Part shown: positions 1 through 64,000 of the stretch, piece by piece
Layout of the letters: each line of letters starts with the position of its first letter
Numbering within the stretch: position 1 is the first letter of the stretch
Assembly (NCBI RefSeq): GCF_900312745.1
Contig: NZ_OMPD01000005.1
Span: forward strand, 1 to 64,000
Direction: 5' to 3'
Source: Aquimarina sp. AU58
GTDB lineage: Bacteria; Bacteroidota; Bacteroidia; Flavobacteriales; Flavobacteriaceae
Length of the DNA stretch: 64,000 nt
The notes under the pieces: generated by a model
Told to the model about the DNA's origin: nothing
Database searches by the model: none
What the model saw: only the letters and a program-made list of their open reading frames with translations
Translations under genes and position numbers: made by a program

Positions 1-209
1 TTAGTCTTCGATCTTTGGTTGATCAGGATTTTAAACCACTTTCTGTTTCTCCTATGTTGGGGATCAAAAAAGCTAATTTTTATGTTGCGTATGGATATCA
101 GATTAACGTAAACGAAGTTTTACAACCGACCACAGCAACAGGGTCGCATCTGATCACACTAGGATTTGATTTTGGTTGTAGACAAAGTAAATGTGGATGT
201 ACCTATTAG
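1..209 (+). CDS. PorP/SprF family T9SS membrane protein, C-terminal fragment
   Basis: The reading frame is open from the left edge and stops at 209, so only the last ~68 residues are present. They read as a strand-rich outer-membrane barrel end: a 'SPMLGIKKANFYVAYGYQ' strand, then 'GSHLITLGFDFGC', then a short Cys-rich tail. This matches the end of PorP/SprF proteins, which accompany the type IX secretion and gliding machinery and often sit beside giant repeat adhesins. The start lies upstream of the window; the in-frame TTG at 15 is not a credible start. A hairpin terminator follows about 25 bp downstream. The family call is fairly confident but rests on the tail only. Confidence 0.75.
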   Translation, partial: SLRSLVDQDFKPLSVSPMLGIKKANFYVAYGYQINVNEVLQPTTATGSHLITLGFDFGCRQSKCGCTY

Positions 210-230
210 AAAAAAGAAATAAAACAAAAA

Positions 231-255
231 AAGGAAGTCAAAATGACTTCCTTTC
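231..255 (+). terminator. Hairpin terminator after the PorP/SprF gene
   Basis: An 8-bp perfect stem (GGAAGTCA / TGACTTCC, 233-240 and 244-251) has an AAA loop. It is preceded by an A-run and followed by a T-rich stretch, so it could serve both the plus-strand gene and the convergent small gene at 276-452. Confidence 0.7.
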
Positions 256-275
256 ATATATAATGTTATAAACAA

Positions 276-452
276 TTATGCTTCTTCTTTCGCTTTGCGT
301 TTAGCTTCTCTTCTCAATTTGAAGTTCTCGACATTAGCTCCTATAATCCAATAAGGAATAACAAAAGTTAACAAAAAGATCATTAACCAAAATCCAATGG
401 TAAGGATAGTTAAGAACGCTAAAAAACCAAGGTACTGATCGAATTCAAACAT
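276..452 (-). CDS. Small membrane protein of 58 residues, conserved-type hypothetical
   Basis: A 58-codon ORF starting at ATG 452 (MFEFDQYLGFLAFLTILTIG) and stopping at 276. Residues ~8-40 form one long or two short hydrophobic transmembrane segments containing FWLMIFLLTF and IPYWIIGA. The C-terminus is strongly basic and acidic (KLRREAKRKAKEEA-like), so a cytoplasmic tail is expected. It lies alone, convergent with the PorP/SprF gene across a shared hairpin and divergent from fumC. I do not recognise a function; proteins of this size and pattern are common between housekeeping genes in flavobacteria. Codon use and the clean hydrophobic pattern support a real gene. Confidence 0.7.
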   Translation of the reverse strand: MFEFDQYLGFLAFLTILTIGFWLMIFLLTFVIPYWIIGANVENFKLRREAKRKAKEEA

Positions 453-601
453 AATAATATTCTAATTTTCAAATTTTGTCAAAGATAATAACTCTTACTT
501 ATATGTCATAGCAGAAATATAATTTATTTTCAAATCTCTTATGATCTCAATTTATCTACTAAAAAGTAGCTACTTTATTCAAAAATAGTGAGGCAAATGC
601 T

Positions 602-609
602 TAAATTTG
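602..609 (+). promoter_or_regulatory. Candidate -7 promoter element of fumC
   Basis: TAAATTTG matches the Bacteroidota sigma-A -7 consensus TAnnTTTG and sits 33 bp before the fumC ATG. No clear TTG -33 element is visible. A 14-bp perfect palindrome (AAAGTAGCTACTTT, 563-576) lies just upstream and could be an operator. Confidence 0.4.
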
Positions 610-642
610 CACTCTTAAAAAAAACAAATCATCTTACCACAA

Positions 643-2040
643 ATGGAATATAGAATAGAGAAGGATACGATGGGCGAGGTAAAAGTACCTGCTGATAAGC
701 TTTGGGGAGCACAAACAGAACGTTCTAGAAATAATTTTAAAATTGGTGCATCAGCATCTATGCCATTAGAAATTGTATATGGTTTTGCTTACTTAAAAAA
801 AGCTGCTGCATATACAAATTGCGAATTAGGCGCATTACCGATAGAGAAAAGAGACCTTATTTCTCAAGTATGTGATGAAATACTAGAAGGAAAACATGAT
901 AACCAATTTCCTTTGGTGATTTGGCAAACCGGTTCTGGTACGCAAAGTAATATGAATGTGAATGAAGTTATTGCTAATAGAGCACATCAATTAGCTGGTA
1001 AAACAATTGGTGAAGGAGACAAAACATTACAACCAAATGATGATGTTAATAAATCTCAATCTTCAAATGATACTTTTCCTACAGGAATGCATATTGCAGC
1101 CTATAAAAAAATAGTAGAAGTAACTATTCCGGGGGTAATTCAATTAAGAGATACTCTAAAGAAAAAATCTGAAGAGTTTAAAAATGTAGTAAAAATTGGT
1201 CGTACCCACTTTATGGATGCTACACCACTTACTATAGGGCAAGAATTATCAGGATATGTTTCTCAATTGGATCACGGAATTAAGGCTTTAGAAAACACCT
1301 TACCTCATATGGCAGAATTAGCCTTAGGAGGAACCGCTGTAGGAACTGGGTTAAATACCCCAAAAGGGTATGCAAAACGGGTTTCTGAATTTATTGCACA
1401 ATTTACCAGTTTACCATTTATCACAGCAGAGAACAAATTTGAAGCCTTGGCTGCACATGATGCTTTTGTAGAGAGTCACGGTGCTTTAAAACAATTGGCC
1501 GTTTCATTAAATAAAATAGGGAATGATATTCGTATGCTGGCTTCTGGGCCAAGAAGCGGAATTGGTGAACTAATTATTCCTGCCAATGAACCAGGGAGTT
1601 CTATTATGCCTGGTAAAGTAAACCCCACACAATGTGAAGCATTAACTATGGTATGTGCACAAGTTATGGGTAATGATGTAGCTATTAATGTTGGAGGAAT
1701 GCAAGGGCATTTTGAATTGAATGTATTTAAACCTGTTATGGCTGCGAACTTACTTCAAAGTGCTCAACTCATTGGGGATGCCTGTATTTCTTTTGATGAG
1801 CATTGCGCCCAGGGAATCGAACCTAACCAAAAAAGAATTACTGAATTATTGAATAACTCATTAATGTTGGTTACGGCTTTAAATACTAAAATCGGATATT
1901 ATAAAGCTGCTGAAATCGCTAATACTGCTCACCAAAATGGTACAACTCTAAAACACGAAGCCGTAGCTTTAGGATATGTAACCGAACAAGAATTTGACGA
2001 ATGGGTAAAACCAGAAGATATGGTAGGTAGTTTAAAATAA
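643..2040 (+). CDS. fumC: Class II fumarate hydratase
   Basis: 465 residues, the normal length for the iron-independent fumarase of the TCA cycle, which interconverts fumarate and L-malate in the cytoplasm as a homotetramer. Visible signatures are [17 protein letters not shown] near residue 97, the catalytic-His region [13 protein letters not shown] near 185, and the superfamily signature [11 protein letters not shown] near 317, whose first Ser is the catalytic base of the flexible loop. The N-terminus [13 protein letters not shown] is typical and fixes the start. It stands as a single transcription unit with a candidate TAAATTTG promoter at 602 and a terminator at 2075. Confidence 0.97.
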
Positions 2041-2074
2041 CAAGATCTTACCTATTTTAGAATAAGAAAAGAAA

Positions 2075-2117
2075 GCCTTACAATTTGTTGTAAAACAGAG
2101 AGTAAGGTTTTTTTTAT
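2075..2117 (+). terminator. Terminator of fumC
   Basis: A CCTTAC / GTAAGG stem (2076-2081 and 2102-2107) is followed directly by a run of eight T residues. A second TTTGTTGTAAAACA foldback fills the loop. Confidence 0.65.
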
Positions 2118-2185
2118 ACAGCATACTATAAATCATTTTAGTTTTTTTTAAGGATTAATCTAATTTAATTGCTAAGTTTACGTTA

Positions 2186-2605
2186 ATGAAATTTGTCATA
2201 TTCTTAGTATTACCCCTTCTTTTTCTAACGTCTTCTGTAAGCTCTGATACTTATATTGGAAAATGGAAAATTAAAGGAGGATCGATTATCGAAATCTATA
2301 GGGATGGAGATTATTTTTTTGGGAAAATTGATAAACGAGCAGAACGCCCCTTATCCAATCTTAATGGCTTGGATAATAAAAATCCTCAAAAAGAACTTCA
2401 AGGTCGTCCTTTACTCGGAATGAATATTTTAGAAAACTTAAGATATAAAGATGGAGCATTATCTGGCGGAACTATCTATAATGCGGATAGTGGTAAAAGC
2501 TATATTGTAAAAGTTTGGATTAATAGTGACAATACTGATCTTTGTTTTATAAGAGCATATAAAAGCTTTCTATTTAAAACCTTTGAAGCCAGAAGAGTTA
2601 AATAG
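2186..2605 (+). CDS. Exported DUF2147 family protein
   Basis: 139 residues with an N-terminal signal peptide (MKFVIFLVLPLLFLTSSVSS, cleavage near residue 20) and then a single DUF2147 domain. It shows the domain's typical elements in order: GKWKIKGGSIIEIYRDG, a 'D.KNPQKELQGRPLLG' stretch, GGTIYNADSGKSY, and a closing FKTFEARRV strand. The domain folds as a small lipocalin-like barrel; its ligand is unknown. The product is probably periplasmic. A second copy of the last eleven codons of a DUF2147 gene survives as debris at 17021-17056, so the genome once carried a paralogue there. Confidence 0.85.
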   Translation: MKFVIFLVLPLLFLTSSVSSDTYIGKWKIKGGSIIEIYRDGDYFFGKIDKRAERPLSNLNGLDNKNPQKELQGRPLLGMNILENLRYKDGALSGGTIYNADSGKSYIVKVWINSDNTDLCFIRAYKSFLFKTFEARRVK

Positions 2606-2692
2606 GTATAAAATATTCTATAAAACGATAATTAGATGAGCTCATAGAATTCTACTCATTTTAAAAAAACGTACATATTCATAAAAAACTTT

Positions 2693-2700
2693 TAAATTTG
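2693..2700 (+). promoter_or_regulatory. Candidate -7 promoter element of the SRPBCC gene
   Basis: TAAATTTG fits TAnnTTTG and lies 102 bp upstream of the ATG at 2803, implying a leader of roughly 95 nt. No convincing -33 TTG. Confidence 0.35.
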
Positions 2701-2802
2701 TATACTTCCCCTTTTCAGAATTAACAAACTATGAATCTAACCTTTGTTGTTATACGTATTATATTTTGAATCTAATTTTAACTATAAATAAACAGCAACA
2801 AC

Positions 2803-3345
2803 ATGAAAGTTTTAAAAAAAATAGGAATTGTGCTTATTGCACTTATCGCTATTATCCTTATAGCGGCAGTCTTTGTTTCTAAAGAAGTAGTTTATGAAAA
2901 ATCTATTAGTATTGAAGCTCCTATAGAGGTTGTGTGGGAAAATGTAAATAGTCTCGCTGATTTAGATAAATGGAGTCCCTGGAATGATTATGATCCTAAC
3001 ATGGCGAAAGAATTTAAGGGTACAGATGGGACAATTGGTGCAACAGCTAGTTGGGACAGTAATGTAAAAGAAGTAGGCAAAGGCAGTCAAACTATTGCCA
3101 AAATTGAAAAACCTAATCTTCTTGAAACGGATCTTAAGTTTTATGAACCTTATGAAAGTGAAGCAAAAGGGTATATAAAAGTACTAAAGGAAGGCAATAC
3201 CACAACAGTAACATGGGGTTTTCAAAGTGAAATGCCCTACCCTTTTAACCTTATGAATTTATTTACTGATATGGAAGAAATGATGGGCAAAGATTGGAAT
3301 AAAGGTTTATCAACGCTCAAAAATATTTGCGAAAATAAAGGGTAA
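2803..3345 (+). CDS. Membrane-anchored SRPBCC (START-like) family protein
   Basis: 180 residues. One N-terminal transmembrane helix (residues ~5-27, KIGIVLIALIAIILIAAVFV) is followed by an SRPBCC ligand-binding domain. The domain starts at 'EKSISIEAPIEVVWENV' and contains the family's LDKWSPWNDYDP motif and a Trp-rich strand (TVTWGFQSEMPYP). It belongs with the polyketide_cyc2 type proteins, which bind hydrophobic ligands in a deep cavity; the ligand is not predictable. The position of the helix suggests a domain facing the periplasm. It is convergent with the peptide gene at 3436 across a shared GC-rich hairpin. Confidence 0.85.
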   Translation: MKVLKKIGIVLIALIAIILIAAVFVSKEVVYEKSISIEAPIEVVWENVNSLADLDKWSPWNDYDPNMAKEFKGTDGTIGATASWDSNVKEVGKGSQTIAKIEKPNLLETDLKFYEPYESEAKGYIKVLKEGNTTTVTWGFQSEMPYPFNLMNLFTDMEEMMGKDWNKGLSTLKNICENKG

Positions 3346-3393
3346 CATTTCATGCATGACCACCTGATTTCAGAAAAACATTAAAAACAAATA

Positions 3394-3419
3394 GAAAAGG
3401 GGGAACCACCCCCCTTTTC
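3394..3419. terminator. Shared hairpin between convergent genes
   Basis: Ten-bp perfect stem GAAAAGGGGG / CCCCCTTTTC with a six-base loop. It lies between the ends of the SRPBCC gene (plus) and the first peptide gene (minus). On the minus strand it is followed by a loose T-rich tract, so it probably acts mainly for the peptide gene. Confidence 0.6.
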
Positions 3420-3435
3420 ACTACCAAACTCAACT

Positions 3436-3603
3436 CTATATTCCACAACAAATAAGTCCCAAATATTTGTCTCTCCTATATCCATAATCACAGCCACGGC
3501 CTGCTTTACATTCCCATGTATCCTCGCTACCACCGTTAATATTTCCCTGCTCATTTTTTTTGAGTTTATGAACTCCATTAAAATTTAAAATCTTTGTTAT
3601 CAT
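3436..3603 (-). CDS. Double-glycine leader peptide 1, four-Cys core (55 aa)
   Basis: An ORF of 55 codons from ATG 3603. The leader MITKILNFNGVHKLKKNEQG runs into NINGG, a bacteriocin-type double-glycine site (cleavage after residue 25). The ~30-residue core has four Cys arranged as C-x5-C ... CC and ends ICCGI. The core aligns with peptide 2: both show C-x5/6-C-x-YG, then K-[YF], then [IV]CCG. Predicted as an exported, matured small peptide (RiPP or bacteriocin-like); this is inference from leader and core only. A GACATA...TGAGTGTC motif lies 44 bp upstream. An out-of-frame ORF on the same strand is longer but lacks the leader logic. Confidence 0.75.
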   Translation of the reverse strand: MITKILNFNGVHKLKKNEQGNINGGSEDTWECKAGRGCDYGYRRDKYLGLICCGI

Positions 3604-3647
3604 GTGTGAAAATTTAAATTATTAAATGTATTCTGAACAATTTTAAT

Positions 3648-3666
3648 GACACTCAGAATTTATGTC
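3648..3666 (-). promoter_or_regulatory. Repeated inverted-repeat motif upstream of peptide gene 1
   Basis: On the minus strand it reads GACATAAATTCTGAGTGTC. It matches the motifs at 3948, 5841 and 6082; the spacing to the start codon is 44 bp. Confidence 0.6.
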
Positions 3667-3706
3667 CAAATCTGATTGTTTTTTTTGATTTTGAATCTGC
3701 TGATTA

Positions 3707-3904
3707 TTAAGGGAAAGAGATACCATCATTTGGTGGTAAATATCCACAACATACAACATCACCAAATTTACTATCATCGATATGCCCATATCTACACCAT
3801 TTCCCTGGCGAAAGACAGACTGTATTTCCTCCTCCATTAATCTCAAGAAGTTGTTCCTTTTTAAGCTTTTTAGCTCCGTTTAATTCTAAAATTTGTTTTA
3901 GCAT
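3707..3904 (-). CDS. Double-glycine leader peptide 2, four-Cys core (65 aa)
   Basis: The frame can be extended upstream to 3952, but the ATG at 3904 gives the expected leader: MLKQILELNGAKKLKKEQLL, then EINGGG (processing after residue ~25). The mature part is ~40 residues with C-x6-C and a CC pair: CLSPGKWCRYG, then KFGDVVCCGY, and a short polar tail absent from peptide 1. Peptides 1 and 2 are clearly paralogous in both leader and core. The regulatory motif at 3948 is 43 bp upstream of this start, matching the other genes and supporting the start choice. Function inferred as a secreted antimicrobial or signalling peptide; no homologue is recognised. Confidence 0.75.
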   Translation of the reverse strand: MLKQILELNGAKKLKKEQLLEINGGGNTVCLSPGKWCRYGHIDDSKFGDVVCCGYLPPNDGISFP

Positions 3905-3947
3905 AATTATTAAATTAACTGATTTAAAGAATTCCCGAACAGTTAAA

Positions 3948-3965
3948 GACACTCAGGGATATGTC
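3948..3965 (-). promoter_or_regulatory. Repeated inverted-repeat motif upstream of peptide gene 2
   Basis: Minus-strand GACATATCCCTGAGTGTC, one base shorter in the spacer than the other three copies; 43 bp from the ATG. Confidence 0.6.
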
Positions 3966-4052
3966 TATTAGTATGTATTAAGATAAAATGGGGTATAAAC
4001 TTCAACACAACTGATACTTATTAAGCCTAATTTCTAATTAATATCCACAAAT

Positions 4053-5285
4053 TTATAAAGGTCCAATATCTCCACTTGGTAAATAAATTGATAAAGTTGT
4101 CCATTCTGTCCATACCCCGTTACTTTTACCTCTTACTTTAATCGTCCCCATTCCACTGCGCAATGGGCTTACCATTATACTAGCATATTTGGATTGTTTG
4201 ATTTCTGACCGAGTAGTACGCGAAAAAGAGAATTGCCATTGCCAATCTTCCATTACTGTATTACTAGATACGTATGCTTTAGAATATGTCTTACCGTTTA
4301 TAGTGATTACAGCCACATCAACTAATATTCTTGAAAGCTCTGGTGGGCATTGTAGGTTTTCATCAACCTCGAATCTTGGTCTTCGGGTAGGTTTATTATT
4401 TTTAACAACTCCGCTTAGTTTACAAAAAGACACATCACCAGAAGCTATTAAATTAAGAAAAGTAGTGTTTGAAAGTTTAGAGGGTTGTGTTTTAATATAT
4501 CCTGCTTTTTTAGGCCAGCTATCCTTTAAAATCCATTGCGTATTATTTCCCAGATCATCCCAACCAATAATTGCATAAGCATGATCATTGATCTCGGTCA
4601 ATTCTGAAGAACTATATTCTCCAAATTTTTCTAAAGCACGGTTCGTCTGAGAATGTTTTACTTTCATTATCATTGGACCATCAATTAACAATCGTTTTAT
4701 ATCATCGATAGATCTAATAGAATTTGATTCTATTTCTGATACATTTCTAACAGTGAAATAATCAGAATTAGTAATCAGTTGCCCACATTGATCATCGATT
4801 TTATAAACAGGAGGTTCTCCTACTTCTTGAAGTCGAAAGTCTCTTTCTTCACTAATGCATTCTAAGGCCTTACCTCTATACCCATTATATGCAGGAGAAA
4901 ACCAATCATCTACATTAGGTATAAAATCATTATAAATATATGAGGAAGGATATTTATGTGCAGGAATTTTAAATCCGTCTTCTAATACATCCTCATATAA
5001 CCAAAAATTAGTAGAGAAAGCACCCATATACAAATATGCATTTGATAGTGGAATACTTACATTTTCATTATATTCTATCATGTACATGGTTTCTATGACG
5101 GCATTAAACGCATGAGACATGCATGGCCCTTGAAAAATCTGATCTCTGGCTGGTGTTGTAAAATCTCTTACTCCCGATGATGTTTTAACTTCTTTCCAAG
5201 AAAACTTGCATGGTAATTGAGCAAAACCGGAAGTAGTAGAAATCAAGATTACTATTAAAAACGTTTTAAGTAATGGTACTCTCAT
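4053..5285 (-). CDS. Papain-fold (C1-like) exported protein with altered active site
   Basis: The frame opens at a TTG (5333), but ATG 5285 yields a clean signal peptide (MRVPLLKTFLIVILISTTSG, cleavage near FAQ), so I choose it: 410 residues. The C1 papain core is recognisable: oxyanion Gln and QGPCMSHAF at residues 52-60, the His strand NDHAYAIIGWDD (His235) and WILKDSWPKKAGYI (Asp255). In papain these blocks read QGSCGSCWAF and KNSWG. Here the segment is one residue short. The aligned catalytic position is Ser57, and Asn175 is replaced by Asp. After the core comes a ~120-residue beta-rich domain (from ~285). It lies among five double-glycine peptide genes on the same strand. It could mature them, act as an immunity-like or inhibitory pseudo-protease, or be a Ser-type variant. 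Confidence 0.8.
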   Translation of the reverse strand: MRVPLLKTFLIVILISTTSGFAQLPCKFSWKEVKTSSGVRDFTTPARDQIFQGPCMSHAFNAVIETMYMIEYNENVSIPLSNAYLYMGAFSTNFWLYEDVLEDGFKIPAHKYPSSYIYNDFIPNVDDWFSPAYNGYRGKALECISEERDFRLQEVGEPPVYKIDDQCGQLITNSDYFTVRNVSEIESNSIRSIDDIKRLLIDGPMIMKVKHSQTNRALEKFGEYSSSELTEINDHAYAIIGWDDLGNNTQWILKDSWPKKAGYIKTQPSKLSNTTFLNLIASGDVSFCKLSGVVKNNKPTRRPRFEVDENLQCPPELSRILVDVAVITINGKTYSKAYVSSNTVMEDWQWQFSFSRTTRSEIKQSKYASIMVSPLRSGMGTIKVRGKSNGVWTEWTTLSIYLPSGDIGPL

Positions 5286-5386
5286 ATGTTCAGAAAATTT
5301 AAATAGATGCTTCTTTAAGTATAGAAATATCAAAAAGAATAGTTTTTTTGATTCTAAAAATCCTATCTCCCGTATTATTCATTATT

Positions 5387-5427
5387 ATTTTACTACCTGA
5401 TATTTGATAGTTACCAGGTAGTAAAAT
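5387..5427 (-). terminator. Hairpin between peptide gene 3 and the papain-like gene
   Basis: Perfect 13-bp stem (ATTTTACTACCTG / CAGGTAGTAAAAT) with a 15-base loop, starting 14 bp after the stop of the peptide gene at 5441. There is no T-run on either side, so it may be an mRNA-stabilising or attenuating structure rather than a classical terminator. Confidence 0.5.
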
Positions 5428-5440
5428 CTAGATGTACTTA

Positions 5441-5608
5441 TTAGCAAGTATACTCTGGATCATTGGCTAAAAAGGGATAATTTGAAAGCCAAAAGCTTGG
5501 ATTACTACAAAACTCCCTTACTGAAGGTATATAACCTCCCTGAATTGTTTTTTGCTGTAGTTTGTGAAGGGTTTCTACTCCTTCTAAATTTTTAATCTGT
5601 TTTAACAT
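5441..5608 (-). CDS. Double-glycine leader peptide 3, two-Cys core (55 aa)
   Basis: 55 codons from ATG 5608. The leader MLKQIKNLEGVETLHKLQQ is followed by TIQGG, the same layout as peptides 1 and 2. The core of ~30 residues (YIPSVREFCSNPSFWLSNYP, ending DPEYTC) is aromatic and has two Cys spaced to form one disulfide or thioether ring closing at the C-terminal residue. It is the gene immediately upstream of the papain-like protein on the same strand, separated by a strong hairpin, and may be co-transcribed with it. No copy of the GACATA...TGAGTGTC motif was found upstream of this one. Unrecognised family; called from leader, size and context. Confidence 0.65.
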   Translation of the reverse strand: MLKQIKNLEGVETLHKLQQKTIQGGYIPSVREFCSNPSFWLSNYPFLANDPEYTC

Positions 5609-5651
5609 TAGGTTTAATTTTATATAGATTAATAGTATATACAGTGTTTAA

Positions 5652-5795
5652 TTAGCACCACTCTGCAGTATTACATTCCATTTCATATGTATAAGGAGCA
5701 TCATTCCCTCCTTTTATATTATTTAAAGAAGTTACTTTTAGCTTCTCGAGGTTTAGTTTTTTTAGATTAACTTTTTTAGTTTCTTTACTTTTCAT
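5652..5795 (-). CDS. GG-leader peptide 4, lanthipeptide-like leader (47 aa)
   Basis: 47 codons from ATG 5795. The leader is highly basic (MKSKETKKVNLKKLNLEKLK) and continues VTSLNNIKGG, ending in a double glycine. This layout resembles the leaders of class I lanthipeptide-like precursors described in Bacteroidota, but no LanB/LanC enzyme is in the window. The core is only 17 residues (NDAPYTYEMECNTAEWC) with C-x5-C closing at the last residue. Its leader is almost base-for-base identical to that of peptide 5 next to it, while the cores differ, a usual sign of diversifying precursor families. Confidence 0.7.
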   Translation of the reverse strand: MKSKETKKVNLKKLNLEKLKVTSLNNIKGGNDAPYTYEMECNTAEWC

Positions 5796-5840
5796 TTCTT
5801 TTAAAACTTTAGACTATTAATTATTACTTGATCATTTAGC

Positions 5841-5859
5841 GACACTCAAGACTTATGTC
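5841..5859 (-). promoter_or_regulatory. Repeated inverted-repeat motif upstream of peptide gene 4
   Basis: Minus-strand GACATAAGTCTTGAGTGTC, 45 bp from the ATG. The following ~30 bases are also conserved with peptide gene 5. Confidence 0.6.
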
Positions 5860-5887
5860 ATTTATAAAAATATACTCCGGGTATCTA

Positions 5888-6034
5888 TTAACAAGCTTCT
5901 GGGCGCTCAGAATAACAACCGTATTCCCATGTAAAACCAAGATTACCACCTTTAACCTCATTCAAAGAAGTTACTTTTAGCTTCTCAATCTTTAGTTTTT
6001 TTAGATTAACTTTTTTAGTTTCTTTACTTTTCAT
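5888..6034 (-). CDS. GG-leader peptide 5, lanthipeptide-like leader (48 aa)
   Basis: 48 codons from ATG 6034. Leader MKSKETKKVNLKKLKIEKLK plus VTSLNEVKGG; core NLGFTWEYGCYSERPEAC, with C-x7-C and the last residue Cys. Tandem paralogue of peptide 4: the leader differs at only a few positions, while the core keeps just an aromatic pair, an acidic residue and two Cys. This is the most upstream gene of the minus-strand peptide cluster and begins ~130 bp downstream of the end of the erythromycin-esterase-like gene. Both the upstream motif and the leader conservation support expression. Predicted secreted peptide, activity unknown. Confidence 0.7.
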   Translation of the reverse strand: MKSKETKKVNLKKLKIEKLKVTSLNEVKGGNLGFTWEYGCYSERPEAC

Positions 6035-6081
6035 TTTTGTGTAAAATTTTAGATTATTAATTATTACTCTGATCTTTTATC

Positions 6082-6100
6082 GACACTCAAAGCTTATGTC
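6082..6100 (-). promoter_or_regulatory. Repeated inverted-repeat motif upstream of peptide gene 5
   Basis: Minus-strand GACATAAGCTTTGAGTGTC, 47 bp from the ATG. With the three other copies it defines GACATAnnnnYTGAGTGTC, whose outer arms GACA and TGTC are complementary. Confidence 0.6.
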
Positions 6101-6163
6101 TTTTAGGAATAAATTTTTGAATAGTTTATTATAAATTCTTACCACCACTATCATTTGTTACTT

Positions 6164-7411
6164 TTATTCTGCCCAATTAATTTTATGTGTTCTGTCGATA
6201 TAAATGATACCATCAAATGCTTTTCCGTAATAACCAATTTCAGTTTCGTTGTTTCTATATTGAGCACCTGCACCAGACATTACTATTAGCGGTTTTTCTA
6301 AATACAATCTTAAATCATCATTATATTTTGCTTTTCTAAGATTTACGAATGTATTAGGGGTTCCGTATTGTTTTAGGCAATGGGTAAATGTATTTTCTTC
6401 TGTTTTATCAAAACTAAATGTTTGAAAATCCCAGCCTACTTCATTTGCATTATTAGGGTAAGCAATAAAATCTCCCATACCAAAATCGGTGGCTATATTA
6501 AAATAGGATGAGTCATATATTTTGCGTAATTGATGCCCTGTAACATCTACACCTCCATTACCTACCCAATCTCCAACGTGAGCATTATGTGCCCAATACA
6601 ATGCCTTTGAATCTTCTCCATGATACTTCAAAATCCATTCAATATTTTCGGCCATATAAATATCCCGGAAATCGTGTTTACGTTGCTCAACATTTTGATT
6701 AATAGCGGTAACAAACTGGCCTAAGACTTCTATATGATGATATATTAAGCTGAATTCTTCCTTGGATGTCTTGTTTTTAAATATTTTATGATTTTCAATA
6801 AAATAGTTCTTCAATTTAGAGTAAGAAATATAGTAATCTGATTTCTCGCTTTCTTCTATATTTTGCCACAAATGTTTTTCAAATCCATCAATTACATAAT
6901 CAAAACCCACCAATTTTAAATACTCTTTGATTCGATTGACATCAGAAATTACATATTGCATTTCGCATCCATAAATGTGAATTTTATCCGTGTGATTTTG
7001 ATTGTATTCTCTTAACCAATTCATTAATTGATAAAACTCCTTGGTCATATATCGCCATGTAGAATTATGGTTTTTTAAAATGGCTTCTAAATCATCTCTT
7101 TTACCTTGAATGAAGTCATTTAAGTATTGTCCTTCTCCAAAACCGGTTTCAATAATAAAAACCTTAAAACCGTGTTTTTCGGATAAGTACTTCATTAATT
7201 CTTCTGCAAGAATGTTAAATTCAGCCGTTCCATGAGTGTCTTCACCATACCCAAAAATACGTACATCTTTGAGTTCTTTATCGAGAAATGAAAATGAGTT
7301 AGCTGCTATGTTTTCAAACCCAGAAGCATAATTTGCCAGCTCAGAATTGCATTGTGAATTACATGATATGTATAAAATTGAAGTTATAAAGACACTTACC
7401 GCTAATCTCAT
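6164..7411 (-). CDS. Erythromycin esterase family protein
   Basis: 415 residues. The N-terminus (MRLAVSVFITSILYISCNSQ) is a signal sequence with Cys17 in a near-lipobox, so a lipoprotein is likely. The body is an erythromycin esterase / EreA-like domain: FGYGEDTHGTAEFN (the family's active-site His) near residue 55, the conserved Glu in FIIETGFGEG near 87, and ALYWAHNAHVGDW (second His) near 270. EreA/EreB hydrolyse macrolide lactones, but most bacterial homologues have other or unknown substrates, so resistance should not be assumed. It lies upstream of the peptide cluster on the same strand. Confidence 0.85.
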   Translation of the reverse strand: MRLAVSVFITSILYISCNSQCNSELANYASGFENIAANSFSFLDKELKDVRIFGYGEDTHGTAEFNILAEELMKYLSEKHGFKVFIIETGFGEGQYLNDFIQGKRDDLEAILKNHNSTWRYMTKEFYQLMNWLREYNQNHTDKIHIYGCEMQYVISDVNRIKEYLKLVGFDYVIDGFEKHLWQNIEESEKSDYYISYSKLKNYFIENHKIFKNKTSKEEFSLIYHHIEVLGQFVTAINQNVEQRKHDFRDIYMAENIEWILKYHGEDSKALYWAHNAHVGDWVGNGGVDVTGHQLRKIYDSSYFNIATDFGMGDFIAYPNNANEVGWDFQTFSFDKTEENTFTHCLKQYGTPNTFVNLRKAKYNDDLRLYLEKPLIVMSGAGAQYRNNETEIGYYGKAFDGIIYIDRTHKINWAE

Positions 7412-7745
7412 GTGTTCTATTAATTACAAAACAATTATTTCTTAGGTTTTTTCTTTCCTTCTTTCTTAATAGATTTAATTATTATTTCATGCTATTTTAG
7501 ATATCATAAAAAGGCTAACTGAAATCAAAAAAAGAATTGTTGCAAAATTTTCTTGCCGTCGAAGGGAATGAGGTTATTTTCCATATTCACAAAAACAAAT
7601 AATTGACTACCAATATCATTATTATATTTTGATACAACAGCAAGAAATTTTGTTGAAGCAAACATAGATTCAACTCTAAAAAAATTATAATGTAATTTGG
7701 GTTTTGTGACGAATACCCTATAAATTAGTGACGAATTATCTTTAT
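7412..7745. other. Intergenic region without gene
   Basis: 334 bp between two minus-strand genes. I see no ORF with coding character. A loose inverted repeat around AAATTTTCTTGC (7545-7556) and GCAAGAAATTTT (7640-7651) may be the terminator or operator region of the LytTR gene upstream on this strand. Confidence 0.4.
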
Positions 7746-10304
7746 CTAGAAATGGATTTTATCTAATTCGGAAACATATTTTGTGCTTACCGGTAATTTC
7801 TCATTATTAATCGTCACTTCGGTTTTTGATTTTGAATGTACTTTATCTAATCGAATAATATAAGATCTGTGAATCCTAATATATTCTAAAGGGTCGGGAG
7901 TAGATTCTATAAAGCAGCCAATTTTTGTTCTAAGGGTATAGTTTTTATGCTCTGTAATAATATCAATATAATTTCCAGAGGACTTAACATATAAGATTTC
8001 GTTAGTTTTTATTTTGATTTCTTTTTTACCTTCTTTAAATAAAATATACTTTTCATTTTTGTTTACCCGTTTTATTAATAAACGCATTAGTTCTCGAGTA
8101 AAACTTCGATTAGTATACAGTATTTTCATCCTAAGAAATAAATATATCAATAAAAGAATAGCGATTAGGCATGCTAGCTGAAACCACAAGGTTTTCCAGT
8201 AAGGAAGTTTAATAATAAAAGAGTACGTTTGTACATTTTCAGAACAATCTTTCTCATTATCACACGCCTTTACCATAAAAGTATAACTACCGTGTGGTAG
8301 TGAAGAAAACCTAATTTTTCGATTATCAGAGAATTGCCATTCTTCATCAAAGCCTTCTAATTTATATTTGTATTTTAATTTATTATTGGCAAATAATATT
8401 CCTTCAACAAAAAACTCAAGGTTATTTTCATTATACTTTAATTTTTGTGATCTAGAAGTAATCTGTATAGAATCATTAACTTTTAAGCTTTTAATTTTTA
8501 AAAAATAAGCACCGGGTTTATTTGATTCTAAAACAGATTTTGGAAAATACGTTATTCCTTTTTTTGTTCCTAACCATACTGTATCATCTATAATCTCAAT
8601 ATCTTCTATTTCATTACTAATTAACCCTTCTTGAACAGATACTCCTTTTATGTCGATATCCTTATCAACTCCAAATACAATCCTATTAACACCTTTATTG
8701 GTACAAGCCCATAGAACGTTTTCATTTTCAAAATAAATTTCTTTAATGGTGTTACTATTTAATCCATCTTTGGTATTTATTGTATATGTACTATCTTTTT
8801 TTACAACAATAATACCTTTGCCTACTGTAGCGAGATATAGTTCTTCTTTTTTAGGATGTATATCTATATCTTCAATTCTGGCATCAAAAAATGGTGTACC
8901 CTTCGGAAAAAATGAAGTGAAAGAGGTCTTATTTTGTTTAAATAAACCTTTAGAGGTTCCTATATACAACGTATCTTTTCTAATAATTGCATCTAGGACG
9001 CGATACGGAGTATCAATAGAGTTTACATATTCTGGTGTTATTATTCTCACTGCTCCATTACTTGATGCTAAAATAGTTGAACTACCATCTGGCTCCGAAA
9101 GTTTTAATGTATAGCCTAGATCAATATTTTTATTAAATGGGGTTATGAGTCTATTATTATTATAGATGAACAACTCGTTTTTTATAGTATCACTCGTAAC
9201 CAAACCATGAATATTACCAGTAGATTTACTAAACATTACAGCTTTTTTGTCTTGTTTAAAACGTACGATACATCCATCGGTTGTTGAAAAATACAATGCA
9301 TTATTTTCATCCTTTGCCAGGGAATTTACATGAGGGTTTTCTATAAATGGGATTCTTTTGTTTTTGATGCAAGGGTTCTTAATATAAAATACGCCAGAAT
9401 TTAATGTTGAAAACCAATACCCTCCATGGTGATCTATTAAAAAATTGGTTACCGATAATCCTTCTAAAAATGTGGTGTTTGTATTTCCATTAATATCAAC
9501 AATGCGAGCTCCTCCATGATGATATCCTACAAAAAACTGAGAATCATTTATCGTTTTAAGACCTAGAGGGCTATATTTATTTTTTATAGAAGTATGGATA
9601 TCTCCTTTATCGGTTATAACTTCTATTAATTCTCCATTAATAAAAATTGTATAAGACTTATTTCCTAAAGTAATAGCACTTCTTAATGTACCACCTTTTA
9701 GCCTGGTTTTTACTAAATGTTTGCTAAGTTCAGTAGTATCATTACTTAAAAAGAAAAACGGATTTTCTGAAAAAGTTTTTTTAGAAACTATATGTATACC
9801 TTCTACTAATTCAGTATCAGCCGGAGGTTGTAATATTTCCCCGCTTTTACTAATAATAATTTCACCATTAATTCCTTTTCCTCCAATATGTAACGATTGT
9901 TCAGCATCTAAATATATACTTTCTACAACCGATTTTTTACTAATCAGATTATTCAGTTTATCATTATAGTCATATAATTTTATTTCTTCAGACTTTTCAT
10001 CTATAAAGAATGTTTTTTGTGTATTTAAGGTTCTACACCAAATTTGACCATTAACCTGTGGGAAAAAATCTAAAACGGCGTCTTCTAGTTTCTCATTTGA
10101 TCCAAATTTTTCGAACTCATAACCATTATATCTAATAATACCTTTTTGAGTTGCCAACCATATATATCCTTTTTTATCCTGATATAAATCATATATCTGT
10201 GAGCTAGACAACCCATCATTTGTTCCATATGATGTATAGTTATAATCATTTTGGGCAAAGGAAAACGCAAAAAAGAATAAAAAAAGTAATCGGAATATCT
10301 TCAA
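7746..10304 (-). CDS. Membrane one-component regulator: propeller sensor, Y_Y_Y, TM, LytTR
   Basis: 852 residues. Signal peptide (MKIFRLLFLFFFAFSFA). A periplasmic two-bladed-propeller region of Reg_prop repeats follows (first DGLSSSQIYDLYQDKKGYIW at ~29; later KGLFKQN and NKGVNRI units) to ~residue 600. Next is a Y_Y_Y domain (~620-700, YKYKLEGFDEEW), one transmembrane helix (~708-728, LACLIAILLLIYLFL) and a C-terminal LytTR DNA-binding domain (~745-852, ILYVKSSGNYIDI and YIRIHRSYI). It has the sensor half of a hybrid two-component system but no kinase or receiver, so it should couple an extracellular cue directly to DNA. The likely target is a neighbouring gene. Complete, with no break seen. 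Confidence 0.9.
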   Translation of the reverse strand: MKIFRLLFLFFFAFSFAQNDYNYTSYGTNDGLSSSQIYDLYQDKKGYIWLATQKGIIRYNGYEFEKFGSNEKLEDAVLDFFPQVNGQIWCRTLNTQKTFFIDEKSEEIKLYDYNDKLNNLISKKSVVESIYLDAEQSLHIGGKGINGEIIISKSGEILQPPADTELVEGIHIVSKKTFSENPFFFLSNDTTELSKHLVKTRLKGGTLRSAITLGNKSYTIFINGELIEVITDKGDIHTSIKNKYSPLGLKTINDSQFFVGYHHGGARIVDINGNTNTTFLEGLSVTNFLIDHHGGYWFSTLNSGVFYIKNPCIKNKRIPFIENPHVNSLAKDENNALYFSTTDGCIVRFKQDKKAVMFSKSTGNIHGLVTSDTIKNELFIYNNNRLITPFNKNIDLGYTLKLSEPDGSSTILASSNGAVRIITPEYVNSIDTPYRVLDAIIRKDTLYIGTSKGLFKQNKTSFTSFFPKGTPFFDARIEDIDIHPKKEELYLATVGKGIIVVKKDSTYTINTKDGLNSNTIKEIYFENENVLWACTNKGVNRIVFGVDKDIDIKGVSVQEGLISNEIEDIEIIDDTVWLGTKKGITYFPKSVLESNKPGAYFLKIKSLKVNDSIQITSRSQKLKYNENNLEFFVEGILFANNKLKYKYKLEGFDEEWQFSDNRKIRFSSLPHGSYTFMVKACDNEKDCSENVQTYSFIIKLPYWKTLWFQLACLIAILLLIYLFLRMKILYTNRSFTRELMRLLIKRVNKNEKYILFKEGKKEIKIKTNEILYVKSSGNYIDIITEHKNYTLRTKIGCFIESTPDPLEYIRIHRSYIIRLDKVHSKSKTEVTINNEKLPVSTKYVSELDKIHF

Positions 10305-10482
10305 AATGATGACTATATATATTAAATTTTTAAAGCGTAATATTACAAAATAAGTCTGTTAATCATTTTAAAAAATTAAGTGAATTTTAAGTTAAAACCA
10401 CAAATTAAGTAATTTAATCCTGCATTGAAAATAACATAAAGTATCAAATACTAGTTGCGGAAAAAGTTATTTTTCCATAAAA

Positions 10483-10519
10483 AAAGCCCTCTGGATTATA
10501 GAATCCAGAGGGCTTTTTT
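10483..10519. terminator. Strong bidirectional terminator
   Basis: Twelve-bp perfect stem GCCCTCTGGATT / AATCCAGAGGGC with a four-base loop (10486-10513), flanked by an A-run and a T-run. It serves the minus-strand lyase gene ending at 10536. Confidence 0.9.
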
Positions 10520-10535
10520 GTAGAAATACTGTTTA

Positions 10536-11813
10536 TTAATTTAGAGCTTTTTCAACCTTAGCTTTTACTTTTTCTAATGCCTGTTCTAAGTCCCAGACCA
10601 AATCTTTAGCATGCTCTACACCTATTGATAATCTTACCAATTGGTCTGTAATATTCATTTCTTGTCTTTGTTCTTCATCTACACCTGCATGTGTCATAGT
10701 TTTGGGATGCTCTGCCAAACTTTCTGTACCACCCAAGCTTACTGCCAGTTTCATTAGTTTAAGATTATTAAGGAATATAAATGCTTCTTCTTCTCCCCCT
10801 ATAATATCAAAAGATACCATTGCTCCAGGAGCAGAACATTGCTTTTGAAATGTTTTATACCCTTCTGTTTCTTCTTCTAATAATCCCAAATAGTATACGT
10901 TTTCAATCTTAGGATGATTATTTAAATAATCAGCAATGATCTGAGCATTTTTCGTTTGCTGATCCATTCTTACCTTTAAGGTTTCTAAACTCCTAAGTAG
11001 TAACCACGCTGTATGTGGGCTTACCATATTCCCCAGGAAAGTACGAAGTGTTTTTACTCTTAACATTAATTCTGCATTCCCCAAAACTGCTCCTGCTATG
11101 AGATCACTATGGCCTCCTATATATTTTGTAGCAGAGTACAGTACTAAGTCTGCTCCACATTGTAAAGGGTGTTGCCATAATGGTCCCATATACGTATTAT
11201 CTACAGCTACCAAAGCTTTTCTGTCATTAGTACTAAATTGTTTGGCAATCTGGCTATATTTTTCGATATCGACAATATCATTGGTTGGATTGGCAGGAGT
11301 TTCGAGATAAATCATTGCTAATTGATCTGATTTTCCAGAATCTTCGATCATTTTAATCACTTCATCTGTACTTTGATTTGGCATTACTCCTATAGTATGA
11401 ACTCCTATTTTATCCAAAAAATGATGAATAAAATGATCTGTTCCTCCATATAATGGATTACTATATACTAGTAAATCTCCGGGTTTAAGGAATTCTAACA
11501 ATACTGTACTTATTGCAGACATTCCACTTTCAAAAACTGCACAATCATCTGCTTTATCCCATAAACATAGGCGATTTTCCAGGATTTCTAGGTTGGGGTT
11601 ATTAATTCTACTATAAATAAGACCAAGTTCTTCTTTTGGAGATTTCTCCCTTAAACCATAGGCTAATTCAAAAAAAGCTTTTCCCTCTTCTGCAGTTTTA
11701 AAAACAAAGGTTGATGTTTGAAAAATAGGGCACTTTATGGCTCCTTCTGATAATTCTGGCTTATAACCATGAGTCATCATTAAACTCTCGGGGTTAAAAT
11801 CGTGTTTCTTCAT
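10536..11813 (-). CDS. Cys/Met metabolism PLP enzyme, methionine gamma-lyase type
   Basis: 425 residues of the cystathionine-gamma-synthase / methionine gamma-lyase family. PLP contacts are visible: SGMSAISTVLLEF near residue 100 (phosphate loop), the substrate Tyr in NPLYGGTDH near 120, and the Schiff-base Lys in LYSATKYIGGHSD near 220; GGTESLAEHP near 375 closes the site. Which reaction it runs cannot be read off, but the divergent Lrp-type regulator matches the mdeA-mdeR pairing known for methionine gamma-lyase, where the product degrades methionine to methanethiol, ammonia and 2-oxobutyrate. Insertions at ~50-60 (LREKSPKEELG) mark a distinct subfamily. Confidence 0.85.
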   Translation of the reverse strand: MKKHDFNPESLMMTHGYKPELSEGAIKCPIFQTSTFVFKTAEEGKAFFELAYGLREKSPKEELGLIYSRINNPNLEILENRLCLWDKADDCAVFESGMSAISTVLLEFLKPGDLLVYSNPLYGGTDHFIHHFLDKIGVHTIGVMPNQSTDEVIKMIEDSGKSDQLAMIYLETPANPTNDIVDIEKYSQIAKQFSTNDRKALVAVDNTYMGPLWQHPLQCGADLVLYSATKYIGGHSDLIAGAVLGNAELMLRVKTLRTFLGNMVSPHTAWLLLRSLETLKVRMDQQTKNAQIIADYLNNHPKIENVYYLGLLEEETEGYKTFQKQCSAPGAMVSFDIIGGEEEAFIFLNNLKLMKLAVSLGGTESLAEHPKTMTHAGVDEEQRQEMNITDQLVRLSIGVEHAKDLVWDLEQALEKVKAKVEKALN

Positions 11814-12000
11814 TTATACTATTTTATTCTTTTTTAATAGTAGAGCTAATACCAATATAGATCAGCATATTTGCTATTATTTTCATAAATTGAATTGATA
11901 TCCTAAATACTCTTTTCAATCCTTAAAACTACATTTAAAAGAATTAAAAACCCTATTATTATCAATTTTAAGAAAAAATAGTATTCATTTTTCATTATAA

Positions 12001-12015
12001 TAGAATTTTATTCTA
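12001..12015. promoter_or_regulatory. Candidate Lrp-type operator
   Basis: TAGAATTTTATTCTA is a perfect 6-3-6 palindrome in the divergent promoter region. It overlaps the start of the lrp -7 box, the position expected for autoregulation. Confidence 0.45.
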
Positions 12016-12021
12016 TATTTG
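12014..12021 (+). promoter_or_regulatory. Candidate -7 promoter element of the Lrp gene
   Basis: TATATTTG fits TAnnTTTG and lies 33 bp before the ATG at 12054, the same distance seen for fumC. Confidence 0.45.
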
Positions 12022-12053
12022 ATATAGTATCAAGCTTTATATAGAAAATTATT

Positions 12054-12509
12054 ATGGATAAAATAGATCGGTCAATATTATTGTTATTACAAAAAGATGG
12101 TAAAATCACGATTAAAGAAATTGCAGAAAGATTAAACCTAACTACCACTCCGATTTTTGAGCGTGTCAAAAAATTAGAACGTGAAGGCTACATAAAATCA
12201 TATAAAGCTATTTTAGATCGTAAAAAAACAGGATTACAATTGATGGTGTTTTGTAATGTTACCTTAAATCTTCATCAAACCGATTATCTAAAAAAATTTG
12301 AAAAAGATATTCAACAATTCCCCGAAGTTGTAGAATGTTATCATGTAGCGGGTATGTTTGATTACTTAATTAAAATCTACGCAGAAGACATGGAACGTTA
12401 CCAGGATTTTTTATCTAATAAACTAGCTTCTCTAGAAAATATTTCTAAAGTACAAAGTTCATTTGTAATGACCGAAGTAAAAGATTTCTCATATCTACCA
12501 ATTCCATAA
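12054..12509 (+). CDS. Lrp/AsnC family transcriptional regulator
   Basis: 151 residues, standard length. N-terminal winged helix-turn-helix (residues 1-62: MDKIDRSILLLLQKDGKITI, then IAERLNLTTTPIFERVKKLE). The C-terminal RAM/AsnC effector domain (~68-145) contains the conserved VVECYHVAGMFDYLIKI motif that forms the amino-acid pocket between subunits. It is transcribed divergently from the methionine gamma-lyase-type gene, with 240 bp between them and a palindrome in the shared region. By analogy with MdeR it probably senses an amino acid such as methionine and controls that enzyme; the effector is inferred. Confidence 0.93.
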   Translation: MDKIDRSILLLLQKDGKITIKEIAERLNLTTTPIFERVKKLEREGYIKSYKAILDRKKTGLQLMVFCNVTLNLHQTDYLKKFEKDIQQFPEVVECYHVAGMFDYLIKIYAEDMERYQDFLSNKLASLENISKVQSSFVMTEVKDFSYLPIP

Positions 12510-12634
12510 AAAACTACTCATCTAAAATAAGAAGTGTTTTATATTTTCTAAAACATGTTTAATAAAATAATGTGCCAACTATCTTACATTTTTCTAAAAA
12601 TACATTTCGCTCCTATCGTTTAACTTGAAAACAT

Positions 12635-13963
12635 TCAATTCAAATTGGCACTACTGATTATACGCATATCAATAATTTTTTTCACTTTACCACTCTTATG
12701 ACCTAGTCCCCCTGGAGGTAAAATATCTATATCTGGTTTTGCTGTTAATTTATAATCTAAAAAAATCACTTTAAGCAAAGAATTTGATTTTATTAATTCT
12801 TCAAAAAAAACTTTTTTAAGATTCTCTACCTTCTCTTGGGTAAAATTTTCTCGAGTTTCAATTTGGAAATGAAAATGATCTCGGTTATTTACTTTTTGGA
12901 TAATACATTTATAAATATTAGAAAGTCCATTAACAGAAGTAACAGCTTTCTCTATTCCAGCAGGGTAAACATTTCCTCCAGCATATGTAAACACGTCATC
13001 TCCACGTCCTTTGATTTCACTAAAATAAGTACCAGTATGTCCACAATCACATGTTCCCTCACATACTTGTACTAAATCATGTGTATTGTACCGAATTAAA
13101 GGTACTGCTTCGCGTTGCAATGCTGTAATAATAAGCTCTCCTATTTCTCCCTCCTTACAATATTCTCCAGTTTCTGGGTTAATCGTTTCTGTGTAAAACA
13201 TATCATCCCATATATGAAGTTTACCATGAGAACATTCTGTTGCTATAAGCCCAAACTCTGTATTCGCGTAAATATTAAATATTTCAACATCAAATAATTT
13301 TTGAAAAGTCTGTCTAAACTCATCAGAAAAAACTTCTCCTACCAAAAATATTTTTTTCAAACTTAGTGAAGTAGTATCCATATTGTAATCGATACATATT
13401 TTTTCTAAATATGGTAAAAAAGAAGGCAAACAAATCATATAATCTGGTAAGCAATGTTTTAAAGCCCAAAGCTGATAATCTACACCAAGGTTTACCTCAG
13501 CAGGAATAGTTAAACCAATCAATTCTCCTGCAGATTGACAAATTAATCCACTAGCCCATGGTCCATATGCCATTACGCACAAACATTTTTCATATTGTTT
13601 TATCCCCGAAAATATAAAACTACGTACTTGAGAAATTACAGCATTATCAATATCATTTTTTGTGTACGGGATTATCTTTGGTTTTCCTGTACTACCAGAA
13701 GTTTGGCAAAAACGAACTACTTCGTTATCATTGACAAAAGGAGTATTTAAAAAAAGTTCTACTTCAATAATTGGAAGTTTCGATATATCTTCAATACCAG
13801 AGATATCTGATGGGTAAACTCCATGAGATTGTATTAAATCCCGGTAGTACTTTGACTTTTCTATAGCTTTTTTAAAGGTTGATACAAACAAAGTATTTTG
13901 TTGTTTATCGCTATAATCTTCTTTCAAAAGATTCATTCCGTTTATTACATCCTGATAATTCAT
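12635..13963 (-). CDS. PaaK-like acyl/aryl adenylate-forming ligase
   Basis: 442 residues of the phenylacetate-CoA ligase (PaaK) branch of ANL enzymes. Seen in order: the P-loop FCQTSGSTGKPKIIPY (~85-100), a Glu-containing FNIYANTEFGLIATE (A5-like, ~230), the zinc-type CEGTCDCGH and the ATP-binding KGRGDDVFTYAGGNVYP (~315-330). The C-terminal swivel domain ends with GGLGHKSGKVKKI, carrying the expected catalytic Lys. It activates a carboxylic acid as an acyl-AMP and perhaps a CoA thioester. It is the last gene of the minus-strand group with an ammonia-lyase and a TauD oxygenase, so cinnamate- or coumarate-like acids are plausible substrates. A 250-bp gap separates it from the dioxygenase. Confidence 0.85.
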   Translation of the reverse strand: MNYQDVINGMNLLKEDYSDKQQNTLFVSTFKKAIEKSKYYRDLIQSHGVYPSDISGIEDISKLPIIEVELFLNTPFVNDNEVVRFCQTSGSTGKPKIIPYTKNDIDNAVISQVRSFIFSGIKQYEKCLCVMAYGPWASGLICQSAGELIGLTIPAEVNLGVDYQLWALKHCLPDYMICLPSFLPYLEKICIDYNMDTTSLSLKKIFLVGEVFSDEFRQTFQKLFDVEIFNIYANTEFGLIATECSHGKLHIWDDMFYTETINPETGEYCKEGEIGELIITALQREAVPLIRYNTHDLVQVCEGTCDCGHTGTYFSEIKGRGDDVFTYAGGNVYPAGIEKAVTSVNGLSNIYKCIIQKVNNRDHFHFQIETRENFTQEKVENLKKVFFEELIKSNSLLKVIFLDYKLTAKPDIDILPPGGLGHKSGKVKKIIDMRIISSANLN

Positions 13964-14111
13964 AGAAGTTATCTATAGGTAACCTACAAAGCAATTAAAA
14001 AATGGTTTTAATAGTTAAACCATTTCAAACTCACAATGCCATAATACAGAATAATGTATATACAGCATCATGAATTCAAATTTGAAAAATAGGTTTGGTT
14101 AAAATAAAAAT

Positions 14112-14216
14112 TTACTTGTTTAAGCTATTAAATGCAAAATCTTCTCCAATACACAATGTTTTACATAAAGTTTTAGCTTTAAGTAAACGTAAACATCTTG
14201 TTATTAAAGATTTCAT
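14112..14216 (-). CDS. Possible 34-residue peptide directly after the TauD gene
   Basis: ATG 14216 lies two bases after the dioxygenase stop, and the frame runs 34 codons to a TAA (14112). The product is basic with three Cys (MKSLITRCLRLLKAK, then TLCKTLCIGEDFAF). The close spacing suggests translational coupling, and the position inside a small biosynthetic-looking operon makes a precursor peptide or small accessory conceivable. The alternative is chance reading of a 250-bp spacer. No homologue is recognised. Confidence 0.3.
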   Translation of the reverse strand: MKSLITRCLRLLKAKTLCKTLCIGEDFAFNSLNK

Positions 14217-14218
14217 GC

Positions 14219-15088
14219 TTACACGCCGGTGTATTTTTTGAGTTTTTCTGATGAAAAATGTAGTCTATACAGCTCTCTTCTTTCGTTATAATCATTAACT
14301 GCATAATGCAACAATTGATGATTATTCCATAAAATTAGAGTTCCTGGTTCCCAACGTACGCGACAGTTAAACTCTGGTCTTTCTATATGTTGATAAAGAA
14401 ATTGCAACAAACCTGCGCTTTCTTCTCTACTCATTCCTTCAAATTGTAATGTTGTAGTTCTATTAACATATAGAAAAGGCTTTCCTGTAAGTTCATTTAC
14501 ACAAACAGCCGGATGTATAGCCGTCTCTAATGGCATAGAGTCCATTACTTTTGAAACAACAGACTTTTCTTTTTCTAATGCTTTTAGTTCATTTTTCTTA
14601 TTTAACATCAATTGTGTGCTATGAACTACATTAAGGGATTTTACAATGTTTTTCATTGCCGGTGACAACTTTTCATAAGCAAGAGTAGAACTAGTAAACA
14701 TAGTATCTCCACCTTTTGATGGAAGTTCGACACTATATAACATTATTCCTTTTACCGGTTCTTCATAATAGCCCTGATCATGATGCCAAATACCACCAGA
14801 ATTCATTTTATCTCCTTTTTCCTTTATCACTTTACCAATTGGTGAGGTTTCTTTGGATTCTTTATCAAAAAAGAAATAATTTTTAGCCAGTTTACCAAAG
14901 CCGTTACAAAATCGAATGAATTGTTCTTCTGTTAAATTCTGGTTTCTAAAAACCAGTAGTTCTCTTTCCATCCAAAGTTCATGTATACTCTTTTGAATAG
15001 ATGGTTCCAGCTCATGAGATAGATCTATAGAAGATATCTCTACACCAAGGTTTCCTGTTAAATGTGTTAATTGAAGATCCATTATCAT
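14219..15088 (-). CDS. TauD/TfdA family Fe(II)/2-oxoglutarate dioxygenase
   Basis: 289 residues. The facial triad is visible: His-x-Asp in GGIWHHDQGYY near residue 98 and the distal His in LLHYAVNDY near 270. The 2-oxoglutarate-binding Arg follows in RRELYRLHF. N-terminal LGVEISSIDLS and ELWMERELLVFRNQ are typical of the family. The reaction is oxidative hydroxylation or desaturation of an unknown substrate. It overlaps the upstream ammonia-lyase gene by four bases (15085-15088), so the two are translationally coupled; the substrate is likely a derivative of the lyase product or its amino-acid precursor. ATG MIM and MDL are alternative starts two codons apart. Confidence 0.9.
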   Translation of the reverse strand: MIMDLQLTHLTGNLGVEISSIDLSHELEPSIQKSIHELWMERELLVFRNQNLTEEQFIRFCNGFGKLAKNYFFFDKESKETSPIGKVIKEKGDKMNSGGIWHHDQGYYEEPVKGIMLYSVELPSKGGDTMFTSSTLAYEKLSPAMKNIVKSLNVVHSTQLMLNKKNELKALEKEKSVVSKVMDSMPLETAIHPAVCVNELTGKPFLYVNRTTTLQFEGMSREESAGLLQFLYQHIERPEFNCRVRWEPGTLILWNNHQLLHYAVNDYNERRELYRLHFSSEKLKKYTGV

Positions 15089-16518
15089 ATCATTACAGTA
15101 TTTAGGTTAAACTTATCCCAGTTTTCTAATTTCAATGCTTTGGGTAAAGCTAATGATGATCGGCTCATTGCTCCTCTTAGAGCACAAAACATAGTACCTC
15201 TAACTATATCTTCAAATGTATCAAGTTGGTCATTAAGATTATTTAATGCTGTCATACCGCAGGGTACTAAATCCTGATTATTTCCTTCACATGAAAAACT
15301 CATTTGTCTAACAGGTGTTGATCTGGCTTTTATTTCTTGAAATAGTGCCGATAACAATTGATGAATCCCTTTGCAATGATTATAACCATCAATATGTAAA
15401 TTATCTTCCAAACCCCCATTTAGACGAGAATCCATTAAAATGAGTACTTGTCTATCCAGCATCTCAGAAAGTTTATGGGTAATCTCCATCATCGATTCGC
15501 TTGCGCTTGCCAAACCAATCGCATAAAACAAGCCACCATGCCAAGGACCTGTTTCCAGAATCAAAGGATTATCTGCAATGGCAATGACTTCTGAACTAAT
15601 TTTTGTTTCTGAAAAATCTAATAAATCCATACAATGGCCTAGTACCTGTGGGGAGCATCTTACAGAATAACGTGCCTGATGTAAAGACTTCTCTCCTTCT
15701 ACAATACGTTCGGATTCTAAATATTTATTACGAAGATCTATAAGTAATCCACCTGCATTACCATAGCTTGGGTGTACACTATTATGATTTAACCCAATAG
15801 TAAAATGTTCCTCACCAGCACCAATAGCGATTGATGTTAAAGCAACAGCCTCAAAACATGAAGTCATTAATTGCCTCAATCTATGATCTAATTGGATAGC
15901 CCATGATGCCATAATAGAATTTGTATTAACCAAACCAATAACATCTCTCGGACCTTTAGGGTCGTTATTTTTGAAAAGTGGAGTAATGGCATGAGCCATA
16001 GAAATCAAATCGCCACTGGCTCCCAAACTACCTTTTCTAGGAACAGTTGGTATAACCTTACTATTAGCTAGTTCAAGTAACGCTTTATAAGTCATAGGAT
16101 GAACTGCTGATACTCCATATCCTGTTTTAATAACTTGTAATTTTAACGCTCTTCTTACTACAGGTTCTGGTAAGGGTTCTCCTATTCCCACTCTCAAATA
16201 ATCAAGTAAATTTATTTGTGTGTTTTTCCACTCATCAGGATCTATTCTATTTCGTTCATTTTCTCCATAACTAGTATGCAATCCATAAATGGTATTTTTG
16301 TCATTTATGAACTCGTTATCCATTAAATAGTTATAAGAACGTTCTACTTTTATATAATCTTCATCAGAAACGTCTAATGGTTTGCTTAATAAACCCATTT
16401 GATACCATTTATATAATGGATACCGCATGAATGAGTCTTTGTGTATTTGTAATAAATCATTTTCTTCATCCTTAACATTCCTTTCTTGAGGAGTAATTAA
16501 TACTTTTTCATCTAACAT
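15085..16518 (-). CDS. Aromatic amino acid ammonia-lyase / aminomutase (MIO enzyme)
   Basis: 477 residues of the HAL/PAL/TAL family. The Ala-Ser-Gly triad that cyclises to the MIO cofactor is in RKGSLGASGDL near residue 165. The catalytic Tyr is in TIYGLHTSYG near 80, QINLLDYLRVGIGEPLP follows at 103, and QARYSVRCSPQVLGH and NNQDLVPCG are further active-site blocks. It deaminates His, Phe or Tyr to the alpha,beta-unsaturated acid, or shifts the amino group if a mutase. Neighbours (TauD, PaaK-like ligase) argue for secondary metabolism rather than histidine catabolism, since no hutU/I/G genes are here. Slightly shorter than HAL (~510). First gene of the group; a hairpin lies 60 bp upstream. 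Confidence 0.88.
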   Translation of the reverse strand: MLDEKVLITPQERNVKDEENDLLQIHKDSFMRYPLYKWYQMGLLSKPLDVSDEDYIKVERSYNYLMDNEFINDKNTIYGLHTSYGENERNRIDPDEWKNTQINLLDYLRVGIGEPLPEPVVRRALKLQVIKTGYGVSAVHPMTYKALLELANSKVIPTVPRKGSLGASGDLISMAHAITPLFKNNDPKGPRDVIGLVNTNSIMASWAIQLDHRLRQLMTSCFEAVALTSIAIGAGEEHFTIGLNHNSVHPSYGNAGGLLIDLRNKYLESERIVEGEKSLHQARYSVRCSPQVLGHCMDLLDFSETKISSEVIAIADNPLILETGPWHGGLFYAIGLASASESMMEITHKLSEMLDRQVLILMDSRLNGGLEDNLHIDGYNHCKGIHQLLSALFQEIKARSTPVRQMSFSCEGNNQDLVPCGMTALNNLNDQLDTFEDIVRGTMFCALRGAMSRSSLALPKALKLENWDKFNLNTVMI

Positions 16519-16578
16519 AATTGTTCTTTTATATAATTAATAAATAAGTTGGTAAATTCTTTTGGTTTAGTGTTTTAA

Positions 16579-16615
16579 GCCGAAGTGATTCAAAAAAAGT
16601 TTAAGTCATTTCGGC
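16579..16615 (-). promoter_or_regulatory. Hairpin in the leader of the ammonia-lyase operon
   Basis: A 10-bp stem GCCGAAGTGA / TCATTTCGGC with one wobble pair, extendable inward, 61 bp upstream of the lyase start. It may be a leader attenuator or an operator. Confidence 0.4.
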
Positions 16616-16779
16616 ATTTTGGAAAGTAAAATTATGATATCTAAAGAAAAATACATTGCATTTTTTATACGTTTCTATACCACTTAATCTCTATTAAAAC
16701 AACATTAACACTGTAGTTAAATAAACTATAAATCTGTTTTTGTACTAGAATATTTTTCTCTTAAATTCGTTTGTTATAG

Positions 16780-16886
16780 ATTTCTAGAGGAGAAGAAATT
16801 GCCCATACTATTAGTAGTCTTTTAGAAATGGACGATCGAGGGTTTATTACCGAGGCTACTGTTTTTGCAACAAATCCCAAGGTATA
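16780..16886 (+). pseudogene. Gene fragment of unknown family (34 codons)
   Basis: A frame preceded by a stop (16777) and lacking ATG reads ISRGEEIAHTISSLLEMDD, then RGFITEATVFATNPKV and stop. The residue pattern is protein-like (amphipathic helix then strand), so I take it as the tail or middle of a lost gene, joined at 16874 to the holA-derived piece. Family not recognised. Confidence 0.4.
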
Positions 16887-16996
16887 AATTACCTCATTAT
16901 TTTTACCAGAAGTTCTTTAAGAATATCACCTTGCGAAAGATTTGTTGCTCCTACTCCTTTACTTTTTACATCGGCATCTCTTAGGTAGGCAATAAT
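16874..16996 (-). pseudogene. Truncated duplicate of the holA 3' end
   Basis: These 123 bases match 18900-19021 with about seven differences, all transitions. They encode the last ~36 residues of DNA polymerase III delta (ending LLVKIMR-like, stop retained). The match extends past the stop codon. It has no start and cannot make HolA; the intact gene is 2 kb away in the same orientation. Confidence 0.85.
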
Positions 16997-17020
16997 ATTA
17001 AGGCTTTTGAGTAAAATAAT

Positions 17021-17056
17021 TTATTCAAAACGTTTGAAGCCAGAAGAGTAAAATGA
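17021..17056 (+). pseudogene. Remnant of a DUF2147 gene C-terminus
   Basis: Reads LFKTFEARRVK and stop, exactly the tail of the intact DUF2147 protein at 2186-2605, with several silent base changes. Everything upstream is lost. Confidence 0.7.
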
Positions 17057-17099
17057 TATACTAATCAATAATTTAGCAAATTATTTGTGTCTAATAATA

Positions 17100-17195
17100 A
17101 ATCTGGATCATGCAATTAAATTGGATGCAAAAATCTCTACTAACTACTATAATAGATGTTTTTACTCTCCCAACCTCTCTTGCATGATCCAGATT
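17100..17195. repeat. 96-bp element with 15-bp perfect inverted ends
   Basis: AATCTGGATCATGCA (17100-17114) and TGCATGATCCAGATT (17181-17195) flank a 66-bp AT-rich spacer with no ORF. It may be a miniature mobile element or a long-stem RNA. Confidence 0.55.
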
Positions 17196-17286
17196 ATAAA
17201 AATTTCTGGGAAATACATTCCCCTTATCAAGATTTTAATAGGATAGCATCATATATAAACATGATGGATAGATCCTCTTTTTATTA

Positions 17287-18414
17287 CTAGATTTTTGCAT
17301 CTGAAATAAGTTTTAGAAGCATTCCCATCTCCTCATGAGTCACCTCTCTATTACTCCTCACCTGGTGTACTACAATCAAATCTCTAACAGGATCGACCAC
17401 TAAGTATTGTCCCCCAAACCCAAAAGCATGATATGCTTTTGATGATAGAGTTACATGTGGGAAATGTGGGAATTCATTACCAGCTTTTCCATTCCACCAT
17501 GCAAACTTCCCAGCTCCACCCCTTTCATATATAGCAGCGTTAGAATGATAACTTGTAATGTCGTTTATCCAATCTTTAGGAACGATTTGCGTACCACCCC
17601 AATCGCCTTCTCGCGACATCAATACACCAAAACGGAATAAAGTAAATGCATTCATTTTCAACGAGTAAACCGGGTGAACAGTAATTCGAGGCCTTCTAAT
17701 ATAACTTCCATCATTTGTTCTGAAGCCCTTTACTCCTATTGGGTCTAAAATATCTTCTTTTAAAGCCCGGAAAAAGTCCAAACCAGTTTCATTTGAGAAG
17801 ACAGTCCCGTAAGCACCATGATCCCAATTACCATAATAGAATAAATCACCTGGTTTCTGTGAGTTTCTAGGTGGTTTGGTAGCGATCATTTTCGGAGTTT
17901 CGAATATAGTATTATGGTATACGCCTGATCGCAATCCAATAACATCTTCTAGGGTGGCTGATAGCTCTAGCTCTGATAATCCATCCACATCATTTATCTC
18001 CAACTGCCCCAATGTCTTGGTTAAATCTATAGTTCCATTTTCTACATACTTTCCATAAACTGCACCCATAAGAGGTTTTCTCATAGAATTGATTGCATAT
18101 TTGGTTCCTGGTCTACCAAATTCAACCAATATTCTTCCACACTTGCCCACCAACAATGCATCGGTACCAATTCTTCTAGCATAGTCTTTGACCTTTTCAA
18201 GTTTTTCAGGGTCAAAACCAAAATCTCTTGGATTTTCAATACGTTCAAGGGTTTTACCGGGGGTAATGGTACATTCTCCCTGTGCCGTAACTTTAACCTG
18301 TGCTTCGGTTTCCTCTGCAAAAACCTCGTTTTCTTCCTGTTGGGTACAAGAGGTAGTACACAAACTAAGACAAACTATTACCGAGGATAGTAATCTAATA
18401 TTCATTTTTTTCAT
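17287..18414 (-). CDS. Serine hydrolase, class C beta-lactamase-like lipoprotein
   Basis: 375 residues. Lipoprotein signal (MKKMNIRLLSSVIVCLSLC, then TTSC; lipobox Cys near residue 23). The penicillin-binding-protein-like fold shows the nucleophile motif S-x-x-K in INSMRKPLMGAVYG near residue 107 and a Tyr-x-Asn-type motif in FYYGNWDHGAYG near 195; a third basic motif is not obvious. Such proteins hydrolyse esters, amides or D-amino-acid peptides; a true beta-lactamase role is not supported by the sequence. It is flanked by repeat-rich DNA on both sides and is transcribed alone, which may mean it arrived by transfer or survived a local rearrangement. Confidence 0.85.
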   Translation of the reverse strand: MKKMNIRLLSSVIVCLSLCTTSCTQQEENEVFAEETEAQVKVTAQGECTITPGKTLERIENPRDFGFDPEKLEKVKDYARRIGTDALLVGKCGRILVEFGRPGTKYAINSMRKPLMGAVYGKYVENGTIDLTKTLGQLEINDVDGLSELELSATLEDVIGLRSGVYHNTIFETPKMIATKPPRNSQKPGDLFYYGNWDHGAYGTVFSNETGLDFFRALKEDILDPIGVKGFRTNDGSYIRRPRITVHPVYSLKMNAFTLFRFGVLMSREGDWGGTQIVPKDWINDITSYHSNAAIYERGGAGKFAWWNGKAGNEFPHFPHVTLSSKAYHAFGFGGQYLVVDPVRDLIVVHQVRSNREVTHEEMGMLLKLISDAKI

Positions 18415-18914
18415 AATAATTTAACTTACTGTTTTTGTTATAGAACTCATCTTGAGTAATGCTTCAGCCGAAAAAGTTTGGTTTTTGTGCAATAATGAAG
18501 TAGGTTTTTTTCAGCATAGCTATAGCTACGGTTAAAAAAATCAACAAAAATTAGAGTGCAAAATGTAAATTTTGTAGGTCAAGGCATTACTCAAGATGAG
18601 TTCATAATTAATTCATTGATTATTTGTTTAAAACTAGCTAAATATCTAGTTTATATCTAAATGAAATCTTCTGAAAAAATAATTATTATCTGATGAATTA
18701 AGTTTTTTTTAGCCCGTAAACCAATGATTTAAGCGAATGAATAAAAAGCACACAGATATGGCTATCCAAGTACTAGAAAATCGTATGTACTAGTTATAGT
18801 TTGAGTTTACTGTAAAAGAGAGTAATGATATGATTTGGGACGTATGACAAATTCCTCTTATTACATACAATACAATGTCATTTAGCTAAGAAAAATAACA
18901 TCCCAAAGTATAAG
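18415..18914. other. Intergenic region carrying the inverted-repeat element
   Basis: 500 bp between the serine hydrolase start and the holA end. Apart from the element at 18443-18603, I see no gene or terminator. Confidence 0.6.
18443..18603. repeat. 161-bp MITE-like element with 20-bp perfect inverted ends
   Basis: GAACTCATCTTGAGTAATGC (18443-18462) pairs exactly with its reverse complement at 18584-18603. Inside lies a second imperfect palindrome centred on AGCTATAGCTA (~18520), flanked by T- and A-runs. No ORF. The nested dyads resemble non-autonomous insertion or REP-type elements. Confidence 0.7.
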
Positions 18915-19919
18915 TTATCTCATTATTTTTACCAGAAGTTCTTTAAGAATATCACCTTGTGGAAGATTTGTTGCTCCTACTCCTTTACTTTTTACATCGG
19001 CGTCTCTTAGGTAAGCAATAATCCCACTTACTTTTTTCATAGGGTAATTACGAGCTGCTTCTGAGTAATCTTTTACAAAGTATGGATTAATTTTTAAAGC
19101 ACTGGCAACATTGCGTTGTGATTTATCGGTCAAACCATGATATTGTAATACCTGAGAAAAAAAGCTATACAGCAAAGAAATCGTAACGACTAATGGGTTG
19201 TCTTTGGGGTTTTGTGCAAAATAATTTATGATAAGATGTGCTTTAACTCCATTTCTGGTTCCTATTGCCTTTCGAAGTTCAAAATTGTTAAACTCTTTAC
19301 TAATCCCAATATTCTCTTCAATTTGATCGGCGGTGATCTGAGTTCCTGAAGGAATAATTAATTTTAGTTTTTCTAACTCATTATTTATTTTGCTAAGATC
19401 GGTTCCCAAAAACTCTACCAGCATTTGAGATGCTTTGGGGTCAATAGTATATTTAGCCCCACCAAGAACCCTTCTTATCCAATCAGAAACCTGGTTTTCG
19501 TACAGCTTTTTACTTTCAAAAATAACTCCATTCTTCGCAACTACTTTATAGAGTTTTTTTCTCTTATCTATCTTTTTATATTTATAACACATCACCAAAA
19601 CGGTAGAAGGCTGTGGATTTTCTACATAATCTGCCAGTTTTTCGATCGTTCTGGACAATTCCTGGGCTTCTTTAACAATCACTACCTGTCTTTCTGCCAT
19701 CATCGGAAAACGTTTTGCATTAGCCACAATATCTTCTATACTCACATCACGACCATACAATACCATTTGATTAAATCCTTTTTCTTCTTCTGCAAGGACG
19801 TTCTTATCAATAAATTGAGAAATCCTATCTATATAATATGGTTCTTCTCCCATAAGGAAATAGATAGGTTTGATATTTCCATTTTTTATATCACTTACGA
19901 TTTGTTTTACTTCATCCAT
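18915..19919 (-). CDS. holA: DNA polymerase III subunit delta
   Basis: 334 residues, normal length for HolA, the clamp-loader subunit that opens the beta clamp. The N-terminal AAA+-like domain starts MDEVKQIVSDIKNGNIKPIY, then FLMGEEPYYID. It includes VVIVKEAQELSR and LVMCYKYKKIDKRKKLYK around residues 80-125. A helical middle and collar domain follow (VEFLGTDLSKINNELEKL, then NNFELRKAIG). It ends LLVKIMR. Divergent from the HsdR-N domain gene, with only 26 bp between the two starts. The tail is duplicated as debris at 16874. Confidence 0.93.
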   Translation of the reverse strand: MDEVKQIVSDIKNGNIKPIYFLMGEEPYYIDRISQFIDKNVLAEEEKGFNQMVLYGRDVSIEDIVANAKRFPMMAERQVVIVKEAQELSRTIEKLADYVENPQPSTVLVMCYKYKKIDKRKKLYKVVAKNGVIFESKKLYENQVSDWIRRVLGGAKYTIDPKASQMLVEFLGTDLSKINNELEKLKLIIPSGTQITADQIEENIGISKEFNNFELRKAIGTRNGVKAHLIINYFAQNPKDNPLVVTISLLYSFFSQVLQYHGLTDKSQRNVASALKINPYFVKDYSEAARNYPMKKVSGIIAYLRDADVKSKGVGATNLPQGDILKELLVKIMR

Positions 19920-19945
19920 TCAGAAAAAATCATCAAATTTGTGTT

Positions 19946-20389
19946 ATGCAAAAGCTTAACTTTCCAGGGTATCAGTTCAGGTTCAAAAATAGCGAAAATA
20001 AAGTTTCTATTTTTGACAGAATTCGTAAAAAATTTATCATTCTTACTCCAGAAGAATGGGTACGGCAACATACTATTCACTTTCTTATTGAAGAAAAGAA
20101 ATATCCCGAAAGCTTAATTAATGTAGAAAAACTAATACAACTCAATGGACTTAACAAACGTTATGACATTATTATATTTAACTCAGACGGTAGTATTTTT
20201 CTTATAGTGGAGTGTAAATCTGCACGTATAAAAATCACACAAGAAGTATTTGATCAAATTGCGAGATACAACCTTGCTTTAGATTCAGAATATTTAATGA
20301 TCACTAATGGTTTAGAGCATTATTATTGTCAAATGAATTATACCGACCAGCAGTATACTTTTCTAAAAGATATACCAGACTACAAATAG
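19946..20389 (+). CDS. Type I restriction HsdR N-terminal-domain protein (stand-alone nuclease fold)
   Basis: 147 residues consisting only of the HsdR-N PD-(D/E)XK-like domain. Core residues are visible: KRYDIIIFNSDG (Asp) near 73 and IFLIVECKSARIKI (Glu-x-Lys) near 88, giving the D...ExK nuclease pattern; PEEWVRQHTIHFL near 35 and ITNGLEHYYCQM near 120 are typical of this family. There is no helicase, HsdM or HsdS nearby, so this is not a restriction system. The same small protein is commonly divergent from holA in Bacteroidota, which suggests a housekeeping role in DNA metabolism. Confidence 0.85.
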   Translation: MQKLNFPGYQFRFKNSENKVSIFDRIRKKFIILTPEEWVRQHTIHFLIEEKKYPESLINVEKLIQLNGLNKRYDIIIFNSDGSIFLIVECKSARIKITQEVFDQIARYNLALDSEYLMITNGLEHYYCQMNYTDQQYTFLKDIPDYK

Positions 20390-20472
20390 TTTTACCCTAT
20401 ACTCATTCGTAAGAAGCCGAAAACACATATCCAGAAAAACTACTGCTTTAAATTTATGAATTTGAAGTTTAG

Positions 20473-20491
20473 ATTTATAAATATCAAGAAT
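20473..20491 (+). promoter_or_regulatory. 19-bp motif shared with the second peptide cluster
   Basis: ATTTATAAATATCAAGAAT occurs here 89 bp before the metallopeptidase ATG. It recurs identically at 56691-56709 and with one change at 57380-57398. Confidence 0.4.
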
Positions 20492-20579
20492 GTTGGTTTG
20501 TGAATCAAAATAAGTTCTAATAATTTCAATTCTTAATAACTCACTAACTGGCAAAACTAAATCTTAAAACTTAAAAATT

Positions 20580-21770
20580 ATGAATTTTTTCAAATCATTG
20601 AGCATTGCAATTATATCTTGCTTGATACTTATTATTACCTCCTGCGAGGTTGATGAGAAAATATCAGACGAAGGTACTGATGAACAACAAAATGATCCAG
20701 TACTACAAAACATAGAAAAATGGGGGTTTTCAAAAGATGTCATTGAAGATCTTGGAGATTATTATCTGGTTGATGGAGATATCATTTTTTATAAAAATGT
20801 AAAATATCCTGATTTCAAAAATCCAATTTCCAAGCAAAGGCGACACCCCCGATCTGTTACTATTTCCAATGTAAGAGTTTTTATCAACCCAGGAATGGAT
20901 GCGAATTGGAGAAATGCATCTTTGCAAGCTATTAATCGGTGGAACTCGGTAAATTCAAAACTCAAATTGAGTGTAACCACATCATCTTCCAATTCTCATA
21001 TTCAGATCATGTATGATTCGCAAGATCCCGCAATTAATTTAGCATCTAATGTTTTTGGGCGAGGAACATTCCCTACTGGAAACGGATTACCCGGTAGAGG
21101 AATTTGGGTAAATCCTGATTTTGATTCCCCTAGGCTTTGTGGTAAAGCAATTACTCAAAATATGAGAATAGCAAATGTTCAACATGAAATAGGTCATAAT
21201 GTTGGGATTACTCATACAAATCAATCTTTTGGAAGTCTGATACCAGGAACACCGAACCTAGATGCTCGATCCGTAATGAATGGAGGAAAAGCATGTACAA
21301 TTAATAATTTTAGTAATGGAGATAAAATTGCTATTAGATATTTGTTTCCAAAAACAACACCTCCTCCTGTAGGAACTCCAAAAACTTTTTATAGATTTTA
21401 TAACAGTAGAGCTGTTGATCATTACTATAGTACTCATCGAAGACCACCTTCTGGCTATAGATTAGAAGGAGCTATAGGTAAAGTTTTTGATAAAAAAGTA
21501 GCTAATACTATTCCTCTATATAAAGCATATAACAGAAATGCAAAAAATCATTTTTATTCTACAAATCGTAGAGAAATAACTAATGCTTCTGGTTATCAAT
21601 ATTTGGGTATTGCGGGATATGTATATGCATCTAGAGGTAGCCGTAGAATACCACTATATCGTTTTTATAACAGTACAGCTGTAAATCATTTTTACACTAC
21701 AAATCGCAACGAAGGTAATAATGCACCTGGGTATCGATATGAAGGAGTTGCCTGTTATATACTTCGTTAA
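20580..21770 (+). CDS. Secreted HEIGH-type zinc metallopeptidase with DUF5648 repeats
   Basis: 396 residues. Lipoprotein signal (MNFFKSLSIAIISCLILIITSC, lipidated Cys22). The M57-like metallopeptidase domain spans ~85-255; its zinc motif HEIGHNVGITH is near residue 202. C-terminal are three repeats of ~45 residues of the DUF5648 type, each opening YRFYNS..V.H[YF]YST-like: FYRFYNSRAVDHYYSTHR, LYKAYNRNAKNHFYSTNR, LYRFYNSTAVNHFYTTNR. The repeats resemble carbohydrate- or wall-binding modules of extracellular enzymes, but their ligand is unknown. Likely surface-anchored or released. A 19-bp upstream motif is shared with the peptide cluster at 56.7 kb. Confidence 0.88.
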   Translation: MNFFKSLSIAIISCLILIITSCEVDEKISDEGTDEQQNDPVLQNIEKWGFSKDVIEDLGDYYLVDGDIIFYKNVKYPDFKNPISKQRRHPRSVTISNVRVFINPGMDANWRNASLQAINRWNSVNSKLKLSVTTSSSNSHIQIMYDSQDPAINLASNVFGRGTFPTGNGLPGRGIWVNPDFDSPRLCGKAITQNMRIANVQHEIGHNVGITHTNQSFGSLIPGTPNLDARSVMNGGKACTINNFSNGDKIAIRYLFPKTTPPPVGTPKTFYRFYNSRAVDHYYSTHRRPPSGYRLEGAIGKVFDKKVANTIPLYKAYNRNAKNHFYSTNRREITNASGYQYLGIAGYVYASRGSRRIPLYRFYNSTAVNHFYTTNRNEGNNAPGYRYEGVACYILR

Positions 21771-21880
21771 CATATACTTATACATTTTAATCTAAACTAT
21801 TAAAGTTTTGCCAGTTACAGATTAAAAAAATTCCGGTTAGGCTACCGTTATATTCAGAATAAACTCATTAATTTGCAGAC

Positions 21881-22873
21881 GTGAATATCGCAGTCGTCAT
21901 ATTAAATTGGAATGGAAGATCTTTATTAGAGCAATTTTTACCTTCGGTGATCAAAAATTCTAAGGAAGCTACTATTTATCTTGCTGATAATGCTTCTACA
22001 GATGATTCTGTTGCTTTTGTAACGACTACTTTTCCTGAAGTTAAAATTATTCAAAACAAAGTTAACGGAGGCTATGCAAAAGGATATAATGATGCTTTAT
22101 CAAAAATTGATGCAGATATTTTTTGCCTTCTAAATAGTGATGTTGAAGTTACTAAAGATTGGTTAATTCCTATTCTTAAAACGTTTAAATCTCATACAGA
22201 AGTTGCAGCTATACAGCCTAAAATCCTTGATTATAAAAAGAAAACTCATTTTGAATATGCGGGAGCTGCAGGTGGGTACATCGATAAGCTGGGATACCCA
22301 TATTGTCGAGGAAGAATATTTGATACTCTTGAAGAAGATAACGGACAATATGATGATACTACTACTATATTTTGGGCGAGTGGAGCGTGCATATTTATAA
22401 GAAAGCAGGTATTTGAAGAGGTTGGAAAACTAGATGAAGATTTTTTTGCTCACCAGGAGGAGATCGATCTTTGCTGGCGTGTACACAGTAACGGCTATAC
22501 AATACTCTATGAAGGCTCATCAACGATTTATCATTTAGGAGGAGCAACTTTGGATGCGATGAATCCAAGAAAAACATTTCTAAATTTTAGAAACAGCCTA
22601 TACCTTCTGATTAAAAATGTACCAGGAAATACTGTATGGTTTTTGATTTTTATACGAATGATTCTAGATGGGCTTGCTGCAATTAGATTTATTACACAAG
22701 GAAAATTTTCTCATTTTGCAGCTATTTTCAAAGCACATATTAGTTTCTATACCAATTTTAACACTTTTAATAAAAAACGCAAAAAACTTTCAAAAACGGG
22801 GAAATATTATTCTCTTTTTTCCGTTGTATGGCAGTATTTTATTTTAAAACGTAAACATTTTGATCAATTATAA
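21881..22873 (+). CDS. Family 2 glycosyltransferase
   Basis: 330 residues starting at GTG 21881, which gives the canonical opening NIAVVILNWNGRSLLEQFLP. GT-A fold features: the nucleotide-binding LADNASTDDSV near residue 35, the metal-binding LLNSDVEV (D-x-D equivalent NSD) near 88, the acceptor-side HQEEIDLCWR near 187, and hydrophobic stretches near 250-270. It resembles rhamnosyltransferase-type GT2 enzymes that build cell-surface polysaccharides; donor and acceptor are unknown. It is not in an obvious polysaccharide cluster and lies upstream of an OmpA lipoprotein gene on the same strand. Confidence 0.9.
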   Translation: MNIAVVILNWNGRSLLEQFLPSVIKNSKEATIYLADNASTDDSVAFVTTTFPEVKIIQNKVNGGYAKGYNDALSKIDADIFCLLNSDVEVTKDWLIPILKTFKSHTEVAAIQPKILDYKKKTHFEYAGAAGGYIDKLGYPYCRGRIFDTLEEDNGQYDDTTTIFWASGACIFIRKQVFEEVGKLDEDFFAHQEEIDLCWRVHSNGYTILYEGSSTIYHLGGATLDAMNPRKTFLNFRNSLYLLIKNVPGNTVWFLIFIRMILDGLAAIRFITQGKFSHFAAIFKAHISFYTNFNTFNKKRKKLSKTGKYYSLFSVVWQYFILKRKHFDQL

Positions 22874-22924
22874 GGAGATATAATAAATTATTGTTAATGA
22901 CCTAGCATTACGTCACATTTTTAA

Positions 22925-22932
22925 TAATTTTG
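22925..22932 (+). promoter_or_regulatory. Candidate -7 promoter element of the OmpA gene
   Basis: TAATTTTG fits TAnnTTTG and lies 40 bp before ATG 22972. It overlaps the alternative TTG start at 22930, which argues against that start. Confidence 0.4.
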
Positions 22933-22971
22933 AGTTATATAACCAGAATAAGACTAAAAACAAATTTTCTA

Positions 22972-23832
22972 ATGAAAAAAGCAATGATTATTGGGGCCTC
23001 TCTAGCAATTCTACTATCTTCCTGTGTTTCGCAGAAGAAGTTTTCAGAATTAGAAGCCAAAAACAAAGAAACTGAAGATTTATTAAACTCCGCAACGGTT
23101 AAACTAAATAGCTGCCTTGAAGAAAAAGCAAGTTCGACTTCGCAACTTAAAGTTCTTCAAGATCAAGTATCTAACCTTAAAAATCAGAACTCTGCTCTAT
23201 TAAACAATGTAGGTAATTTGGCCACTCTCTCTACTAAAGAAGCAGAAAATCTAGAAAAATCTCTAGAAAGTATTAAAGAAAAAGATTTACAAATTAAAAC
23301 TATGCAGGATGCTATTACCAAAAAGGATTCTGTAACCTTAGCACTTGTAACAAGCCTTAAGGGAGCTTTAGGAAATCTTGCTGATGAGGATATCGAGATT
23401 AATGTAGAAAAAGGAGTAGTATATGTTTCTATTTCTGATAAGTTACTTTTCAAAAGTGGTAGCTATAATGTTTCTGCAAGAGCTCGTGAAGTATTAGGCA
23501 AAGTAGCAAAAGTTGTTAATGATAAGCCAGATATCGAATTCTTAGTAGAAGGTCATACAGATAATGTGCCTATCAAAAACAAAGTACTTTTGGATAACTG
23601 GGATTTAAGTGTAAAACGTGCTACTTCTGTAGTAAGAGTATTACAAAATGACTTTAAAGTTGATCCGAAACGTATGACTGCTGCGGGAAGAAGTTATTAT
23701 GTACCAGTAACTGATAATAGCTCTGCTGCGAACAAAGCAAAAAACAGACGTACAAGAATCGTAGTATTACCAAAACTTGATCAGTTTTATAATATGATTG
23801 AAGATGGTATGAAAAAAGCTTCAGGGAAATAA
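22972..23832 (+). CDS. OmpA family peptidoglycan-binding lipoprotein
   Basis: 286 residues from ATG 22972; the longer frame from TTG 22930 is rejected because this start gives a clean lipoprotein signal (MKKAMIIGASLAILLSSC). A long coiled-coil region follows (~20-125, heptads rich in Leu, Lys, Glu and Asn). The C-terminal OmpA domain (~145-270) has SDKLLFKSGSYNV, the diaminopimelate-binding VEGHTDNVPI and the NWDLSVKRATSVVRVL helix, and ends with NRRTRIVVLP. It tethers the outer membrane to peptidoglycan. Terminated by a perfect 16-bp hairpin. Confidence 0.92.
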   Translation: MKKAMIIGASLAILLSSCVSQKKFSELEAKNKETEDLLNSATVKLNSCLEEKASSTSQLKVLQDQVSNLKNQNSALLNNVGNLATLSTKEAENLEKSLESIKEKDLQIKTMQDAITKKDSVTLALVTSLKGALGNLADEDIEINVEKGVVYVSISDKLLFKSGSYNVSARAREVLGKVAKVVNDKPDIEFLVEGHTDNVPIKNKVLLDNWDLSVKRATSVVRVLQNDFKVDPKRMTAAGRSYYVPVTDNSSAANKAKNRRTRIVVLPKLDQFYNMIEDGMKKASGK

Positions 23833-23852
23833 AATAATATTTTTCTAATCAT

Positions 23853-23887
23853 ACAAAAAGGGAGATCATTTTGATCTCCCTTTTTGT
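23853..23887. terminator. Bidirectional terminator between the OmpA and lodB-like genes
   Basis: Perfect 16-bp stem (ACAAAAAGGGAGATCA and its complement) with a three-base loop. It carries A- and T-runs on both sides, so it serves both convergent genes. Confidence 0.9.
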
Positions 23888-23913
23888 ATTTCATTGAGTA
23901 GTATTTTCTTTCA

Positions 23914-25065
23914 TTAATCCAAAATAATACCTGTACCATTCTGTCTGGGAAAATTATGAGTTTCGTCTTTACCCCTCTCTTCTCCTTGTTGGAAAAATTT
24001 CTTCCAAAAAGAAGATTCTTTCCACCTGGATTCTGCTTTGTACAATTCACTTTTCACCAAATAATAACTATCGAAAACAGAAAATAATGTTTTAGAATAT
24101 GTTACAAACCCTCTTCTGTCGCCTGTTACGATATAGGATTCTATAGCATTTGAAGCTTCTCTAACTGTATAAATTGCATTAGCGATACCATGAGAAGAAA
24201 GAGGGTCAAAAGATAAAGCCGCATCACCTACCGCCATCCAATTTTCTCCTGATAAATAATTGGCTATAGATGAGTTTGCATCTGATCCTATAATTTTTAC
24301 TTCAGATTGCTCTACCAGAAAATCTTTTAACAAAGTTGTTTTAGATAACACCGATTGCCAATCAGAATACTCTCTTAGTTTTAGTTGAACAAGGTTTTCT
24401 CTATTCGTAAAAATCGACAACACATTGGTTTTCTCATCTAAACCAGAAACAATCCCCCACCCGTCTTCGAAAGATTCTACAAATACATCGTATGTCAATT
24501 TTGGATGTTCTACTTTTGGTAAGTGACAACTAAAAGATATTAGGTTATCATATAATCGAATAGGTATATTTAATTTTTTAAGAATAGCACGATTTCTGCC
24601 TGTTGCATCAATAATCATTTTTGCAGTAATGGTTTGTTTTTGATGATTATTTTCTACTTCTACACTAACTTCTTCTTTAGAAATTACCATATTCAACATT
24701 TTTTCATAACGCATCACATTCTCATCGCATAGTTGTTCGAGATCATCTACTACAGCTTTCTTATTAATTTTTAAACCATTTTTATATGACAATTGAGAGA
24801 AAAAATTGTTATTCGATATCCTTGTATTCCCCCACATTGAATGATACCCATATGTTTTCCTGATCGCATTTTTTTCAAATACCTTTAGGAGATCAAGAGC
24901 ATGTAATAAAGGCATTGAAGAAGGAGGCAATGTCTCTGCCAAAGCAAAGTGTTTCTTCTTACTTTTACGATCCAAAACCAGATGTTGTATTCCTTTTTTC
25001 TTCAAAAGAAATGACAACACTAATCCTGCAATACCTTTACCTACAATAATAACATCTGTATTCAT
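23914..25065 (-). CDS. lodB: LodB-like FAD-dependent oxidoreductase
   Basis: 383 residues. The N-terminal dinucleotide-binding motif (VIIVGKGIAGLVLSFLL, residues 4-20) is followed by ALAETLPPSS near 47, a typical halogenase/LodB substrate-side loop. The second FAD motif GDAALSFDPLSSHGIANAI is near residue 285. LodB-type flavoproteins do not act on the free substrate: they are needed to form the cysteine tryptophylquinone in their LodA partner. The gene overlaps the lodA-like stop by one base (TAATG), so it is translationally coupled to it, which strongly supports this role over a stand-alone monooxygenase. Confidence 0.85.
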   Translation of the reverse strand: MNTDVIIVGKGIAGLVLSFLLKKKGIQHLVLDRKSKKKHFALAETLPPSSMPLLHALDLLKVFEKNAIRKTYGYHSMWGNTRISNNNFFSQLSYKNGLKINKKAVVDDLEQLCDENVMRYEKMLNMVISKEEVSVEVENNHQKQTITAKMIIDATGRNRAILKKLNIPIRLYDNLISFSCHLPKVEHPKLTYDVFVESFEDGWGIVSGLDEKTNVLSIFTNRENLVQLKLREYSDWQSVLSKTTLLKDFLVEQSEVKIIGSDANSSIANYLSGENWMAVGDAALSFDPLSSHGIANAIYTVREASNAIESYIVTGDRRGFVTYSKTLFSVFDSYYLVKSELYKAESRWKESSFWKKFFQQGEERGKDETHNFPRQNGTGIILD

Positions 25066-27167
25066 TATTTTTTATCAGCTTCTTTTCCACTATAAGAAAC
25101 ATATACCGTTTTGGGTAATCCTTCTATATCTATATCTAATTTTCTACCGGTGACTATTCCTATTTTATCCCATTGATATACCATATTAATGAGTCCGTTA
25201 AGATACCCTCCTTCTGCATGATATCCTATAAAACCTGTATCTGCAGTGTGCAACCAGGCCAAGCGATTTGCATAAATATTACGTTTGGTATCCTCCAAAA
25301 TATTGGGATCGAGAAGCTTTTGGTAACTTTCCTGAGGAAACACATGTACAGGTAAATTAGCTGCCCACCATGACGGAATAGGATATTGTTTCTCTACAAA
25401 AACTGCCTGACAACTACCTGCATCAGATTGCCACGGAATCCCCATCCATTTGGTAAGATCACCAGGTGTAAGTTTCCACAACCAATTTTTTTCATTTTTG
25501 GGATTCATAGATTCACGAATATCTTCAGAATTCATCTGAAATCCAAAATCATTATAAAATATATCGTTTTGTTCTTTACTAGTAGCAGCATTAAGACGAA
25601 CTTCTCTTAATCCATAAAACCCATATTTAAAAGCCCCTTCGGTTATCCATTGATATATCATACTATTCTCTGCATAAATAAGATTATGCCGCATAGGCCA
25701 GGTTAACTCTACTCCTGGATGAAAACCTCCACCATATAACGTTTCTAATACAGCTCTGGTCATCAATAATGGCTTTTTAGATTCATCTTTGGCAGCTTCT
25801 AAAAATTGATTTTGGTAAAATGCTCCCATCTCATCTATAGTCTGAAAATCAAAATCAGGAGACGTTTCAAATTTACCATCTTTCCAGTTTTCAAGTTGTT
25901 CATAGAGCATTGGTGGAATAGCAAACCACTGAGCTGGGCTTCCTGGATAGTCTATAGCATCTCCCGGATAATAAGGAAGTTTTAATTCATCGGTTCCACT
26001 ACCTCGATTTACAACATCAGTTTTATCTTTGCTTGGTATTATAGGCTCATTATTATAATGATATGAAGGGTCTCTAAAGAGATCGAATATTTGTTTTCTC
26101 ACAGCATCTGCTTCTTCTTTTGGTTCTTTTTTATAAAGATATTTAAATTTCCCATCTGCCATAAGTTTATCGATCGTTTCCTTAAATGATGGAGAAAGGA
26201 AATCTCCTAGATTAACCCATTGCATCCTATAGAGACGATAAAATATCGGAAATACCAGGCTTAACTCGGGAGCATAGCTCTCATTAGCTGCTCCTGCAAT
26301 TAAATCAAACATCGTAGATATTGGCTGAATCTGAGGTGCATAATCTGGCGGTGCAGTGGCTACCCAGGCAGAAGATAGTGCATCATCCAAATGATACGTA
26401 TCTCCACTTTTCTTAGAAACAATAGATGCTGTAACCCTTCCATCACATATATCATCATACCAATTAGAGTTATCTGCAAAATCATTATTAAGATCCGATG
26501 GGTTTAGAGAAGCCGAAATACCATCTGCTCCATAAAAAATTAATGTTCCTTCGTCATACTCGATAGTACCAAGGTCAACAGATTTAGAAGACGTATTCAT
26601 ACTAGCTGCTAATTTACTAACCCCACCATTATCCGAAGGAAACTTCCCTCGAATCACCTCACGTTGATCATTAGCATTAACTTTTGTCTTTCCCGGGTGA
26701 TTCACTAGTTCTTTACGATAATCATATCCTCCTTCTACTCTCATCGACTGGTTTAGTACATTAGGATTTCTTCGTTTTGCTCCAATACCAGGTGCCAGCT
26801 TGTTTTTTGCAAAATTTGGAGATAAGTTTTGATTTTCGGATAACACAGAGAGATCCAGACTATTATTAAAATCATACCAAAATGGCTTCTTATTAGCTAC
26901 TTCTACCGTCCATTCAATATCATAATCACTAGCATCTATTTGCTTAACGGGTACCCCATTGTCATCACATTCATAAACATAAAATCGCTGAGCTTGCTTT
27001 TTTAAAGCTCCTTCTTCGGTAAGATAGTGTTGATCTGTATCAAACAAATTAGCCCAGGGAACCTCTGGACTAAAAATAACCTGATCTTTTGTAGCGGGAC
27101 CATTTCCTAATCGCGCAATGCCTATAGATGGGTAAATTCTGAATTTAGGTAGTTTCCTAGTACTCAT
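25065..27167 (-). CDS. lodA: LodA/GoxA family CTQ-dependent amino acid oxidase
   Basis: 700 residues from ATG 27167 (an in-frame ATG at 27221 adds an unlikely 18 residues). The family opening FRIYPSIGIARLGNGPA is clear. The cofactor Cys is in IPWQSDAGSCQAVFV near residue 580 and the Trp that becomes the tryptophylquinone is in PSWWAANLPVHVFP near 605. Typical length for LodA/GoxA. These enzymes oxidise an amino acid (lysine at the epsilon carbon, glycine, others) and release ammonia and H2O2; LodA of Marinomonas is the antimicrobial marinocine. The substrate here is unknown. Coupled to the lodB-like gene. No classical signal peptide, as in characterised LodA. Confidence 0.9.
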   Translation of the reverse strand: MSTRKLPKFRIYPSIGIARLGNGPATKDQVIFSPEVPWANLFDTDQHYLTEEGALKKQAQRFYVYECDDNGVPVKQIDASDYDIEWTVEVANKKPFWYDFNNSLDLSVLSENQNLSPNFAKNKLAPGIGAKRRNPNVLNQSMRVEGGYDYRKELVNHPGKTKVNANDQREVIRGKFPSDNGGVSKLAASMNTSSKSVDLGTIEYDEGTLIFYGADGISASLNPSDLNNDFADNSNWYDDICDGRVTASIVSKKSGDTYHLDDALSSAWVATAPPDYAPQIQPISTMFDLIAGAANESYAPELSLVFPIFYRLYRMQWVNLGDFLSPSFKETIDKLMADGKFKYLYKKEPKEEADAVRKQIFDLFRDPSYHYNNEPIIPSKDKTDVVNRGSGTDELKLPYYPGDAIDYPGSPAQWFAIPPMLYEQLENWKDGKFETSPDFDFQTIDEMGAFYQNQFLEAAKDESKKPLLMTRAVLETLYGGGFHPGVELTWPMRHNLIYAENSMIYQWITEGAFKYGFYGLREVRLNAATSKEQNDIFYNDFGFQMNSEDIRESMNPKNEKNWLWKLTPGDLTKWMGIPWQSDAGSCQAVFVEKQYPIPSWWAANLPVHVFPQESYQKLLDPNILEDTKRNIYANRLAWLHTADTGFIGYHAEGGYLNGLINMVYQWDKIGIVTGRKLDIDIEGLPKTVYVSYSGKEADKK

Positions 27168-27317
27168 TTTATTGGTTTTAAGTTTTCTTAAAGTTAATAA
27201 AAATCCTACGGCATTATACACGTATTTATACGTGGTTTTATACTAAAATCAGACATAATTCTTACCTTATTGCAAGTATAGATCAGTTGTATAGGAGGGT
27301 ATTATTAAACTAAAAAG

Positions 27318-28184
27318 CTATGTTCTATTTCTTTGTATAGAGATATAGGTTTTTGGAGTATATCCCGTAAACTTTTTAAAAGTGGTTGAAAAATATTGTG
27401 ATGAACTAAACCCTAAGTCAAAAGCTACCGTAGTAATACTATCTTTCTTCAATAAATCGACTTTTGACTGCTCGATTTTTAACCTATTTATATATTCTTT
27501 AGGAGGCATACCCTTGGTGTTTTTAAACCAAGATTTAAAATATCCCACAGAAACATCGCAAATATTTGCTAGTTCATCAACATAGATGATACGGTGTAAA
27601 TTATTCAAAACATAAGTATCGATATCATTTAATCTTTTTAAAGGAGGACTATCTTGTTTTCTCTTCGAAAGGATCAATATTTCTAATATAGTCTGAACAA
27701 TAAGTTGATTTATAGTAATTTCGGATAAAACAGTACTGCTTGTTTTCAGTTCATTTAAAAGTTTTTCGAGCATAAATTTAATCTGAAATGCTCCTTTAAA
27801 AACCTGTTCTGAAGTCTTCTCTAACGCTTGTAGAAGATATTTTGAATGCTCTTCTGATAAATTACATAATCTATCTCGCTTATCAGAACAATTGATTTGT
27901 AACCAGAATAGCTCTCCTTTATCCTCGGGGTATTCGCCGGTCCCATGTTCTTTATTAGGAGGAATAATAAGAATATCATTGCCATGCAATTGAAATAATT
28001 CTTCACCAATTACATAATGTTGCTCTCCCTTAATGCAAAAACATAGTTCTATAGCATTGCGATGTTCATGTATTGGTAATTGGGGTTGCGCTTTAGAATA
28101 TTTATAATATCCAAACTGCAAGCAACCATTAATACCATAATCTGATAAAAAATGTACTATACGTTCTTCTAAATTTGTATTCAT
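27318..28184 (-). CDS. AraC family transcriptional regulator with cupin sensor
   Basis: 288 residues from ATG 28184 (an in-frame ATG at 28226 gives 302). The N-terminal cupin domain (~25-110: PIHEHRNAIELCFCIKGEQH and DILIIPPNKEHG) is the usual AraC ligand-sensing barrel. The C-terminal double helix-turn-helix (~190-288) contains LANICDVSVGYFKSWFK and VAFDLGFSSSQYFSTTFKK, ending TGYTPKTY. It lies between the lodAB-like pair (same strand, downstream) and a divergent PhyH oxygenase gene 85 bp away, and may control either or both; the inducer is not predictable. Confidence 0.9.
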   Translation of the reverse strand: MNTNLEERIVHFLSDYGINGCLQFGYYKYSKAQPQLPIHEHRNAIELCFCIKGEQHYVIGEELFQLHGNDILIIPPNKEHGTGEYPEDKGELFWLQINCSDKRDRLCNLSEEHSKYLLQALEKTSEQVFKGAFQIKFMLEKLLNELKTSSTVLSEITINQLIVQTILEILILSKRKQDSPPLKRLNDIDTYVLNNLHRIIYVDELANICDVSVGYFKSWFKNTKGMPPKEYINRLKIEQSKVDLLKKDSITTVAFDLGFSSSQYFSTTFKKFTGYTPKTYISIQRNRT

Positions 28185-28268
28185 TTTGTATAAAAAAGTA
28201 AGGTAGTACAAATTTAGAAGATTCATTAAGATGTTTTATTCATCTTTGGATAAAATCAATACTATAAA

Positions 28269-28991
28269 ATGGACACTACAAAAAATGAGTTTTTAACCAA
28301 CGGGTATACCAAAATAGATCAACTTTTTGATAACACAGAAGTCGAAAAATTGTTAGAGATATACAATAGTGTATTGAATGATAAGGAAAAAACAACACAC
28401 TTAAGAAGTGATTTGGCAGGGTTGGATGATACTAGTAAAGTAATTGAGCGGATTACTCAGATCATGAGACCTAGTTTGGTAATACCAAAAATACTAGATC
28501 ATATAGCGTATAAAAAAGCATTACACTACGCAAAAAAACTACTGGGAGATGATATGGAATTAGATTTTGATATGCTTATTAATAAAGCACCTCATACTAA
28601 TACTCCAACTCCATGGCATCAAGATGCTGCTTATTGGATAAATTTACCCGATAAAAGAGCTGTAAGTTGTTGGATTGCTTTAGATAATGTACATGAAAGT
28701 AATGGTTGTATGTGGTTTCTTCCGGTACCAGATCAACACATATTAAAACATAACAATTTACCAAATGGAGGAGCTTTATATTGTGACACTGATACAACTA
28801 ATGCGATACCTGTTCCTCTACAGGTTGGCGGATGTACTTTTCATGATGGTTTCACACTACATTATAGCAAAGGAAATACTACAAATAGTCAACGAAGAGC
28901 TTTAATACTAAATTTTAGACCAAAAGAAATGATAAGATTAGAACGAAACCAGGGAATAGACCATACTGGTGTAAGAAAGCAACGTTCATAA
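28269..28991 (+). CDS. Phytanoyl-CoA dioxygenase (PhyH) family protein
   Basis: 240 residues, complete for this Fe(II)/2-oxoglutarate oxygenase family. The iron ligands are visible: TPWHQDAAYW (His-x-Asp) near residue 116 and the distal His in TFHDGFTLHYSKG near 190, followed by the 2-oxoglutarate Arg in NSQRRALILNF. Substrates in the family range from phytanoyl-CoA to ectoine and secondary metabolites. It is transcribed divergently from the AraC regulator, so it is probably its target. It has no CoA-metabolism neighbours, so a small-molecule hydroxylase is more likely than fatty-acid alpha-oxidation. Confidence 0.9.
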   Translation: MDTTKNEFLTNGYTKIDQLFDNTEVEKLLEIYNSVLNDKEKTTHLRSDLAGLDDTSKVIERITQIMRPSLVIPKILDHIAYKKALHYAKKLLGDDMELDFDMLINKAPHTNTPTPWHQDAAYWINLPDKRAVSCWIALDNVHESNGCMWFLPVPDQHILKHNNLPNGGALYCDTDTTNAIPVPLQVGGCTFHDGFTLHYSKGNTTNSQRRALILNFRPKEMIRLERNQGIDHTGVRKQRS

Positions 28992-29008
28992 AAAGCTTTT
29001 TATCTAAG

Positions 29009-29629
29009 CTAGATAATATCAATACTCCCCTTACCTTCTCTAAGTAATATCGGTTCTCCGCTGGTAAGATCTATAACTGTAGATGGTATATTATCCCCAT
29101 ATCCACCGTCGATCACCATATCGACCAGATTATCCCATTTTTCTAATATCAATTCTGGGTCTGTGGTATATTCTATTACTTCATCTTCGTCGTATATCGA
29201 AGTAGATACAATAGGATTTCCTAATTCTTCTACGATAGTTGTGCAAATATTATTATCAGGAACACGAATACCGACCGTTTTTCTTTTTTTAAAAACCGTA
29301 GGCAAATTATTACTACCCGGAAGAATATAAGTATATGGCCCCGGAAGCGTTCTTTTTAATAATTTAAATGTTGCATTATCAATTTGCCTTACATAATCAG
29401 AAAGGTTACTTAAATCTTTACATATAAACGAAAAATTAGCTTTTGCTAGTTTTACACCTTTGATCTGTGCAATTCGTTCCAAAGCTCTGTTATTTGTAAT
29501 ATCACACCCTAATCCATACACTGTATCTGTAGGATAAATAACCAATCCTCCGTTACGTAAACAATTAACTACTTGTTGTATTTCTCGAGGGTTTGGGTTT
29601 TCATTGTATAATTTTATGAACTCTGCCAT
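29009..29629 (-). CDS. tsaC: L-threonylcarbamoyladenylate synthase (TsaC/YrdC/Sua5 family)
   Basis: 206 residues, single YrdC domain. Motifs: VIYPTDTVYGLGCDI near residue 30 (nucleotide and threonine binding), KANFSFICKDLSNLS near 63, LPGPYTYIL near 92 and RKTVGIRVPDN near 115. YrdC enzymes make threonylcarbamoyl-AMP for the universal t6A37 modification of ANN-decoding tRNAs. The KGVKLAKANFSF wording and lack of a Sua5 extension fit the shorter YciO/YrdC-like branch, whose function is less certain. Same strand as the helicase gene upstream (75 bp), so possibly co-transcribed. Confidence 0.88.
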   Translation of the reverse strand: MAEFIKLYNENPNPREIQQVVNCLRNGGLVIYPTDTVYGLGCDITNNRALERIAQIKGVKLAKANFSFICKDLSNLSDYVRQIDNATFKLLKRTLPGPYTYILPGSNNLPTVFKKRKTVGIRVPDNNICTTIVEELGNPIVSTSIYDEDEVIEYTTDPELILEKWDNLVDMVIDGGYGDNIPSTVIDLTSGEPILLREGKGSIDII

Positions 29630-29704
29630 ATAAAGTGATTATAAATAAAGATACTACAAAATACAGTATAGAGAACTAATCCCTAACTTAAGCAATTAGC
29701 AATA

Positions 29705-32035
29705 TTATAAAATCTTCAACTTTGCAAAACGAAGCAATAACTTCTTAATCCCTCCCTTTTCAAAATGAATTTCGGCTTTCTTATCTTGCCCAACCCCTTC
29801 AACTTTAATAATTTTTCCTTTACCAAATCGCATATGCTCAACTGCCGTTCCTGGTATAAGATCCTCATCGAAGAGATTCGTATTAGACGATACATCGGTC
29901 GTGTCACTAGATGTAGGTCTAAGTTTTCTTAGTTTACGTAATTGTTCTTCTGTAGGTTTATGTGCTAACGGTGGTGCCCCAGAAACTGGTTTTTTAAGTC
30001 GTAATTTACTCTTATCGACTTCTCCAAAAATATCAGAATCAATTAATGGTTTATATCGATAACTTTCTATTGGTGTAATATATTCTAAAAATTTCTCATC
30101 TATTTCTTCAATAAACCGACTAGGTTCGGCATCTACCAGTTTACCCCATCGATAACGAGATTGTGTATAGGTGAGATATGCTTGTTTTTCTGCTCGTGTT
30201 AATGCTACATAAAACAGGCGCCGTTCTTCCTCAAGCTCACTTCGGGTATTCATACTCATTCCTGATGGAAAAAGATCTTCTTCCATTCCTACGATATACA
30301 CATATGGAAACTCTAGACCTTTAGCCAAATGAATAGTCATCAACGCTACTCTATCATCATCCCCTGTATCCTGATCCAGATCTGTGGCCAAAGCTACATC
30401 TTCCAAAAATTCTGCTAATGATCCCCTTACATCTGCTACTTCTTTCTGTCCTTCTACAAAATCACGTATACCATTAAGCAATTCTTCTATGTTTTCGATC
30501 CTGGCAATACCTTCTGGAGTACCATCTTTTTTTAGTTCTTGTAGCAACCCTGTTTTTTTAGCCACCGTTTCGGCTAATACGAATGCATCAGAAGTCTCAT
30601 TAGTGATTTGAAAACTTTTGATCATGTTAATAAAGTTTTCTAATCGAGTTTTAGTACCACTATTAATCTTTAAATTAATACGATCTAAATTTTCGATCAC
30701 CTCAAAAATAGAACGATCATAGTGATTTGCTGCAACTATCAGTTTATCTACGGTTGTTGCACCAATTCCTCTGGCTGGATAATTTATTACTCGCTTTAAA
30801 GCCTCCTCATCTTTAGGATTAATTACTAATCGTAAATACGCCAATACATCTTTAATTTCCTTTCTCTGATAAAAAGAAAGTCCTCCATAGATTCTATATT
30901 TTATGTCTCGTTTGCGTAACGCGTCTTCTATAGCCCTGGATTGCGCATTGGTCCTGTACAATACTGCAAATTGCCCATTACCTAATTGATGTTGCATTTG
31001 GTTTTCAAAAATCGAACTTGCAACATATCGACCTTCATCTCCATCTGTTAATAATCGATTTACAATTATCTTAGGTCCGTCGTCATTAGCAGTCCAAACT
31101 ACTTTATCCAGTTTGGTTTTGTTTTTATCTATAATAGAGTTTGCTGCTTCTACAATATTTTTAGTAGATCTATAATTTTGTTCTAATCGATATTGCTGTA
31201 CATTATCATAATCTCTTTGGAAATTAAGAATATTATTAATATTCGCTCCACGGAAAGCATAAATACTCTGCGCATCATCTCCTACCACACAGATATTCTG
31301 AAACTTATCAGATAATGCTCTTACTATAAGATATTGAGAATGATTTGTATCCTGATACTCGTCTACCAAGATGTATCTAAATCGGTTTTGATATTTAGCA
31401 AGTACTTCGGGAAAACGGTTCAATAACTCATTCGTTTTTAATAAAAGGTCGTCAAAATCCATCGCACCAGCCTTAAAACAACGATCTACATAATGCTCAT
31501 AAATCTCTCCTAACCTAGGGCGTTTTGCCATAGCATCGGCTTCTACCAGTTCTGCATTCTGAAAATATGCTTTTACAGTTATCAAACTGTTTTTATATGA
31601 AGAAATACGGGAGTATACCTGCTTATATTTATAGATATCCTTATCGAGTCCCATTTCTTTGATTATAGAAGCTACTAATCGTTGGGAATCCTGAGTATCA
31701 TAAATTGTAAAATTAGACGGGTAGCCTAATTTATCAGCTTCAAACCTTAATATTTTTGCAAATATTGAATGAAACGTACCCATCCAAAGATTTTTAGCCT
31801 CGCTTGAACCAACAATATTTGCGATACGCTTTTTCATTTCGCGGGCCGCTTTGTTGGTAAACGTTAAGGATAATATATTAAAAGAATCTACCCCTTTATG
31901 CATCAAATAAGCAATACGATATGTAAGTACTCTTGTTTTACCCGAGCCAGCACCAGCAATAACAATCATAGGCCCATCTATCTGAAGTACAGGCGCTCGT
32001 TGTGCATCATTTAATTCTGCTAAATATTCTTCCAA
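29705..32035 (-). CDS. uvrD: UvrD/PcrA-type superfamily I DNA helicase
   Basis: 776 residues from a TTG at 32035, chosen because the family usually begins 'EEYLAELNDAQRAP'; the open frame continues to 32191 (ATG at 32158) with a non-conserved, poorly charged extension. Helicase motifs in order: Walker A AGAGSGKTRVLTYR, GTFHSIFAKILR, the DExx box VDEYQDTNHSQYL, RLEQNYRST, MTIHLAKGLEFPYVYIVG, and VALTRAEKQAYLTY. The C-terminal Tudor-like domain ends PGTAVEHMRFGKGKI. A 3'-5' helicase for nucleotide-excision and mismatch repair and for clearing stalled replication. Complete. Confidence 0.93.
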   Translation of the reverse strand: MEEYLAELNDAQRAPVLQIDGPMIVIAGAGSGKTRVLTYRIAYLMHKGVDSFNILSLTFTNKAAREMKKRIANIVGSSEAKNLWMGTFHSIFAKILRFEADKLGYPSNFTIYDTQDSQRLVASIIKEMGLDKDIYKYKQVYSRISSYKNSLITVKAYFQNAELVEADAMAKRPRLGEIYEHYVDRCFKAGAMDFDDLLLKTNELLNRFPEVLAKYQNRFRYILVDEYQDTNHSQYLIVRALSDKFQNICVVGDDAQSIYAFRGANINNILNFQRDYDNVQQYRLEQNYRSTKNIVEAANSIIDKNKTKLDKVVWTANDDGPKIIVNRLLTDGDEGRYVASSIFENQMQHQLGNGQFAVLYRTNAQSRAIEDALRKRDIKYRIYGGLSFYQRKEIKDVLAYLRLVINPKDEEALKRVINYPARGIGATTVDKLIVAANHYDRSIFEVIENLDRINLKINSGTKTRLENFINMIKSFQITNETSDAFVLAETVAKKTGLLQELKKDGTPEGIARIENIEELLNGIRDFVEGQKEVADVRGSLAEFLEDVALATDLDQDTGDDDRVALMTIHLAKGLEFPYVYIVGMEEDLFPSGMSMNTRSELEEERRLFYVALTRAEKQAYLTYTQSRYRWGKLVDAEPSRFIEEIDEKFLEYITPIESYRYKPLIDSDIFGEVDKSKLRLKKPVSGAPPLAHKPTEEQLRKLRKLRPTSSDTTDVSSNTNLFDEDLIPGTAVEHMRFGKGKIIKVEGVGQDKKAEIHFEKGGIKKLLLRFAKLKIL

Positions 32036-32463
32036 AGTAACATTATATTTAAAGGCGAAATTTAAGGAAAGAACTACGGTTATGGAAACGTACTTTGCTT
32101 TTTTTGTAAACAAATCATAGTCAATAACTTTTATCAAACACCAATATCTTTTCAACATTGATAAATTATCATGTATATCATAAACAATCAATTGGTAAAT
32201 AAAAAATAAATTTCACCAAATATCTTATAATTAACAGCGATATATAATACAATACCTATTATCCATTAGGGTTAAAAAACAAATGAATTTAGTATCTATC
32301 TAACTAAGATTATTAACAATAAAAATTCTTACAAGTTGATATCTTTTTAATAAAAAATATAGATTAAATGCACTTTTTTAGGACAAAATGTACTATATTT
32401 AGCAGAAACGAAAAGTAAACACTAATTTTTATTAAAATAAAAATTCAACCAAACTCAGCACTT

Positions 32464-32751
32464 ATGGCCCCAAACATGAATGTACAAATGGTACAAAAAG
32501 AGCAGATTAAATTTTTAAAATTCCCCAAAGAAGATGTTTTAAATAAAAGAAAAGATCAAATAGATCGATTCTTAGAATTACAAAGAGCCCTCTCTTTAGG
32601 AAATCTAGAACATCATAAAGTAAGAATTGTCTTCGTAGATGATAAAGGTTTAAAAAGAGTAGAAACTACTATATGGGGAATAACCGATAAAGAAGTTATT
32701 TTAAAACAGTCTACAATCATTCCGTTAGAAAGAATCATAAGCATTTCATAA
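32464..32751 (+). CDS. Conserved-type small protein of 95 residues, function unknown
   Basis: 95 residues (ATG 32464; ATGs at codons 5 and 9 are alternatives). The N-terminal half is a charged helix (FLKFPKEDVLNKRKDQIDRF, then LELQRALSLGNLEHH). The C-terminal half is three or four strands: KVRIVFVDDKGLKRVETTIW, then GITDKEVILKQ and TIIPLERIISI. The strand pattern with the alternating hydrophobics and 'TIIPLERI' ending recalls small SH3/LSm-like barrels, but this is only a resemblance. I recall similar proteins across flavobacteria. Single-gene unit with its own terminator at 32835. Confidence 0.8.
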   Translation: MAPNMNVQMVQKEQIKFLKFPKEDVLNKRKDQIDRFLELQRALSLGNLEHHKVRIVFVDDKGLKRVETTIWGITDKEVILKQSTIIPLERIISIS

Positions 32752-32834
32752 TTATGTATTATGTATAGACGCCACTATTTCTATATCTAGATATGTAGTT
32801 AATTTTTACATTCTAAATTTAGATCCCGAAAATG

Positions 32835-32881
32835 GTATATACGTATTTTGAATATAGAAATACGTGTATACTGTTTTTGTT
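32835..32881 (+). terminator. Hairpin terminator after the 95-residue protein gene
   Basis: A 14-bp stem (GTATATACGTATTT / AAATACGTGTATAC, one G-U pair) with a nine-base loop is followed by TGTTTTTGTTTT. Confidence 0.7.
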
Positions 32882-33018
32882 TTACCTAAATGCAGAGATG
32901 CTATAGCCAACAATATTGGTATTTTTAGTCTATATTACGCCTTATTATACTAAAACTAAGAATATTTAGTTGTAGTAGAAATTGCAGTCGAAATAATTAC
33001 TTAATAATCAAACTCAAC

Positions 33019-35394
33019 ATGAAAAGAAAATCAGTACAGTATTTTCTTCTTATTATGATGGTAATAGGAGGATATAATACTTACGGTCAGTCTGATAAAT
33101 CATACCTTATATCAGATAATCAACAAAATTTTATAAATAATCTGATTAACCCAAAAAAAAGTAAGCCTTCAGTAATTAAAATTGCTAATAATCAGTCTTT
33201 TTCTTTTAAACTTAATGTACAAAATCAAACCGATCAGGATCTTACCTTAATAGGTACTGTTAATAATCATTCATTATCTTCATTTTCTTTTACCAAAACG
33301 AACAATTCGTTAAAAGGAAATATCATACTTCATGATTTAAAAAAAGCATATACTTTATATTCTAAATCCAATGGTCAGGTATATGTAAAAGAAGCCGATA
33401 TCAATACAATTCTTTGTGTAGATTTTGAAAAAGCAAATACAAAAGACATTGACCCTGGAACTACATTTTCAAAAGCAGCGCCTCAATTAGAAAGTCTTCC
33501 GGGAGCACCTGGTATTATTTATCTTGATTTTGATGGAGAATTAGTTTCTAACACAAGTTGGCTTGGTGGTGCTACAATTGATGCGCAATCTCCTAATTTC
33601 TCTGACGAAAAAATAATCAAAGTTTGGAAAATCATGGCCGAAGATTTTCGCCCATTTAATCTAAACGTTACTACCAGAAGAGATCTTTTTGATGCAGCTC
33701 CTAAAAATCGTAGAATGATGTGCATTTTTACGACTACAAAAGATGCTGCTCCGGATTCTGGAGGAGTTGCTTACTTAAATTCGTTTTCGTCGAATAGCAA
33801 TAACCCTTGCTGGGTTTATAATTTGGGAACAAGATCTGCTGGTGAGACAGGGTCTCATGAAGTTGGCCACACTTTGGGACTATCACATGATGGTAAACCA
33901 GGTACTACATACTACTCAGGGCATGGAGAATGGAGCCCAATTATGGGATGGAGCGCTAATAAAACATTAGGACATTGGAGTAGCGGAGAATATCCCGATG
34001 CAACAAATACTCAGGATGATATCGCAATCATCTCTAATAATAGAAACGGTGTTGGTTTTCAAAATGATGACCATGGTAATACCTTCAACGAAGCTACAGC
34101 AATTAAAGTAGCTCCTTCTGGAGCAGTAAGTGCCGATCAAAATTTTGGACTAATTAGTACTAGAGAAGATAAAGATGTTTTCTCTTTTGCGGTAGAAACC
34201 GGAAATGTATCCCTGTCTTTTGATCCCGATCCCGATTATCCCAATCTAAACATCCAGGTAAGAATTCTAAATGAACTTGGCCAGGAAGTAGCACTCTCTG
34301 ATCCAAACGGACTTACCGCATCGATTAATCAAAACCTTACAGAAGGAATTTATTATATTGAGATTGATGGTGTAGGTGAAGGAACATTAGCTAATGGATA
34401 TTCTGATTACTCTTCGTTGGGTAATTATTCTATATCGGGTAATTATATACCAGGAGACGATAAACAACCTCCATTATCAGATTTCGAAGCAACTACAAAC
34501 TGTTCGGTAGTAGAATTTCAAAGTACTTCTACCAATAGAATAAGTTCTTATTTATGGAATTTTGGAGATGGTCAAACATCTACAGAACAAAACCCAACAC
34601 ATACTTATACTACTAATGGAAACTATACTGTATCCCTTACGACAACCAATGATTCTGGAAATAATACTAAAGAAAAATCAGATTTTATTTCTATAAATCT
34701 TCCTAATCTCCCGGTTGTAACAAATCAAAATGTTTGTGCCGGAGAATCTGTGACTATAACTATATCAGGAAATAGCGAATATAAGTGGTATACCACTGCA
34801 ACCGGAGGTACCAGTATCGCATCTGGATTATCCTATGGGACTCCAGCACTCGATGCTACTCAGACCTATTACATAGAAGGAGCTATTGGTAACTGTACTA
34901 CAACAACAAGAACAGAAGTAAAAGCAATTGTATCAGAAAATCCAGAAGAACCTGCAATAGCTGTAAATCAAAACCATATGCTATTTGTACCATCTCAATT
35001 TTCTTCTTACCAATGGTATTATAAAGATGAACCTATTGATGATGCTAATCAAGCAGAATATCTACCTACCGAAGTAGGAGAACATATAATAAAGGTATCT
35101 AACGAAGCTGGCTGTAGTATAACTTCTAAAGCATTTGAAGTTGATCAATCCCTACTTAATTTGGGCCAGGAGAATAAAACATTTACCTACTACCCCAACC
35201 CGGTTAATGATGATGAAATATTGCATATAGATGGCATAACAATAAATGATCATTCTGTAAGAATCGTTAACATACAAGGGCAAGTATTAATTGATACTGC
35301 ACCTACTCCCGAAATGGATATATCAGAACTTTCTCATGGGTTATATATCATTTTAATTAACAACAAACCTCTTGGTAAATTTGTAAGACAGTAA
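33019..35394 (+). CDS. T9SS-secreted reprolysin-like zinc metalloprotease with PKD and Ig-like domains
   Basis: 791 residues. Signal peptide (MKRKSVQYFLLIMMVIGGYN, cleavage near YGQ). A propeptide-like region follows to ~155, then the metalloprotease domain (~160-345) with the long zinc motif GSHEVGHTLGLSHDG near 286 and the Met-turn PIMGWSANKT near 312. A pre-peptidase C-terminal-like beta domain (~355-480) comes next. A PKD domain (~490-560, YLWNFGDGQTSTEQNP) and an Ig-like domain (~565-640, YKWYTTATGGTSI) follow. The type A T9SS sorting tail (~720-791) reads YYPNPVNDDEILHI and ends GLYIILIN. It is exported by the Sec pathway and then T9SS, and should degrade extracellular protein. Confidence 0.92.
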   Translation: MKRKSVQYFLLIMMVIGGYNTYGQSDKSYLISDNQQNFINNLINPKKSKPSVIKIANNQSFSFKLNVQNQTDQDLTLIGTVNNHSLSSFSFTKTNNSLKGNIILHDLKKAYTLYSKSNGQVYVKEADINTILCVDFEKANTKDIDPGTTFSKAAPQLESLPGAPGIIYLDFDGELVSNTSWLGGATIDAQSPNFSDEKIIKVWKIMAEDFRPFNLNVTTRRDLFDAAPKNRRMMCIFTTTKDAAPDSGGVAYLNSFSSNSNNPCWVYNLGTRSAGETGSHEVGHTLGLSHDGKPGTTYYSGHGEWSPIMGWSANKTLGHWSSGEYPDATNTQDDIAIISNNRNGVGFQNDDHGNTFNEATAIKVAPSGAVSADQNFGLISTREDKDVFSFAVETGNVSLSFDPDPDYPNLNIQVRILNELGQEVALSDPNGLTASINQNLTEGIYYIEIDGVGEGTLANGYSDYSSLGNYSISGNYIPGDDKQPPLSDFEATTNCSVVEFQSTSTNRISSYLWNFGDGQTSTEQNPTHTYTTNGNYTVSLTTTNDSGNNTKEKSDFISINLPNLPVVTNQNVCAGESVTITISGNSEYKWYTTATGGTSIASGLSYGTPALDATQTYYIEGAIGNCTTTTRTEVKAIVSENPEEPAIAVNQNHMLFVPSQFSSYQWYYKDEPIDDANQAEYLPTEVGEHIIKVSNEAGCSITSKAFEVDQSLLNLGQENKTFTYYPNPVNDDEILHIDGITINDHSVRIVNIQGQVLIDTAPTPEMDISELSHGLYIILINNKPLGKFVRQ

Positions 35395-35416
35395 ACCTAT
35401 AAATAAGAATTATTAA

Positions 35417-35454
35417 AGCATATCTTCCTTAGTTTAGAGGATATGCTTTTTTTG
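35417..35454 (+). terminator. Terminator of the reprolysin gene
   Basis: AGCATATC / GATATGCT stem (35417-35424 and 35440-35447) followed by a seven-base T-run. Confidence 0.75.
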
Positions 35455-35528
35455 TGTAAAAGATCAAAATAATATTTTAACTTTCCATTAATAGATTTTT
35501 GAATATCTTTAGAAGCAAAAATTAAAGC

Positions 35529-36068
35529 TTGAAAAACAGAATAGCATCCTACATTTTTATTTTACTTCCTTTTTTTATTTTTTCTCAACAAAAATCTAAA
35601 GAAGGTAAAATAATAACTGAATATGGCAAAACCTATACAGTTAGCGATCCGGATTTTAAAACCAAAATGCGGCATGATTTAAAAGCTGTATTTGATGTTG
35701 GAAGAACATTTAAAGACAGCTCAAAAGTAAACCCTCTTTTTAATACCGCTGCGAGATATATTAATATGCATGCTGATGCTGATGTGCCACTCGAAAAGTT
35801 AAAGGTTGCATTAGTAATTCATGGTTCGGCAGCAAATGATATCTTAAACAATACAAAGTATAAAGCCAAATACCATATTAACAACCCCAATGCTCCACTT
35901 CTTTCTGCTTTAGCAAAAAAAGGAGTCCAATTAATTTTGTGCGGGCAGACTGCGGCATATCGAAATATTTCTAAAGAAGATGCACTTCCCGAAATACAGA
36001 TTGCATTATCTGCAATGACCGCATTGGTACAACTACAAAACGAAAACTACAGACTTATTAATTTTTAA
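35529..36068 (+). CDS. Exported DsrE family protein
   Basis: 179 residues from TTG 35529; this start gives a complete signal peptide (KNRIASYIFILLPFFIFSQ), so I keep it despite the weak codon. The DsrE/DsrF fold spans ~50-178: KVALVIHGSAANDIL near 97 and GVQLILCGQTAAYRNIS near 140, with the conserved Cys in LCGQT that in DsrE relatives carries persulfide sulfur. The signal peptide separates it from cytoplasmic sulfur relay proteins. It is followed after ~100 bp by an M20 amidohydrolase on the same strand; no sulfur-oxidation genes are nearby, so the physiological role is open. Confidence 0.85.
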   Translation: MKNRIASYIFILLPFFIFSQQKSKEGKIITEYGKTYTVSDPDFKTKMRHDLKAVFDVGRTFKDSSKVNPLFNTAARYINMHADADVPLEKLKVALVIHGSAANDILNNTKYKAKYHINNPNAPLLSALAKKGVQLILCGQTAAYRNISKEDALPEIQIALSAMTALVQLQNENYRLINF

Positions 36069-36169
36069 ACTTAATGAAACTTATATGATTATAACCCCCA
36101 TATCACAACATGATTATTTTAATCGCCTTAGGTTATCTGTGGCCCTCTTTTAAACACTAAAACAAGCGC

Positions 36170-37462
36170 ATGAAAACACAACCATCATCTTTTTTATTTA
36201 TTTTTTTAATGATCTTTTGTTCCATACAAGCACAACAAATTGATCCAGATATTAATACTTCTGCAGAAAAAATAGAATCCAAAGTAATTGAGTGGAGACG
36301 AGATTTCCATCAAAACCCAGAGCTTTCTAATCGAGAATTTGAAACTGCCAAGAAAATTGCAAAACACCTAAAAAGTCTTGGTTTAGAAGTAACCGAAAAT
36401 GTTGCTAAAACTGGTGTAGTAGCTCTTCTTAAAGGAGAAAAAGAAGGCAAAACTGTAGCACTAAGAGCAGATATTGATGCATTACCAGTAACCGAACGAG
36501 TAGATATACCTTTTAAATCTGTTGTAAAGACTACTTTTCTGGACACCGAAGTTGGCGTTAGTCATGCTTGTGGTCATGATACCCATACTTCTATATTAAT
36601 GGGAGTAGCAGAAATCCTAACAAAACATAAAGATAAAATAAATGGTACGGTTAAATTTATATTTCAACCGGCAGAAGAAGGACCACCACCGGGAGAAGAA
36701 GGTGGTGCCAAATTAATGATCAAAGAGGGAGTTTTAAAAAACCCAGATGTAGATGCAATTTTTGGTTTGCATATCAATTCAGGAACAGAAGTTGGAAAAA
36801 TTCGTTACAAACCAGGAGGAACCATGGCTGCAGTAGAACGATTTGTTATCAATGTAAAAGGAAAACAAACACATGGTTCGGCTCCTTGGACAGGAGTAGA
36901 TCCTATCCTGATTTCGGCGAAAATTGTTGATGGTTTACAAACTATTATAAGTAGAGAATCTCCTCTGGTAAATGAAGCTGCAGTAATCACGGTAGGTAAA
37001 ATTACTAGTGGTGTACGATTTAATATTATTCCTGAAAGTGCTGAAATGATCGGTACTGTACGAACTTTAGACCCAAAAATGAGAGCCCTTATTATTCGTC
37101 GTATGAATGAAATGGTGCCTGCTATTGCCAAAGCATATGGTGGCGAAGCTATTATTAAGTTTCAAAATAATACTTCTATAACATACAATGATCCCGAACT
37201 TGTAAAAAAGATGTTACCAACTATTGAAGGTATTGCTGGTAAAGAAAACGTTATCCTATCAAAGGCTACTACAGGAGGAGAAGATTTTTCATATTTTCAG
37301 GAAGTAGTACCAGGATTTTATTTCTTTTTAGGAGGAAAAACACCTGGAACCAATAAAGCAGCTTCTCATCATACACCTGATTTTTTTATAGACGAAAGCG
37401 GGTTACTATTAGGAGTTAAAGTAATGTCACAATTAACTATTGATTATCTTAATGCACAATAG
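36170..37462 (+). CDS. M20D family amidohydrolase (exported)
   Basis: 430 residues. Signal peptide (MKTQPSSFLFIFLMIFCSIQ, cleavage near AQQ). The M20D carboxypeptidase/aminoacylase fold has the family opening WRRDFHQNPELSNREF near residue 45. Metal ligands are SHACGHDTHTSILMG near 135 and PAEEGPPPGEEGGAK near 170. The dimerisation ('lid') domain contains KGKQTHGSAPWTGVDP near 230; the last ligand His is in AASHHTPDF near 405. Relatives are hippurate, indole-acetyl-amino-acid and N-acyl-amino-acid hydrolases. It ends 5 bp before the FMN glutamate-synthase-like gene, so the two are an operon. Confidence 0.92.
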   Translation: MKTQPSSFLFIFLMIFCSIQAQQIDPDINTSAEKIESKVIEWRRDFHQNPELSNREFETAKKIAKHLKSLGLEVTENVAKTGVVALLKGEKEGKTVALRADIDALPVTERVDIPFKSVVKTTFLDTEVGVSHACGHDTHTSILMGVAEILTKHKDKINGTVKFIFQPAEEGPPPGEEGGAKLMIKEGVLKNPDVDAIFGLHINSGTEVGKIRYKPGGTMAAVERFVINVKGKQTHGSAPWTGVDPILISAKIVDGLQTIISRESPLVNEAAVITVGKITSGVRFNIIPESAEMIGTVRTLDPKMRALIIRRMNEMVPAIAKAYGGEAIIKFQNNTSITYNDPELVKKMLPTIEGIAGKENVILSKATTGGEDFSYFQEVVPGFYFFLGGKTPGTNKAASHHTPDFFIDESGLLLGVKVMSQLTIDYLNAQ

Positions 37463-37467
37463 ATAAA

Positions 37468-39030
37468 ATGGAAAGTGTATTTAATTTTTTAGGTTCAATA
37501 TCCTGGTGGATGTGGATCATTATTGCGTTTGTATTAGTTGCAATTCGCGATGTATTTTTTAATAGAAAACATACAGTAAGCCATAATTTCCCTGTTATAG
37601 GTCATCTAAGGTATTTGTTAGAAAGTATAGGTCCAGAGATAAGACAGTATTTTGTTGCTAATAATAGAGAAGAACTTCCATTTAATAGAATTGAAAGAGG
37701 TTGGGTATATGCTTCTTCTAAAAATGAAAACAATTATGAAGGTTTTGGTACAGATAGGGATATTTATTTGCACCAGCATATTTTTGTAAAAAACTGTATG
37801 ATCCCTTATAAGATGGATAAGGATCATCCCAATAGAAAAGATAAATCTTTTCTTCCTTGCGCAAAGGTGATGGGTTTATACAACCAACGAGAAAAGCCTT
37901 ATCGACCTGGGTCTGTTATTAATGTTTCTGCCATGAGTTTCGGATCCCTTTCTGCACGAGCTATAGAGTCTCTAAATATAGGGGTACAAAAAGGAAATGC
38001 CTATCATAATACAGGAGAAGGTGGGCTTTCTCCTTATCATAGTAATGGAGGTGATGTTATTTTTCATTTTGGAACAGGATATTTTGGAGTACGCGATGAG
38101 AATGGTAATTTTTCGATGAAAAAAATAAAAGATCTGGTGACCCGAAATCCTTTTATTCGGGCTATTGAGATCAAATTATCACAGGGAGCAAAACCAGGAA
38201 AAGGAGGTGTACTACCTGGTGCTAAGATTACTCCAGAAATTGCAAAAATAAGAGGTGTAGAAGTAGGTAAAGATGTATTATCTCCTTCTGCACACAAAGC
38301 TTTTTCTGATGTCCCAGAACTATTACAATTTATTGAGGATATTGCCAAAGAGACGGGACTTCCTGTAGGAATTAAAGCTGCAATTGGTAAAACAGAACAG
38401 TGGGAACTTCTTGCAGAACTAATGGTAAAAACCAATAGAGGTCCGGATTTTATTACTATTGATGGCGGTGAAGGTGGTACTGGAGCTGCACCACCAAGCT
38501 TTGCTGATCATGTATCTCTTCCCTGGGTATATGGATTTACAGCGATTTATAAAATTTTTCAAAAACATAATCTTACAGATCGAGTAGTTTTTATTGGTAG
38601 TGGCAAACTAGGTTTTCCTGCAAAAGCAGCAATGGCCTTTGCCATGGGTGTCGATTGCATCAATGTTGCTCGTGAAGCTATGATGAGTATTGGTTGTATC
38701 CAGGCACAAATATGTCATACTAATCGATGTCCCAGCGGAATAGCTACTCAGAGCAAATGGTTACAGAAAGGAATTGATATCCCATTAAAATCTGATCGTT
38801 TGGCACAGTATTTTAAAACATTTAGAAAAGAATTTACAGAGATCACTCATGCTGCTGGATATGAGCATCCTTGTCAGTTTACAATGCAAGATGTGGATCT
38901 TAATGTTGATGATGGTGAACTCACCAAAACATTAGAAGATTCGTTTAAATATGTAAAGACTCCTGTTGAATATACCTGTGTAAAAGATTTAAAAGAATGT
39001 ACATATCTTGGTGGTTTTAACCAAAAATAG
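37468..39030 (+). CDS. Membrane-anchored FMN-binding glutamate-synthase-like protein
   Basis: 520 residues. An N-terminal membrane helix (~12-28, WWMWIIIAFVLVAI) precedes a glutamate synthase central/FMN barrel (~90-470). Seen: INVSAMSFGSLSARAIESL near 150, GEGGLSPYH near 180, ITIDGGEGGTGAAPPSFADH near 330 (FMN and 2-iminoglutarate site), and a Cys-x5-Cys-x4-Cys cluster motif CIQAQICHTNRCPSG near 412, as in the 3Fe-4S site of GltB. It has no glutaminase domain and no GltD partner, so it is not a full GOGAT. Its paralogue family is widespread but uncharacterised. Likely acts with the M20 enzyme upstream in amino-acid or amide nitrogen handling (inference). Confidence 0.88.
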   Translation: MESVFNFLGSISWWMWIIIAFVLVAIRDVFFNRKHTVSHNFPVIGHLRYLLESIGPEIRQYFVANNREELPFNRIERGWVYASSKNENNYEGFGTDRDIYLHQHIFVKNCMIPYKMDKDHPNRKDKSFLPCAKVMGLYNQREKPYRPGSVINVSAMSFGSLSARAIESLNIGVQKGNAYHNTGEGGLSPYHSNGGDVIFHFGTGYFGVRDENGNFSMKKIKDLVTRNPFIRAIEIKLSQGAKPGKGGVLPGAKITPEIAKIRGVEVGKDVLSPSAHKAFSDVPELLQFIEDIAKETGLPVGIKAAIGKTEQWELLAELMVKTNRGPDFITIDGGEGGTGAAPPSFADHVSLPWVYGFTAIYKIFQKHNLTDRVVFIGSGKLGFPAKAAMAFAMGVDCINVAREAMMSIGCIQAQICHTNRCPSGIATQSKWLQKGIDIPLKSDRLAQYFKTFRKEFTEITHAAGYEHPCQFTMQDVDLNVDDGELTKTLEDSFKYVKTPVEYTCVKDLKECTYLGGFNQK

Positions 39031-39080
39031 GGTTCTCTTATCATCTAAACTAATACAAACCAGAAAACAACCTTAAATGA

Positions 39081-40184
39081 TTAACTTACTTTTTTAGCAT
39101 ATGTGCTCATAGTACAGCCATATTCCTCTACAAAGAAATCATCAAGATCATCGGCTTTTAATGCTAGTTCTTTTATTTTTAGTTTAATATCATTTTTGGT
39201 GGCTTCATCCTGAAATATATCAGTGATACTAATTCTATACGATATAAAAATAGTATTCTTATATACTCCTAATGAAAATTGTCCCTGGTCACTAGAAATC
39301 AAATATTCATATAACTTTTCGAGATTTTGCTTAGGTAAATTATTTAAGGGAGATGTTAGATAGAGATACTCTCTATTCATTACAAAAATCCTAATTTGAG
39401 AACTTCCTTGGTGAAATTCCCAAAACTCCTGACCCGTTCTTGTTAAAACAGGATTAATATCTAATTGTTTCAAAGAATCTTCAATAAAGTTTGAAAACTC
39501 ATTGAGTTCTAATTCATCAAATACATCCTTAGATAATGTTGCCCCACAATTATTACAGTAATCTTGTGCGACATATGTGAGACCAGAACAAGATGAGCAC
39601 TGTAGAGAAAACTTAAATTCAGGGTTATTTTCAATACTTTCGATAGCCTGCTCAATTTCAGAAATCGGAATCGCAAATCCCATATTATCTGCATTATTGA
39701 ATTTTGAAGAATTAATACCTGCCAATCTTCCATCTTGTGTCACTAAAGGACCTCCACTATTTCCTGGATTTATAGCTGCATCTGTTTGCACAAAATATCT
39801 CCCATTCATATGTTGCTCGGGGTTCGAAACAATACCTTCTGTTATAGTAAATGGCATTCCAAATGGATACCCAAGAGCAAATACTTTTTCTTGTCTGGCA
39901 AGTTCTAAAGAATTATCTACAGAAAAACCATGATCTATATTCAACTCCCCTTCTACTTTGAGTATTGCAATATCAATATCTGGATTTGTCATAATAACTT
40001 TTGCCAGCATTCTATTATGATGATCATCTTCTACAGCGACCTCTTTACAACCGCTAATAACATGGTGGTTAGTAAGAATAATATTTTTACTTTTTATATA
40101 AAAGCCACTCCCTGTACCTCTTGAGGTAAGTATTTTAAATGTTGCTTCTTTTAAAGAATCTAAATTGCTCATAATTTTTTTCAT
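39081..40184 (-). CDS. Cytoplasmic trypsin-like serine protease with zinc ribbon and YbjN-like domain
   Basis: 367 residues, no signal peptide or membrane helix (starts MKKIMSNLDSL or MSNLDSL). HtrA/S1C-like protease domain at ~5-185: catalytic His in IILTNHHVISG near 38, Asp in PDIDIAILKVEG near 70, Ser in AAINPGNSGGPLVTQDG near 142. Then a Cys4 zinc ribbon (CSSCSGLTY and YCNNCG, ~203-222) and a ~135-residue C-terminal domain whose alternating strands and terminal helices (FWEFHQGSSQIRIFV, GQFSLGVYKNTIFISY) look like the YbjN/CesT chaperone fold. No PDZ domain, unlike DegP. Eight bp downstream of a protein with a similar YbjN-like region; together an uncharacterised two-gene module. Confidence 0.82.
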   Translation of the reverse strand: MKKIMSNLDSLKEATFKILTSRGTGSGFYIKSKNIILTNHHVISGCKEVAVEDDHHNRMLAKVIMTNPDIDIAILKVEGELNIDHGFSVDNSLELARQEKVFALGYPFGMPFTITEGIVSNPEQHMNGRYFVQTDAAINPGNSGGPLVTQDGRLAGINSSKFNNADNMGFAIPISEIEQAIESIENNPEFKFSLQCSSCSGLTYVAQDYCNNCGATLSKDVFDELELNEFSNFIEDSLKQLDINPVLTRTGQEFWEFHQGSSQIRIFVMNREYLYLTSPLNNLPKQNLEKLYEYLISSDQGQFSLGVYKNTIFISYRISITDIFQDEATKNDIKLKIKELALKADDLDDFFVEEYGCTMSTYAKKVS

Positions 40185-40191
40185 TTATAAT

Positions 40192-41349
40192 CTAACCAAA
40201 TAACTTAGAAAAGAATCCTTTCTTAGGAGTCGAAGTTTGTACTGCTTTACCATTTAGAATACTATCCATCCCATTAAACAGTGATGTTGCTGATGCCTCC
40301 CACTCTTTACCGGCTGCATTTTTAAGAGAATTCACCATTTTTAAATTTATATCTTCTGGGATGTTGTTATAGTAATAAAAATCATAAAAAGCAACAAGTA
40401 GTGTTAATGTCGCTGCTGTATATTGTTTATTCTGAATTTCCTTTTTTGCATTTTCATAAGGTCGCTCCCAGCTTTGTTTTATATGTTCTAATTCACTTCG
40501 CATCTTTGTCGGTACGAATGATTCTGAGATATAGAAATCTGCTAAAAGTTCTTCCTTATTTTTATTTTTCAATGTATCCAAAAACTTTTTCCCTCTCTGA
40601 ATTCGATTTTGCATATCATCCTGAGAATACAAATCATTTACTTGATTTTCGATATCTGTTCTCAACTTACCATGAGGAGCCATGAGATAATCTATACGTT
40701 TTAATGTGATATTAATAATATCCCAATTATAGTATCCTACCCTGGTCTGATCAAAGTATTCTATATATTGATCTGCTTCTTTTAAATAAGAATTGATTTT
40801 TTCCCAAATCGTATCCAAAACTTCCTGGCTATAATTCTCAATATGCGGATCATGTAATTGTTCTACATCAAACAAACTAATAAATTCATCATCAAAGTTA
40901 TCTGCATTATGGCATATCTCTTTTAAAACATAATATATTTTTAAAGGCTCACAAAGGTGTAAAGGAGTGCTATATAAAAAATTAAGCTGATCACTATCTA
41001 GCTTGATTTGCGATAAATTAAGGGGAGAAAAATTAACCTCAGCAATTTTTCTATATAGTGGTATTTTTTGATTTTCACCTACTTTTAGAAAAGGTGCTTT
41101 AACATTAAAATGTGTATCTGTAATACTAATTTCTACAATTATAGAGCCATGAGGTATCTTAAAATAGGTTTCATCTGCATTGCCATATTTTTTTCTAATA
41201 TCTAGATCCAGATAATCAAACAAGTTTAAAACAACATCTTTGTATCGTTTTTGATCATATGCTTCCTTGGTGTCATCCCATTTTGAAACCGTAATCTTAG
41301 TGTCTAAAGATGACATAAGGGTCTCGTCAAAACTTAAAGTTTCCTTCAT
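40192..41349 (-). CDS. Uncharacterised partner protein with YbjN-like N-terminal half
   Basis: 385 residues, soluble, acidic, no signal peptide. The N-terminal ~150 residues resemble YbjN/type III chaperone-like domains: YFKIPHGSIIVEISITDTHF, then LYRKIAEVNFSPLNLSQIKL, LNFLYSTPLHLCEP and an acidic helix ending NFDDEFISLFDVEQL. The middle and C-terminal parts are helical (WEKINSYLKEADQYIEYF; IQRGKKFLDTLKNKNKEELL), and the tail ends in a basic patch KKGFFSKLFG. First gene of the pair with the trypsin-like protease 8 bp downstream. I infer a complex between the YbjN-like regions of the two products; catalytic function unknown. Confidence 0.75.
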   Translation of the reverse strand: MKETLSFDETLMSSLDTKITVSKWDDTKEAYDQKRYKDVVLNLFDYLDLDIRKKYGNADETYFKIPHGSIIVEISITDTHFNVKAPFLKVGENQKIPLYRKIAEVNFSPLNLSQIKLDSDQLNFLYSTPLHLCEPLKIYYVLKEICHNADNFDDEFISLFDVEQLHDPHIENYSQEVLDTIWEKINSYLKEADQYIEYFDQTRVGYYNWDIINITLKRIDYLMAPHGKLRTDIENQVNDLYSQDDMQNRIQRGKKFLDTLKNKNKEELLADFYISESFVPTKMRSELEHIKQSWERPYENAKKEIQNKQYTAATLTLLVAFYDFYYYNNIPEDINLKMVNSLKNAAGKEWEASATSLFNGMDSILNGKAVQTSTPKKGFFSKLFG

Positions 41350-41729
41350 AAGAACAGATTAATAATTAATATTTATGTTATTCTCCCATTAGTAAAGAGT
41401 GCAACAAGTCTCTATTTTCTAAGAATTTAAATGTAAACAAAAAAACAAACCTAACAAAAGAGTCATGAAAGCTTTATTTTTTTCTAAAAAGACATTGATA
41501 TACGAAAATTTTTTGTATTCTTTCTTACCGAACGAACTTAGAGTTTATCTTTAGCATACACATCCCTATTTTCAGTGAAAAAATTGCCTTACTACATATT
41601 TGTTTTTAGGAAGTAAAGTGTAAATTTTATGGAAAAAATAAATTTATTGTAAATCTAGATAGATAAATCAAAAAAGTTTGATTTATTTGTCTAGAGATAG
41701 TAATCTACACTTATATTTAATAACAACAT
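41350..41729. other. Divergent intergenic region
   Basis: 380 bp between the protease module (minus) and the membrane protein (plus). It has no ORF of substance. The only strong structure is the hairpin at 41655-41694. Confidence 0.5.
41655..41694 (+). promoter_or_regulatory. Long hairpin in the 5' leader of the membrane protein gene
   Basis: An 18-bp stem (CTAGATAGATAAATCAAA with TTTGATTTATTTGTCTAG, two wobble pairs) and a four-base AAAG loop, ending 35 bp before ATG 41730. No T-run follows, so regulation or mRNA stability is more likely than termination. Confidence 0.5.
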
Positions 41730-42248
41730 ATGGAATCCAAAATAGTTGATCTTCTTTTTAATATTATTCCTGCAGTGATTGTGGGTGTTATTTCATTCTA
41801 TTTTTTTAGTCTTCATACTCGTAATGAAGAAAAACGTCGTAGATTTCTTTTGCATAGAGAACATCAAAAGCAATCGTTACCACTTAGACTTCAAGCATAT
41901 GAACGTATGGTTTTATTTTTAGAAAGAATCTCTCCTGGTAATCTATTAACAAGAATTGCTCCTATTACAGAAGAAAAAAAAGACTATGAATCTTTATTGA
42001 CTCATACGATTGATCAGGAATTTGAACATAATCTTACCCAACAAATCTATGTTTCTGATGAATGTTGGAATACACTTAAGGCTTCTAAAAATGCAACTAT
42101 TGCTTTAATTCGAAAAACTGCATTAAAAGAAGAAGTAGATTCAGCCATTAAAATGAGAGAAGTAATTCTTACAGAACTTATAGAAAAAGGTGCTCCCAGT
42201 GAGACTGCAATTGCAATTATCAAAGAAGAAATTGGCGATTTGTTTTAA
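41730..42248 (+). CDS. Membrane-anchored conserved-type protein, function unknown
   Basis: 172 residues. One N-terminal transmembrane helix (~9-28, FNIIPAVIVGVISFYFFSLH) with a short exterior start, then a basic juxtamembrane RNEEKRRRFLLHREHQ and a fully helical cytoplasmic domain: SLPLRLQAYERMVLFLERIS, then TIDQEFEHNLTQQIYVSDEC and WNTLKASKNATIALI. The pattern looks like a protein family seen throughout flavobacteria, but I know no activity. It stands alone between the divergent protease module and the convergent patatin genes. A stable hairpin forms in its leader. Confidence 0.75.
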   Translation: MESKIVDLLFNIIPAVIVGVISFYFFSLHTRNEEKRRRFLLHREHQKQSLPLRLQAYERMVLFLERISPGNLLTRIAPITEEKKDYESLLTHTIDQEFEHNLTQQIYVSDECWNTLKASKNATIALIRKTALKEEVDSAIKMREVILTELIEKGAPSETAIAIIKEEIGDLF

Positions 42249-42283
42249 AAATTTGTCTTATTTAAGAATCTATTTCAAAAGGA

Positions 42284-43207
42284 TTATCCTGCAAGATCTA
42301 TATTTTTAAGTTTATTTTCTTCTGCAGTTTTTGCTTTCTGAGCTGCGTATTCATAACCTTGTCTCCACCAACTACTCATTAATTTTTTATTAAAAATCAA
42401 TGAGTTCTCTGTAAGTTTAGATGGTGTATAGTATAGATTTAAAGGAACTTCTTTATTAATCGCTGCTAACTTACCTAATACAGTATCATGTCCTTCAACC
42501 TGGTCCAACATATAGCTAAATAGGTTTACCATAAGTGAAAACGGATTTTTACCCAGTACTTTATTATGTTCCATATTTTCTGACTCCAAAATAATAGCAT
42601 CAACCTCTGTTGCCCCTCTTCGTATTGCTTCTCGAATAGGCACCATACAACCAAAACCTCCATCTGCATATTCACAACCATCTTTGGTAACCAAACTCAT
42701 AAAAGGAACATAGTTACAGGATATCCAAACCCAATCACAGAAATCTTCATAAGAAAAATCATTAATAGATTTATATTCTGTACTATTTTTAGTGAGGTTA
42801 GAAACGGTAACTACAACATCATCAACTTTTGTACGTGCCAGCTTAAATTCTTCTTCAGAAAAGTTTCTGCGGATAGCTCGCCTTAAGTTTTTACTTTCTC
42901 CGAATGTTCGCTTTCTTTTAATAAATTGCCATAGAGATGAAAAAAAGTTAATTGATACAAACTCTCTATTTCCTTTTTTTCTAACTACAAAAGGATTTAC
43001 ATTAAAGATTGTATGTTGGTTAACATTGGTATAGATATCATACATTTTCTCGATATTACCCAAAGCCAATTGTGAAATTAAAAGGCTTCCGGTAGAAGTC
43101 CCGAGAAACAGGTCATATTTCTTACCTTCCTCCTGAATTAAATATTGCGCTACACCACCGGCATAAGCTCCTTTACTTCCTCCTCCTGATATTACTAATG
43201 CTCGCAT
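42284..43207 (-). CDS. Patatin-like phospholipase, copy 2
   Basis: 307 residues from ATG 43207 (the frame opens at 43243, but upstream lies the tail of copy 1). The patatin domain starts at once: oxyanion GGGSKGAYAGG near residue 10, nucleophile elbow FLGTSTGSLL near 42, and the catalytic Asp in YADGGFG near 180, giving the Ser-Asp dyad. Cytoplasmic acyl hydrolase of lipids. It is one base downstream of copy 1, with which it shares the same layout and about half its residues (RALVISGGGSKGA opening; VWISCNYVPFMSLV and SLIFNKKLMSSWW counterparts). Last gene of the M1-patatin-patatin group. Confidence 0.88.
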   Translation of the reverse strand: MRALVISGGGSKGAYAGGVAQYLIQEEGKKYDLFLGTSTGSLLISQLALGNIEKMYDIYTNVNQHTIFNVNPFVVRKKGNREFVSINFFSSLWQFIKRKRTFGESKNLRRAIRRNFSEEEFKLARTKVDDVVVTVSNLTKNSTEYKSINDFSYEDFCDWVWISCNYVPFMSLVTKDGCEYADGGFGCMVPIREAIRRGATEVDAIILESENMEHNKVLGKNPFSLMVNLFSYMLDQVEGHDTVLGKLAAINKEVPLNLYYTPSKLTENSLIFNKKLMSSWWRQGYEYAAQKAKTAEENKLKNIDLAG

Positions 43208-43208
43208 A

Positions 43209-44102
43209 TTATAATGGGTTCGAAATGTTCTTTTTCTTTGCAAATTTATAACCTTTTGTCCACCATTGTGTCATCTTTTCTTTATCAAAAATTAATGAGT
43301 TCGTAGTCAGCACAGTAGGAGTATAATACAGATCCATTGCTACATCGTGTTCTATTGCCTTAAATTTACCAATTCGAATGTTTTGATGTTCTATTCTATC
43401 CATCATAAAATCAACCATACTTGTAATTAAAGTAAAGGGGTTTTTGGTAGGCATTCTATTTAAATAATTAATTTCTGTTTCGAGTATAATAACATCAAGC
43501 TCTGTTGCTCCACGTTTTATTGCCTCTTCAATAGGAACCATCGATCCCAAACCACCATCAACATAATCACAATGATTTTTTCTCACCAAACTCATAAAAG
43601 GCGGGTAATTGCAAGATATCCATATCCAATCTAAAAAATCCTGATACGTACATTCTTTTATTGATTTATATTCTACTTCATTAGCAGAAAGATTGGTTAC
43701 CGTAATGATTATATCTTTTTCTCCTGTTTTTAGTTCTTCAAAATACGATTCAGAAATAGCATTCTCTACCAAATTTCTAAGATTTCTACTATCACCAAAT
43801 GATTTTTTCCCTTTAATCAAATTATACAATACATTAAAATGATTGATATTGATACTTGTGTATCCTCTTTTCTTTTTAATAGTAAACGGGCAGCTTTTAA
43901 ATATTGAAGATTGGTTTACTGAAGTATAAAACGTTTTGATCTCTTCGATTTTTGATAATGCCAGATGTGATACCAAAAGGCTTCCGGTAGAAGTACCAAT
44001 AAACAGGTCATATTTTCTACCCAAATCCTGAATTAAATACTGTGCGACACCACCTGCAAAAGCTCCTTTACTACCACCACCAGAAATTACTAATGCACGC
44101 AT
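43209..44102 (-). CDS. Patatin-like phospholipase, copy 1
   Basis: 297 residues. Opening MRALVISGGGSKGAFAGGVA, nucleophile motif FIGTSTGSLLVSH near 42, catalytic Asp in YVDGGLGSMVPIEEAIKRG near 183. No signal peptide. The tandem copy follows with a one-base gap, and the start is 8 bp after the M1 aminopeptidase stop, so all three form one operon. The two copies differ most in the lid region (~60-130), which suggests different lipid substrates. The short distance and identical layout point to a local duplication. Confidence 0.88.
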   Translation of the reverse strand: MRALVISGGGSKGAFAGGVAQYLIQDLGRKYDLFIGTSTGSLLVSHLALSKIEEIKTFYTSVNQSSIFKSCPFTIKKKRGYTSININHFNVLYNLIKGKKSFGDSRNLRNLVENAISESYFEELKTGEKDIIITVTNLSANEVEYKSIKECTYQDFLDWIWISCNYPPFMSLVRKNHCDYVDGGLGSMVPIEEAIKRGATELDVIILETEINYLNRMPTKNPFTLITSMVDFMMDRIEHQNIRIGKFKAIEHDVAMDLYYTPTVLTTNSLIFDKEKMTQWWTKGYKFAKKKNISNPL

Positions 44103-44110
44103 GTTTTATG

Positions 44111-46231
44111 TTATGGGGTTAATTTTTTTTCCAAAAAATCCTGTTGGTTCTTCGGCAAACTATCCAATAAAACTACGTATTTCTTTTTATATTTTTCGTC
44201 CTTTAGTATTTTATCCAGAATTTTTCTACAAGAGTTCCTAAAACGCCAATTATGATGCGTAGCTCCATCTACTAGATCTATTAAGGAACGATCAGAAAAA
44301 GCTTGTAAACTTTCTAAATAAGTAAACGCATTCTCACGAGTACTGAATCCAAATTTTGACGAGGTGTAACCCGATAGCTCCAGATAAAATTTTTGATGTT
44401 CGCTGGTACGGTAATCCTTTGTGTTTAATGCTAAAACTAACCATAACATTCTAACATTTTTAGTATTAAAGCCTACAATTTCTTTGGTAAGATCCAGATA
44501 CTCTTTTCTTTTTTCTGGAAAACTAGTCCATAAATGATAAAGTGCCGGTTCTATGGTAGCATACGAGGCATCTTTTAGCAAAGATTCATATTGTTCTTGT
44601 AAATCCTTAGGTACTGTATTTAATGTATTGGCAATCGCCTGACGTACAAAAATGTTATTTGTCTCAAAAGCTTTATCATACAAGGCTATAACCTCTGGAG
44701 AGTTTTGCCCTTCTAATTGATATACAGCTTCCTGACCAATGTAATCATTTGTAGGGAAATCTAATGCCTTAGCCAAAGTCCCCCATTTTCCTGCCATAGG
44801 TTGAGTACGTTCTTGCGCCAGGCCAAGGTAGTTTTTAATGAAATCTGATTTTGCAAGTATATCTAATGCTTCTTGCGAAGGGAATTTTATATTCTCTAAC
44901 CATAATTGCCTAAATGCTTTCAAATCTTTACCACTCACAGCCGAAGCTATCGCTATAAAATCATTGGTTGTAACATTTTGAAATTTATGCTTTTCGAGAT
45001 AATTATGAATTGTAATTTTAAAACTAGTATTGCCAATCAAATTTCTTAATGCATGAATAGCCCAAGCTCCTCTTTGATAAAATGTTAGAGAGCTTGCTTT
45101 GGGATTTAATAATGATGTTGCATTCTTTGTTTTGGATAGCTCGGTGAGTTGTTCTGCGCTTTCATACAATTTGTATTGAAAATAATCATCTCCAAAAATT
45201 TCTTTTTCTGCTAATAATGCATAATATGTTGCAAACCCTTCTTGAAGCCAATGATGTGTTCCTTCGGTTTCAGTTATCAAATCTCCAAACCATTGATGTG
45301 CCAACTCATGCGCATTGACATTAATATAGTTTTGATCAATAAATGCGGTTTCATCAACCATAAAGGCATCAGAAAAAATAGTTGTTCCTGTATTTTCCAT
45401 ACCTGCATATAAAAAATCTTTAACAGGAATTTGCTTATAATTTTGCCAGGGAAACGAAAACCCAATCTCTTTTTCTAAAAAATCAAAGATCTGTTTACTA
45501 TGCTTATAGGTTGTCTCGAATTTATGCTTATCCTTGGGATGATAATACATTTCTAAAGGAGTTCCATTTGCCGAAGTTTCTACTACTTTATCATATTTTC
45601 CGATGGCAAAAGCAACCAAATAGCTACTCATGGGACGTTGCATATCATACTGCCAACTTTGGATAGAATCATTTACCGACTCTGTTTTAGTAAGTTTTCC
45701 ATTGGCAATAACTTCATAACCCTTATTAAAATTAATCGTAAGATCATATTCAAGCTTCTCATTCATATCATCAAAACTGGGAAGCCAATTAGAGGTATAT
45801 TTTCCTTGCCCTTGTGTCCATACCTGATCATTACCTTCATAATCTTTAACAAAATAAAGTGCCTTTTTAGGTTTAGCTTCATAGTAAATCACTAGTTGAT
45901 ACTCGTTTTCTCTTTTAAAGTTAGAATTAATGATAATCTTCTTATCATCATACTTAAAATCTACATTTTTATCATCTAAAGACACTTTGGTGATTATCAT
46001 ATGCTGAGCATCTACAAAAACAGATTTCACAGACTTTATTATTTTAAAAGTATATGTTACTTTTCCTTTTATTTTTTTTGATTTAGCATCTACAGTCACA
46101 TCGACTTTACCATTTTTAAAATCAACATCAGCTTGTTCCTTTTTAGAATTATGGGGTTGCACAGAAGCTACTTCTTGAGCATTACCGATCGAAGAAAAAA
46201 CAAGTATTAAAAAGCTTAAAATAAATTTCAT
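44111..46231 (-). CDS. M1 family aminopeptidase (aminopeptidase N-like)
   Basis: 706 residues with a signal peptide (MKFILSFLILVFSSIGNAQ). The M1 catalytic domain has the substrate-binding FLYAGMENTGTTIFS (GAMEN variant, ~275) and the zinc motif HELAHQWFGD near 308, with the third ligand Glu in WLQEGFATYYALL 19 residues later. N-terminal beta saddle (~40-220) and a helical ARM-like C-terminus (~470-706) complete the family layout. Removes N-terminal residues from peptides in the periplasm or outside the cell. First gene of the operon with two patatins; divergent from recG with ~100 bp between. Confidence 0.93.
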   Translation of the reverse strand: MKFILSFLILVFSSIGNAQEVASVQPHNSKKEQADVDFKNGKVDVTVDAKSKKIKGKVTYTFKIIKSVKSVFVDAQHMIITKVSLDDKNVDFKYDDKKIIINSNFKRENEYQLVIYYEAKPKKALYFVKDYEGNDQVWTQGQGKYTSNWLPSFDDMNEKLEYDLTINFNKGYEVIANGKLTKTESVNDSIQSWQYDMQRPMSSYLVAFAIGKYDKVVETSANGTPLEMYYHPKDKHKFETTYKHSKQIFDFLEKEIGFSFPWQNYKQIPVKDFLYAGMENTGTTIFSDAFMVDETAFIDQNYINVNAHELAHQWFGDLITETEGTHHWLQEGFATYYALLAEKEIFGDDYFQYKLYESAEQLTELSKTKNATSLLNPKASSLTFYQRGAWAIHALRNLIGNTSFKITIHNYLEKHKFQNVTTNDFIAIASAVSGKDLKAFRQLWLENIKFPSQEALDILAKSDFIKNYLGLAQERTQPMAGKWGTLAKALDFPTNDYIGQEAVYQLEGQNSPEVIALYDKAFETNNIFVRQAIANTLNTVPKDLQEQYESLLKDASYATIEPALYHLWTSFPEKRKEYLDLTKEIVGFNTKNVRMLWLVLALNTKDYRTSEHQKFYLELSGYTSSKFGFSTRENAFTYLESLQAFSDRSLIDLVDGATHHNWRFRNSCRKILDKILKDEKYKKKYVVLLDSLPKNQQDFLEKKLTP

Positions 46232-46330
46232 ACTACACGTAAATCAAATGTTCTGCCAAAATAACGAAATTAGTCTGTTTATGTTACAAATTTTAGATTG
46301 ACAATATTTCTATAATATAGTATATTCGCT

Positions 46331-48436
46331 ATGATGAATCCTAATATTTTACAAACTCCCATAGATTATCTAAAAGGTGTTGGCCCATCCCGTGCTACCT
46401 TACTTCGGTCAGAACTGGGGATTCATACATACCAGGATTTGGTTAACTTTTTCCCGAATCGATATCTTGATAAAACACAATACTATAAAATCAACCAATT
46501 GCAACGCAATTCGGCAGAGGTACAAATTATAGGCAAGATTGTTAATATTAAAACTGTAGAGCAAAAAAAAGGAAAGCGATTAGTTGCTAAATTTGTAGAT
46601 GATACAGGTTCTATAGAGTTAGTTTGGTTTAGAGGACATAAGTGGATTCGTGAAAATTTAAAAATCAATACTCCTTATGTCATTTTTGGAAAAACCAAAT
46701 ACTATAATGGTTTTAGTATGCCACACCCCGATATGGAGCTATTGACAGAGCATCAAAAAAATCTAAGAACGGTAATGCAACCCATATATCCTTCTACCGA
46801 AAAGCTCTCTAATAAAGGTATCACCAACCGCGTGATGAGTAAAATGATGCAACAATTGTTTGTAGAGACCAAAGTACGTTTCTATGATACATTGTCTCAG
46901 GAAATTCTTGAGGATCTTAAACTTATTTCAAAAAGTGAAGCTGTTTTTAATATTCATTTTCCTAAAAGCCAGGAATTATTATCCAAAGCGCAATATCGGC
47001 TTAAATTTGAAGAGCTATTTTATATTCAGCTACAGCTGATCACTAAAAAACTAATTCGAAAACAAAAAATAAAAGGGTTTCCATTTACTGAAGTGGGTAA
47101 GCATTTTAATAATTTCTATAAAGACCACCTTCCTTTTGATCTTACCAATGCACAAAAACGGGTGATCAAAGAAATTAGAAATGATATTGGAAGTAGTGCT
47201 CAAATGAATCGTCTTTTGCAAGGAGATGTAGGATCGGGAAAAACAATTGTGGGATTGATGACCATGTTATTGGCTATTGATAATGGATTTCAAGCTTGTT
47301 TAATGGCTCCAACGGCAATCCTGGCAAATCAACATTATCAGGGGATTACTGCACTTACCAAAGATCTTGATATTAATGTAAAATTATTAATGGGTAGTTC
47401 TACAGCCAAAGAACGACGAAAAATCCACGAAGAACTAGAAGAAGGGTCATTACATATCCTAATTGGTACTCATGCTGTATTAGAAGATAAAGTGCAGTTT
47501 AAAAATCTGGGGTTAGCTATTATTGATGAGCAACATCGATTTGGAGTAGCACAACGTGCTAAGTTATGGCATAAAAACACTTATCCACCTCATATTCTGG
47601 TAATGACAGCAACTCCGATTCCCAGGACATTAGCGATGAGTTTATATGGTGATCTGGATATTTCGGTAATTGATGAACTTCCGCCAGGTCGTAAAGCTAT
47701 TAAAACGGTACATCGATACGATAGTAACCGATTAAAAGTATTTAAATTCATTTCTGAAGAAATACAAAAAGGAAGACAAATTTATATTGTTTATCCATTG
47801 ATACAGGAATCAGAAGCTATGGATTATAAAGATCTTATGGATGGGTATGAAAGTATAGCTCGCTCTTTTCCCCCTCCCGAGTATCAAATTTCTATTGTTC
47901 ATGGTAAAATGAAACCTGCTGATAAAGATTATGAAATGGAACGCTTTGTAAAAGGGGAAACCCAAATTATGGTTGCTACTACTGTAATTGAAGTTGGCGT
48001 TAATGTACCAAATGCCAGTGTAATGATTATAGAGAGTGCAGAGCGTTTTGGGTTATCACAATTGCATCAGTTACGAGGACGTGTAGGTCGTGGAGCAGAA
48101 CAAAGTTTTTGCATTCTTATGACCAGCTTCAAATTATCTGCAGACAGTAAGACCCGATTAGAAACTATGGTACGCACCAATGATGGTTTTGATATTGCCG
48201 AGGTAGATCTAAAATTACGAGGTCCTGGAGATATTATGGGCACCCAACAAAGTGGTGTGCTTAATCTTAAAATAGCAGATATCGTAAGAGATAATGATAT
48301 CTTAAAAACAGCAAGGCATTATGCTATGAAAATCCTAAATGAAGACCCTTCTTTATCCTTAGAGAAAAATAAAGTATTACTGTACACCTATCAGCAACTC
48401 GCCAAACATAAGAATATATGGAATTACATTTCTTAA
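46331..48436 (+). CDS. recG: ATP-dependent DNA helicase RecG
   Basis: 701 residues, full length. N-terminal wedge/OB domain (~1-250: DYLKGVGPSRATLLRSELGI, VNFFPNRYLDKT). Helicase motifs: Walker A LQGDVGSGKTIVGLM near 296, DEQH box IIDEQHRFGVAQRAKLWH near 397, MTATPIPRTLAMSLYG near 424, QIYIVYPLIQE, then VATTVIEVGVNVPNAS near 548 and QLRGRVGRGAEQSFC near 578. RecG rewinds and reverses stalled forks and processes recombination junctions. Single gene, divergent from the M1 operon. Confidence 0.97.
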   Translation: MMNPNILQTPIDYLKGVGPSRATLLRSELGIHTYQDLVNFFPNRYLDKTQYYKINQLQRNSAEVQIIGKIVNIKTVEQKKGKRLVAKFVDDTGSIELVWFRGHKWIRENLKINTPYVIFGKTKYYNGFSMPHPDMELLTEHQKNLRTVMQPIYPSTEKLSNKGITNRVMSKMMQQLFVETKVRFYDTLSQEILEDLKLISKSEAVFNIHFPKSQELLSKAQYRLKFEELFYIQLQLITKKLIRKQKIKGFPFTEVGKHFNNFYKDHLPFDLTNAQKRVIKEIRNDIGSSAQMNRLLQGDVGSGKTIVGLMTMLLAIDNGFQACLMAPTAILANQHYQGITALTKDLDINVKLLMGSSTAKERRKIHEELEEGSLHILIGTHAVLEDKVQFKNLGLAIIDEQHRFGVAQRAKLWHKNTYPPHILVMTATPIPRTLAMSLYGDLDISVIDELPPGRKAIKTVHRYDSNRLKVFKFISEEIQKGRQIYIVYPLIQESEAMDYKDLMDGYESIARSFPPPEYQISIVHGKMKPADKDYEMERFVKGETQIMVATTVIEVGVNVPNASVMIIESAERFGLSQLHQLRGRVGRGAEQSFCILMTSFKLSADSKTRLETMVRTNDGFDIAEVDLKLRGPGDIMGTQQSGVLNLKIADIVRDNDILKTARHYAMKILNEDPSLSLEKNKVLLYTYQQLAKHKNIWNYIS

Positions 48437-48502
48437 TGTGTAATAAATACAATACTATCATGTTTAGCTAATTTATAATCTAAAATAAGCACTGTATTAT
48501 AA

Positions 48503-48510
48503 TACCTTTG
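48503..48510 (+). promoter_or_regulatory. Candidate -7 promoter element of the DinB gene
   Basis: TACCTTTG fits TAnnTTTG and lies 47 bp before the ATG at 48558. Confidence 0.35.
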
Positions 48511-48557
48511 AAATTTCTAAACAAAGTAGTTAAAAAACAAATAAAGACTTCTTAAAA

Positions 48558-49085
48558 ATGCCATATCAACAGATACCAGAATACCCAGAAAATTATTCAT
48601 CAGGTAACATAATTTCTAGACTTATAGATGGTCTTGGATATCGTTATTATTGGGCTACAGATAATCTTACAGATACCGATCTAAAATATAAGCCATCCGC
48701 CGAAGGGTTTAATACATATGAAACCATAGAACATATATATTGGCTTTCAATAATGATTACTAATACTGCGCAAAATTTACCTAGTATCAGACTTACTCCA
48801 AACGATCTATCTCCTCTAAATTTTGATATCTTAAGAAAAAAAACGCTGTACAATCTAAAGAAGGCAAGCGAATTATATGCAAAAAACACAAAAGACGATA
48901 TAGATAACTATATGGTCGTTATACAAAGTGATGGGTATAAAGGAGAATTTCCTTTCTGGCATATGATCAATGGTCCAATATCTGATGCGCTCTACCACAC
49001 AGGACAAATAGTATCGTTTAGGAGGACAACCGGCAATCCAATAGATCCAAAAGTTAATGTATTTACAGGAAAAGCAAGGAGTTAA
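48558..49085 (+). CDS. DinB family protein
   Basis: 175 residues forming one DinB/YfiT four-helix bundle. Characteristic features: GLGYRYYWATDNLTDTDLKY near residue 27, the first metal-ligand helix ETIEHIYWLSIMI near 55 (His), and the C-terminal pair HMINGPISDALYHTGQIVSF near 140 (two His). Family members bind a divalent metal and include thiol-dependent S-transferases; many are stress-induced with unknown substrates. Followed by a GNAT gene and a LysE exporter on the same strand, each with its own spacer, so an operon is possible but not compelling. Confidence 0.85.
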   Translation: MPYQQIPEYPENYSSGNIISRLIDGLGYRYYWATDNLTDTDLKYKPSAEGFNTYETIEHIYWLSIMITNTAQNLPSIRLTPNDLSPLNFDILRKKTLYNLKKASELYAKNTKDDIDNYMVVIQSDGYKGEFPFWHMINGPISDALYHTGQIVSFRRTTGNPIDPKVNVFTGKARS

Positions 49086-49230
49086 ATTTTGGTTAAGAAG
49101 AGATTTAAACGATTTTTTTACTCATATAGTCATATTTTTATCTCTTGTAATACTAAGTTTTTAGGTCTTTTAAAGCCTTTGGGTTACCTAAATTAATTTA
49201 ATACTCTACTATAAAATTTTAGCATTAATT

Positions 49231-49761
49231 ATGAGTAATGAAGAATATATTATAAAAGAAGCTGCTCCAGATGAGTTTGCAAAAGTTGGAGAACTAATGG
49301 TTGATGTATATTCACAGTTAGAAGGTTTTCCTTCTAAAAAGGAACAACCCAACTATTATAAAATGTTGGCTAATATCGGAAGTTTAACAGAGAACCCTAA
49401 AACGAAGTTGTTGGTTGCTATTTCTTCAAATAAAAAAATAGGAGGCGGTGTTGTTTATTTTGGTGACATGAAATATTATGGTTCTGGCGGTACGGCCACG
49501 ACAGAAAAACATGCTTCTGGATTTAGGTTACTGGCAGTCGATCCAGCTACCAGAGGTAAAGGTCTAGGCAAACGTTTAACAAATGCTTGTATACAGATTG
49601 CAAAAAATGAAAAACAAAATCAAATGATAATTCATTCTACAAAAGCTATGCAGGTAGCATGGAAAATGTATGAAAACATGGGGTTTAAAAGATCAGAAGA
49701 TTTAGACTTTATGCAAGGAGAACTTCCTGTTTTTGGTTTTAGATTAGTACTTCAAGAATAA
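49231..49761 (+). CDS. GNAT family N-acetyltransferase
   Basis: 176 residues. GNAT core: an N-terminal strand-helix unit IIKEAAPDEFAKVGELMVD, then the acetyl-CoA pyrophosphate loop in FRLLAVDPATRGKGLGKRL near residue 108 (V-x-x-x-x-RGKGLG), and a C-terminal AMQVAWKMYENMGFKR near 145. The acceptor (amine, amino acid or peptide) cannot be predicted. It precedes a LysE-type exporter by 45 bp, so the two may be co-transcribed and act on the same amino-acid-like compound; this is inference from distance only. Confidence 0.88.
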   Translation: MSNEEYIIKEAAPDEFAKVGELMVDVYSQLEGFPSKKEQPNYYKMLANIGSLTENPKTKLLVAISSNKKIGGGVVYFGDMKYYGSGGTATTEKHASGFRLLAVDPATRGKGLGKRLTNACIQIAKNEKQNQMIIHSTKAMQVAWKMYENMGFKRSEDLDFMQGELPVFGFRLVLQE

Positions 49762-49806
49762 TGAATTTCATTGAAATAATTAGACATAATACACTACGCT
49801 ACTACT

Positions 49807-50466
49807 ATGATACTACCAGATTTTGAAAATATTGTATTTTTCTTGGCAGCTGCCTCTATATTAATTCTTATACCCGGCCCGTCTGTTCTTTATATTATGG
49901 CCAAAAGTGTCGAACAGGGATATAAGGCAGGTATCGTTTCAGTTTTAGGAATAGGTATTGGAAGCATGATTCATGTTGCTGCCGCTGCAATAGGGATTTC
50001 TTCTATATTGCTAACATCTTCTACTGCATTTTCGATTGTAAAGTATCTAGGAGCCATCTATCTTATTTATCTAGGTATCAAGAAATTATTAGAAAAAATA
50101 CCTAGTAAGCAACCAGTAATTACAAATAAAGACAAGCGATTAGACAAAATTTTTTATGAAGGTATTATAGTGAATACTTTTAATCCTAAGACAGCAATAT
50201 TCTTTTTTTCTTTTTTACCGCAATTCATAAATATTGATAAAGGAGGTAATGCCAGTCAAATATTATTTCTTGGTATTTTATTTACTGTTTTTGCAATATT
50301 GAGCGACACCTTATATGTTTTACTTTCTGTAAAAATATCAAAATGGTTTACTAACTCAAAAAAATACCTCAAAAGACAAAAAAACATTACAGGTTCTATT
50401 TACATAGCTCTTGGCCTAATAACATTGACTATTAATCAGCCTATAGAGCATTCTAATACAAAATAG
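49807..50466 (+). CDS. LysE family amino acid exporter
   Basis: 219 residues with six hydrophobic segments (about 8-28, 40-62, 68-88, 118-140, 152-175, 194-212), the LysE/RhtB topology. The family motif LILIPGPSVLYIMAKSVEQG near residue 18 contains the conserved PGP. A second signature, FNPKTAIFFFSFLPQFI, lies near 125. Exports an amino acid or derivative across the inner membrane using the proton gradient; the substrate is not predictable. Adjacent to a GNAT acetyltransferase. Confidence 0.9.
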   Translation: MILPDFENIVFFLAAASILILIPGPSVLYIMAKSVEQGYKAGIVSVLGIGIGSMIHVAAAAIGISSILLTSSTAFSIVKYLGAIYLIYLGIKKLLEKIPSKQPVITNKDKRLDKIFYEGIIVNTFNPKTAIFFFSFLPQFINIDKGGNASQILFLGILFTVFAILSDTLYVLLSVKISKWFTNSKKYLKRQKNITGSIYIALGLITLTINQPIEHSNTK

Positions 50467-50596
50467 CAGGTATTTTTATTATTATATAAATAGTCAAAAA
50501 ATATATAATTTATTTGATGATTCGCTTTTTTGTAACTACACCTTAAAAACAAAGTCCTTTTACCGATAGTATAGTGCAAAATAATTAGTATTAGGT

Positions 50597-51376
50597 ATGG
50601 AAATAGTATGTTACGGTTGTGGAAGAGGTGAAAATCCTGAAAATACAATTGAAGGAATACGCCATTGTCAATCAATAAATCCAGATTGGTGGGTAGAAAT
50701 GGATATTCAGATTACTAAAGATCAAAAATTAGTGCTATTTCATGATTATCAAACAAAACGAATCACTGGGGTAAATAACAAAATTCACCTACTTACCTTA
50801 AAAGAAATACAACAACTAAATGCAGGGTATAATTTTAATGTTGAAAATGAATTTATATATCGTGAGAACCCAATACGAATTCCGACTGTAGAAGAGGTAT
50901 TTCAAAAATTTCCAAAAGCCAAACTATTATTAGATCTTCATACAAACAACCTCTTGGCAGTTACTCGACTGATTACATTAATTAAAAAATATGCTATGGC
51001 TAATCAGATAATTATAGTTAGTCGATATGATGAAGTAATTTCTTCTTTCAAAAAGAAACGGCCCAAATGGAGGTATGGTGTACCTACCAAAGAAGCAAAA
51101 AAAATGATTTATAGTAGTTTCCTTTATTTAGATAAGCTCTTTCCTATTACATCAGATATATTAATGCTTCCTAAAAAAGCTGGTAAAGTGAATGTTTTAA
51201 CAAAAAGAGTGGTTAAGCATGTTAAAAAACGAAACAAAACACTTTGGGCCTGGATGTATGAAGGAGAAATTGTAGAAACTGTAGATAATGAAATGGAGCT
51301 AAATGAAATGAAAGAGCTCGGAGTAAATGGTATATTTACAGGTTATCCTAAAAAATTAATGAATGAACTACAATAA
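50597..51376 (+). CDS. Glycerophosphodiester phosphodiesterase-like protein lacking the catalytic His-Arg
   Basis: 259 residues, whole GDPD TIM barrel, cytoplasmic. The motif normally read as AHRG...PENT is here VCYGCGRGENPENTIEG: alignment to UgpQ places Tyr and Gly where the catalytic His and Arg normally sit. The metal-binding Glu and Asp are kept (WWVEMDIQITKDQKLVLFHD, with the second His) near residue 36, as is the third metal-ligand block (KLLLDLHTN) near 113. The product may be an inactive or repurposed member or have a shifted active site. Single gene upstream of an alpha/beta hydrolase; its N-terminus is complete, so this is not a start-site artefact. Confidence 0.8.
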   Translation: MEIVCYGCGRGENPENTIEGIRHCQSINPDWWVEMDIQITKDQKLVLFHDYQTKRITGVNNKIHLLTLKEIQQLNAGYNFNVENEFIYRENPIRIPTVEEVFQKFPKAKLLLDLHTNNLLAVTRLITLIKKYAMANQIIIVSRYDEVISSFKKKRPKWRYGVPTKEAKKMIYSSFLYLDKLFPITSDILMLPKKAGKVNVLTKRVVKHVKKRNKTLWAWMYEGEIVETVDNEMELNEMKELGVNGIFTGYPKKLMNELQ

Positions 51377-51437
51377 TTAACTTCAAACTTTAAAAAGATC
51401 CTATATAATCAATTGGCAAAATTATAATCATTCTATT

Positions 51438-52463
51438 ATGAAAATACTAAAGACTATTACTCTATTATTAGGTGTTTTGATGTTATCCATATTTACCTTC
51501 TCTTTTGTAAATCAGAAACCAAAGAGTACTCCTCCTGGTAAAATAGTAGACATTGGTGGATATAATTTACACTATATCTCTAAAGGAAAAGGGGATTACA
51601 CTGTTCTTTTTATACATGGAGCAAATGATGTAGCTCAACTATGGAGTCCAATACTTAATGAAGTAAGTAAATATACCAAAACAGTTGCGATAGACGAACT
51701 TGGTAGAGGGTGGAGCGATTGGGGGCATCATGATAAAACACGTAGACAACAAGCGTATGATTTTCATAAGCTATTAAAAACAGAAGAAATAGAAGGTCCA
51801 TATATTTTAGTTGCACATTCATTAGGAGGCTTAATTGCGCAATCTTTTGTAAAGCAATTTAAGAATGAAGTAGCTGGAGTTGTATTTGTGGATGCTACAC
51901 ACCCTGATGAAGTTTTTAGATTCCCTGATGAAGAAGGAGTATTAAGGTTTAGAGCAGGGCATACTACAGCTAGAGATATAGAAGTACCAAAAATTCAAAC
52001 AGGGAAAATAGACAAAAAGCAACATTTGGAAAAAGTAGAACGAGCAAAGAAAGTAACTGAATTTAAAAAGTATTTTTCTCCTTCAGAAGCCGTAATACTT
52101 CAAGAAGCATACAACAGACCACAATTTAGGCCAAAAGACATAACAACTGCTTATCCATATTTATTTGAAGAACTTCGCGAAATGTCTAATCATAAAAATA
52201 TGTATACTTTTGGGAATATTCCGCTTATCATACTTAGTGCTCCTATAGACTATTCCTGGATAAGTGATGATACGTTCTCTAAAGGAGAATTATCCTCAAG
52301 GGAAAAATTAGTAGAATACTCTATTAAATTACAAAAAGATTTTTTGAATTATTCAACAGTAAGCAAACAGATTTCTATAAATTCAGGGCATTATATTCAT
52401 TTAGAAAAACCCAATATTATTATAAAGTCAATTAAAGAAATTTTGGACTCTTTAAAAAAGTAA
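51438..52463 (+). CDS. Exported or membrane-anchored alpha/beta hydrolase
   Basis: 341 residues. N-terminal signal/anchor (MKILKTITLLLGVLMLSIF, ~1-25). Core hydrolase: oxyanion VLFIHGANDVAQLW near residue 55, nucleophile YILVAHSLGGLIAQSF near 127 (Ser in H-S-L-G), an Asp in IILSAPIDYSW near 272 and the catalytic His in INSGHYIHLEKP near 317. The cap region (~160-230) is charged and poorly conserved. Esterase or lactonase type, substrate unknown. A second, smaller alpha/beta hydrolase gene starts 19 bp downstream, so the two form an operon. Confidence 0.88.
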   Translation: MKILKTITLLLGVLMLSIFTFSFVNQKPKSTPPGKIVDIGGYNLHYISKGKGDYTVLFIHGANDVAQLWSPILNEVSKYTKTVAIDELGRGWSDWGHHDKTRRQQAYDFHKLLKTEEIEGPYILVAHSLGGLIAQSFVKQFKNEVAGVVFVDATHPDEVFRFPDEEGVLRFRAGHTTARDIEVPKIQTGKIDKKQHLEKVERAKKVTEFKKYFSPSEAVILQEAYNRPQFRPKDITTAYPYLFEELREMSNHKNMYTFGNIPLIILSAPIDYSWISDDTFSKGELSSREKLVEYSIKLQKDFLNYSTVSKQISINSGHYIHLEKPNIIIKSIKEILDSLKK

Positions 52464-52482
52464 GCAGAAAACAAAACAACCA

Positions 52483-53013
52483 ATGAAACCAAAACTAATC
52501 ATTTTGTCTGACCTATGGGGAAAGAAAAAATCAGATTGGGTTGCTTATTATATCAAAGAGCTTCAAGATCATTTTGTGTTACAATATTATGACTGCTGTG
52601 AATTAGGAGCATTAGATACATCAATATACACCGAAGAAAATCTTCATAAACAATTTACTAACGGAGGAATTGATCGGGCAGTACAAAACTTGCTTACCCT
52701 AGAAAAAGGAAAAATACATATCCTTGCGTTTAGTGTTGGTGGGGTCATTGGTTGGAAATCGGCTATAAAAAACCAGAATATAGTATCACTATACGCGGTT
52801 TCATCAACAAGGTTACGATATGAAACAAATAAACCCAAAACAAAAATAAAGCTCTATTTTGGAGAGAATGATATCTATTCTCCAAAAAACGAATGGTATG
52901 CTCTAATGGGTATTAATGCCATTATAGAAAAAGAAAAAAAACATCAACTATACATCGAACCAGAATTTGCTATACAACTAAGCAATAGAATAAAAAATAG
53001 TATAAATCATTAA
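52483..53013 (+). CDS. Small alpha/beta-hydrolase fold protein
   Basis: 176 residues, a minimal alpha/beta-hydrolase. The opening KLIILSDLWG is the first central strand; the nucleophile elbow ILAFSVGGVIGWKS near residue 85 carries Ser, and IKLYFGENDIYSP near 125 the Asp strand. A conserved His near the C-terminus would be in KKHQLYIEP near 158. No signal peptide. Too short for a full cap domain; resembles compact esterases. Follows the larger hydrolase by 19 bp. Function open. Confidence 0.75.
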   Translation: MKPKLIILSDLWGKKKSDWVAYYIKELQDHFVLQYYDCCELGALDTSIYTEENLHKQFTNGGIDRAVQNLLTLEKGKIHILAFSVGGVIGWKSAIKNQNIVSLYAVSSTRLRYETNKPKTKIKLYFGENDIYSPKNEWYALMGINAIIEKEKKHQLYIEPEFAIQLSNRIKNSINH

Positions 53014-53053
53014 ATAAAAAAAGCCTCACAATACTACAATACTGTAAGGCTTT
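53014..53053 (-). terminator. Terminator for the endonuclease gene
   Basis: Stem AGCCTCACA / TGTAAGGCT (one mismatch) plus inner TACAATACTGT pairing. On the minus strand it is followed by a run of seven T residues; the plus-strand side has none. Confidence 0.7.
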
Positions 53054-53075
53054 AGTAATTACACTTGCAAAAAAA

Positions 53076-55649
53076 TTATTTAATCATTATTTTTTCTGAA
53101 ACACTTCGACTGCCATCAGATATTGTTATAAAATAAATACCCGATGTTATTCCCTCTAAAGAAATTTTGTTATCGTTTACTACTCCAGATTTTATTACAC
53201 GACCTTGCATATTTGTCAATGTAAAACTACTGTCATGCTTATTTCTCAAGCTAATTTGAATATAAGTTGTAGCTGGATTAGGGTATACTTTGGCCAAGAA
53301 CACTTTATCTTCCTGTTCTAATTTTCTATCAACTTTTATTGATGATGCTCCTTTAGCTCCCATGGTTGACCCTATATTTACAGTATAATCTTCTACTTCT
53401 CCATATCCAAAAGTTTCACAAGATGTTGGTACTCCGTTCCATTTCATAGCAACTCGCATTCGAGTATTTCCTAATGCTGCTGTAGATGGTATATCAAAAT
53501 TATATGATAGGTTGCTTGTCTCTGATGTAGATGCACTAACTACTTTTTCAGTCCCTTCAAAAGTTCCGTTTTTATTAAAATCAATCCATACCGCCCAATG
53601 TTCTGTATAAGATGCACTTGCAAACCCAACACTTAATACAATAGTATTAGCTCCATAGTTAAGATTTGCTACCTGAGCGGTAAAATCTCCATAACCGCCA
53701 TTAGCTAATGTGGTGTTAGAGATCCCTCCTATTCCCACATAGTCAATATATTCATACTTTACAGTATTTCCTTTTGACGCACAATAGGAAACTACAGTAT
53801 CAAGAGTAGTAACGGTTACTGTATTACTAGATGCTGAAGCATTTCCTGCTGCATCAAATGCAGATATTTTAAATGAATAGTTCGTTCCTGCTGCCAAGCC
53901 AGATACATTATACGAAACTCCGGTAGTTGTCGTTAGTACTGCTCCATCTTGATAAATCGTATATCCTGTAACCCCAATATTATCGGTAGAGGCTGTCCAG
54001 GAAAGTTGTGTGCTATTTTCTGTGATATTAGCAACTGTTACATTGGTAGGGGTTGTAGGAGTTTCAGTATCTGAACCGGTATTACCACCTCCATTGAATG
54101 TATGCTTTCCCAGGCCATCAAAGGTATTTTGGGGATATGACTCCCACTCAGATGTGTTATATGTTGCAGATGGTGATGATACATCTGCTTTTCTTCTTAG
54201 AGTAGCATCCTTAGCAAAGTTAGACGATCCCCCATTAAAAGTTCCTATCACATCTATTAAAACCCCATCCTTAAATAAGCCTACGGGGTCATTACCATTA
54301 AAAGTCAATTCTGAAGCTCCCGAAACCAGATCTGCTTCATTTTTTATAGTATTCGAAGCCGAACTATTTGCAGCTACATAAACATCATTAGTAGCCAAAA
54401 CACCAGAAAGGTTTAATCCTCCCGACCAGGATCCGGAGCCATTAGTTTGTCTTTTGATTGTATATCCTGAAAGGTTAACCGATGCGCCTGTATAATTTGC
54501 TATTTCTAAAGCCTTATTATTCGAAGATCCTTCTATATACTCCGAAAAAAACAATGCCGTAGCATCACCACCAGTTGAAGTATCTTGAGTGGTAACATTA
54601 ATCGCAGTACTAGCTGCAGATATATTACCTGCTGCATCTTTCGCTTTTACAGAAAATGAATACGTAGTGTTAGCGGTTAATCCCGAAACGCTATAACTGT
54701 TTGTTGATGAAGAACTTAAAAATGCTCCATTTCTATATACATCATATCCTGTTACACCAACATTATCTGTTGATGCACTCCATGATAATACTGTAGATGT
54801 CTGAGTTGTATTTGTTGCTACGAGATTAGCAGGAATACTGGGTGCCTCCGTATCATTACCTCCTGTATCTCCAAACCTATCTTCGGCTTGGGGTCCTCCC
54901 CAAATCTGAGTAGCAAATGCAGGATTATCTATAAATGGGTTTCTGTTACCTTGTATATTTTCAAGAATTGGATTACGTTGTAATTCTAATGGCGAAACAG
55001 GATCCTCTGCATTCCATTCTAAAAATAATTGTAGCATATTGCTATCACCAGTTGCTGCTGCCCCTACTCCAACATTCTTTGGCAAACAACGATTATTATA
55101 CCGTATATACATATACATCATCATACGTGCTACATCTCCTTTCCATTCATCACCAGGATACCAATGTCCTTGAGAAGTAGGTCCAGAATTACCAGATCCA
55201 TCTGCAAACTTTCTATTTCCTCTTGATGAATTGCGCTGTACATCTGCAGGTCGTAAGTGATGTGCATCTGCTCCTGGCCCTTGTGTTCCCAGATTTGGGT
55301 TACCTAATGATTTTGGATATACGTGCTCCCTGTTCCAATCGGTAGATCCTCCCCCATTATTATTTACTCCTCGTGTTCTGTCTGTACTCGAATTTCCATC
55401 AGTATCACTATATCCATATACTAAAACAACTTTTGAAGGATCAGAAGGTTCTAAATCGGTCTGCTTTAATGCATCCCACACCCCTGGTGTATAACTAAGA
55501 AATGTGGTATGTGTATTTGTCACCTTATCACTTAATTCATTTTTTAAAGCAGTTCCTGATAAGCTTAGGTTCACATCATTGTAATATGATGGTATCTGGC
55601 TATACCCTATAACAGGTATAAACAGAAGTAAGAGTATTATTTTTTTCAT
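53076..55649 (-). CDS. T9SS-secreted endonuclease I family nuclease with FnIII and lamin-tail domains
   Basis: 857 residues from ATG 55649 (start at 55676 adds nine residues before the signal). Signal peptide MKKIILLLLFIPVIGYSQ. Endonuclease I domain (~20-270): DWNREHVYPKSLG near residue 110 and ADAHHLRPADVQRN near 135 hold the His-metal nuclease site. Then FnIII 1 (~275-360, LSWSASTDNVGVTGY), a lamin-tail domain (~370-500, FFSEYIEGSSNNKALEI), FnIII 2 (~530-620), a GEVED-type beta domain (~630-760, GYGEVEDYTVNI) and a type A T9SS tail (~785-857, VYPNPATTYIQIS, ending SEKIMIK). A large extracellular DNase, likely for DNA scavenging or biofilm turnover. Confidence 0.93.
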   Translation of the reverse strand: MKKIILLLLFIPVIGYSQIPSYYNDVNLSLSGTALKNELSDKVTNTHTTFLSYTPGVWDALKQTDLEPSDPSKVVLVYGYSDTDGNSSTDRTRGVNNNGGGSTDWNREHVYPKSLGNPNLGTQGPGADAHHLRPADVQRNSSRGNRKFADGSGNSGPTSQGHWYPGDEWKGDVARMMMYMYIRYNNRCLPKNVGVGAAATGDSNMLQLFLEWNAEDPVSPLELQRNPILENIQGNRNPFIDNPAFATQIWGGPQAEDRFGDTGGNDTEAPSIPANLVATNTTQTSTVLSWSASTDNVGVTGYDVYRNGAFLSSSSTNSYSVSGLTANTTYSFSVKAKDAAGNISAASTAINVTTQDTSTGGDATALFFSEYIEGSSNNKALEIANYTGASVNLSGYTIKRQTNGSGSWSGGLNLSGVLATNDVYVAANSSASNTIKNEADLVSGASELTFNGNDPVGLFKDGVLIDVIGTFNGGSSNFAKDATLRRKADVSSPSATYNTSEWESYPQNTFDGLGKHTFNGGGNTGSDTETPTTPTNVTVANITENSTQLSWTASTDNIGVTGYTIYQDGAVLTTTTGVSYNVSGLAAGTNYSFKISAFDAAGNASASSNTVTVTTLDTVVSYCASKGNTVKYEYIDYVGIGGISNTTLANGGYGDFTAQVANLNYGANTIVLSVGFASASYTEHWAVWIDFNKNGTFEGTEKVVSASTSETSNLSYNFDIPSTAALGNTRMRVAMKWNGVPTSCETFGYGEVEDYTVNIGSTMGAKGASSIKVDRKLEQEDKVFLAKVYPNPATTYIQISLRNKHDSSFTLTNMQGRVIKSGVVNDNKISLEGITSGIYFITISDGSRSVSEKIMIK

Positions 55650-56092
55650 GATGTTATAAGTTAGTTTATTAAGCATAATTATGCGATCTCGAATCTAAAA
55701 TTATTTTGTTAAACTTACTATAGTAAAACGTTATCAAATAGTTACCTAGTATGTTGACAATCCACTATTTACACAAAAACATATATTCAAATCACTACAA
55801 TTCAATCAATTACTATCCCTAACGATTGTTAATAAGTTATTTCTTACAAAAAACAAGAGTGTCATTTACAACAAATTTCTGTAAAAAAATACAAAATCAT
55901 AAACATGATTTTTGCTCATAATATTACTAATAGTCAATACTCTTAGCATTTTCTGTTATAAAATTTTATTCTCTGAGTGACTTAATCCAAAGTTATAAAC
56001 AAGACCAATACCTTACTTTTTTAGCGGTTTTTATGTAACTGACTTACAATATTTTAAATTAAATTTAAACCATAACTTAAATATAATACACG
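55650..56092. other. Intergenic region upstream of the second peptide cluster
   Basis: 443 bp without an ORF of coding character. The last ~70 bp (ACTGACTTACAATATTTTAA, 56038 on) recur before the second peptide gene (56373-56430) and probably hold the promoter. A CTCTGAGTGACTT word near 55973 only weakly resembles the cluster 1 motif. Confidence 0.5.
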
Positions 56093-56278
56093 ATGAAAAA
56101 AATCTTGAATGTTACAGGAGTTCAGAAGTTAAGTAAAGACCAGCAACAAAATATTAAAGGAGCATGGGGGCGTGCAACTTGCTGCCCTAGTGGAAGAGGA
56201 TGCCTTATTAGCTTTGGAAATCAAAGTTTTTGTGAGCCTGGTCGTTGTGACCGTTGGGGGCGTTGTATCTTTTTCTAA
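56093..56278 (+). CDS. Six-Cys GG-type peptide A1 (61 aa)
   Basis: Leader MKKILNVTGVQKLSKDQQQ followed by NIKG|AWGR (bacteriocin-like G-[AST] cleavage site near residue 22-23) and a ~39-residue core with six Cys: CC-x5-C-x9-C-x4-C-x5-C, ending CDRWGRCIFF. The core is identical in amino acids to A2. The leader is the same class as in the 3.4-5.6 kb cluster. The gene has its own terminator at 56297. Cys spacing suggests a three-disulfide, cystine-knot-like or defensin-like fold. Activity unknown; likely exported and cleaved. Confidence 0.8.
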   Translation: MKKILNVTGVQKLSKDQQQNIKGAWGRATCCPSGRGCLISFGNQSFCEPGRCDRWGRCIFF

Positions 56279-56296
56279 GAAAATTCAAAACCATAC

Positions 56297-56328
56297 AAAA
56301 GGCAAACTTTCTGGTTTGCCTTTTTTTG
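56297..56328 (+). terminator. Terminator after peptide A1
   Basis: AAAAGGCAAAC / GTTTGCCTTTT stem with a short loop and a seven-base T-run. Confidence 0.85.
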
Positions 56329-56427
56329 TACTACATTTTTAATTAAAAACAATGTTATTTAACGTTTTAAAAAACTGACTCACACTATTTTAAAGTATAT
56401 TTAAATACTAACTTAAATATATATACA

Positions 56428-56604
56428 ATGAAAACTATTTTAGAATTAACTGGTGTTCAAAAATTAAGTAAAGAACAACAACAGCAAATTAAAGGAACAT
56501 GGGGACGTGCCACCTGCTGCGGACCTAGAAAATGTCGTATTCCTGGAACAAGTTTTTGTGATTATGGATATTGCCGATCTAACGGAAGTTGTATGTGGGC
56601 ATAA
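56428..56604 (+). CDS. Six-Cys GG-type peptide B1 (58 aa)
   Basis: 58 codons (ATG 56428). Leader MKTILELTGVQKLSKEQQQ, then QIKG|TWGRATCC; core Cys pattern CC-x4-C-x7-C-x4-C-x5-C with GPRKCRIPGTSFCDYGYC and CRSNGSCMWA. The first core residues (WGRATCC) match type A, the rest differ: DYGYC-x5-C-MWA replaces EPGRC-x5-C-IFF. It is the first of two type-B genes alternating with type-A genes. Confidence 0.8.
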   Translation: MKTILELTGVQKLSKEQQQQIKGTWGRATCCGPRKCRIPGTSFCDYGYCRSNGSCMWA

Positions 56605-56680
56605 CCAAAATAACACTGTGTGAAAGTATTAAAAGATAATAGCGAATCTCTATGTTATTCTATTAAAAATAACCCAATTT

Positions 56681-56853
56681 ATAAGTTGAAATTTATAAAT
56701 ATCAAGAATATGGAGTTGTATTTTACTACATGATCCAATATTTTTAATGGAGAAAATCTGAATTATTAACTTTTAAAACTTTCACACAATGAAAAACATT
56801 TTGGAATTAACCGGTGTTCAAAAACTATCTAAACAACAACAACAAAATATTAA
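56681..56853 (+). repeat. Direct repeat unit, promoter plus leader, copy 1
   Basis: About 173 bp (upstream region and first ~22 codons of A2) recurring at 57370-57542 with roughly eight differences, an offset of 689 bp. Confidence 0.8.
56691..56709 (+). promoter_or_regulatory. 19-bp motif in the A2 promoter
   Basis: ATTTATAAATATCAAGAAT, inside a ~170-bp block repeated before A3 and shared with 20473-20491; 80 bp from the A2 start. Confidence 0.4.
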
Positions 56854-56974
56854 AGGAGCATGGGGGCGTGCAACTTGCTGCCCTAGTGGAAGAGGATGTC
56901 TCATTAGCTTTGGAAATCAAAGTTTTTGTGAACCTGGTCGCTGTGACCGTTGGGGGCGTTGTATCTTTTTCTAA
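56789..56974 (+). CDS. Six-Cys GG-type peptide A2 (61 aa)
   Basis: Core identical to A1 (CC-x5-C-x9-C-x4-C-x5-C, IFF end), but the leader (MKNILELTGVQKLSKQQQQ) and the 108 bp upstream match A3 instead. From CAACAAAATATTAAAGGAGC through the core and ~20 bp past the stop the DNA is nearly the same as A1. The gene therefore looks like a recombinant of A3-type promoter/leader and A1-type core. A terminator follows at 56998. Confidence 0.85.
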   Translation: MKNILELTGVQKLSKQQQQNIKGAWGRATCCPSGRGCLISFGNQSFCEPGRCDRWGRCIFF

Positions 56975-56997
56975 GAAAATTCAAAACCATACGTAAA

Positions 56998-57025
56998 GAC
57001 AAACTTTTAGGTTTGTCATTTTTTT
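56998..57025 (+). terminator. Terminator after peptide A2
   Basis: GACAAAC / GTTTGTC stem (56998-57004 and 57011-57017) followed by a seven-base T-run; diverged relative of the A1 terminator. Confidence 0.75.
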
Positions 57026-57105
57026 GATCATTACCAATTGGTTCTGGTAAAGCAGCATCATTGTACTCAAAATTGAATTATTAACTTTTTTAAATATTTT
57101 ACAAA

Positions 57106-57294
57106 ATGAAGAATATCTTAAATTTAACTGGAGTTCAAAAATTATCCAAAAAAGAGCAACAAGACATCAAAGGTTCCTGGGGTCGCAGAGTATATTGTGG
57201 CGGACCAAAAAGATGTTGTTTCCGTCTTCCTAATGGAGCAGAATTTTGCGATTATGGATATTGTCAATCCAATGGAAACTGTATTTGGGCATAA
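57106..57294 (+). CDS. Six-Cys GG-type peptide B2 (62 aa)
   Basis: Leader MKNILNLTGVQKLSKKEQQ, then DIKG|SWGRRVYC; core Cys pattern C-x5-CC-x9-C-x4-C-x5-C, with FCDYGYCQSNGNCIWA matching B1's end. Compared with the other four peptides, the CC pair has moved from the first to the second Cys position while the total stays six. Ends 'CIWA', as B1 ends 'CMWA'. Confidence 0.8.
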   Translation: MKNILNLTGVQKLSKKEQQDIKGSWGRRVYCGGPKRCCFRLPNGAEFCDYGYCQSNGNCIWA

Positions 57295-57369
57295 CCAAAA
57301 CAGTATTGGGTATCATCCCTAAAAGATGGTAGTGAATCTCCTATTATTACTCTTTTAAAACAGTTTTTT

Positions 57370-57542
57370 ATAAGTTGAAATTTATAAATCTCAAGAATAT
57401 GGTGTTGTATTTCACTACATGATCCAATATTTTTAATGGAGAAAATCTGAATTATTAACTTTTAAAACTTTCATACAATGAAAAACATTTTGGAATTAAC
57501 TGGAGTTCAAAAACTATCCAAACAACAACAACGTAATATTAA
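57370..57542 (+). repeat. Direct repeat unit, promoter plus leader, copy 2
   Basis: Second copy of the 56681-56853 block. The 19-bp motif has one change here (57380-57398). Confidence 0.8.
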
Positions 57543-57660
57543 AGGAGCTATGGCGAGCATATCGTGTTGTGGACGTAACAAATGTCGAATTAGTTATCCT
57601 GGAGGAAGTTTTTGTGAACCAGGTAGATGTAACACATGGGGACAATGTATTTTATATTAA
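57478..57660 (+). CDS. Six-Cys GG-type peptide A3 (60 aa)
   Basis: Leader MKNILELTGVQKLSKQQQR, then NIKG|AMASISCC; core CC-x4-C-x8-C-x4-C-x5-C, with SYPGGSFCEPGRC and CNTWGQCILY. Keeps the type-A EPGRC ending but has diverged elsewhere in the core. Promoter and leader block copied from or to A2. Last gene of the array, closed by the terminator at 57690. Confidence 0.8.
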   Translation: MKNILELTGVQKLSKQQQRNIKGAMASISCCGRNKCRISYPGGSFCEPGRCNTWGQCILY

Positions 57661-57689
57661 CAATATTTTAAATCTTAAAGTATTGGATA

Positions 57690-57721
57690 AAGGATGTGCT
57701 TAAAAAGCCATCCTTTTTTTA
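57690..57721 (+). terminator. Terminator closing the peptide array
   Basis: AAGGATG / CATCCTT stem (57690-57696, 57709-57715) with GCTT-AAGC pairing inside and a seven-base T-run. Confidence 0.8.
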
Positions 57722-57802
57722 TGGGTATGGTCAATCAATCGATAGTAAACAGATATTAGATATATACAAACTCTTTTAGAGTATAATATTATAGAAATAC
57801 TC

Positions 57803-57810
57803 TAGATTTG
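57803..57810 (+). promoter_or_regulatory. Candidate -7 promoter element
   Basis: TAGATTTG fits TAnnTTTG, 78 bp before the start at 57888. Confidence 0.35.
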
Positions 57811-57887
57811 TAAATAAACATACATGAGAGAGAGATATAAGGTATATCCTCTATTTAATTGTTGTATTTAATATTAGATAACGAAAT

Positions 57888-58379
57888 ATGAAATATCAAA
57901 AATTTCCTCAACACTATTATTACGTAGTTTTTCTTCTTCTATTTAATTCTGCTTTTGGTCAAAACTTAAAGCAAGAAAAAATGGAGCAATTAAACTTTAT
58001 GATTGGAGAATGGATCGGTACAACAAAAGTTTATGAAAATGGAATTGTTTCGAAGCAAGGATCAGCCCATCAAAAAATTACTTATGACCTAGATAAGAGT
58101 ATTTTAGTCATTGAATTGAATACTGAGTTCCTACAACTTCATACCATAATTTATTATGATGAAAAAGATAAAAAATATTATTACTACCCTTTTTCTAAAA
58201 AAGGGGTAAATAGATATCCTGCAGAGTATAAAGATGGACAACTCATTGTACAAAGCAATGAAAAAAACAGATTTATTTTCAGTAAAACTCCAGAGGGAGG
58301 CTTTCGAGAGTATGGAGAACAATTAATTAACGGGAAGTGGATAAAATATTTTGAAGACAACTTTAAAAATACACAGTAA
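57888..58379 (+). CDS. Exported protein with DUF1579-like barrel
   Basis: 163 residues. Signal peptide (MKYQKFPQHYYYVVFLLLFN, cleavage near SAFGQ). The remainder begins LNFMIGEWIGTTKVYENG, the usual start of DUF1579-type and related lipocalin-like domains (L-x-F-x-x-G-x-W), and continues as antiparallel strands: ILVIELNTEFLQLHTIIYYD, then KYYYYPFSKKGVNRYPAEYK. About half the usual domain is present but the strand count looks complete for a small barrel. Ligand and function unknown. It follows the peptide array but has its own promoter, so a link to it is uncertain. Confidence 0.7.
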   Translation: MKYQKFPQHYYYVVFLLLFNSAFGQNLKQEKMEQLNFMIGEWIGTTKVYENGIVSKQGSAHQKITYDLDKSILVIELNTEFLQLHTIIYYDEKDKKYYYYPFSKKGVNRYPAEYKDGQLIVQSNEKNRFIFSKTPEGGFREYGEQLINGKWIKYFEDNFKNTQ

Positions 58380-58590
58380 ATAAAATGCTAAGCACAACCA
58401 TGTGAATAATTCATTACGTCATAAATTCCTTGTGTTTTTGTTATCTTTCCTTCTTGATCCTAAAAATTTTACCCATTTTTCCATAATGAAATCATACACA
58501 AAACCGCCAGACTGTCTCAGAACTTACTAAAAAAATATTTAGATTAGAAGAGTTAACTGCGGTCACGATAAATTTGATTATCCTTCAGGC

Positions 58591-59328
58591 TTATTTCTTA
58601 ATAAACCTTTCCTTAAAATAATGAGAATAATTACTTCCCAATGGTAGCGTAATATCCCCTATTTGTATTCTATTAGCATCTATTTTATTAACGTGTTTTA
58701 AATTTACCAGGTAGCTTTTATGAATTCGGCAAAATTCAAACAAGGACAATTCTTTATCAATTTTAGAGATCGTATTTCTAATAATTTTTATTTCTCCGTC
58801 GGTAAGGAATAGTTTTAAATAATTACCATAAGATTGAATATACAGTAAAGATTCATAAGTAATCTTATGAATAGTCTTCCCCTCTTTTATACAAAAATAG
58901 GTCGGATTAGTATTAGCAGTATTAGTTTCAAAATTTTGAGAAGTTTCTTTTTTCTCTAACGTAATCATTTTTTTTGCCCGTTCTAAAGCTTTAACAAAAC
59001 GAACAAATTTTATAGGCTTCAATAAATAATCTACCACCAAATCATAATTGTACGTTTCTATAGCGTAGTCAGAATAAGCCGTAACCATTATCACTTTTAT
59101 ATCCTCTTTTTGAAGAGTATCTAATAGCTCAATTCCAGAGATTTCTGGCATTTGTATATCCAAAAGAATAATATCTACCGGTTGCTTATTAATTTCGTTA
59201 AGTGCTTCTAAACCATTATAGCAGTTTCCTACTATTTTTACGTAATCTAGTTTATTACAATAACTTTCTAATAAATGATGAGCATAAGGCTCATCATCGA
59301 TAATAAGTATAGTATAGGTAGCATTCAT
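58591..59328 (-). CDS. LytTR-family response regulator
   Basis: 245 residues. Receiver domain at 1-120: acidic pocket ILIIDDEPYAHH, phosphoacceptor Asp in IILLDIQMPEISG near 55, and the conserved Lys in YLLKPIKFVRFVKALERAKK near 105. A short linker leads to the LytTR DNA-binding domain (~145-245: LLYIQSYGNYLKLFL; FCRIHKSYLVNLKHV). Partner of the kinase whose gene overlaps it by four bases. In Bacteroidota such LytSR-type pairs often regulate nearby surface or secreted functions; the divergent S41 protease and the peptide array are candidate targets. Confidence 0.93.
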   Translation of the reverse strand: MNATYTILIIDDEPYAHHLLESYCNKLDYVKIVGNCYNGLEALNEINKQPVDIILLDIQMPEISGIELLDTLQKEDIKVIMVTAYSDYAIETYNYDLVVDYLLKPIKFVRFVKALERAKKMITLEKKETSQNFETNTANTNPTYFCIKEGKTIHKITYESLLYIQSYGNYLKLFLTDGEIKIIRNTISKIDKELSLFEFCRIHKSYLVNLKHVNKIDANRIQIGDITLPLGSNYSHYFKERFIKK

Positions 59329-60320
59329 AACTTAATAATTAAATAAACGCGATAAGTTTCATTCTTTTCTTCGATAATTAGTTGATGTCTGTCTGGATAA
59401 ATGAGTTGTAAACGCTTTATGGTATTTTTTTGTCCGATATTATTTTTAGAAACTTTTTGATTTTTAAACAGACTATTTTCTATAATTAACTCTAGCCTAA
59501 ATTTGTCATAAGACAGCTTAATATTTATAAAACTAGGAAGTGAAGTATGTGTTCCGTGTTTAAATGCATTTTCAACAAAAGGCAAAAGAAGAAGCGGCGC
59601 TATAGAAGTTTTAATATCTGTTGTAGGTCGCTCAAACTTTACCGAACAATTATCTCGTAATCTCATCTTTTCCAATTCTATGAAAGCTTCTATAAGTTGA
59701 ATTTCTTTACGAACCGGAATTCTCTGAACAGTTGAAAATTCTAAATGATATCTAAGTAATTCAGCTAAGTTAATTAGCATTTCAGTACTTTTCTCTGAAT
59801 CGACCTGGTTAACACCGCAAATGTTATTGATAGTATTAAACAAAAAATGAGGGTTGAGCTGAGCTTTCAATACGTGAATTTCCATTTTCAGTTTGTCTAC
59901 CTGAAGTTTTTGGAGTTCTAATTGACTTATAATACCTCTCTTTGCTATTCGAGACACCACAACAATAAAAGAAATGATAAACATATTTTGGATCCATTGT
60001 CTAATATCTACTTCGGCTCCTTCACCATATAAATAAGTGCAAAAATATGCAGCACAGTATCCTATAATTGCAGTAATTATAATGGCAACAATACCAAAAT
60101 AGATATACTGTTTTTTAGGAAAAAAATAATCTTGAAAAAAGAACAAAAGATACGTTAGGATAATAGAAGGAATAATAATGGTAATTGTATCCAAAACCTT
60201 TTCTGTTATGTCAGTATTTTCTGAAGACCAAAAAGCAAGAATCACTAGTATAGCGAGTACCCAAATTAAAGAGTGATAATACCATCGCTTTTTTAGTATT
60301 TTTTCTACCATTTTCATCAA
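59325..60320 (-). CDS. LytS-family sensor histidine kinase
   Basis: 331 residues. Four transmembrane helices fill ~13-140 (WVLAILVILAFW; ITIIIPSIILTYLLFFF; FGIVAIIITAIIGYCAAYF; MFIISFIVVVSRIA) with only short loops, so the sensor is membrane-embedded. Phosphoacceptor His in LNPHFLFNTINNICG near 160, the N box in LLPFVENAFKHGTH near 245 and a short G-box end KNTIKRLQLIYPDRHQL. The gene overlaps the regulator ATG by four bases. It senses an unknown membrane or cell-wall cue. Confidence 0.9.
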   Translation of the reverse strand: MMKMVEKILKKRWYYHSLIWVLAILVILAFWSSENTDITEKVLDTITIIIPSIILTYLLFFFQDYFFPKKQYIYFGIVAIIITAIIGYCAAYFCTYLYGEGAEVDIRQWIQNMFIISFIVVVSRIAKRGIISQLELQKLQVDKLKMEIHVLKAQLNPHFLFNTINNICGVNQVDSEKSTEMLINLAELLRYHLEFSTVQRIPVRKEIQLIEAFIELEKMRLRDNCSVKFERPTTDIKTSIAPLLLLPFVENAFKHGTHTSLPSFINIKLSYDKFRLELIIENSLFKNQKVSKNNIGQKNTIKRLQLIYPDRHQLIIEEKNETYRVYLIIKL

Positions 60321-60499
60321 GTGTAAAGGTAAGGATTACTTTAGTTGCACTTCTTTTTTTGTGACCAACAAGGTTCATCACATTTTTAATAAACCACATC
60401 ACGTATACACCTAAGCTTATCACAATTATTTTAATCTATCTTTTTTCACATCTAATTTTGAAGTACGATAACTATTTTTCTCAATAAAAAAATTAAAAA

Positions 60500-61741
60500 A
60501 TGTCACGTAAAAAAAAATATATACTTCTTATTTTAAACCTGTTAATTAGTGTTACGTTATTAGGACAAACACCGTTTAAACAACTATCTCAATCTGAAAA
60601 ATTAGACGATTTTAACTATTTATATAACGAACTTCAGGCTTCTTACCCTTATTTTGGAATCAATAAAAGAGTACATAATATCGATTGGCTTTCAAATAAA
60701 AGTAAGTATAGCCAACAAATAAAGGAGACAAAGAATAACAAAGAGTTTTTTAAAGTTCTTAATGAAGTCTTTAATGATTTAAACAACGGTCATACAGATG
60801 CTTACCCAACAATAATTTATAACTATTTTTATGATGCATATAAACAAGGAATGGCTCAAGATTCTATATATTCAGTTTATGTAAAAGAATTGGAAAAATC
60901 AGATGTTATTCGTTCTGCATATTGGAAAAAAATTAATCGCGAACTTTTCTTTCCAGAACGTAATAATAATGCTAATAAGAACAATGCTAACGAAACCAAC
61001 ATAGATACAGAAGCACCTCAAAATATTGAAATCGATTTTATAGATTCATTATCAACCGCAATTATCCATGTAAAATCATTTAGCTATGATTATGTAGACA
61101 AAGATGCTGATACATTAAAGCATTTTTTTAACAAAGCATATCATTATAAAAACCTAATAATAGATATACAAGGTAATGATGGTGGTAGTACAGAATATTG
61201 GATACAAAATATGATTCCCTATTTAATTGATGATACCATTACCTACCCTATAGTCTATGGTTTTAAGAATTGTGATAGGTTAAAAAAATTTAAACCAAAC
61301 TATTTTGAAAATACTATCGCTTATGAAGAAATTGGATTACCCAATATGCCAAAAGAATTAAAAGATGGTAGTTATTTATTTAGAAGAGAACGTATAACAA
61401 TAGACCCAGTTTCTGACAAAAGAAAATATTCGGGTAAAATTTATCTTTTGGTAGATGATAAAGTATTTTCTAGTTCAGAAGCTTTAGCATATTTTTGTAA
61501 GGCAACAAATTTTGCTACAGTTGCAGGAGAAAAAACAAGTGGAGATGGAGTTGGAACAGATCCATTACTATTAACGCTTCCCAATAGTGGTATTGTTATT
61601 AGATTTACCGGAGAAATGGGATTAAATCCTGATGGAAGTGCTAATGATGAAACCCAAACAGTTCCTGATGTAATCATAAAAGCTTTTAATGAGAAGGAAA
61701 GACGAAAAAAACTTCTTAATCATATCATGCATAAACAATAA
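60500..61741 (+). CDS. S41 family (tail-specific) peptidase
   Basis: 413 residues. Signal peptide (MSRKKKYILLILNLLISVTL, cleavage near LGQ). Contains an N-terminal helical region (~25-150), an Asn-rich linker (~155-170, NNNANKNNANETN) and the S41 protease domain. Markers: IIDIQGNDGGSTEYW near 220, catalytic Ser in DKVFSSSEALAYFCK near 330, and the Lys in AGEKTSGDGVG near 350. No PDZ domain is evident. Divergent from the LytS kinase with 180 bp between, so it may be a target of that pair. Followed by an AraC regulator on the same strand. Confidence 0.88.
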   Translation: MSRKKKYILLILNLLISVTLLGQTPFKQLSQSEKLDDFNYLYNELQASYPYFGINKRVHNIDWLSNKSKYSQQIKETKNNKEFFKVLNEVFNDLNNGHTDAYPTIIYNYFYDAYKQGMAQDSIYSVYVKELEKSDVIRSAYWKKINRELFFPERNNNANKNNANETNIDTEAPQNIEIDFIDSLSTAIIHVKSFSYDYVDKDADTLKHFFNKAYHYKNLIIDIQGNDGGSTEYWIQNMIPYLIDDTITYPIVYGFKNCDRLKKFKPNYFENTIAYEEIGLPNMPKELKDGSYLFRRERITIDPVSDKRKYSGKIYLLVDDKVFSSSEALAYFCKATNFATVAGEKTSGDGVGTDPLLLTLPNSGIVIRFTGEMGLNPDGSANDETQTVPDVIIKAFNEKERRKKLLNHIMHKQ

Positions 61742-61821
61742 AAATAGCTTACAACAATAGGTTATACAATAATGATAAACAAAGACCAAAGTGTTATAGC
61801 ATTTGGAAAAATGAAACAAAA

Positions 61822-63234
61822 ATGCCAACCGAAATAAACGAAACAAGACGAGAATATATCAAACGAATTAATTATGTGTTGGATTTCATAGAAAAGAATC
61901 TCGATACAAACTTATCACTCGAACGGCTATCCCAAAAAGCGCATTATTCATCGTATCATTTTCATAGAGTCTTTTCAACAATTATTGGTGAAAATTTAAA
62001 TCAATATATTAATAGAAAACGAATAGAACGTATTGCTTCGATCCTGCTTGTCGACGCTAATAAACCTATAAAGGAACTTGCCTACAACTATGGCTTTAAT
62101 AGCGAAAGCTCATTTTCAAGAGCATTTAAAAAGTATTACGGAGTTAGTCCTACCAGGTTTACAACCCAGGGAAAAAATATACTTAGCAAGATTGGTATAG
62201 AACCTTTTACAACCGAAAAATACATTTGTAGCATTGATAACATTAAAAAATGGATTGAAATGAATGCACAAATAACCGTAAAAGAACTACAAGAAATAAA
62301 ACTTGCTGGCATAATGCATATTGGAGAGTTTGATAAAATTGGCAATATGTACCAAAGATTGATAGAATGGGGAAACAAAAAAGAAATGTTTCCTATCTCA
62401 GATTTTAACGCTATTACCATTTATCATGATAATCCAAACGTTACCCATACTTCTAAAGTAAGGTATAGTGCATGTGTAACAATTAATAGAGAATTTAAAG
62501 CCGAAGGAGAAATTAGACCTCTTGTGATCCAAAAAGGTAACTATGCTATTGGAAATTTTGAAATTGAAGCAAAAGATTTCCCAAAAGCATGGGAAAGTTT
62601 GTCTTTATGGGTACTAGATAACGATTATAGGTTTAGAGATGGGGATTATTTTGAAGTGTACCATAATGACCATAAAACGCATCCCAAACAAAAATTTATA
62701 GTAGATATATGTATTCCTATCGAAAAACATAGCAAAAATAACAAGACCCCAGACAAAAAGGATCTTTCTAATCACAACAAGCTAGTCAAGCATGATCAGG
62801 TACAATTAGATTATCACCAACTTATAGGATACATGAAAACGTTAAGGGCATTTTTTCATAAAGAATATGCTACGGTCTTTAAATTAGGAACCATTTATCA
62901 AGGTAATCCAGATTTTTCCTATTTTTCTTTAACTACCGAGGAGTTAAAAAAACAAAAATTGAAATTTGTGATCATCTTTAATCATAAAATAATGTGTTTT
63001 ACAATATGCTTATCTGGTCAAAATAAAAGTATCCGAAAAAAGTATTGGGAGATGTTCAAAGACAGTAGCTGGAATACCTATCATCTAGCAGAATCAATTA
63101 ATAACAGTCTTTCAATTATCGACCATGAAATAATAGAAAAGCCAAACTTTGATGATATACATATTTTAACAAAACAAATTGAAACTGAATCCTTAAAATT
63201 TATAAACGAAATCAGAGGGATTCTCGAAAGATAA
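61822..63234 (+). CDS. AraC-type regulator fused to GyrI-like and DUF7000-like domains
   Basis: 470 residues, three modules. (1) AraC/XylS DNA-binding domain at 1-115: YHFHRVFSTIIGENLNQYIN and ELAYNYGFNSESSFSRAFKK, ending YGVSPTRF. (2) GyrI-like small-molecule-binding domain ~148-305: KLAGIMHIGEFDKI, VRYSACVTINREFK, QKGNYAIGNFEIEAKDF and DGDYFEVYHND, as in the SoxS/Rob/BmrR effector class. (3) C-terminal ~330-465 region resembling DUF7000: LIGYMKTLRAFFHKEYATVF, GTIYQGNPDFSYFSLT and LKFVIIFNHKIMCFTICLSG. AraC plus GyrI is common; the third module is an unusual addition. Likely a drug- or metabolite-responsive activator; target unknown. Confidence 0.88.
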   Translation: MPTEINETRREYIKRINYVLDFIEKNLDTNLSLERLSQKAHYSSYHFHRVFSTIIGENLNQYINRKRIERIASILLVDANKPIKELAYNYGFNSESSFSRAFKKYYGVSPTRFTTQGKNILSKIGIEPFTTEKYICSIDNIKKWIEMNAQITVKELQEIKLAGIMHIGEFDKIGNMYQRLIEWGNKKEMFPISDFNAITIYHDNPNVTHTSKVRYSACVTINREFKAEGEIRPLVIQKGNYAIGNFEIEAKDFPKAWESLSLWVLDNDYRFRDGDYFEVYHNDHKTHPKQKFIVDICIPIEKHSKNNKTPDKKDLSNHNKLVKHDQVQLDYHQLIGYMKTLRAFFHKEYATVFKLGTIYQGNPDFSYFSLTTEELKKQKLKFVIIFNHKIMCFTICLSGQNKSIRKKYWEMFKDSSWNTYHLAESINNSLSIIDHEIIEKPNFDDIHILTKQIETESLKFINEIRGILER

Positions 63235-63435
63235 AAACGACAGGCCACAATGTATACGATTAATTGCTCCGCTTCACAGGAAGTCAAACAAACAAGTATT
63301 ATAAAGACAATCATTAGGAATAGCTAAAGAGAGATTACCGTATATGTACTTATATATTAAGGTACTTATACTAATGTAAGATTGATTTGGGGTTAGTATA
63401 TTGGTTCATACAATAACCAATATTAAAACCAAACT

Positions 63436-64000
63436 ATGACACAAAGCATCAATTCATCAAACATTACGCCTATTACGATTTCTAATAATCTATTTATGTG
63501 CGGTACAGACCAGTGGGCACCTAAAGGAGTTTGTTATCAACCTACAGATTTTGTGGATCCAATTTCAGACAATAATCTAACTGCAATTCAAGATTTATTG
63601 AAAACAACAACAACTTATGGGTTCACTAATATGAAAATAAATGCCATTCGTGTGTATCAAGTCGATCCGACAAAAGATCACACACAAGTAATGAATGCCT
63701 TGGCTGCCGCAGGAATTTATGTTTTAGTGGGAGCTGTGGACCACACCACGGTACATGACGGCCCTACAATTTATAATGCCAGGCTGAAAGCTGTTGCCGA
63801 CGAATTCAGTAAATACCAGAATGTTCTTGGGTTTTCAATAGGAAACGAAACAATTGATCCTGGTACAAAAGGGCAAAATCCAGGCTATGATATTCCTAAT
63901 AAAATTAGAGCTGGAGCCAAATACTTGAAAGCCTATATGGCAAAAAATAGCCCTCGTGTTATTCCTGTTACAGCGGCACTTCGTGATGATCCTGATTTCA
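63436..64000 (+). CDS. GH72-like beta-1,3-glucanosyltransferase family protein, N-terminal part
   Basis: From ATG 63436 the frame is open to the right edge (188 codons). The TIM-barrel start reads APKGVCYQPTDFVDPISDNN, INAIRVYQVDPTKDHTQVM, LAAAGIYVLVGAVDH, EFSKYQNVLGFSIGNET with the acid/base Glu of a GH barrel, then IRAGAKYLKAYMAKNSPR. This is the layout of the fungal Gas1/GH72 family (RVYAVDP, AGIYV, VLGFFAGNE). No signal peptide is visible (N-terminus MTQSINSSN), which is odd for a wall-glucan enzyme. The rest of the gene lies outside the window. Confidence 0.75.
   Translation, partial: MTQSINSSNITPITISNNLFMCGTDQWAPKGVCYQPTDFVDPISDNNLTAIQDLLKTTTTYGFTNMKINAIRVYQVDPTKDHTQVMNALAAAGIYVLVGAVDHTTVHDGPTIYNARLKAVADEFSKYQNVLGFSIGNETIDPGTKGQNPGYDIPNKIRAGAKYLKAYMAKNSPRVIPVTAALRDDPDF

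What the first reader, a model, noticed from the sequence alone, without database searches (positions are those of the whole stretch)
56093..57660. Array of five six-cysteine peptides with bacteriocin-like leaders
A1, B1, A2, B2 and A3 each encode ~60 residues with a conserved leader and exactly six core Cys, all ending C-x4-C-x5-C-[IM]-aromatic/aliphatic. The spacing suggests three disulfides (defensin- or knottin-like) or thioether rings. Two of them have own terminators, implying high individual expression. I know no described bacterial family with this pattern.
Basis: partly seen in the sequence, partly recalled or inferred. Interest (0 to 1): 0.85.

Follow-up and report, generated by a model that had tools for sequence, protein, structure and literature searches.

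The report
Secreted six-cysteine peptides of Aquimarina
A marine bacterium carries a row of five small genes for what look like secreted mini-proteins held together by three sulfur bridges; they belong to a previously unnamed family that seems to ride a widespread export and bridge-forming machinery in flavobacteria, but what they do outside the cell is unknown.

Summary
In detail: five ORFs at 56093-57660 (58-62 aa) share a leader and have exactly six core Cys; two have own terminators. The genome is, by its nearest named relatives, an Aquimarina. Relatives occur in 49 of 66 genomes of the genus, mostly at one chromosomal spot beside an endonuclease-I gene. One hundred distinct members (a lower bound) fall into two frameworks, CC-x(4-11)-C-... 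and C-x(5-7)-CC-...; one Cys appears to move. Cores are under purifying selection. No Pfam, convincing PDB-sequence or fold match was found.

Thioether rings are excluded as the common chemistry (17 of 34 type II cores have fewer than three Ser/Thr). The leader is PCAT-type, expected to be cut after G-[A/S/T]. The same leader type, on other Cys-rich cores, lies beside C39-like-VKOR-thioredoxin proteins (21 of 30 loci) and PCAT-HlyD exporters elsewhere; none of these is linked to the array itself. Best reading: precursors are exported and cut by a PCAT and oxidised to three disulfides by such a VKOR fusion, in trans. The biological role is open: no immunity gene found, conservation rather than arms race. 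Defensin and knottin membership fail on Cys spacing. A new family within the double-glycine secreted-peptide kind.

The parts
56038..56092 (+). upstream element of A1, putative promoter/5' leader; similar to that of B1 and of first genes in other species
   Evidence: by eye in the listing; sigma-70 scan does not cover Bacteroidota promoters
56093..56278 (+). A1 precursor, 61 aa; leader 56093-56164 ending GA, core 56165-56275, type I framework CC-x5-C-x9-C-x4-C-x5-C
56297..56324 (+). terminator-like hairpin behind A1
56374..56427 (+). upstream element of B1, similar to that of A1
   Evidence: by eye
56428..56604 (+). B1 precursor, 58 aa; leader ends GT (unusual), core 56500-56601; type I Cys framework with the C-terminal motif of type II (CDYGYC..NG.CMWA), looks like a natural chimera
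56789..56974 (+). A2 precursor, 61 aa; core identical to A1 in protein (4 synonymous differences), leader ends GA
56998..57017 (+). terminator-like hairpin behind A2
57106..57294 (+). B2 precursor, 62 aa; leader ends GS, core 57178-57291, type II framework C-x5-CC-x9-C-x4-C-x5-C, only one Ser/Thr in the core
57478..57660 (+). A3 precursor, 60 aa; leader ends GA, core 57550-57657, type I framework CC-x4-C-x9-C-x4-C-x5-C
53076..55676 (-). syntenic neighbour: secreted nuclease (Endonuclease_1, fn3, LTD, GEVED, Por_Secre_tail); marks the conserved chromosomal spot, no functional link shown

Best explanation
The array encodes precursors of secreted, three-disulfide mini-proteins of 34-38 residues, a family nearly confined to the genus of the window (Aquimarina). 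Steps: (1) five short genes are transcribed, with terminators behind A1 and A2; (2) the 24-residue leader is bound by the C39 peptidase of a PCAT exporter and cut after G-A, G-S or G-T; (3) the core leaves through PCAT-HlyD (most likely the pair at G000:C14:289418, P0001 and the HlyD gene behind it) and an outer-membrane channel; (4) the six Cys are oxidised to three disulfides, most likely by a C39-like-VKOR-thioredoxin fusion such as P0002, working in trans; (5) A-type and B-type peptides are released as a mixture and act outside the cell, most likely as antagonistic (microcin-like) peptides. Shown: the genes, their conservation, the two frameworks, the leader type, the presence of PCATs and VKOR fusions in the genome, and the physical linkage of the same leader type to these enzymes at other loci and in other genera. 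Inferred: cleavage, export, oxidation in trans, Cys pairing, antagonistic role (the last at about 0.35).
For: Family and conservation. Leader: a profile built from 16 leaders of other genera scores 100 of 100 family precursors above the best of 2000 shuffles; the last two leader residues are GG, GA or GS in 92 of 100 and -4 I, -12 L, -15 V in all five window genes, matching the PCAT rule quoted in PMC7018657 (passages); 4 PCATs in the own genome. Disulfides: in 21 of 30 VKOR-fusion loci a leader peptide with 3-8 Cys lies within 1.5 kb, against 9 of 134 background 3-kb bins (15 of 24 if the six loci of genomes used to train the profile are dropped). P0002 reaches the Pfam cut-off for VKOR and Thioredoxin_4, has just six Cys at 193, 201, 268, 271, 381, 384 and lies beside four leader peptides with CC in knottin-like order in the own genome. 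Exporter: P0001 is full length with C39 and no leader peptide or modifying enzyme was found beside it in 20 kb; its orthologues run VKOR-PCAT-HlyD in 8 of 9 loci fetched. Thioether excluded.
Against: No PCAT, HlyD or VKOR fusion (tblastn E<=1e-5) lies in any of the 43 array loci, which mostly reach 5 kb to each side, so export and oxidation are assigned in trans. The co-occurrence of P0001 and P0002 with the family in the genus (49 of 49 positives, against 1 and 4 of 17 negatives) is largely explained by ancestry: of 13 negatives with an AckA match, 12 rank below every positive. P0002's C39-like part is below the Pfam cut-off (15.5 against 22 bits). Leader position -7 is Gln and B1 ends GT. 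Strong purifying selection and no shared candidate immunity gene do not fit a classical bacteriocin. AlphaFold models are only moderate (pLDDT 80, pTM 0.46-0.47). No expression data.
Confidence: 0.66

Rival explanations
1. Same secretion and disulfides, but the peptides are signals or public goods of the producer (pheromone, biofilm or surface factor), not weapons.
For: A1-type cores are almost invariant in five loci of different species (pN/pS 0.018; orthology by eye); one chromosomal spot in most loci; no shared candidate immunity gene; no relative confirmed in viral contigs.
Against: Up to 18 profile matches per genome and two divergent frameworks are more than one signal needs; apart from the nuclease, acetate kinase, phosphate acetyltransferase and one TPR-like cluster, no ORF cluster of 90 aa or more is shared by more than 6 of 43 loci; the LytTR/histidine kinase pair near the array is shared with one other locus only (L076).
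Confidence: 0.3
2. Toxins aimed at eukaryotes (algae, grazers) of the marine surface habitat; disulfide-stitched mini-proteins would work there like animal and plant knottins.
For: No immunity gene would be needed; sister peptides of the own genome have knottin-like Cys order; Aquimarina lives with algae and invertebrates (recalled).
Against: No activity data; array cores do not fit knottin spacing.
Confidence: 0.15
3. Lanthipeptide or other thioether RiPP.
For: Small Cys-rich precursors with bacteriocin-like leader; the genome has a LanC-like and a lantibiotic dehydratase gene.
Against: 17 of 34 type II cores have at most two Ser/Thr, two have none; B2 has one; those Lan genes lie beside other PCATs at other places of the genome and no ORF cluster of an enzyme is shared among the array loci.
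Confidence: 0.03
4. Metal-binding (metallothionein-like) small proteins that stay reduced.
For: Six Cys including CC.
Against: Export-type leader; fixed Cys number with variable loops as in disulfide peptides; relatives of the leader sit beside a disulfide-forming enzyme.
Confidence: 0.04

Closest known systems
Double-glycine (GG) peptides of peptidase-containing ABC transporters, incl. class II bacteriocins and class II microcins
   Same: short leader with hydrophobic -4, -12, -15 and a G-G/A/S end; PCAT and HlyD in the genome; small cationic core
   Different: no linked transporter and no shared candidate immunity gene, six Cys in new frameworks, -7 is Gln, GT in B1, array of paralogues under strong purifying selection
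NCBIfam NF047798 leader_Chryseo ('bacteriocin-like protein')
   Same: leader stretch resembles it (best 14.3 bits)
   Different: below its cut-off of 23.5 bits; a model of 18 leader positions only
Knottins / inhibitor cystine knots
   Same: six Cys in about 35 residues; four sister peptides of the own genome (L107) have C-x4-C-x(7-9)-CC-x(4-5)-C-x4-C
   Different: array cores have CC at positions 1-2 or 2-3 and 7-9 residues between third and fourth Cys; no fold match
Bacterial cis-defensins (actifensin, and the five classes of PMC11561630)
   Same: small Cys-rich bacterial peptides with three disulfides
   Different: the pattern used in PMC11561630 needs CX3C and CXC, absent between neighbouring Cys in all 100 members
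TMcin (PMC13252029, abstract and one section)
   Same: a disulfide-forming enzyme dedicated to a secreted peptide
   Different: there a DsbA-family protein in the cluster and one disulfide; here a C39-like-VKOR-thioredoxin fusion, six Cys, and (inferred) action in trans

Membership tests
GG peptide of a PCAT | leader ending in GG, GA or GS | tested here: met
   92 of 100 family members; four of the five window genes, B1 has GT
GG peptide of a PCAT | hydrophobic residues at three or four of -4, -7, -12, -15 | tested here: met
   I, L, V at -4, -12, -15 in all five; -7 is Gln; rule from passages of PMC7018657
GG peptide of a PCAT | PCAT with C39 domain in the genome | tested here: met
   4 over the Pfam cut-off
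GG peptide of a PCAT | cleavage and export by that PCAT | not testable with these tools
   needs experiment
class II bacteriocin/microcin | linked transporter | tested here: not met
   no PCAT, HlyD or VKOR fusion in 43 loci by tblastn
class II bacteriocin/microcin | linked immunity gene | tested here: inconclusive
   no shared non-family ORF of 90 aa or more explains one; shared ORFs of 40-120 aa looked at were further family members or appear to lie inside neighbouring genes, judged by eye for the 8 largest clusters; a species-specific immunity gene would be missed
class II bacteriocin/microcin | antibacterial activity | not testable with these tools
   needs experiment
knottin (ICK) | Cys spacing C-x(3-7)-C-x(3-8)-C-x(0-7)-C-x(1-4)-C-x(4-13)-C (recalled) | tested here: not met
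   window members have 0-5-9-4-5, 0-4-7-4-5, 5-0-9-4-5 and 0-4-9-4-5
knottin (ICK) | pairing I-IV, II-V, III-VI | not testable with these tools
   needs MS/NMR
bacterial cis-defensin | CX(2,18)CX(3)CX(2,12)CX(4,17)CXC | tested here: not met
   no spacing of 3 or 1 between neighbouring Cys in 100 members; pattern from a passage of PMC11561630
lanthipeptide | a Ser/Thr for every thioether ring | tested here: not met
   17 of 34 type II cores have fewer than three
NF047798 leader_Chryseo | score over curated cut-off | tested here: not met
   8.3-14.3 against 23.5 bits for four of the five proteins (A2 not scanned there)

The most novel reading that the evidence does not exclude
Flavobacteriaceae have a leader-guided oxidative-folding pathway: a membrane enzyme made of a C39-like domain without catalytic Cys (leader reader), VKOR and thioredoxin stitches disulfides into PCAT-exported peptides, and this lets one leader carry many different Cys-rich cores (knottin-ordered ones, and the Aquimarina six-Cys family with a hopping cysteine), a bacterial counterpart of the conotoxin strategy of constant leader and varied disulfide core.
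Probability: 0.45. Interest if true: 0.86.

Novelty: new variant of a known kind. Interest (0 to 1): 0.66.

Why it matters
If right, it gives a natural family of at least 100 small three-disulfide scaffolds from a Gram-negative bacterium, with a likely exporter and a likely bridge-forming enzyme; the paper searches named in the report found none described. The moving Cys (one of six at either of two places) makes disulfide pairing testable from sequence, and the C39-like-VKOR-thioredoxin fusion makes the question of how Gram-negative bacteria fold secreted multi-disulfide peptides directly testable.

Tried and rejected
Pfam (all five window peptides) and NCBIfam (four of five) gave nothing above cut-off. 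PDB sequence searches gave three weak hits with A1 (best: Ly6/PLAUR domain 6zss, E 0.0044), one with the type I profile (6zss, E 0.086) and none with the type II profile; I rejected 6zss as a match of Cys and Gly in a short stretch. Fold search: no chain with Z 2 or more among 36 (type I model) and 712 (type II model); best Foldseek E 1.3 for type II; Foldseek listing not asked for type I. Viral contigs: 71 stretches matched the pattern, none confirmed. Two-peptide (class IIb) reading: of 43 loci 18 hold both frameworks among my hundred members, 13 only type I, 9 only type II, 3 none; some loci are cut by contig ends and my leader pattern missed members (see below), so this only makes an obligate pair less likely. 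Genus-level co-occurrence with P0001 and P0002 looked striking but follows ancestry, so I give it little weight.

Errors found on the way: the first leader pattern was wrong and found one ORF (corrected). The corrected pattern still misses members whose leader has Asn for Ser/Thr: one search shows a further six-Cys family member type in 8 loci (example L062 5882-6076), so 100 is a lower bound. One of the six 'type I with D.G' rows is a pattern artefact; five are real, all B1-like. Two paper look-ups failed on badly formed terms.

Full report
WHAT IS THERE. A1 and A2 have identical 37-residue cores that differ by four synonymous changes. Terminator-like hairpins follow A1 and A2. Upstream of A1 and of B1 lies a similar AT-rich element that also stands before first genes in other species (by eye). 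Cores counted from behind the last leader residue are 37, 34, 37, 38 and 36 residues, pI 8.7-8.9, net charge +3 or +4.

WHERE IT LIVES. A pattern scan of one genome per species gave 42 loci, most of them of named or uncultured Aquimarina, with two loci of a 'Bacteroidia bacterium' MAG and one of 'Flavobacteriaceae bacterium RhTr2'; that the window is an Aquimarina is inferred from this. The window's genome G000 has 6.19 Mb and 20 matches to a profile of ten members at E<=0.001. With a profile of 78 members, 49 of 66 genomes of the genus are positive at E<=1e-6, with up to 18 matches. With core-only profiles, among 397 Flavobacteriaceae genomes 6 (type II) and 7 (type I) have a match at E<=0.01; I take G000, G311, G177 (same genus), G384 and G179 (other genera) as convincing, the other five matched genomes (E 0.003-0.009) as chance. 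So the core family is near genus-specific, while the leader is not.

TWO FRAMEWORKS. From the window and the loci fetched until then I extracted 146 distinct ORFs with this leader, 114 with six core Cys; 66 are type I (CC-x(4-11)-C-x(5-11)-C-x4-C-x(4-8)-C) and 34 type II (C-x(5-7)-CC-x(8-9)-C-x4-C-x(4-8)-C). The other 14 six-Cys ORFs have other spacings and were dropped; 32 ORFs have other Cys numbers. My leader pattern misses some members, so 100 is a lower bound. In the alignments five Cys columns are shared and one Cys stands either before the second or behind the third; the register of the first block is ambiguous, the B1/B2 pair favours this reading. All 34 type II members carry C[DG]-x-G-x-C; among type I only the five B1-like ones do (one artefact removed). 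B1 thus looks like a chimera of the two types.

SELECTION. pN/pS over loci of close species is 0.018 for A1-type cores (five loci, one of which may be an A2 orthologue), 0 for A2 (two), 0.127 for B1 (four), 0.075 for B2 (three), 0.241 for A3 (six); leaders 0.029-0.199 (orthology by eye, pairs not independent). The genes are real and constrained.

PLACE IN THE CHROMOSOME. In 33 of 43 loci (42 plus the window) the stretch holds the same gene, in the window a secreted Endonuclease_1 protein with a Por secretion tail, and in 25 of 43 acetate kinase and phosphate acetyltransferase. In G000 acetate kinase is about 13 kb downstream. By tblastn no PCAT, HlyD or VKOR fusion lies in the 43 loci. Besides the nuclease, acetate kinase, phosphate acetyltransferase and one cluster in 14 loci, no ORF cluster of 90 aa or more is in more than 6 loci. 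The eight most shared small ORF groups near the arrays are one missed family member and ORFs that appear to overlap neighbouring genes (by eye).

LEADER AND EXPORT. PCAT substrates end in GG, sometimes GA or GS, and are bound through three or four hydrophobic residues at -4, -7, -12, -15 (PMC7018657, passages). The family has GG/GA/GS in 92 of 100, and I, L, V at -4, -12, -15 in all five window genes; -7 is Gln. A profile from 16 leaders lying near VKOR or PCAT genes in other genera scores all 100 precursors above the best of 2000 shuffles. G000 has four PCATs. One lies near a LanC-like gene, one near a lantibiotic dehydratase, one near an ATP-grasp-like gene (the last by eye). The fourth, P0001 with HlyD, has no leader peptide or such enzyme in 20 kb and is the natural trans exporter; but the leader profile also finds no peptide in two of the other three PCAT stretches.

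OXIDATION. In other Flavobacteriaceae the same leader type precedes other Cys-rich cores, and these genes lie beside a protein of about 530 aa with VKOR and Thioredoxin domains and a C39-like N-terminus (VKOR and thioredoxin over the Pfam cut-off in five of five fusions scanned, C39 over it in two of five, P0002 not among them). Of 249 genomes 32 have such a protein. Of 30 loci fetched (of 44 matches), 21 have at least one leader peptide within 1.5 kb, with 3-8 Cys, against 9 of 134 background bins of 3 kb (Fisher p 7e-13; loci of related genomes are not independent). Six of the 30 come from genomes whose leaders trained the profile; without them it is 15 of 24. In G000 P0002 lies beside four leader peptides with C-x4-C-x(7-9)-CC-x(4-5)-C-x4-C, a knottin-like order of which two fit the strict spacing. 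P0002 has six Cys only: 193, 201, 268, 271 in the VKOR part and 381, 384 in the thioredoxin part, so its C39-like part cannot be a Cys protease; that it reads the leader is my inference. In nine genomes of the genus a P0001 orthologue and a VKOR fusion lie within about 3 kb by coordinates; I fetched these nine and in eight VKOR, PCAT and HlyD follow each other on one strand, in the ninth the VKOR gene is on the other strand. Of the 32 VKOR-positive genomes 15 were positive for the A1 profile, where 22 of 299 were.

WHAT SPEAKS AGAINST. All 49 family-positive genomes have a P0001 orthologue of at least 84% identity (one as a 568-residue piece) and a VKOR fusion, against 1 (83%) and 4 of 17 negatives; but of the 13 negatives with an AckA match 12 rank below every positive (four negatives and one positive had no match), so this is mostly shared ancestry. 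The trans assignment therefore rests on leader similarity and on linkage elsewhere. No candidate immunity gene and strong conservation do not fit a classical bacteriocin. Nothing here shows expression.

STRUCTURE. AlphaFold2 with alignments of 47 and 24 cores gave pLDDT 80 and pTM 0.46-0.47, strands only; no fold match. By strand register the moved Cys of type II (residue 14) would face Cys 24 across the hairpin; this is read from the secondary-structure line only.

LITERATURE. Ten searches listed no paper that by title or abstract start deals with this family or with a C39-VKOR enzyme acting on peptides; VKOR and C39 occur together in seven papers, unrelated by title. Seen: PMC7018657, PMC11561630, PMC7440613, PMC3482391 (passages), PMC13252029 (abstract and one section); all others as listings. 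The library lacks most subscription journals, so absence is weak evidence.

VERDICT. A real, apparently undescribed, near genus-specific family of six-Cys peptides of the double-glycine kind, with a plausible and unusual oxidation partner; role unknown.

Noticed in passing
window 3436-3603 (-), 3707-3904 (-), 5441-5608 (-): Three more leader-bearing small peptides with four, four and two Cys; their neighbours were not examined for a modifying enzyme.
   Followed up: partly
L107 (G000:C2:750000-769900) 9618-11270 (-): Four leader peptides with C-x4-C-x(7-9)-CC-x(4-5)-C-x4-C beside the C39-like-VKOR-thioredoxin gene at 7557-9143.
   Followed up: partly
L107 6273-7073 (-): Four very similar Cys-free leader peptides spaced 214 bases apart, beside the VKOR locus; function unclear.
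   Followed up: no
L029 and L039/L151 (other Flavobacteriaceae): Leader peptides with knottin-like spacing 6-6-0-4-8 and 7-4-0-4-7.
   Followed up: partly
window 58591-60320 (-): LytTR response regulator and histidine kinase pair just downstream of the array; among the 43 loci shared with L076 only.
   Followed up: no
G309:C20:25748-25930: A family match with a stop inside beside acetate kinase: possibly decay of the array in one genome.
   Followed up: no
L099 9775-10165 (-); L086, L087, L089, L090: A second site of the family: two type II peptides in tandem in the own genome and between the same neighbours in three of four other loci (in L086 my pattern found one).
   Followed up: partly
L062 5882-6076 and seven other loci: A further six-Cys family member with Asn in the leader, missed by my pattern.
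   Followed up: no
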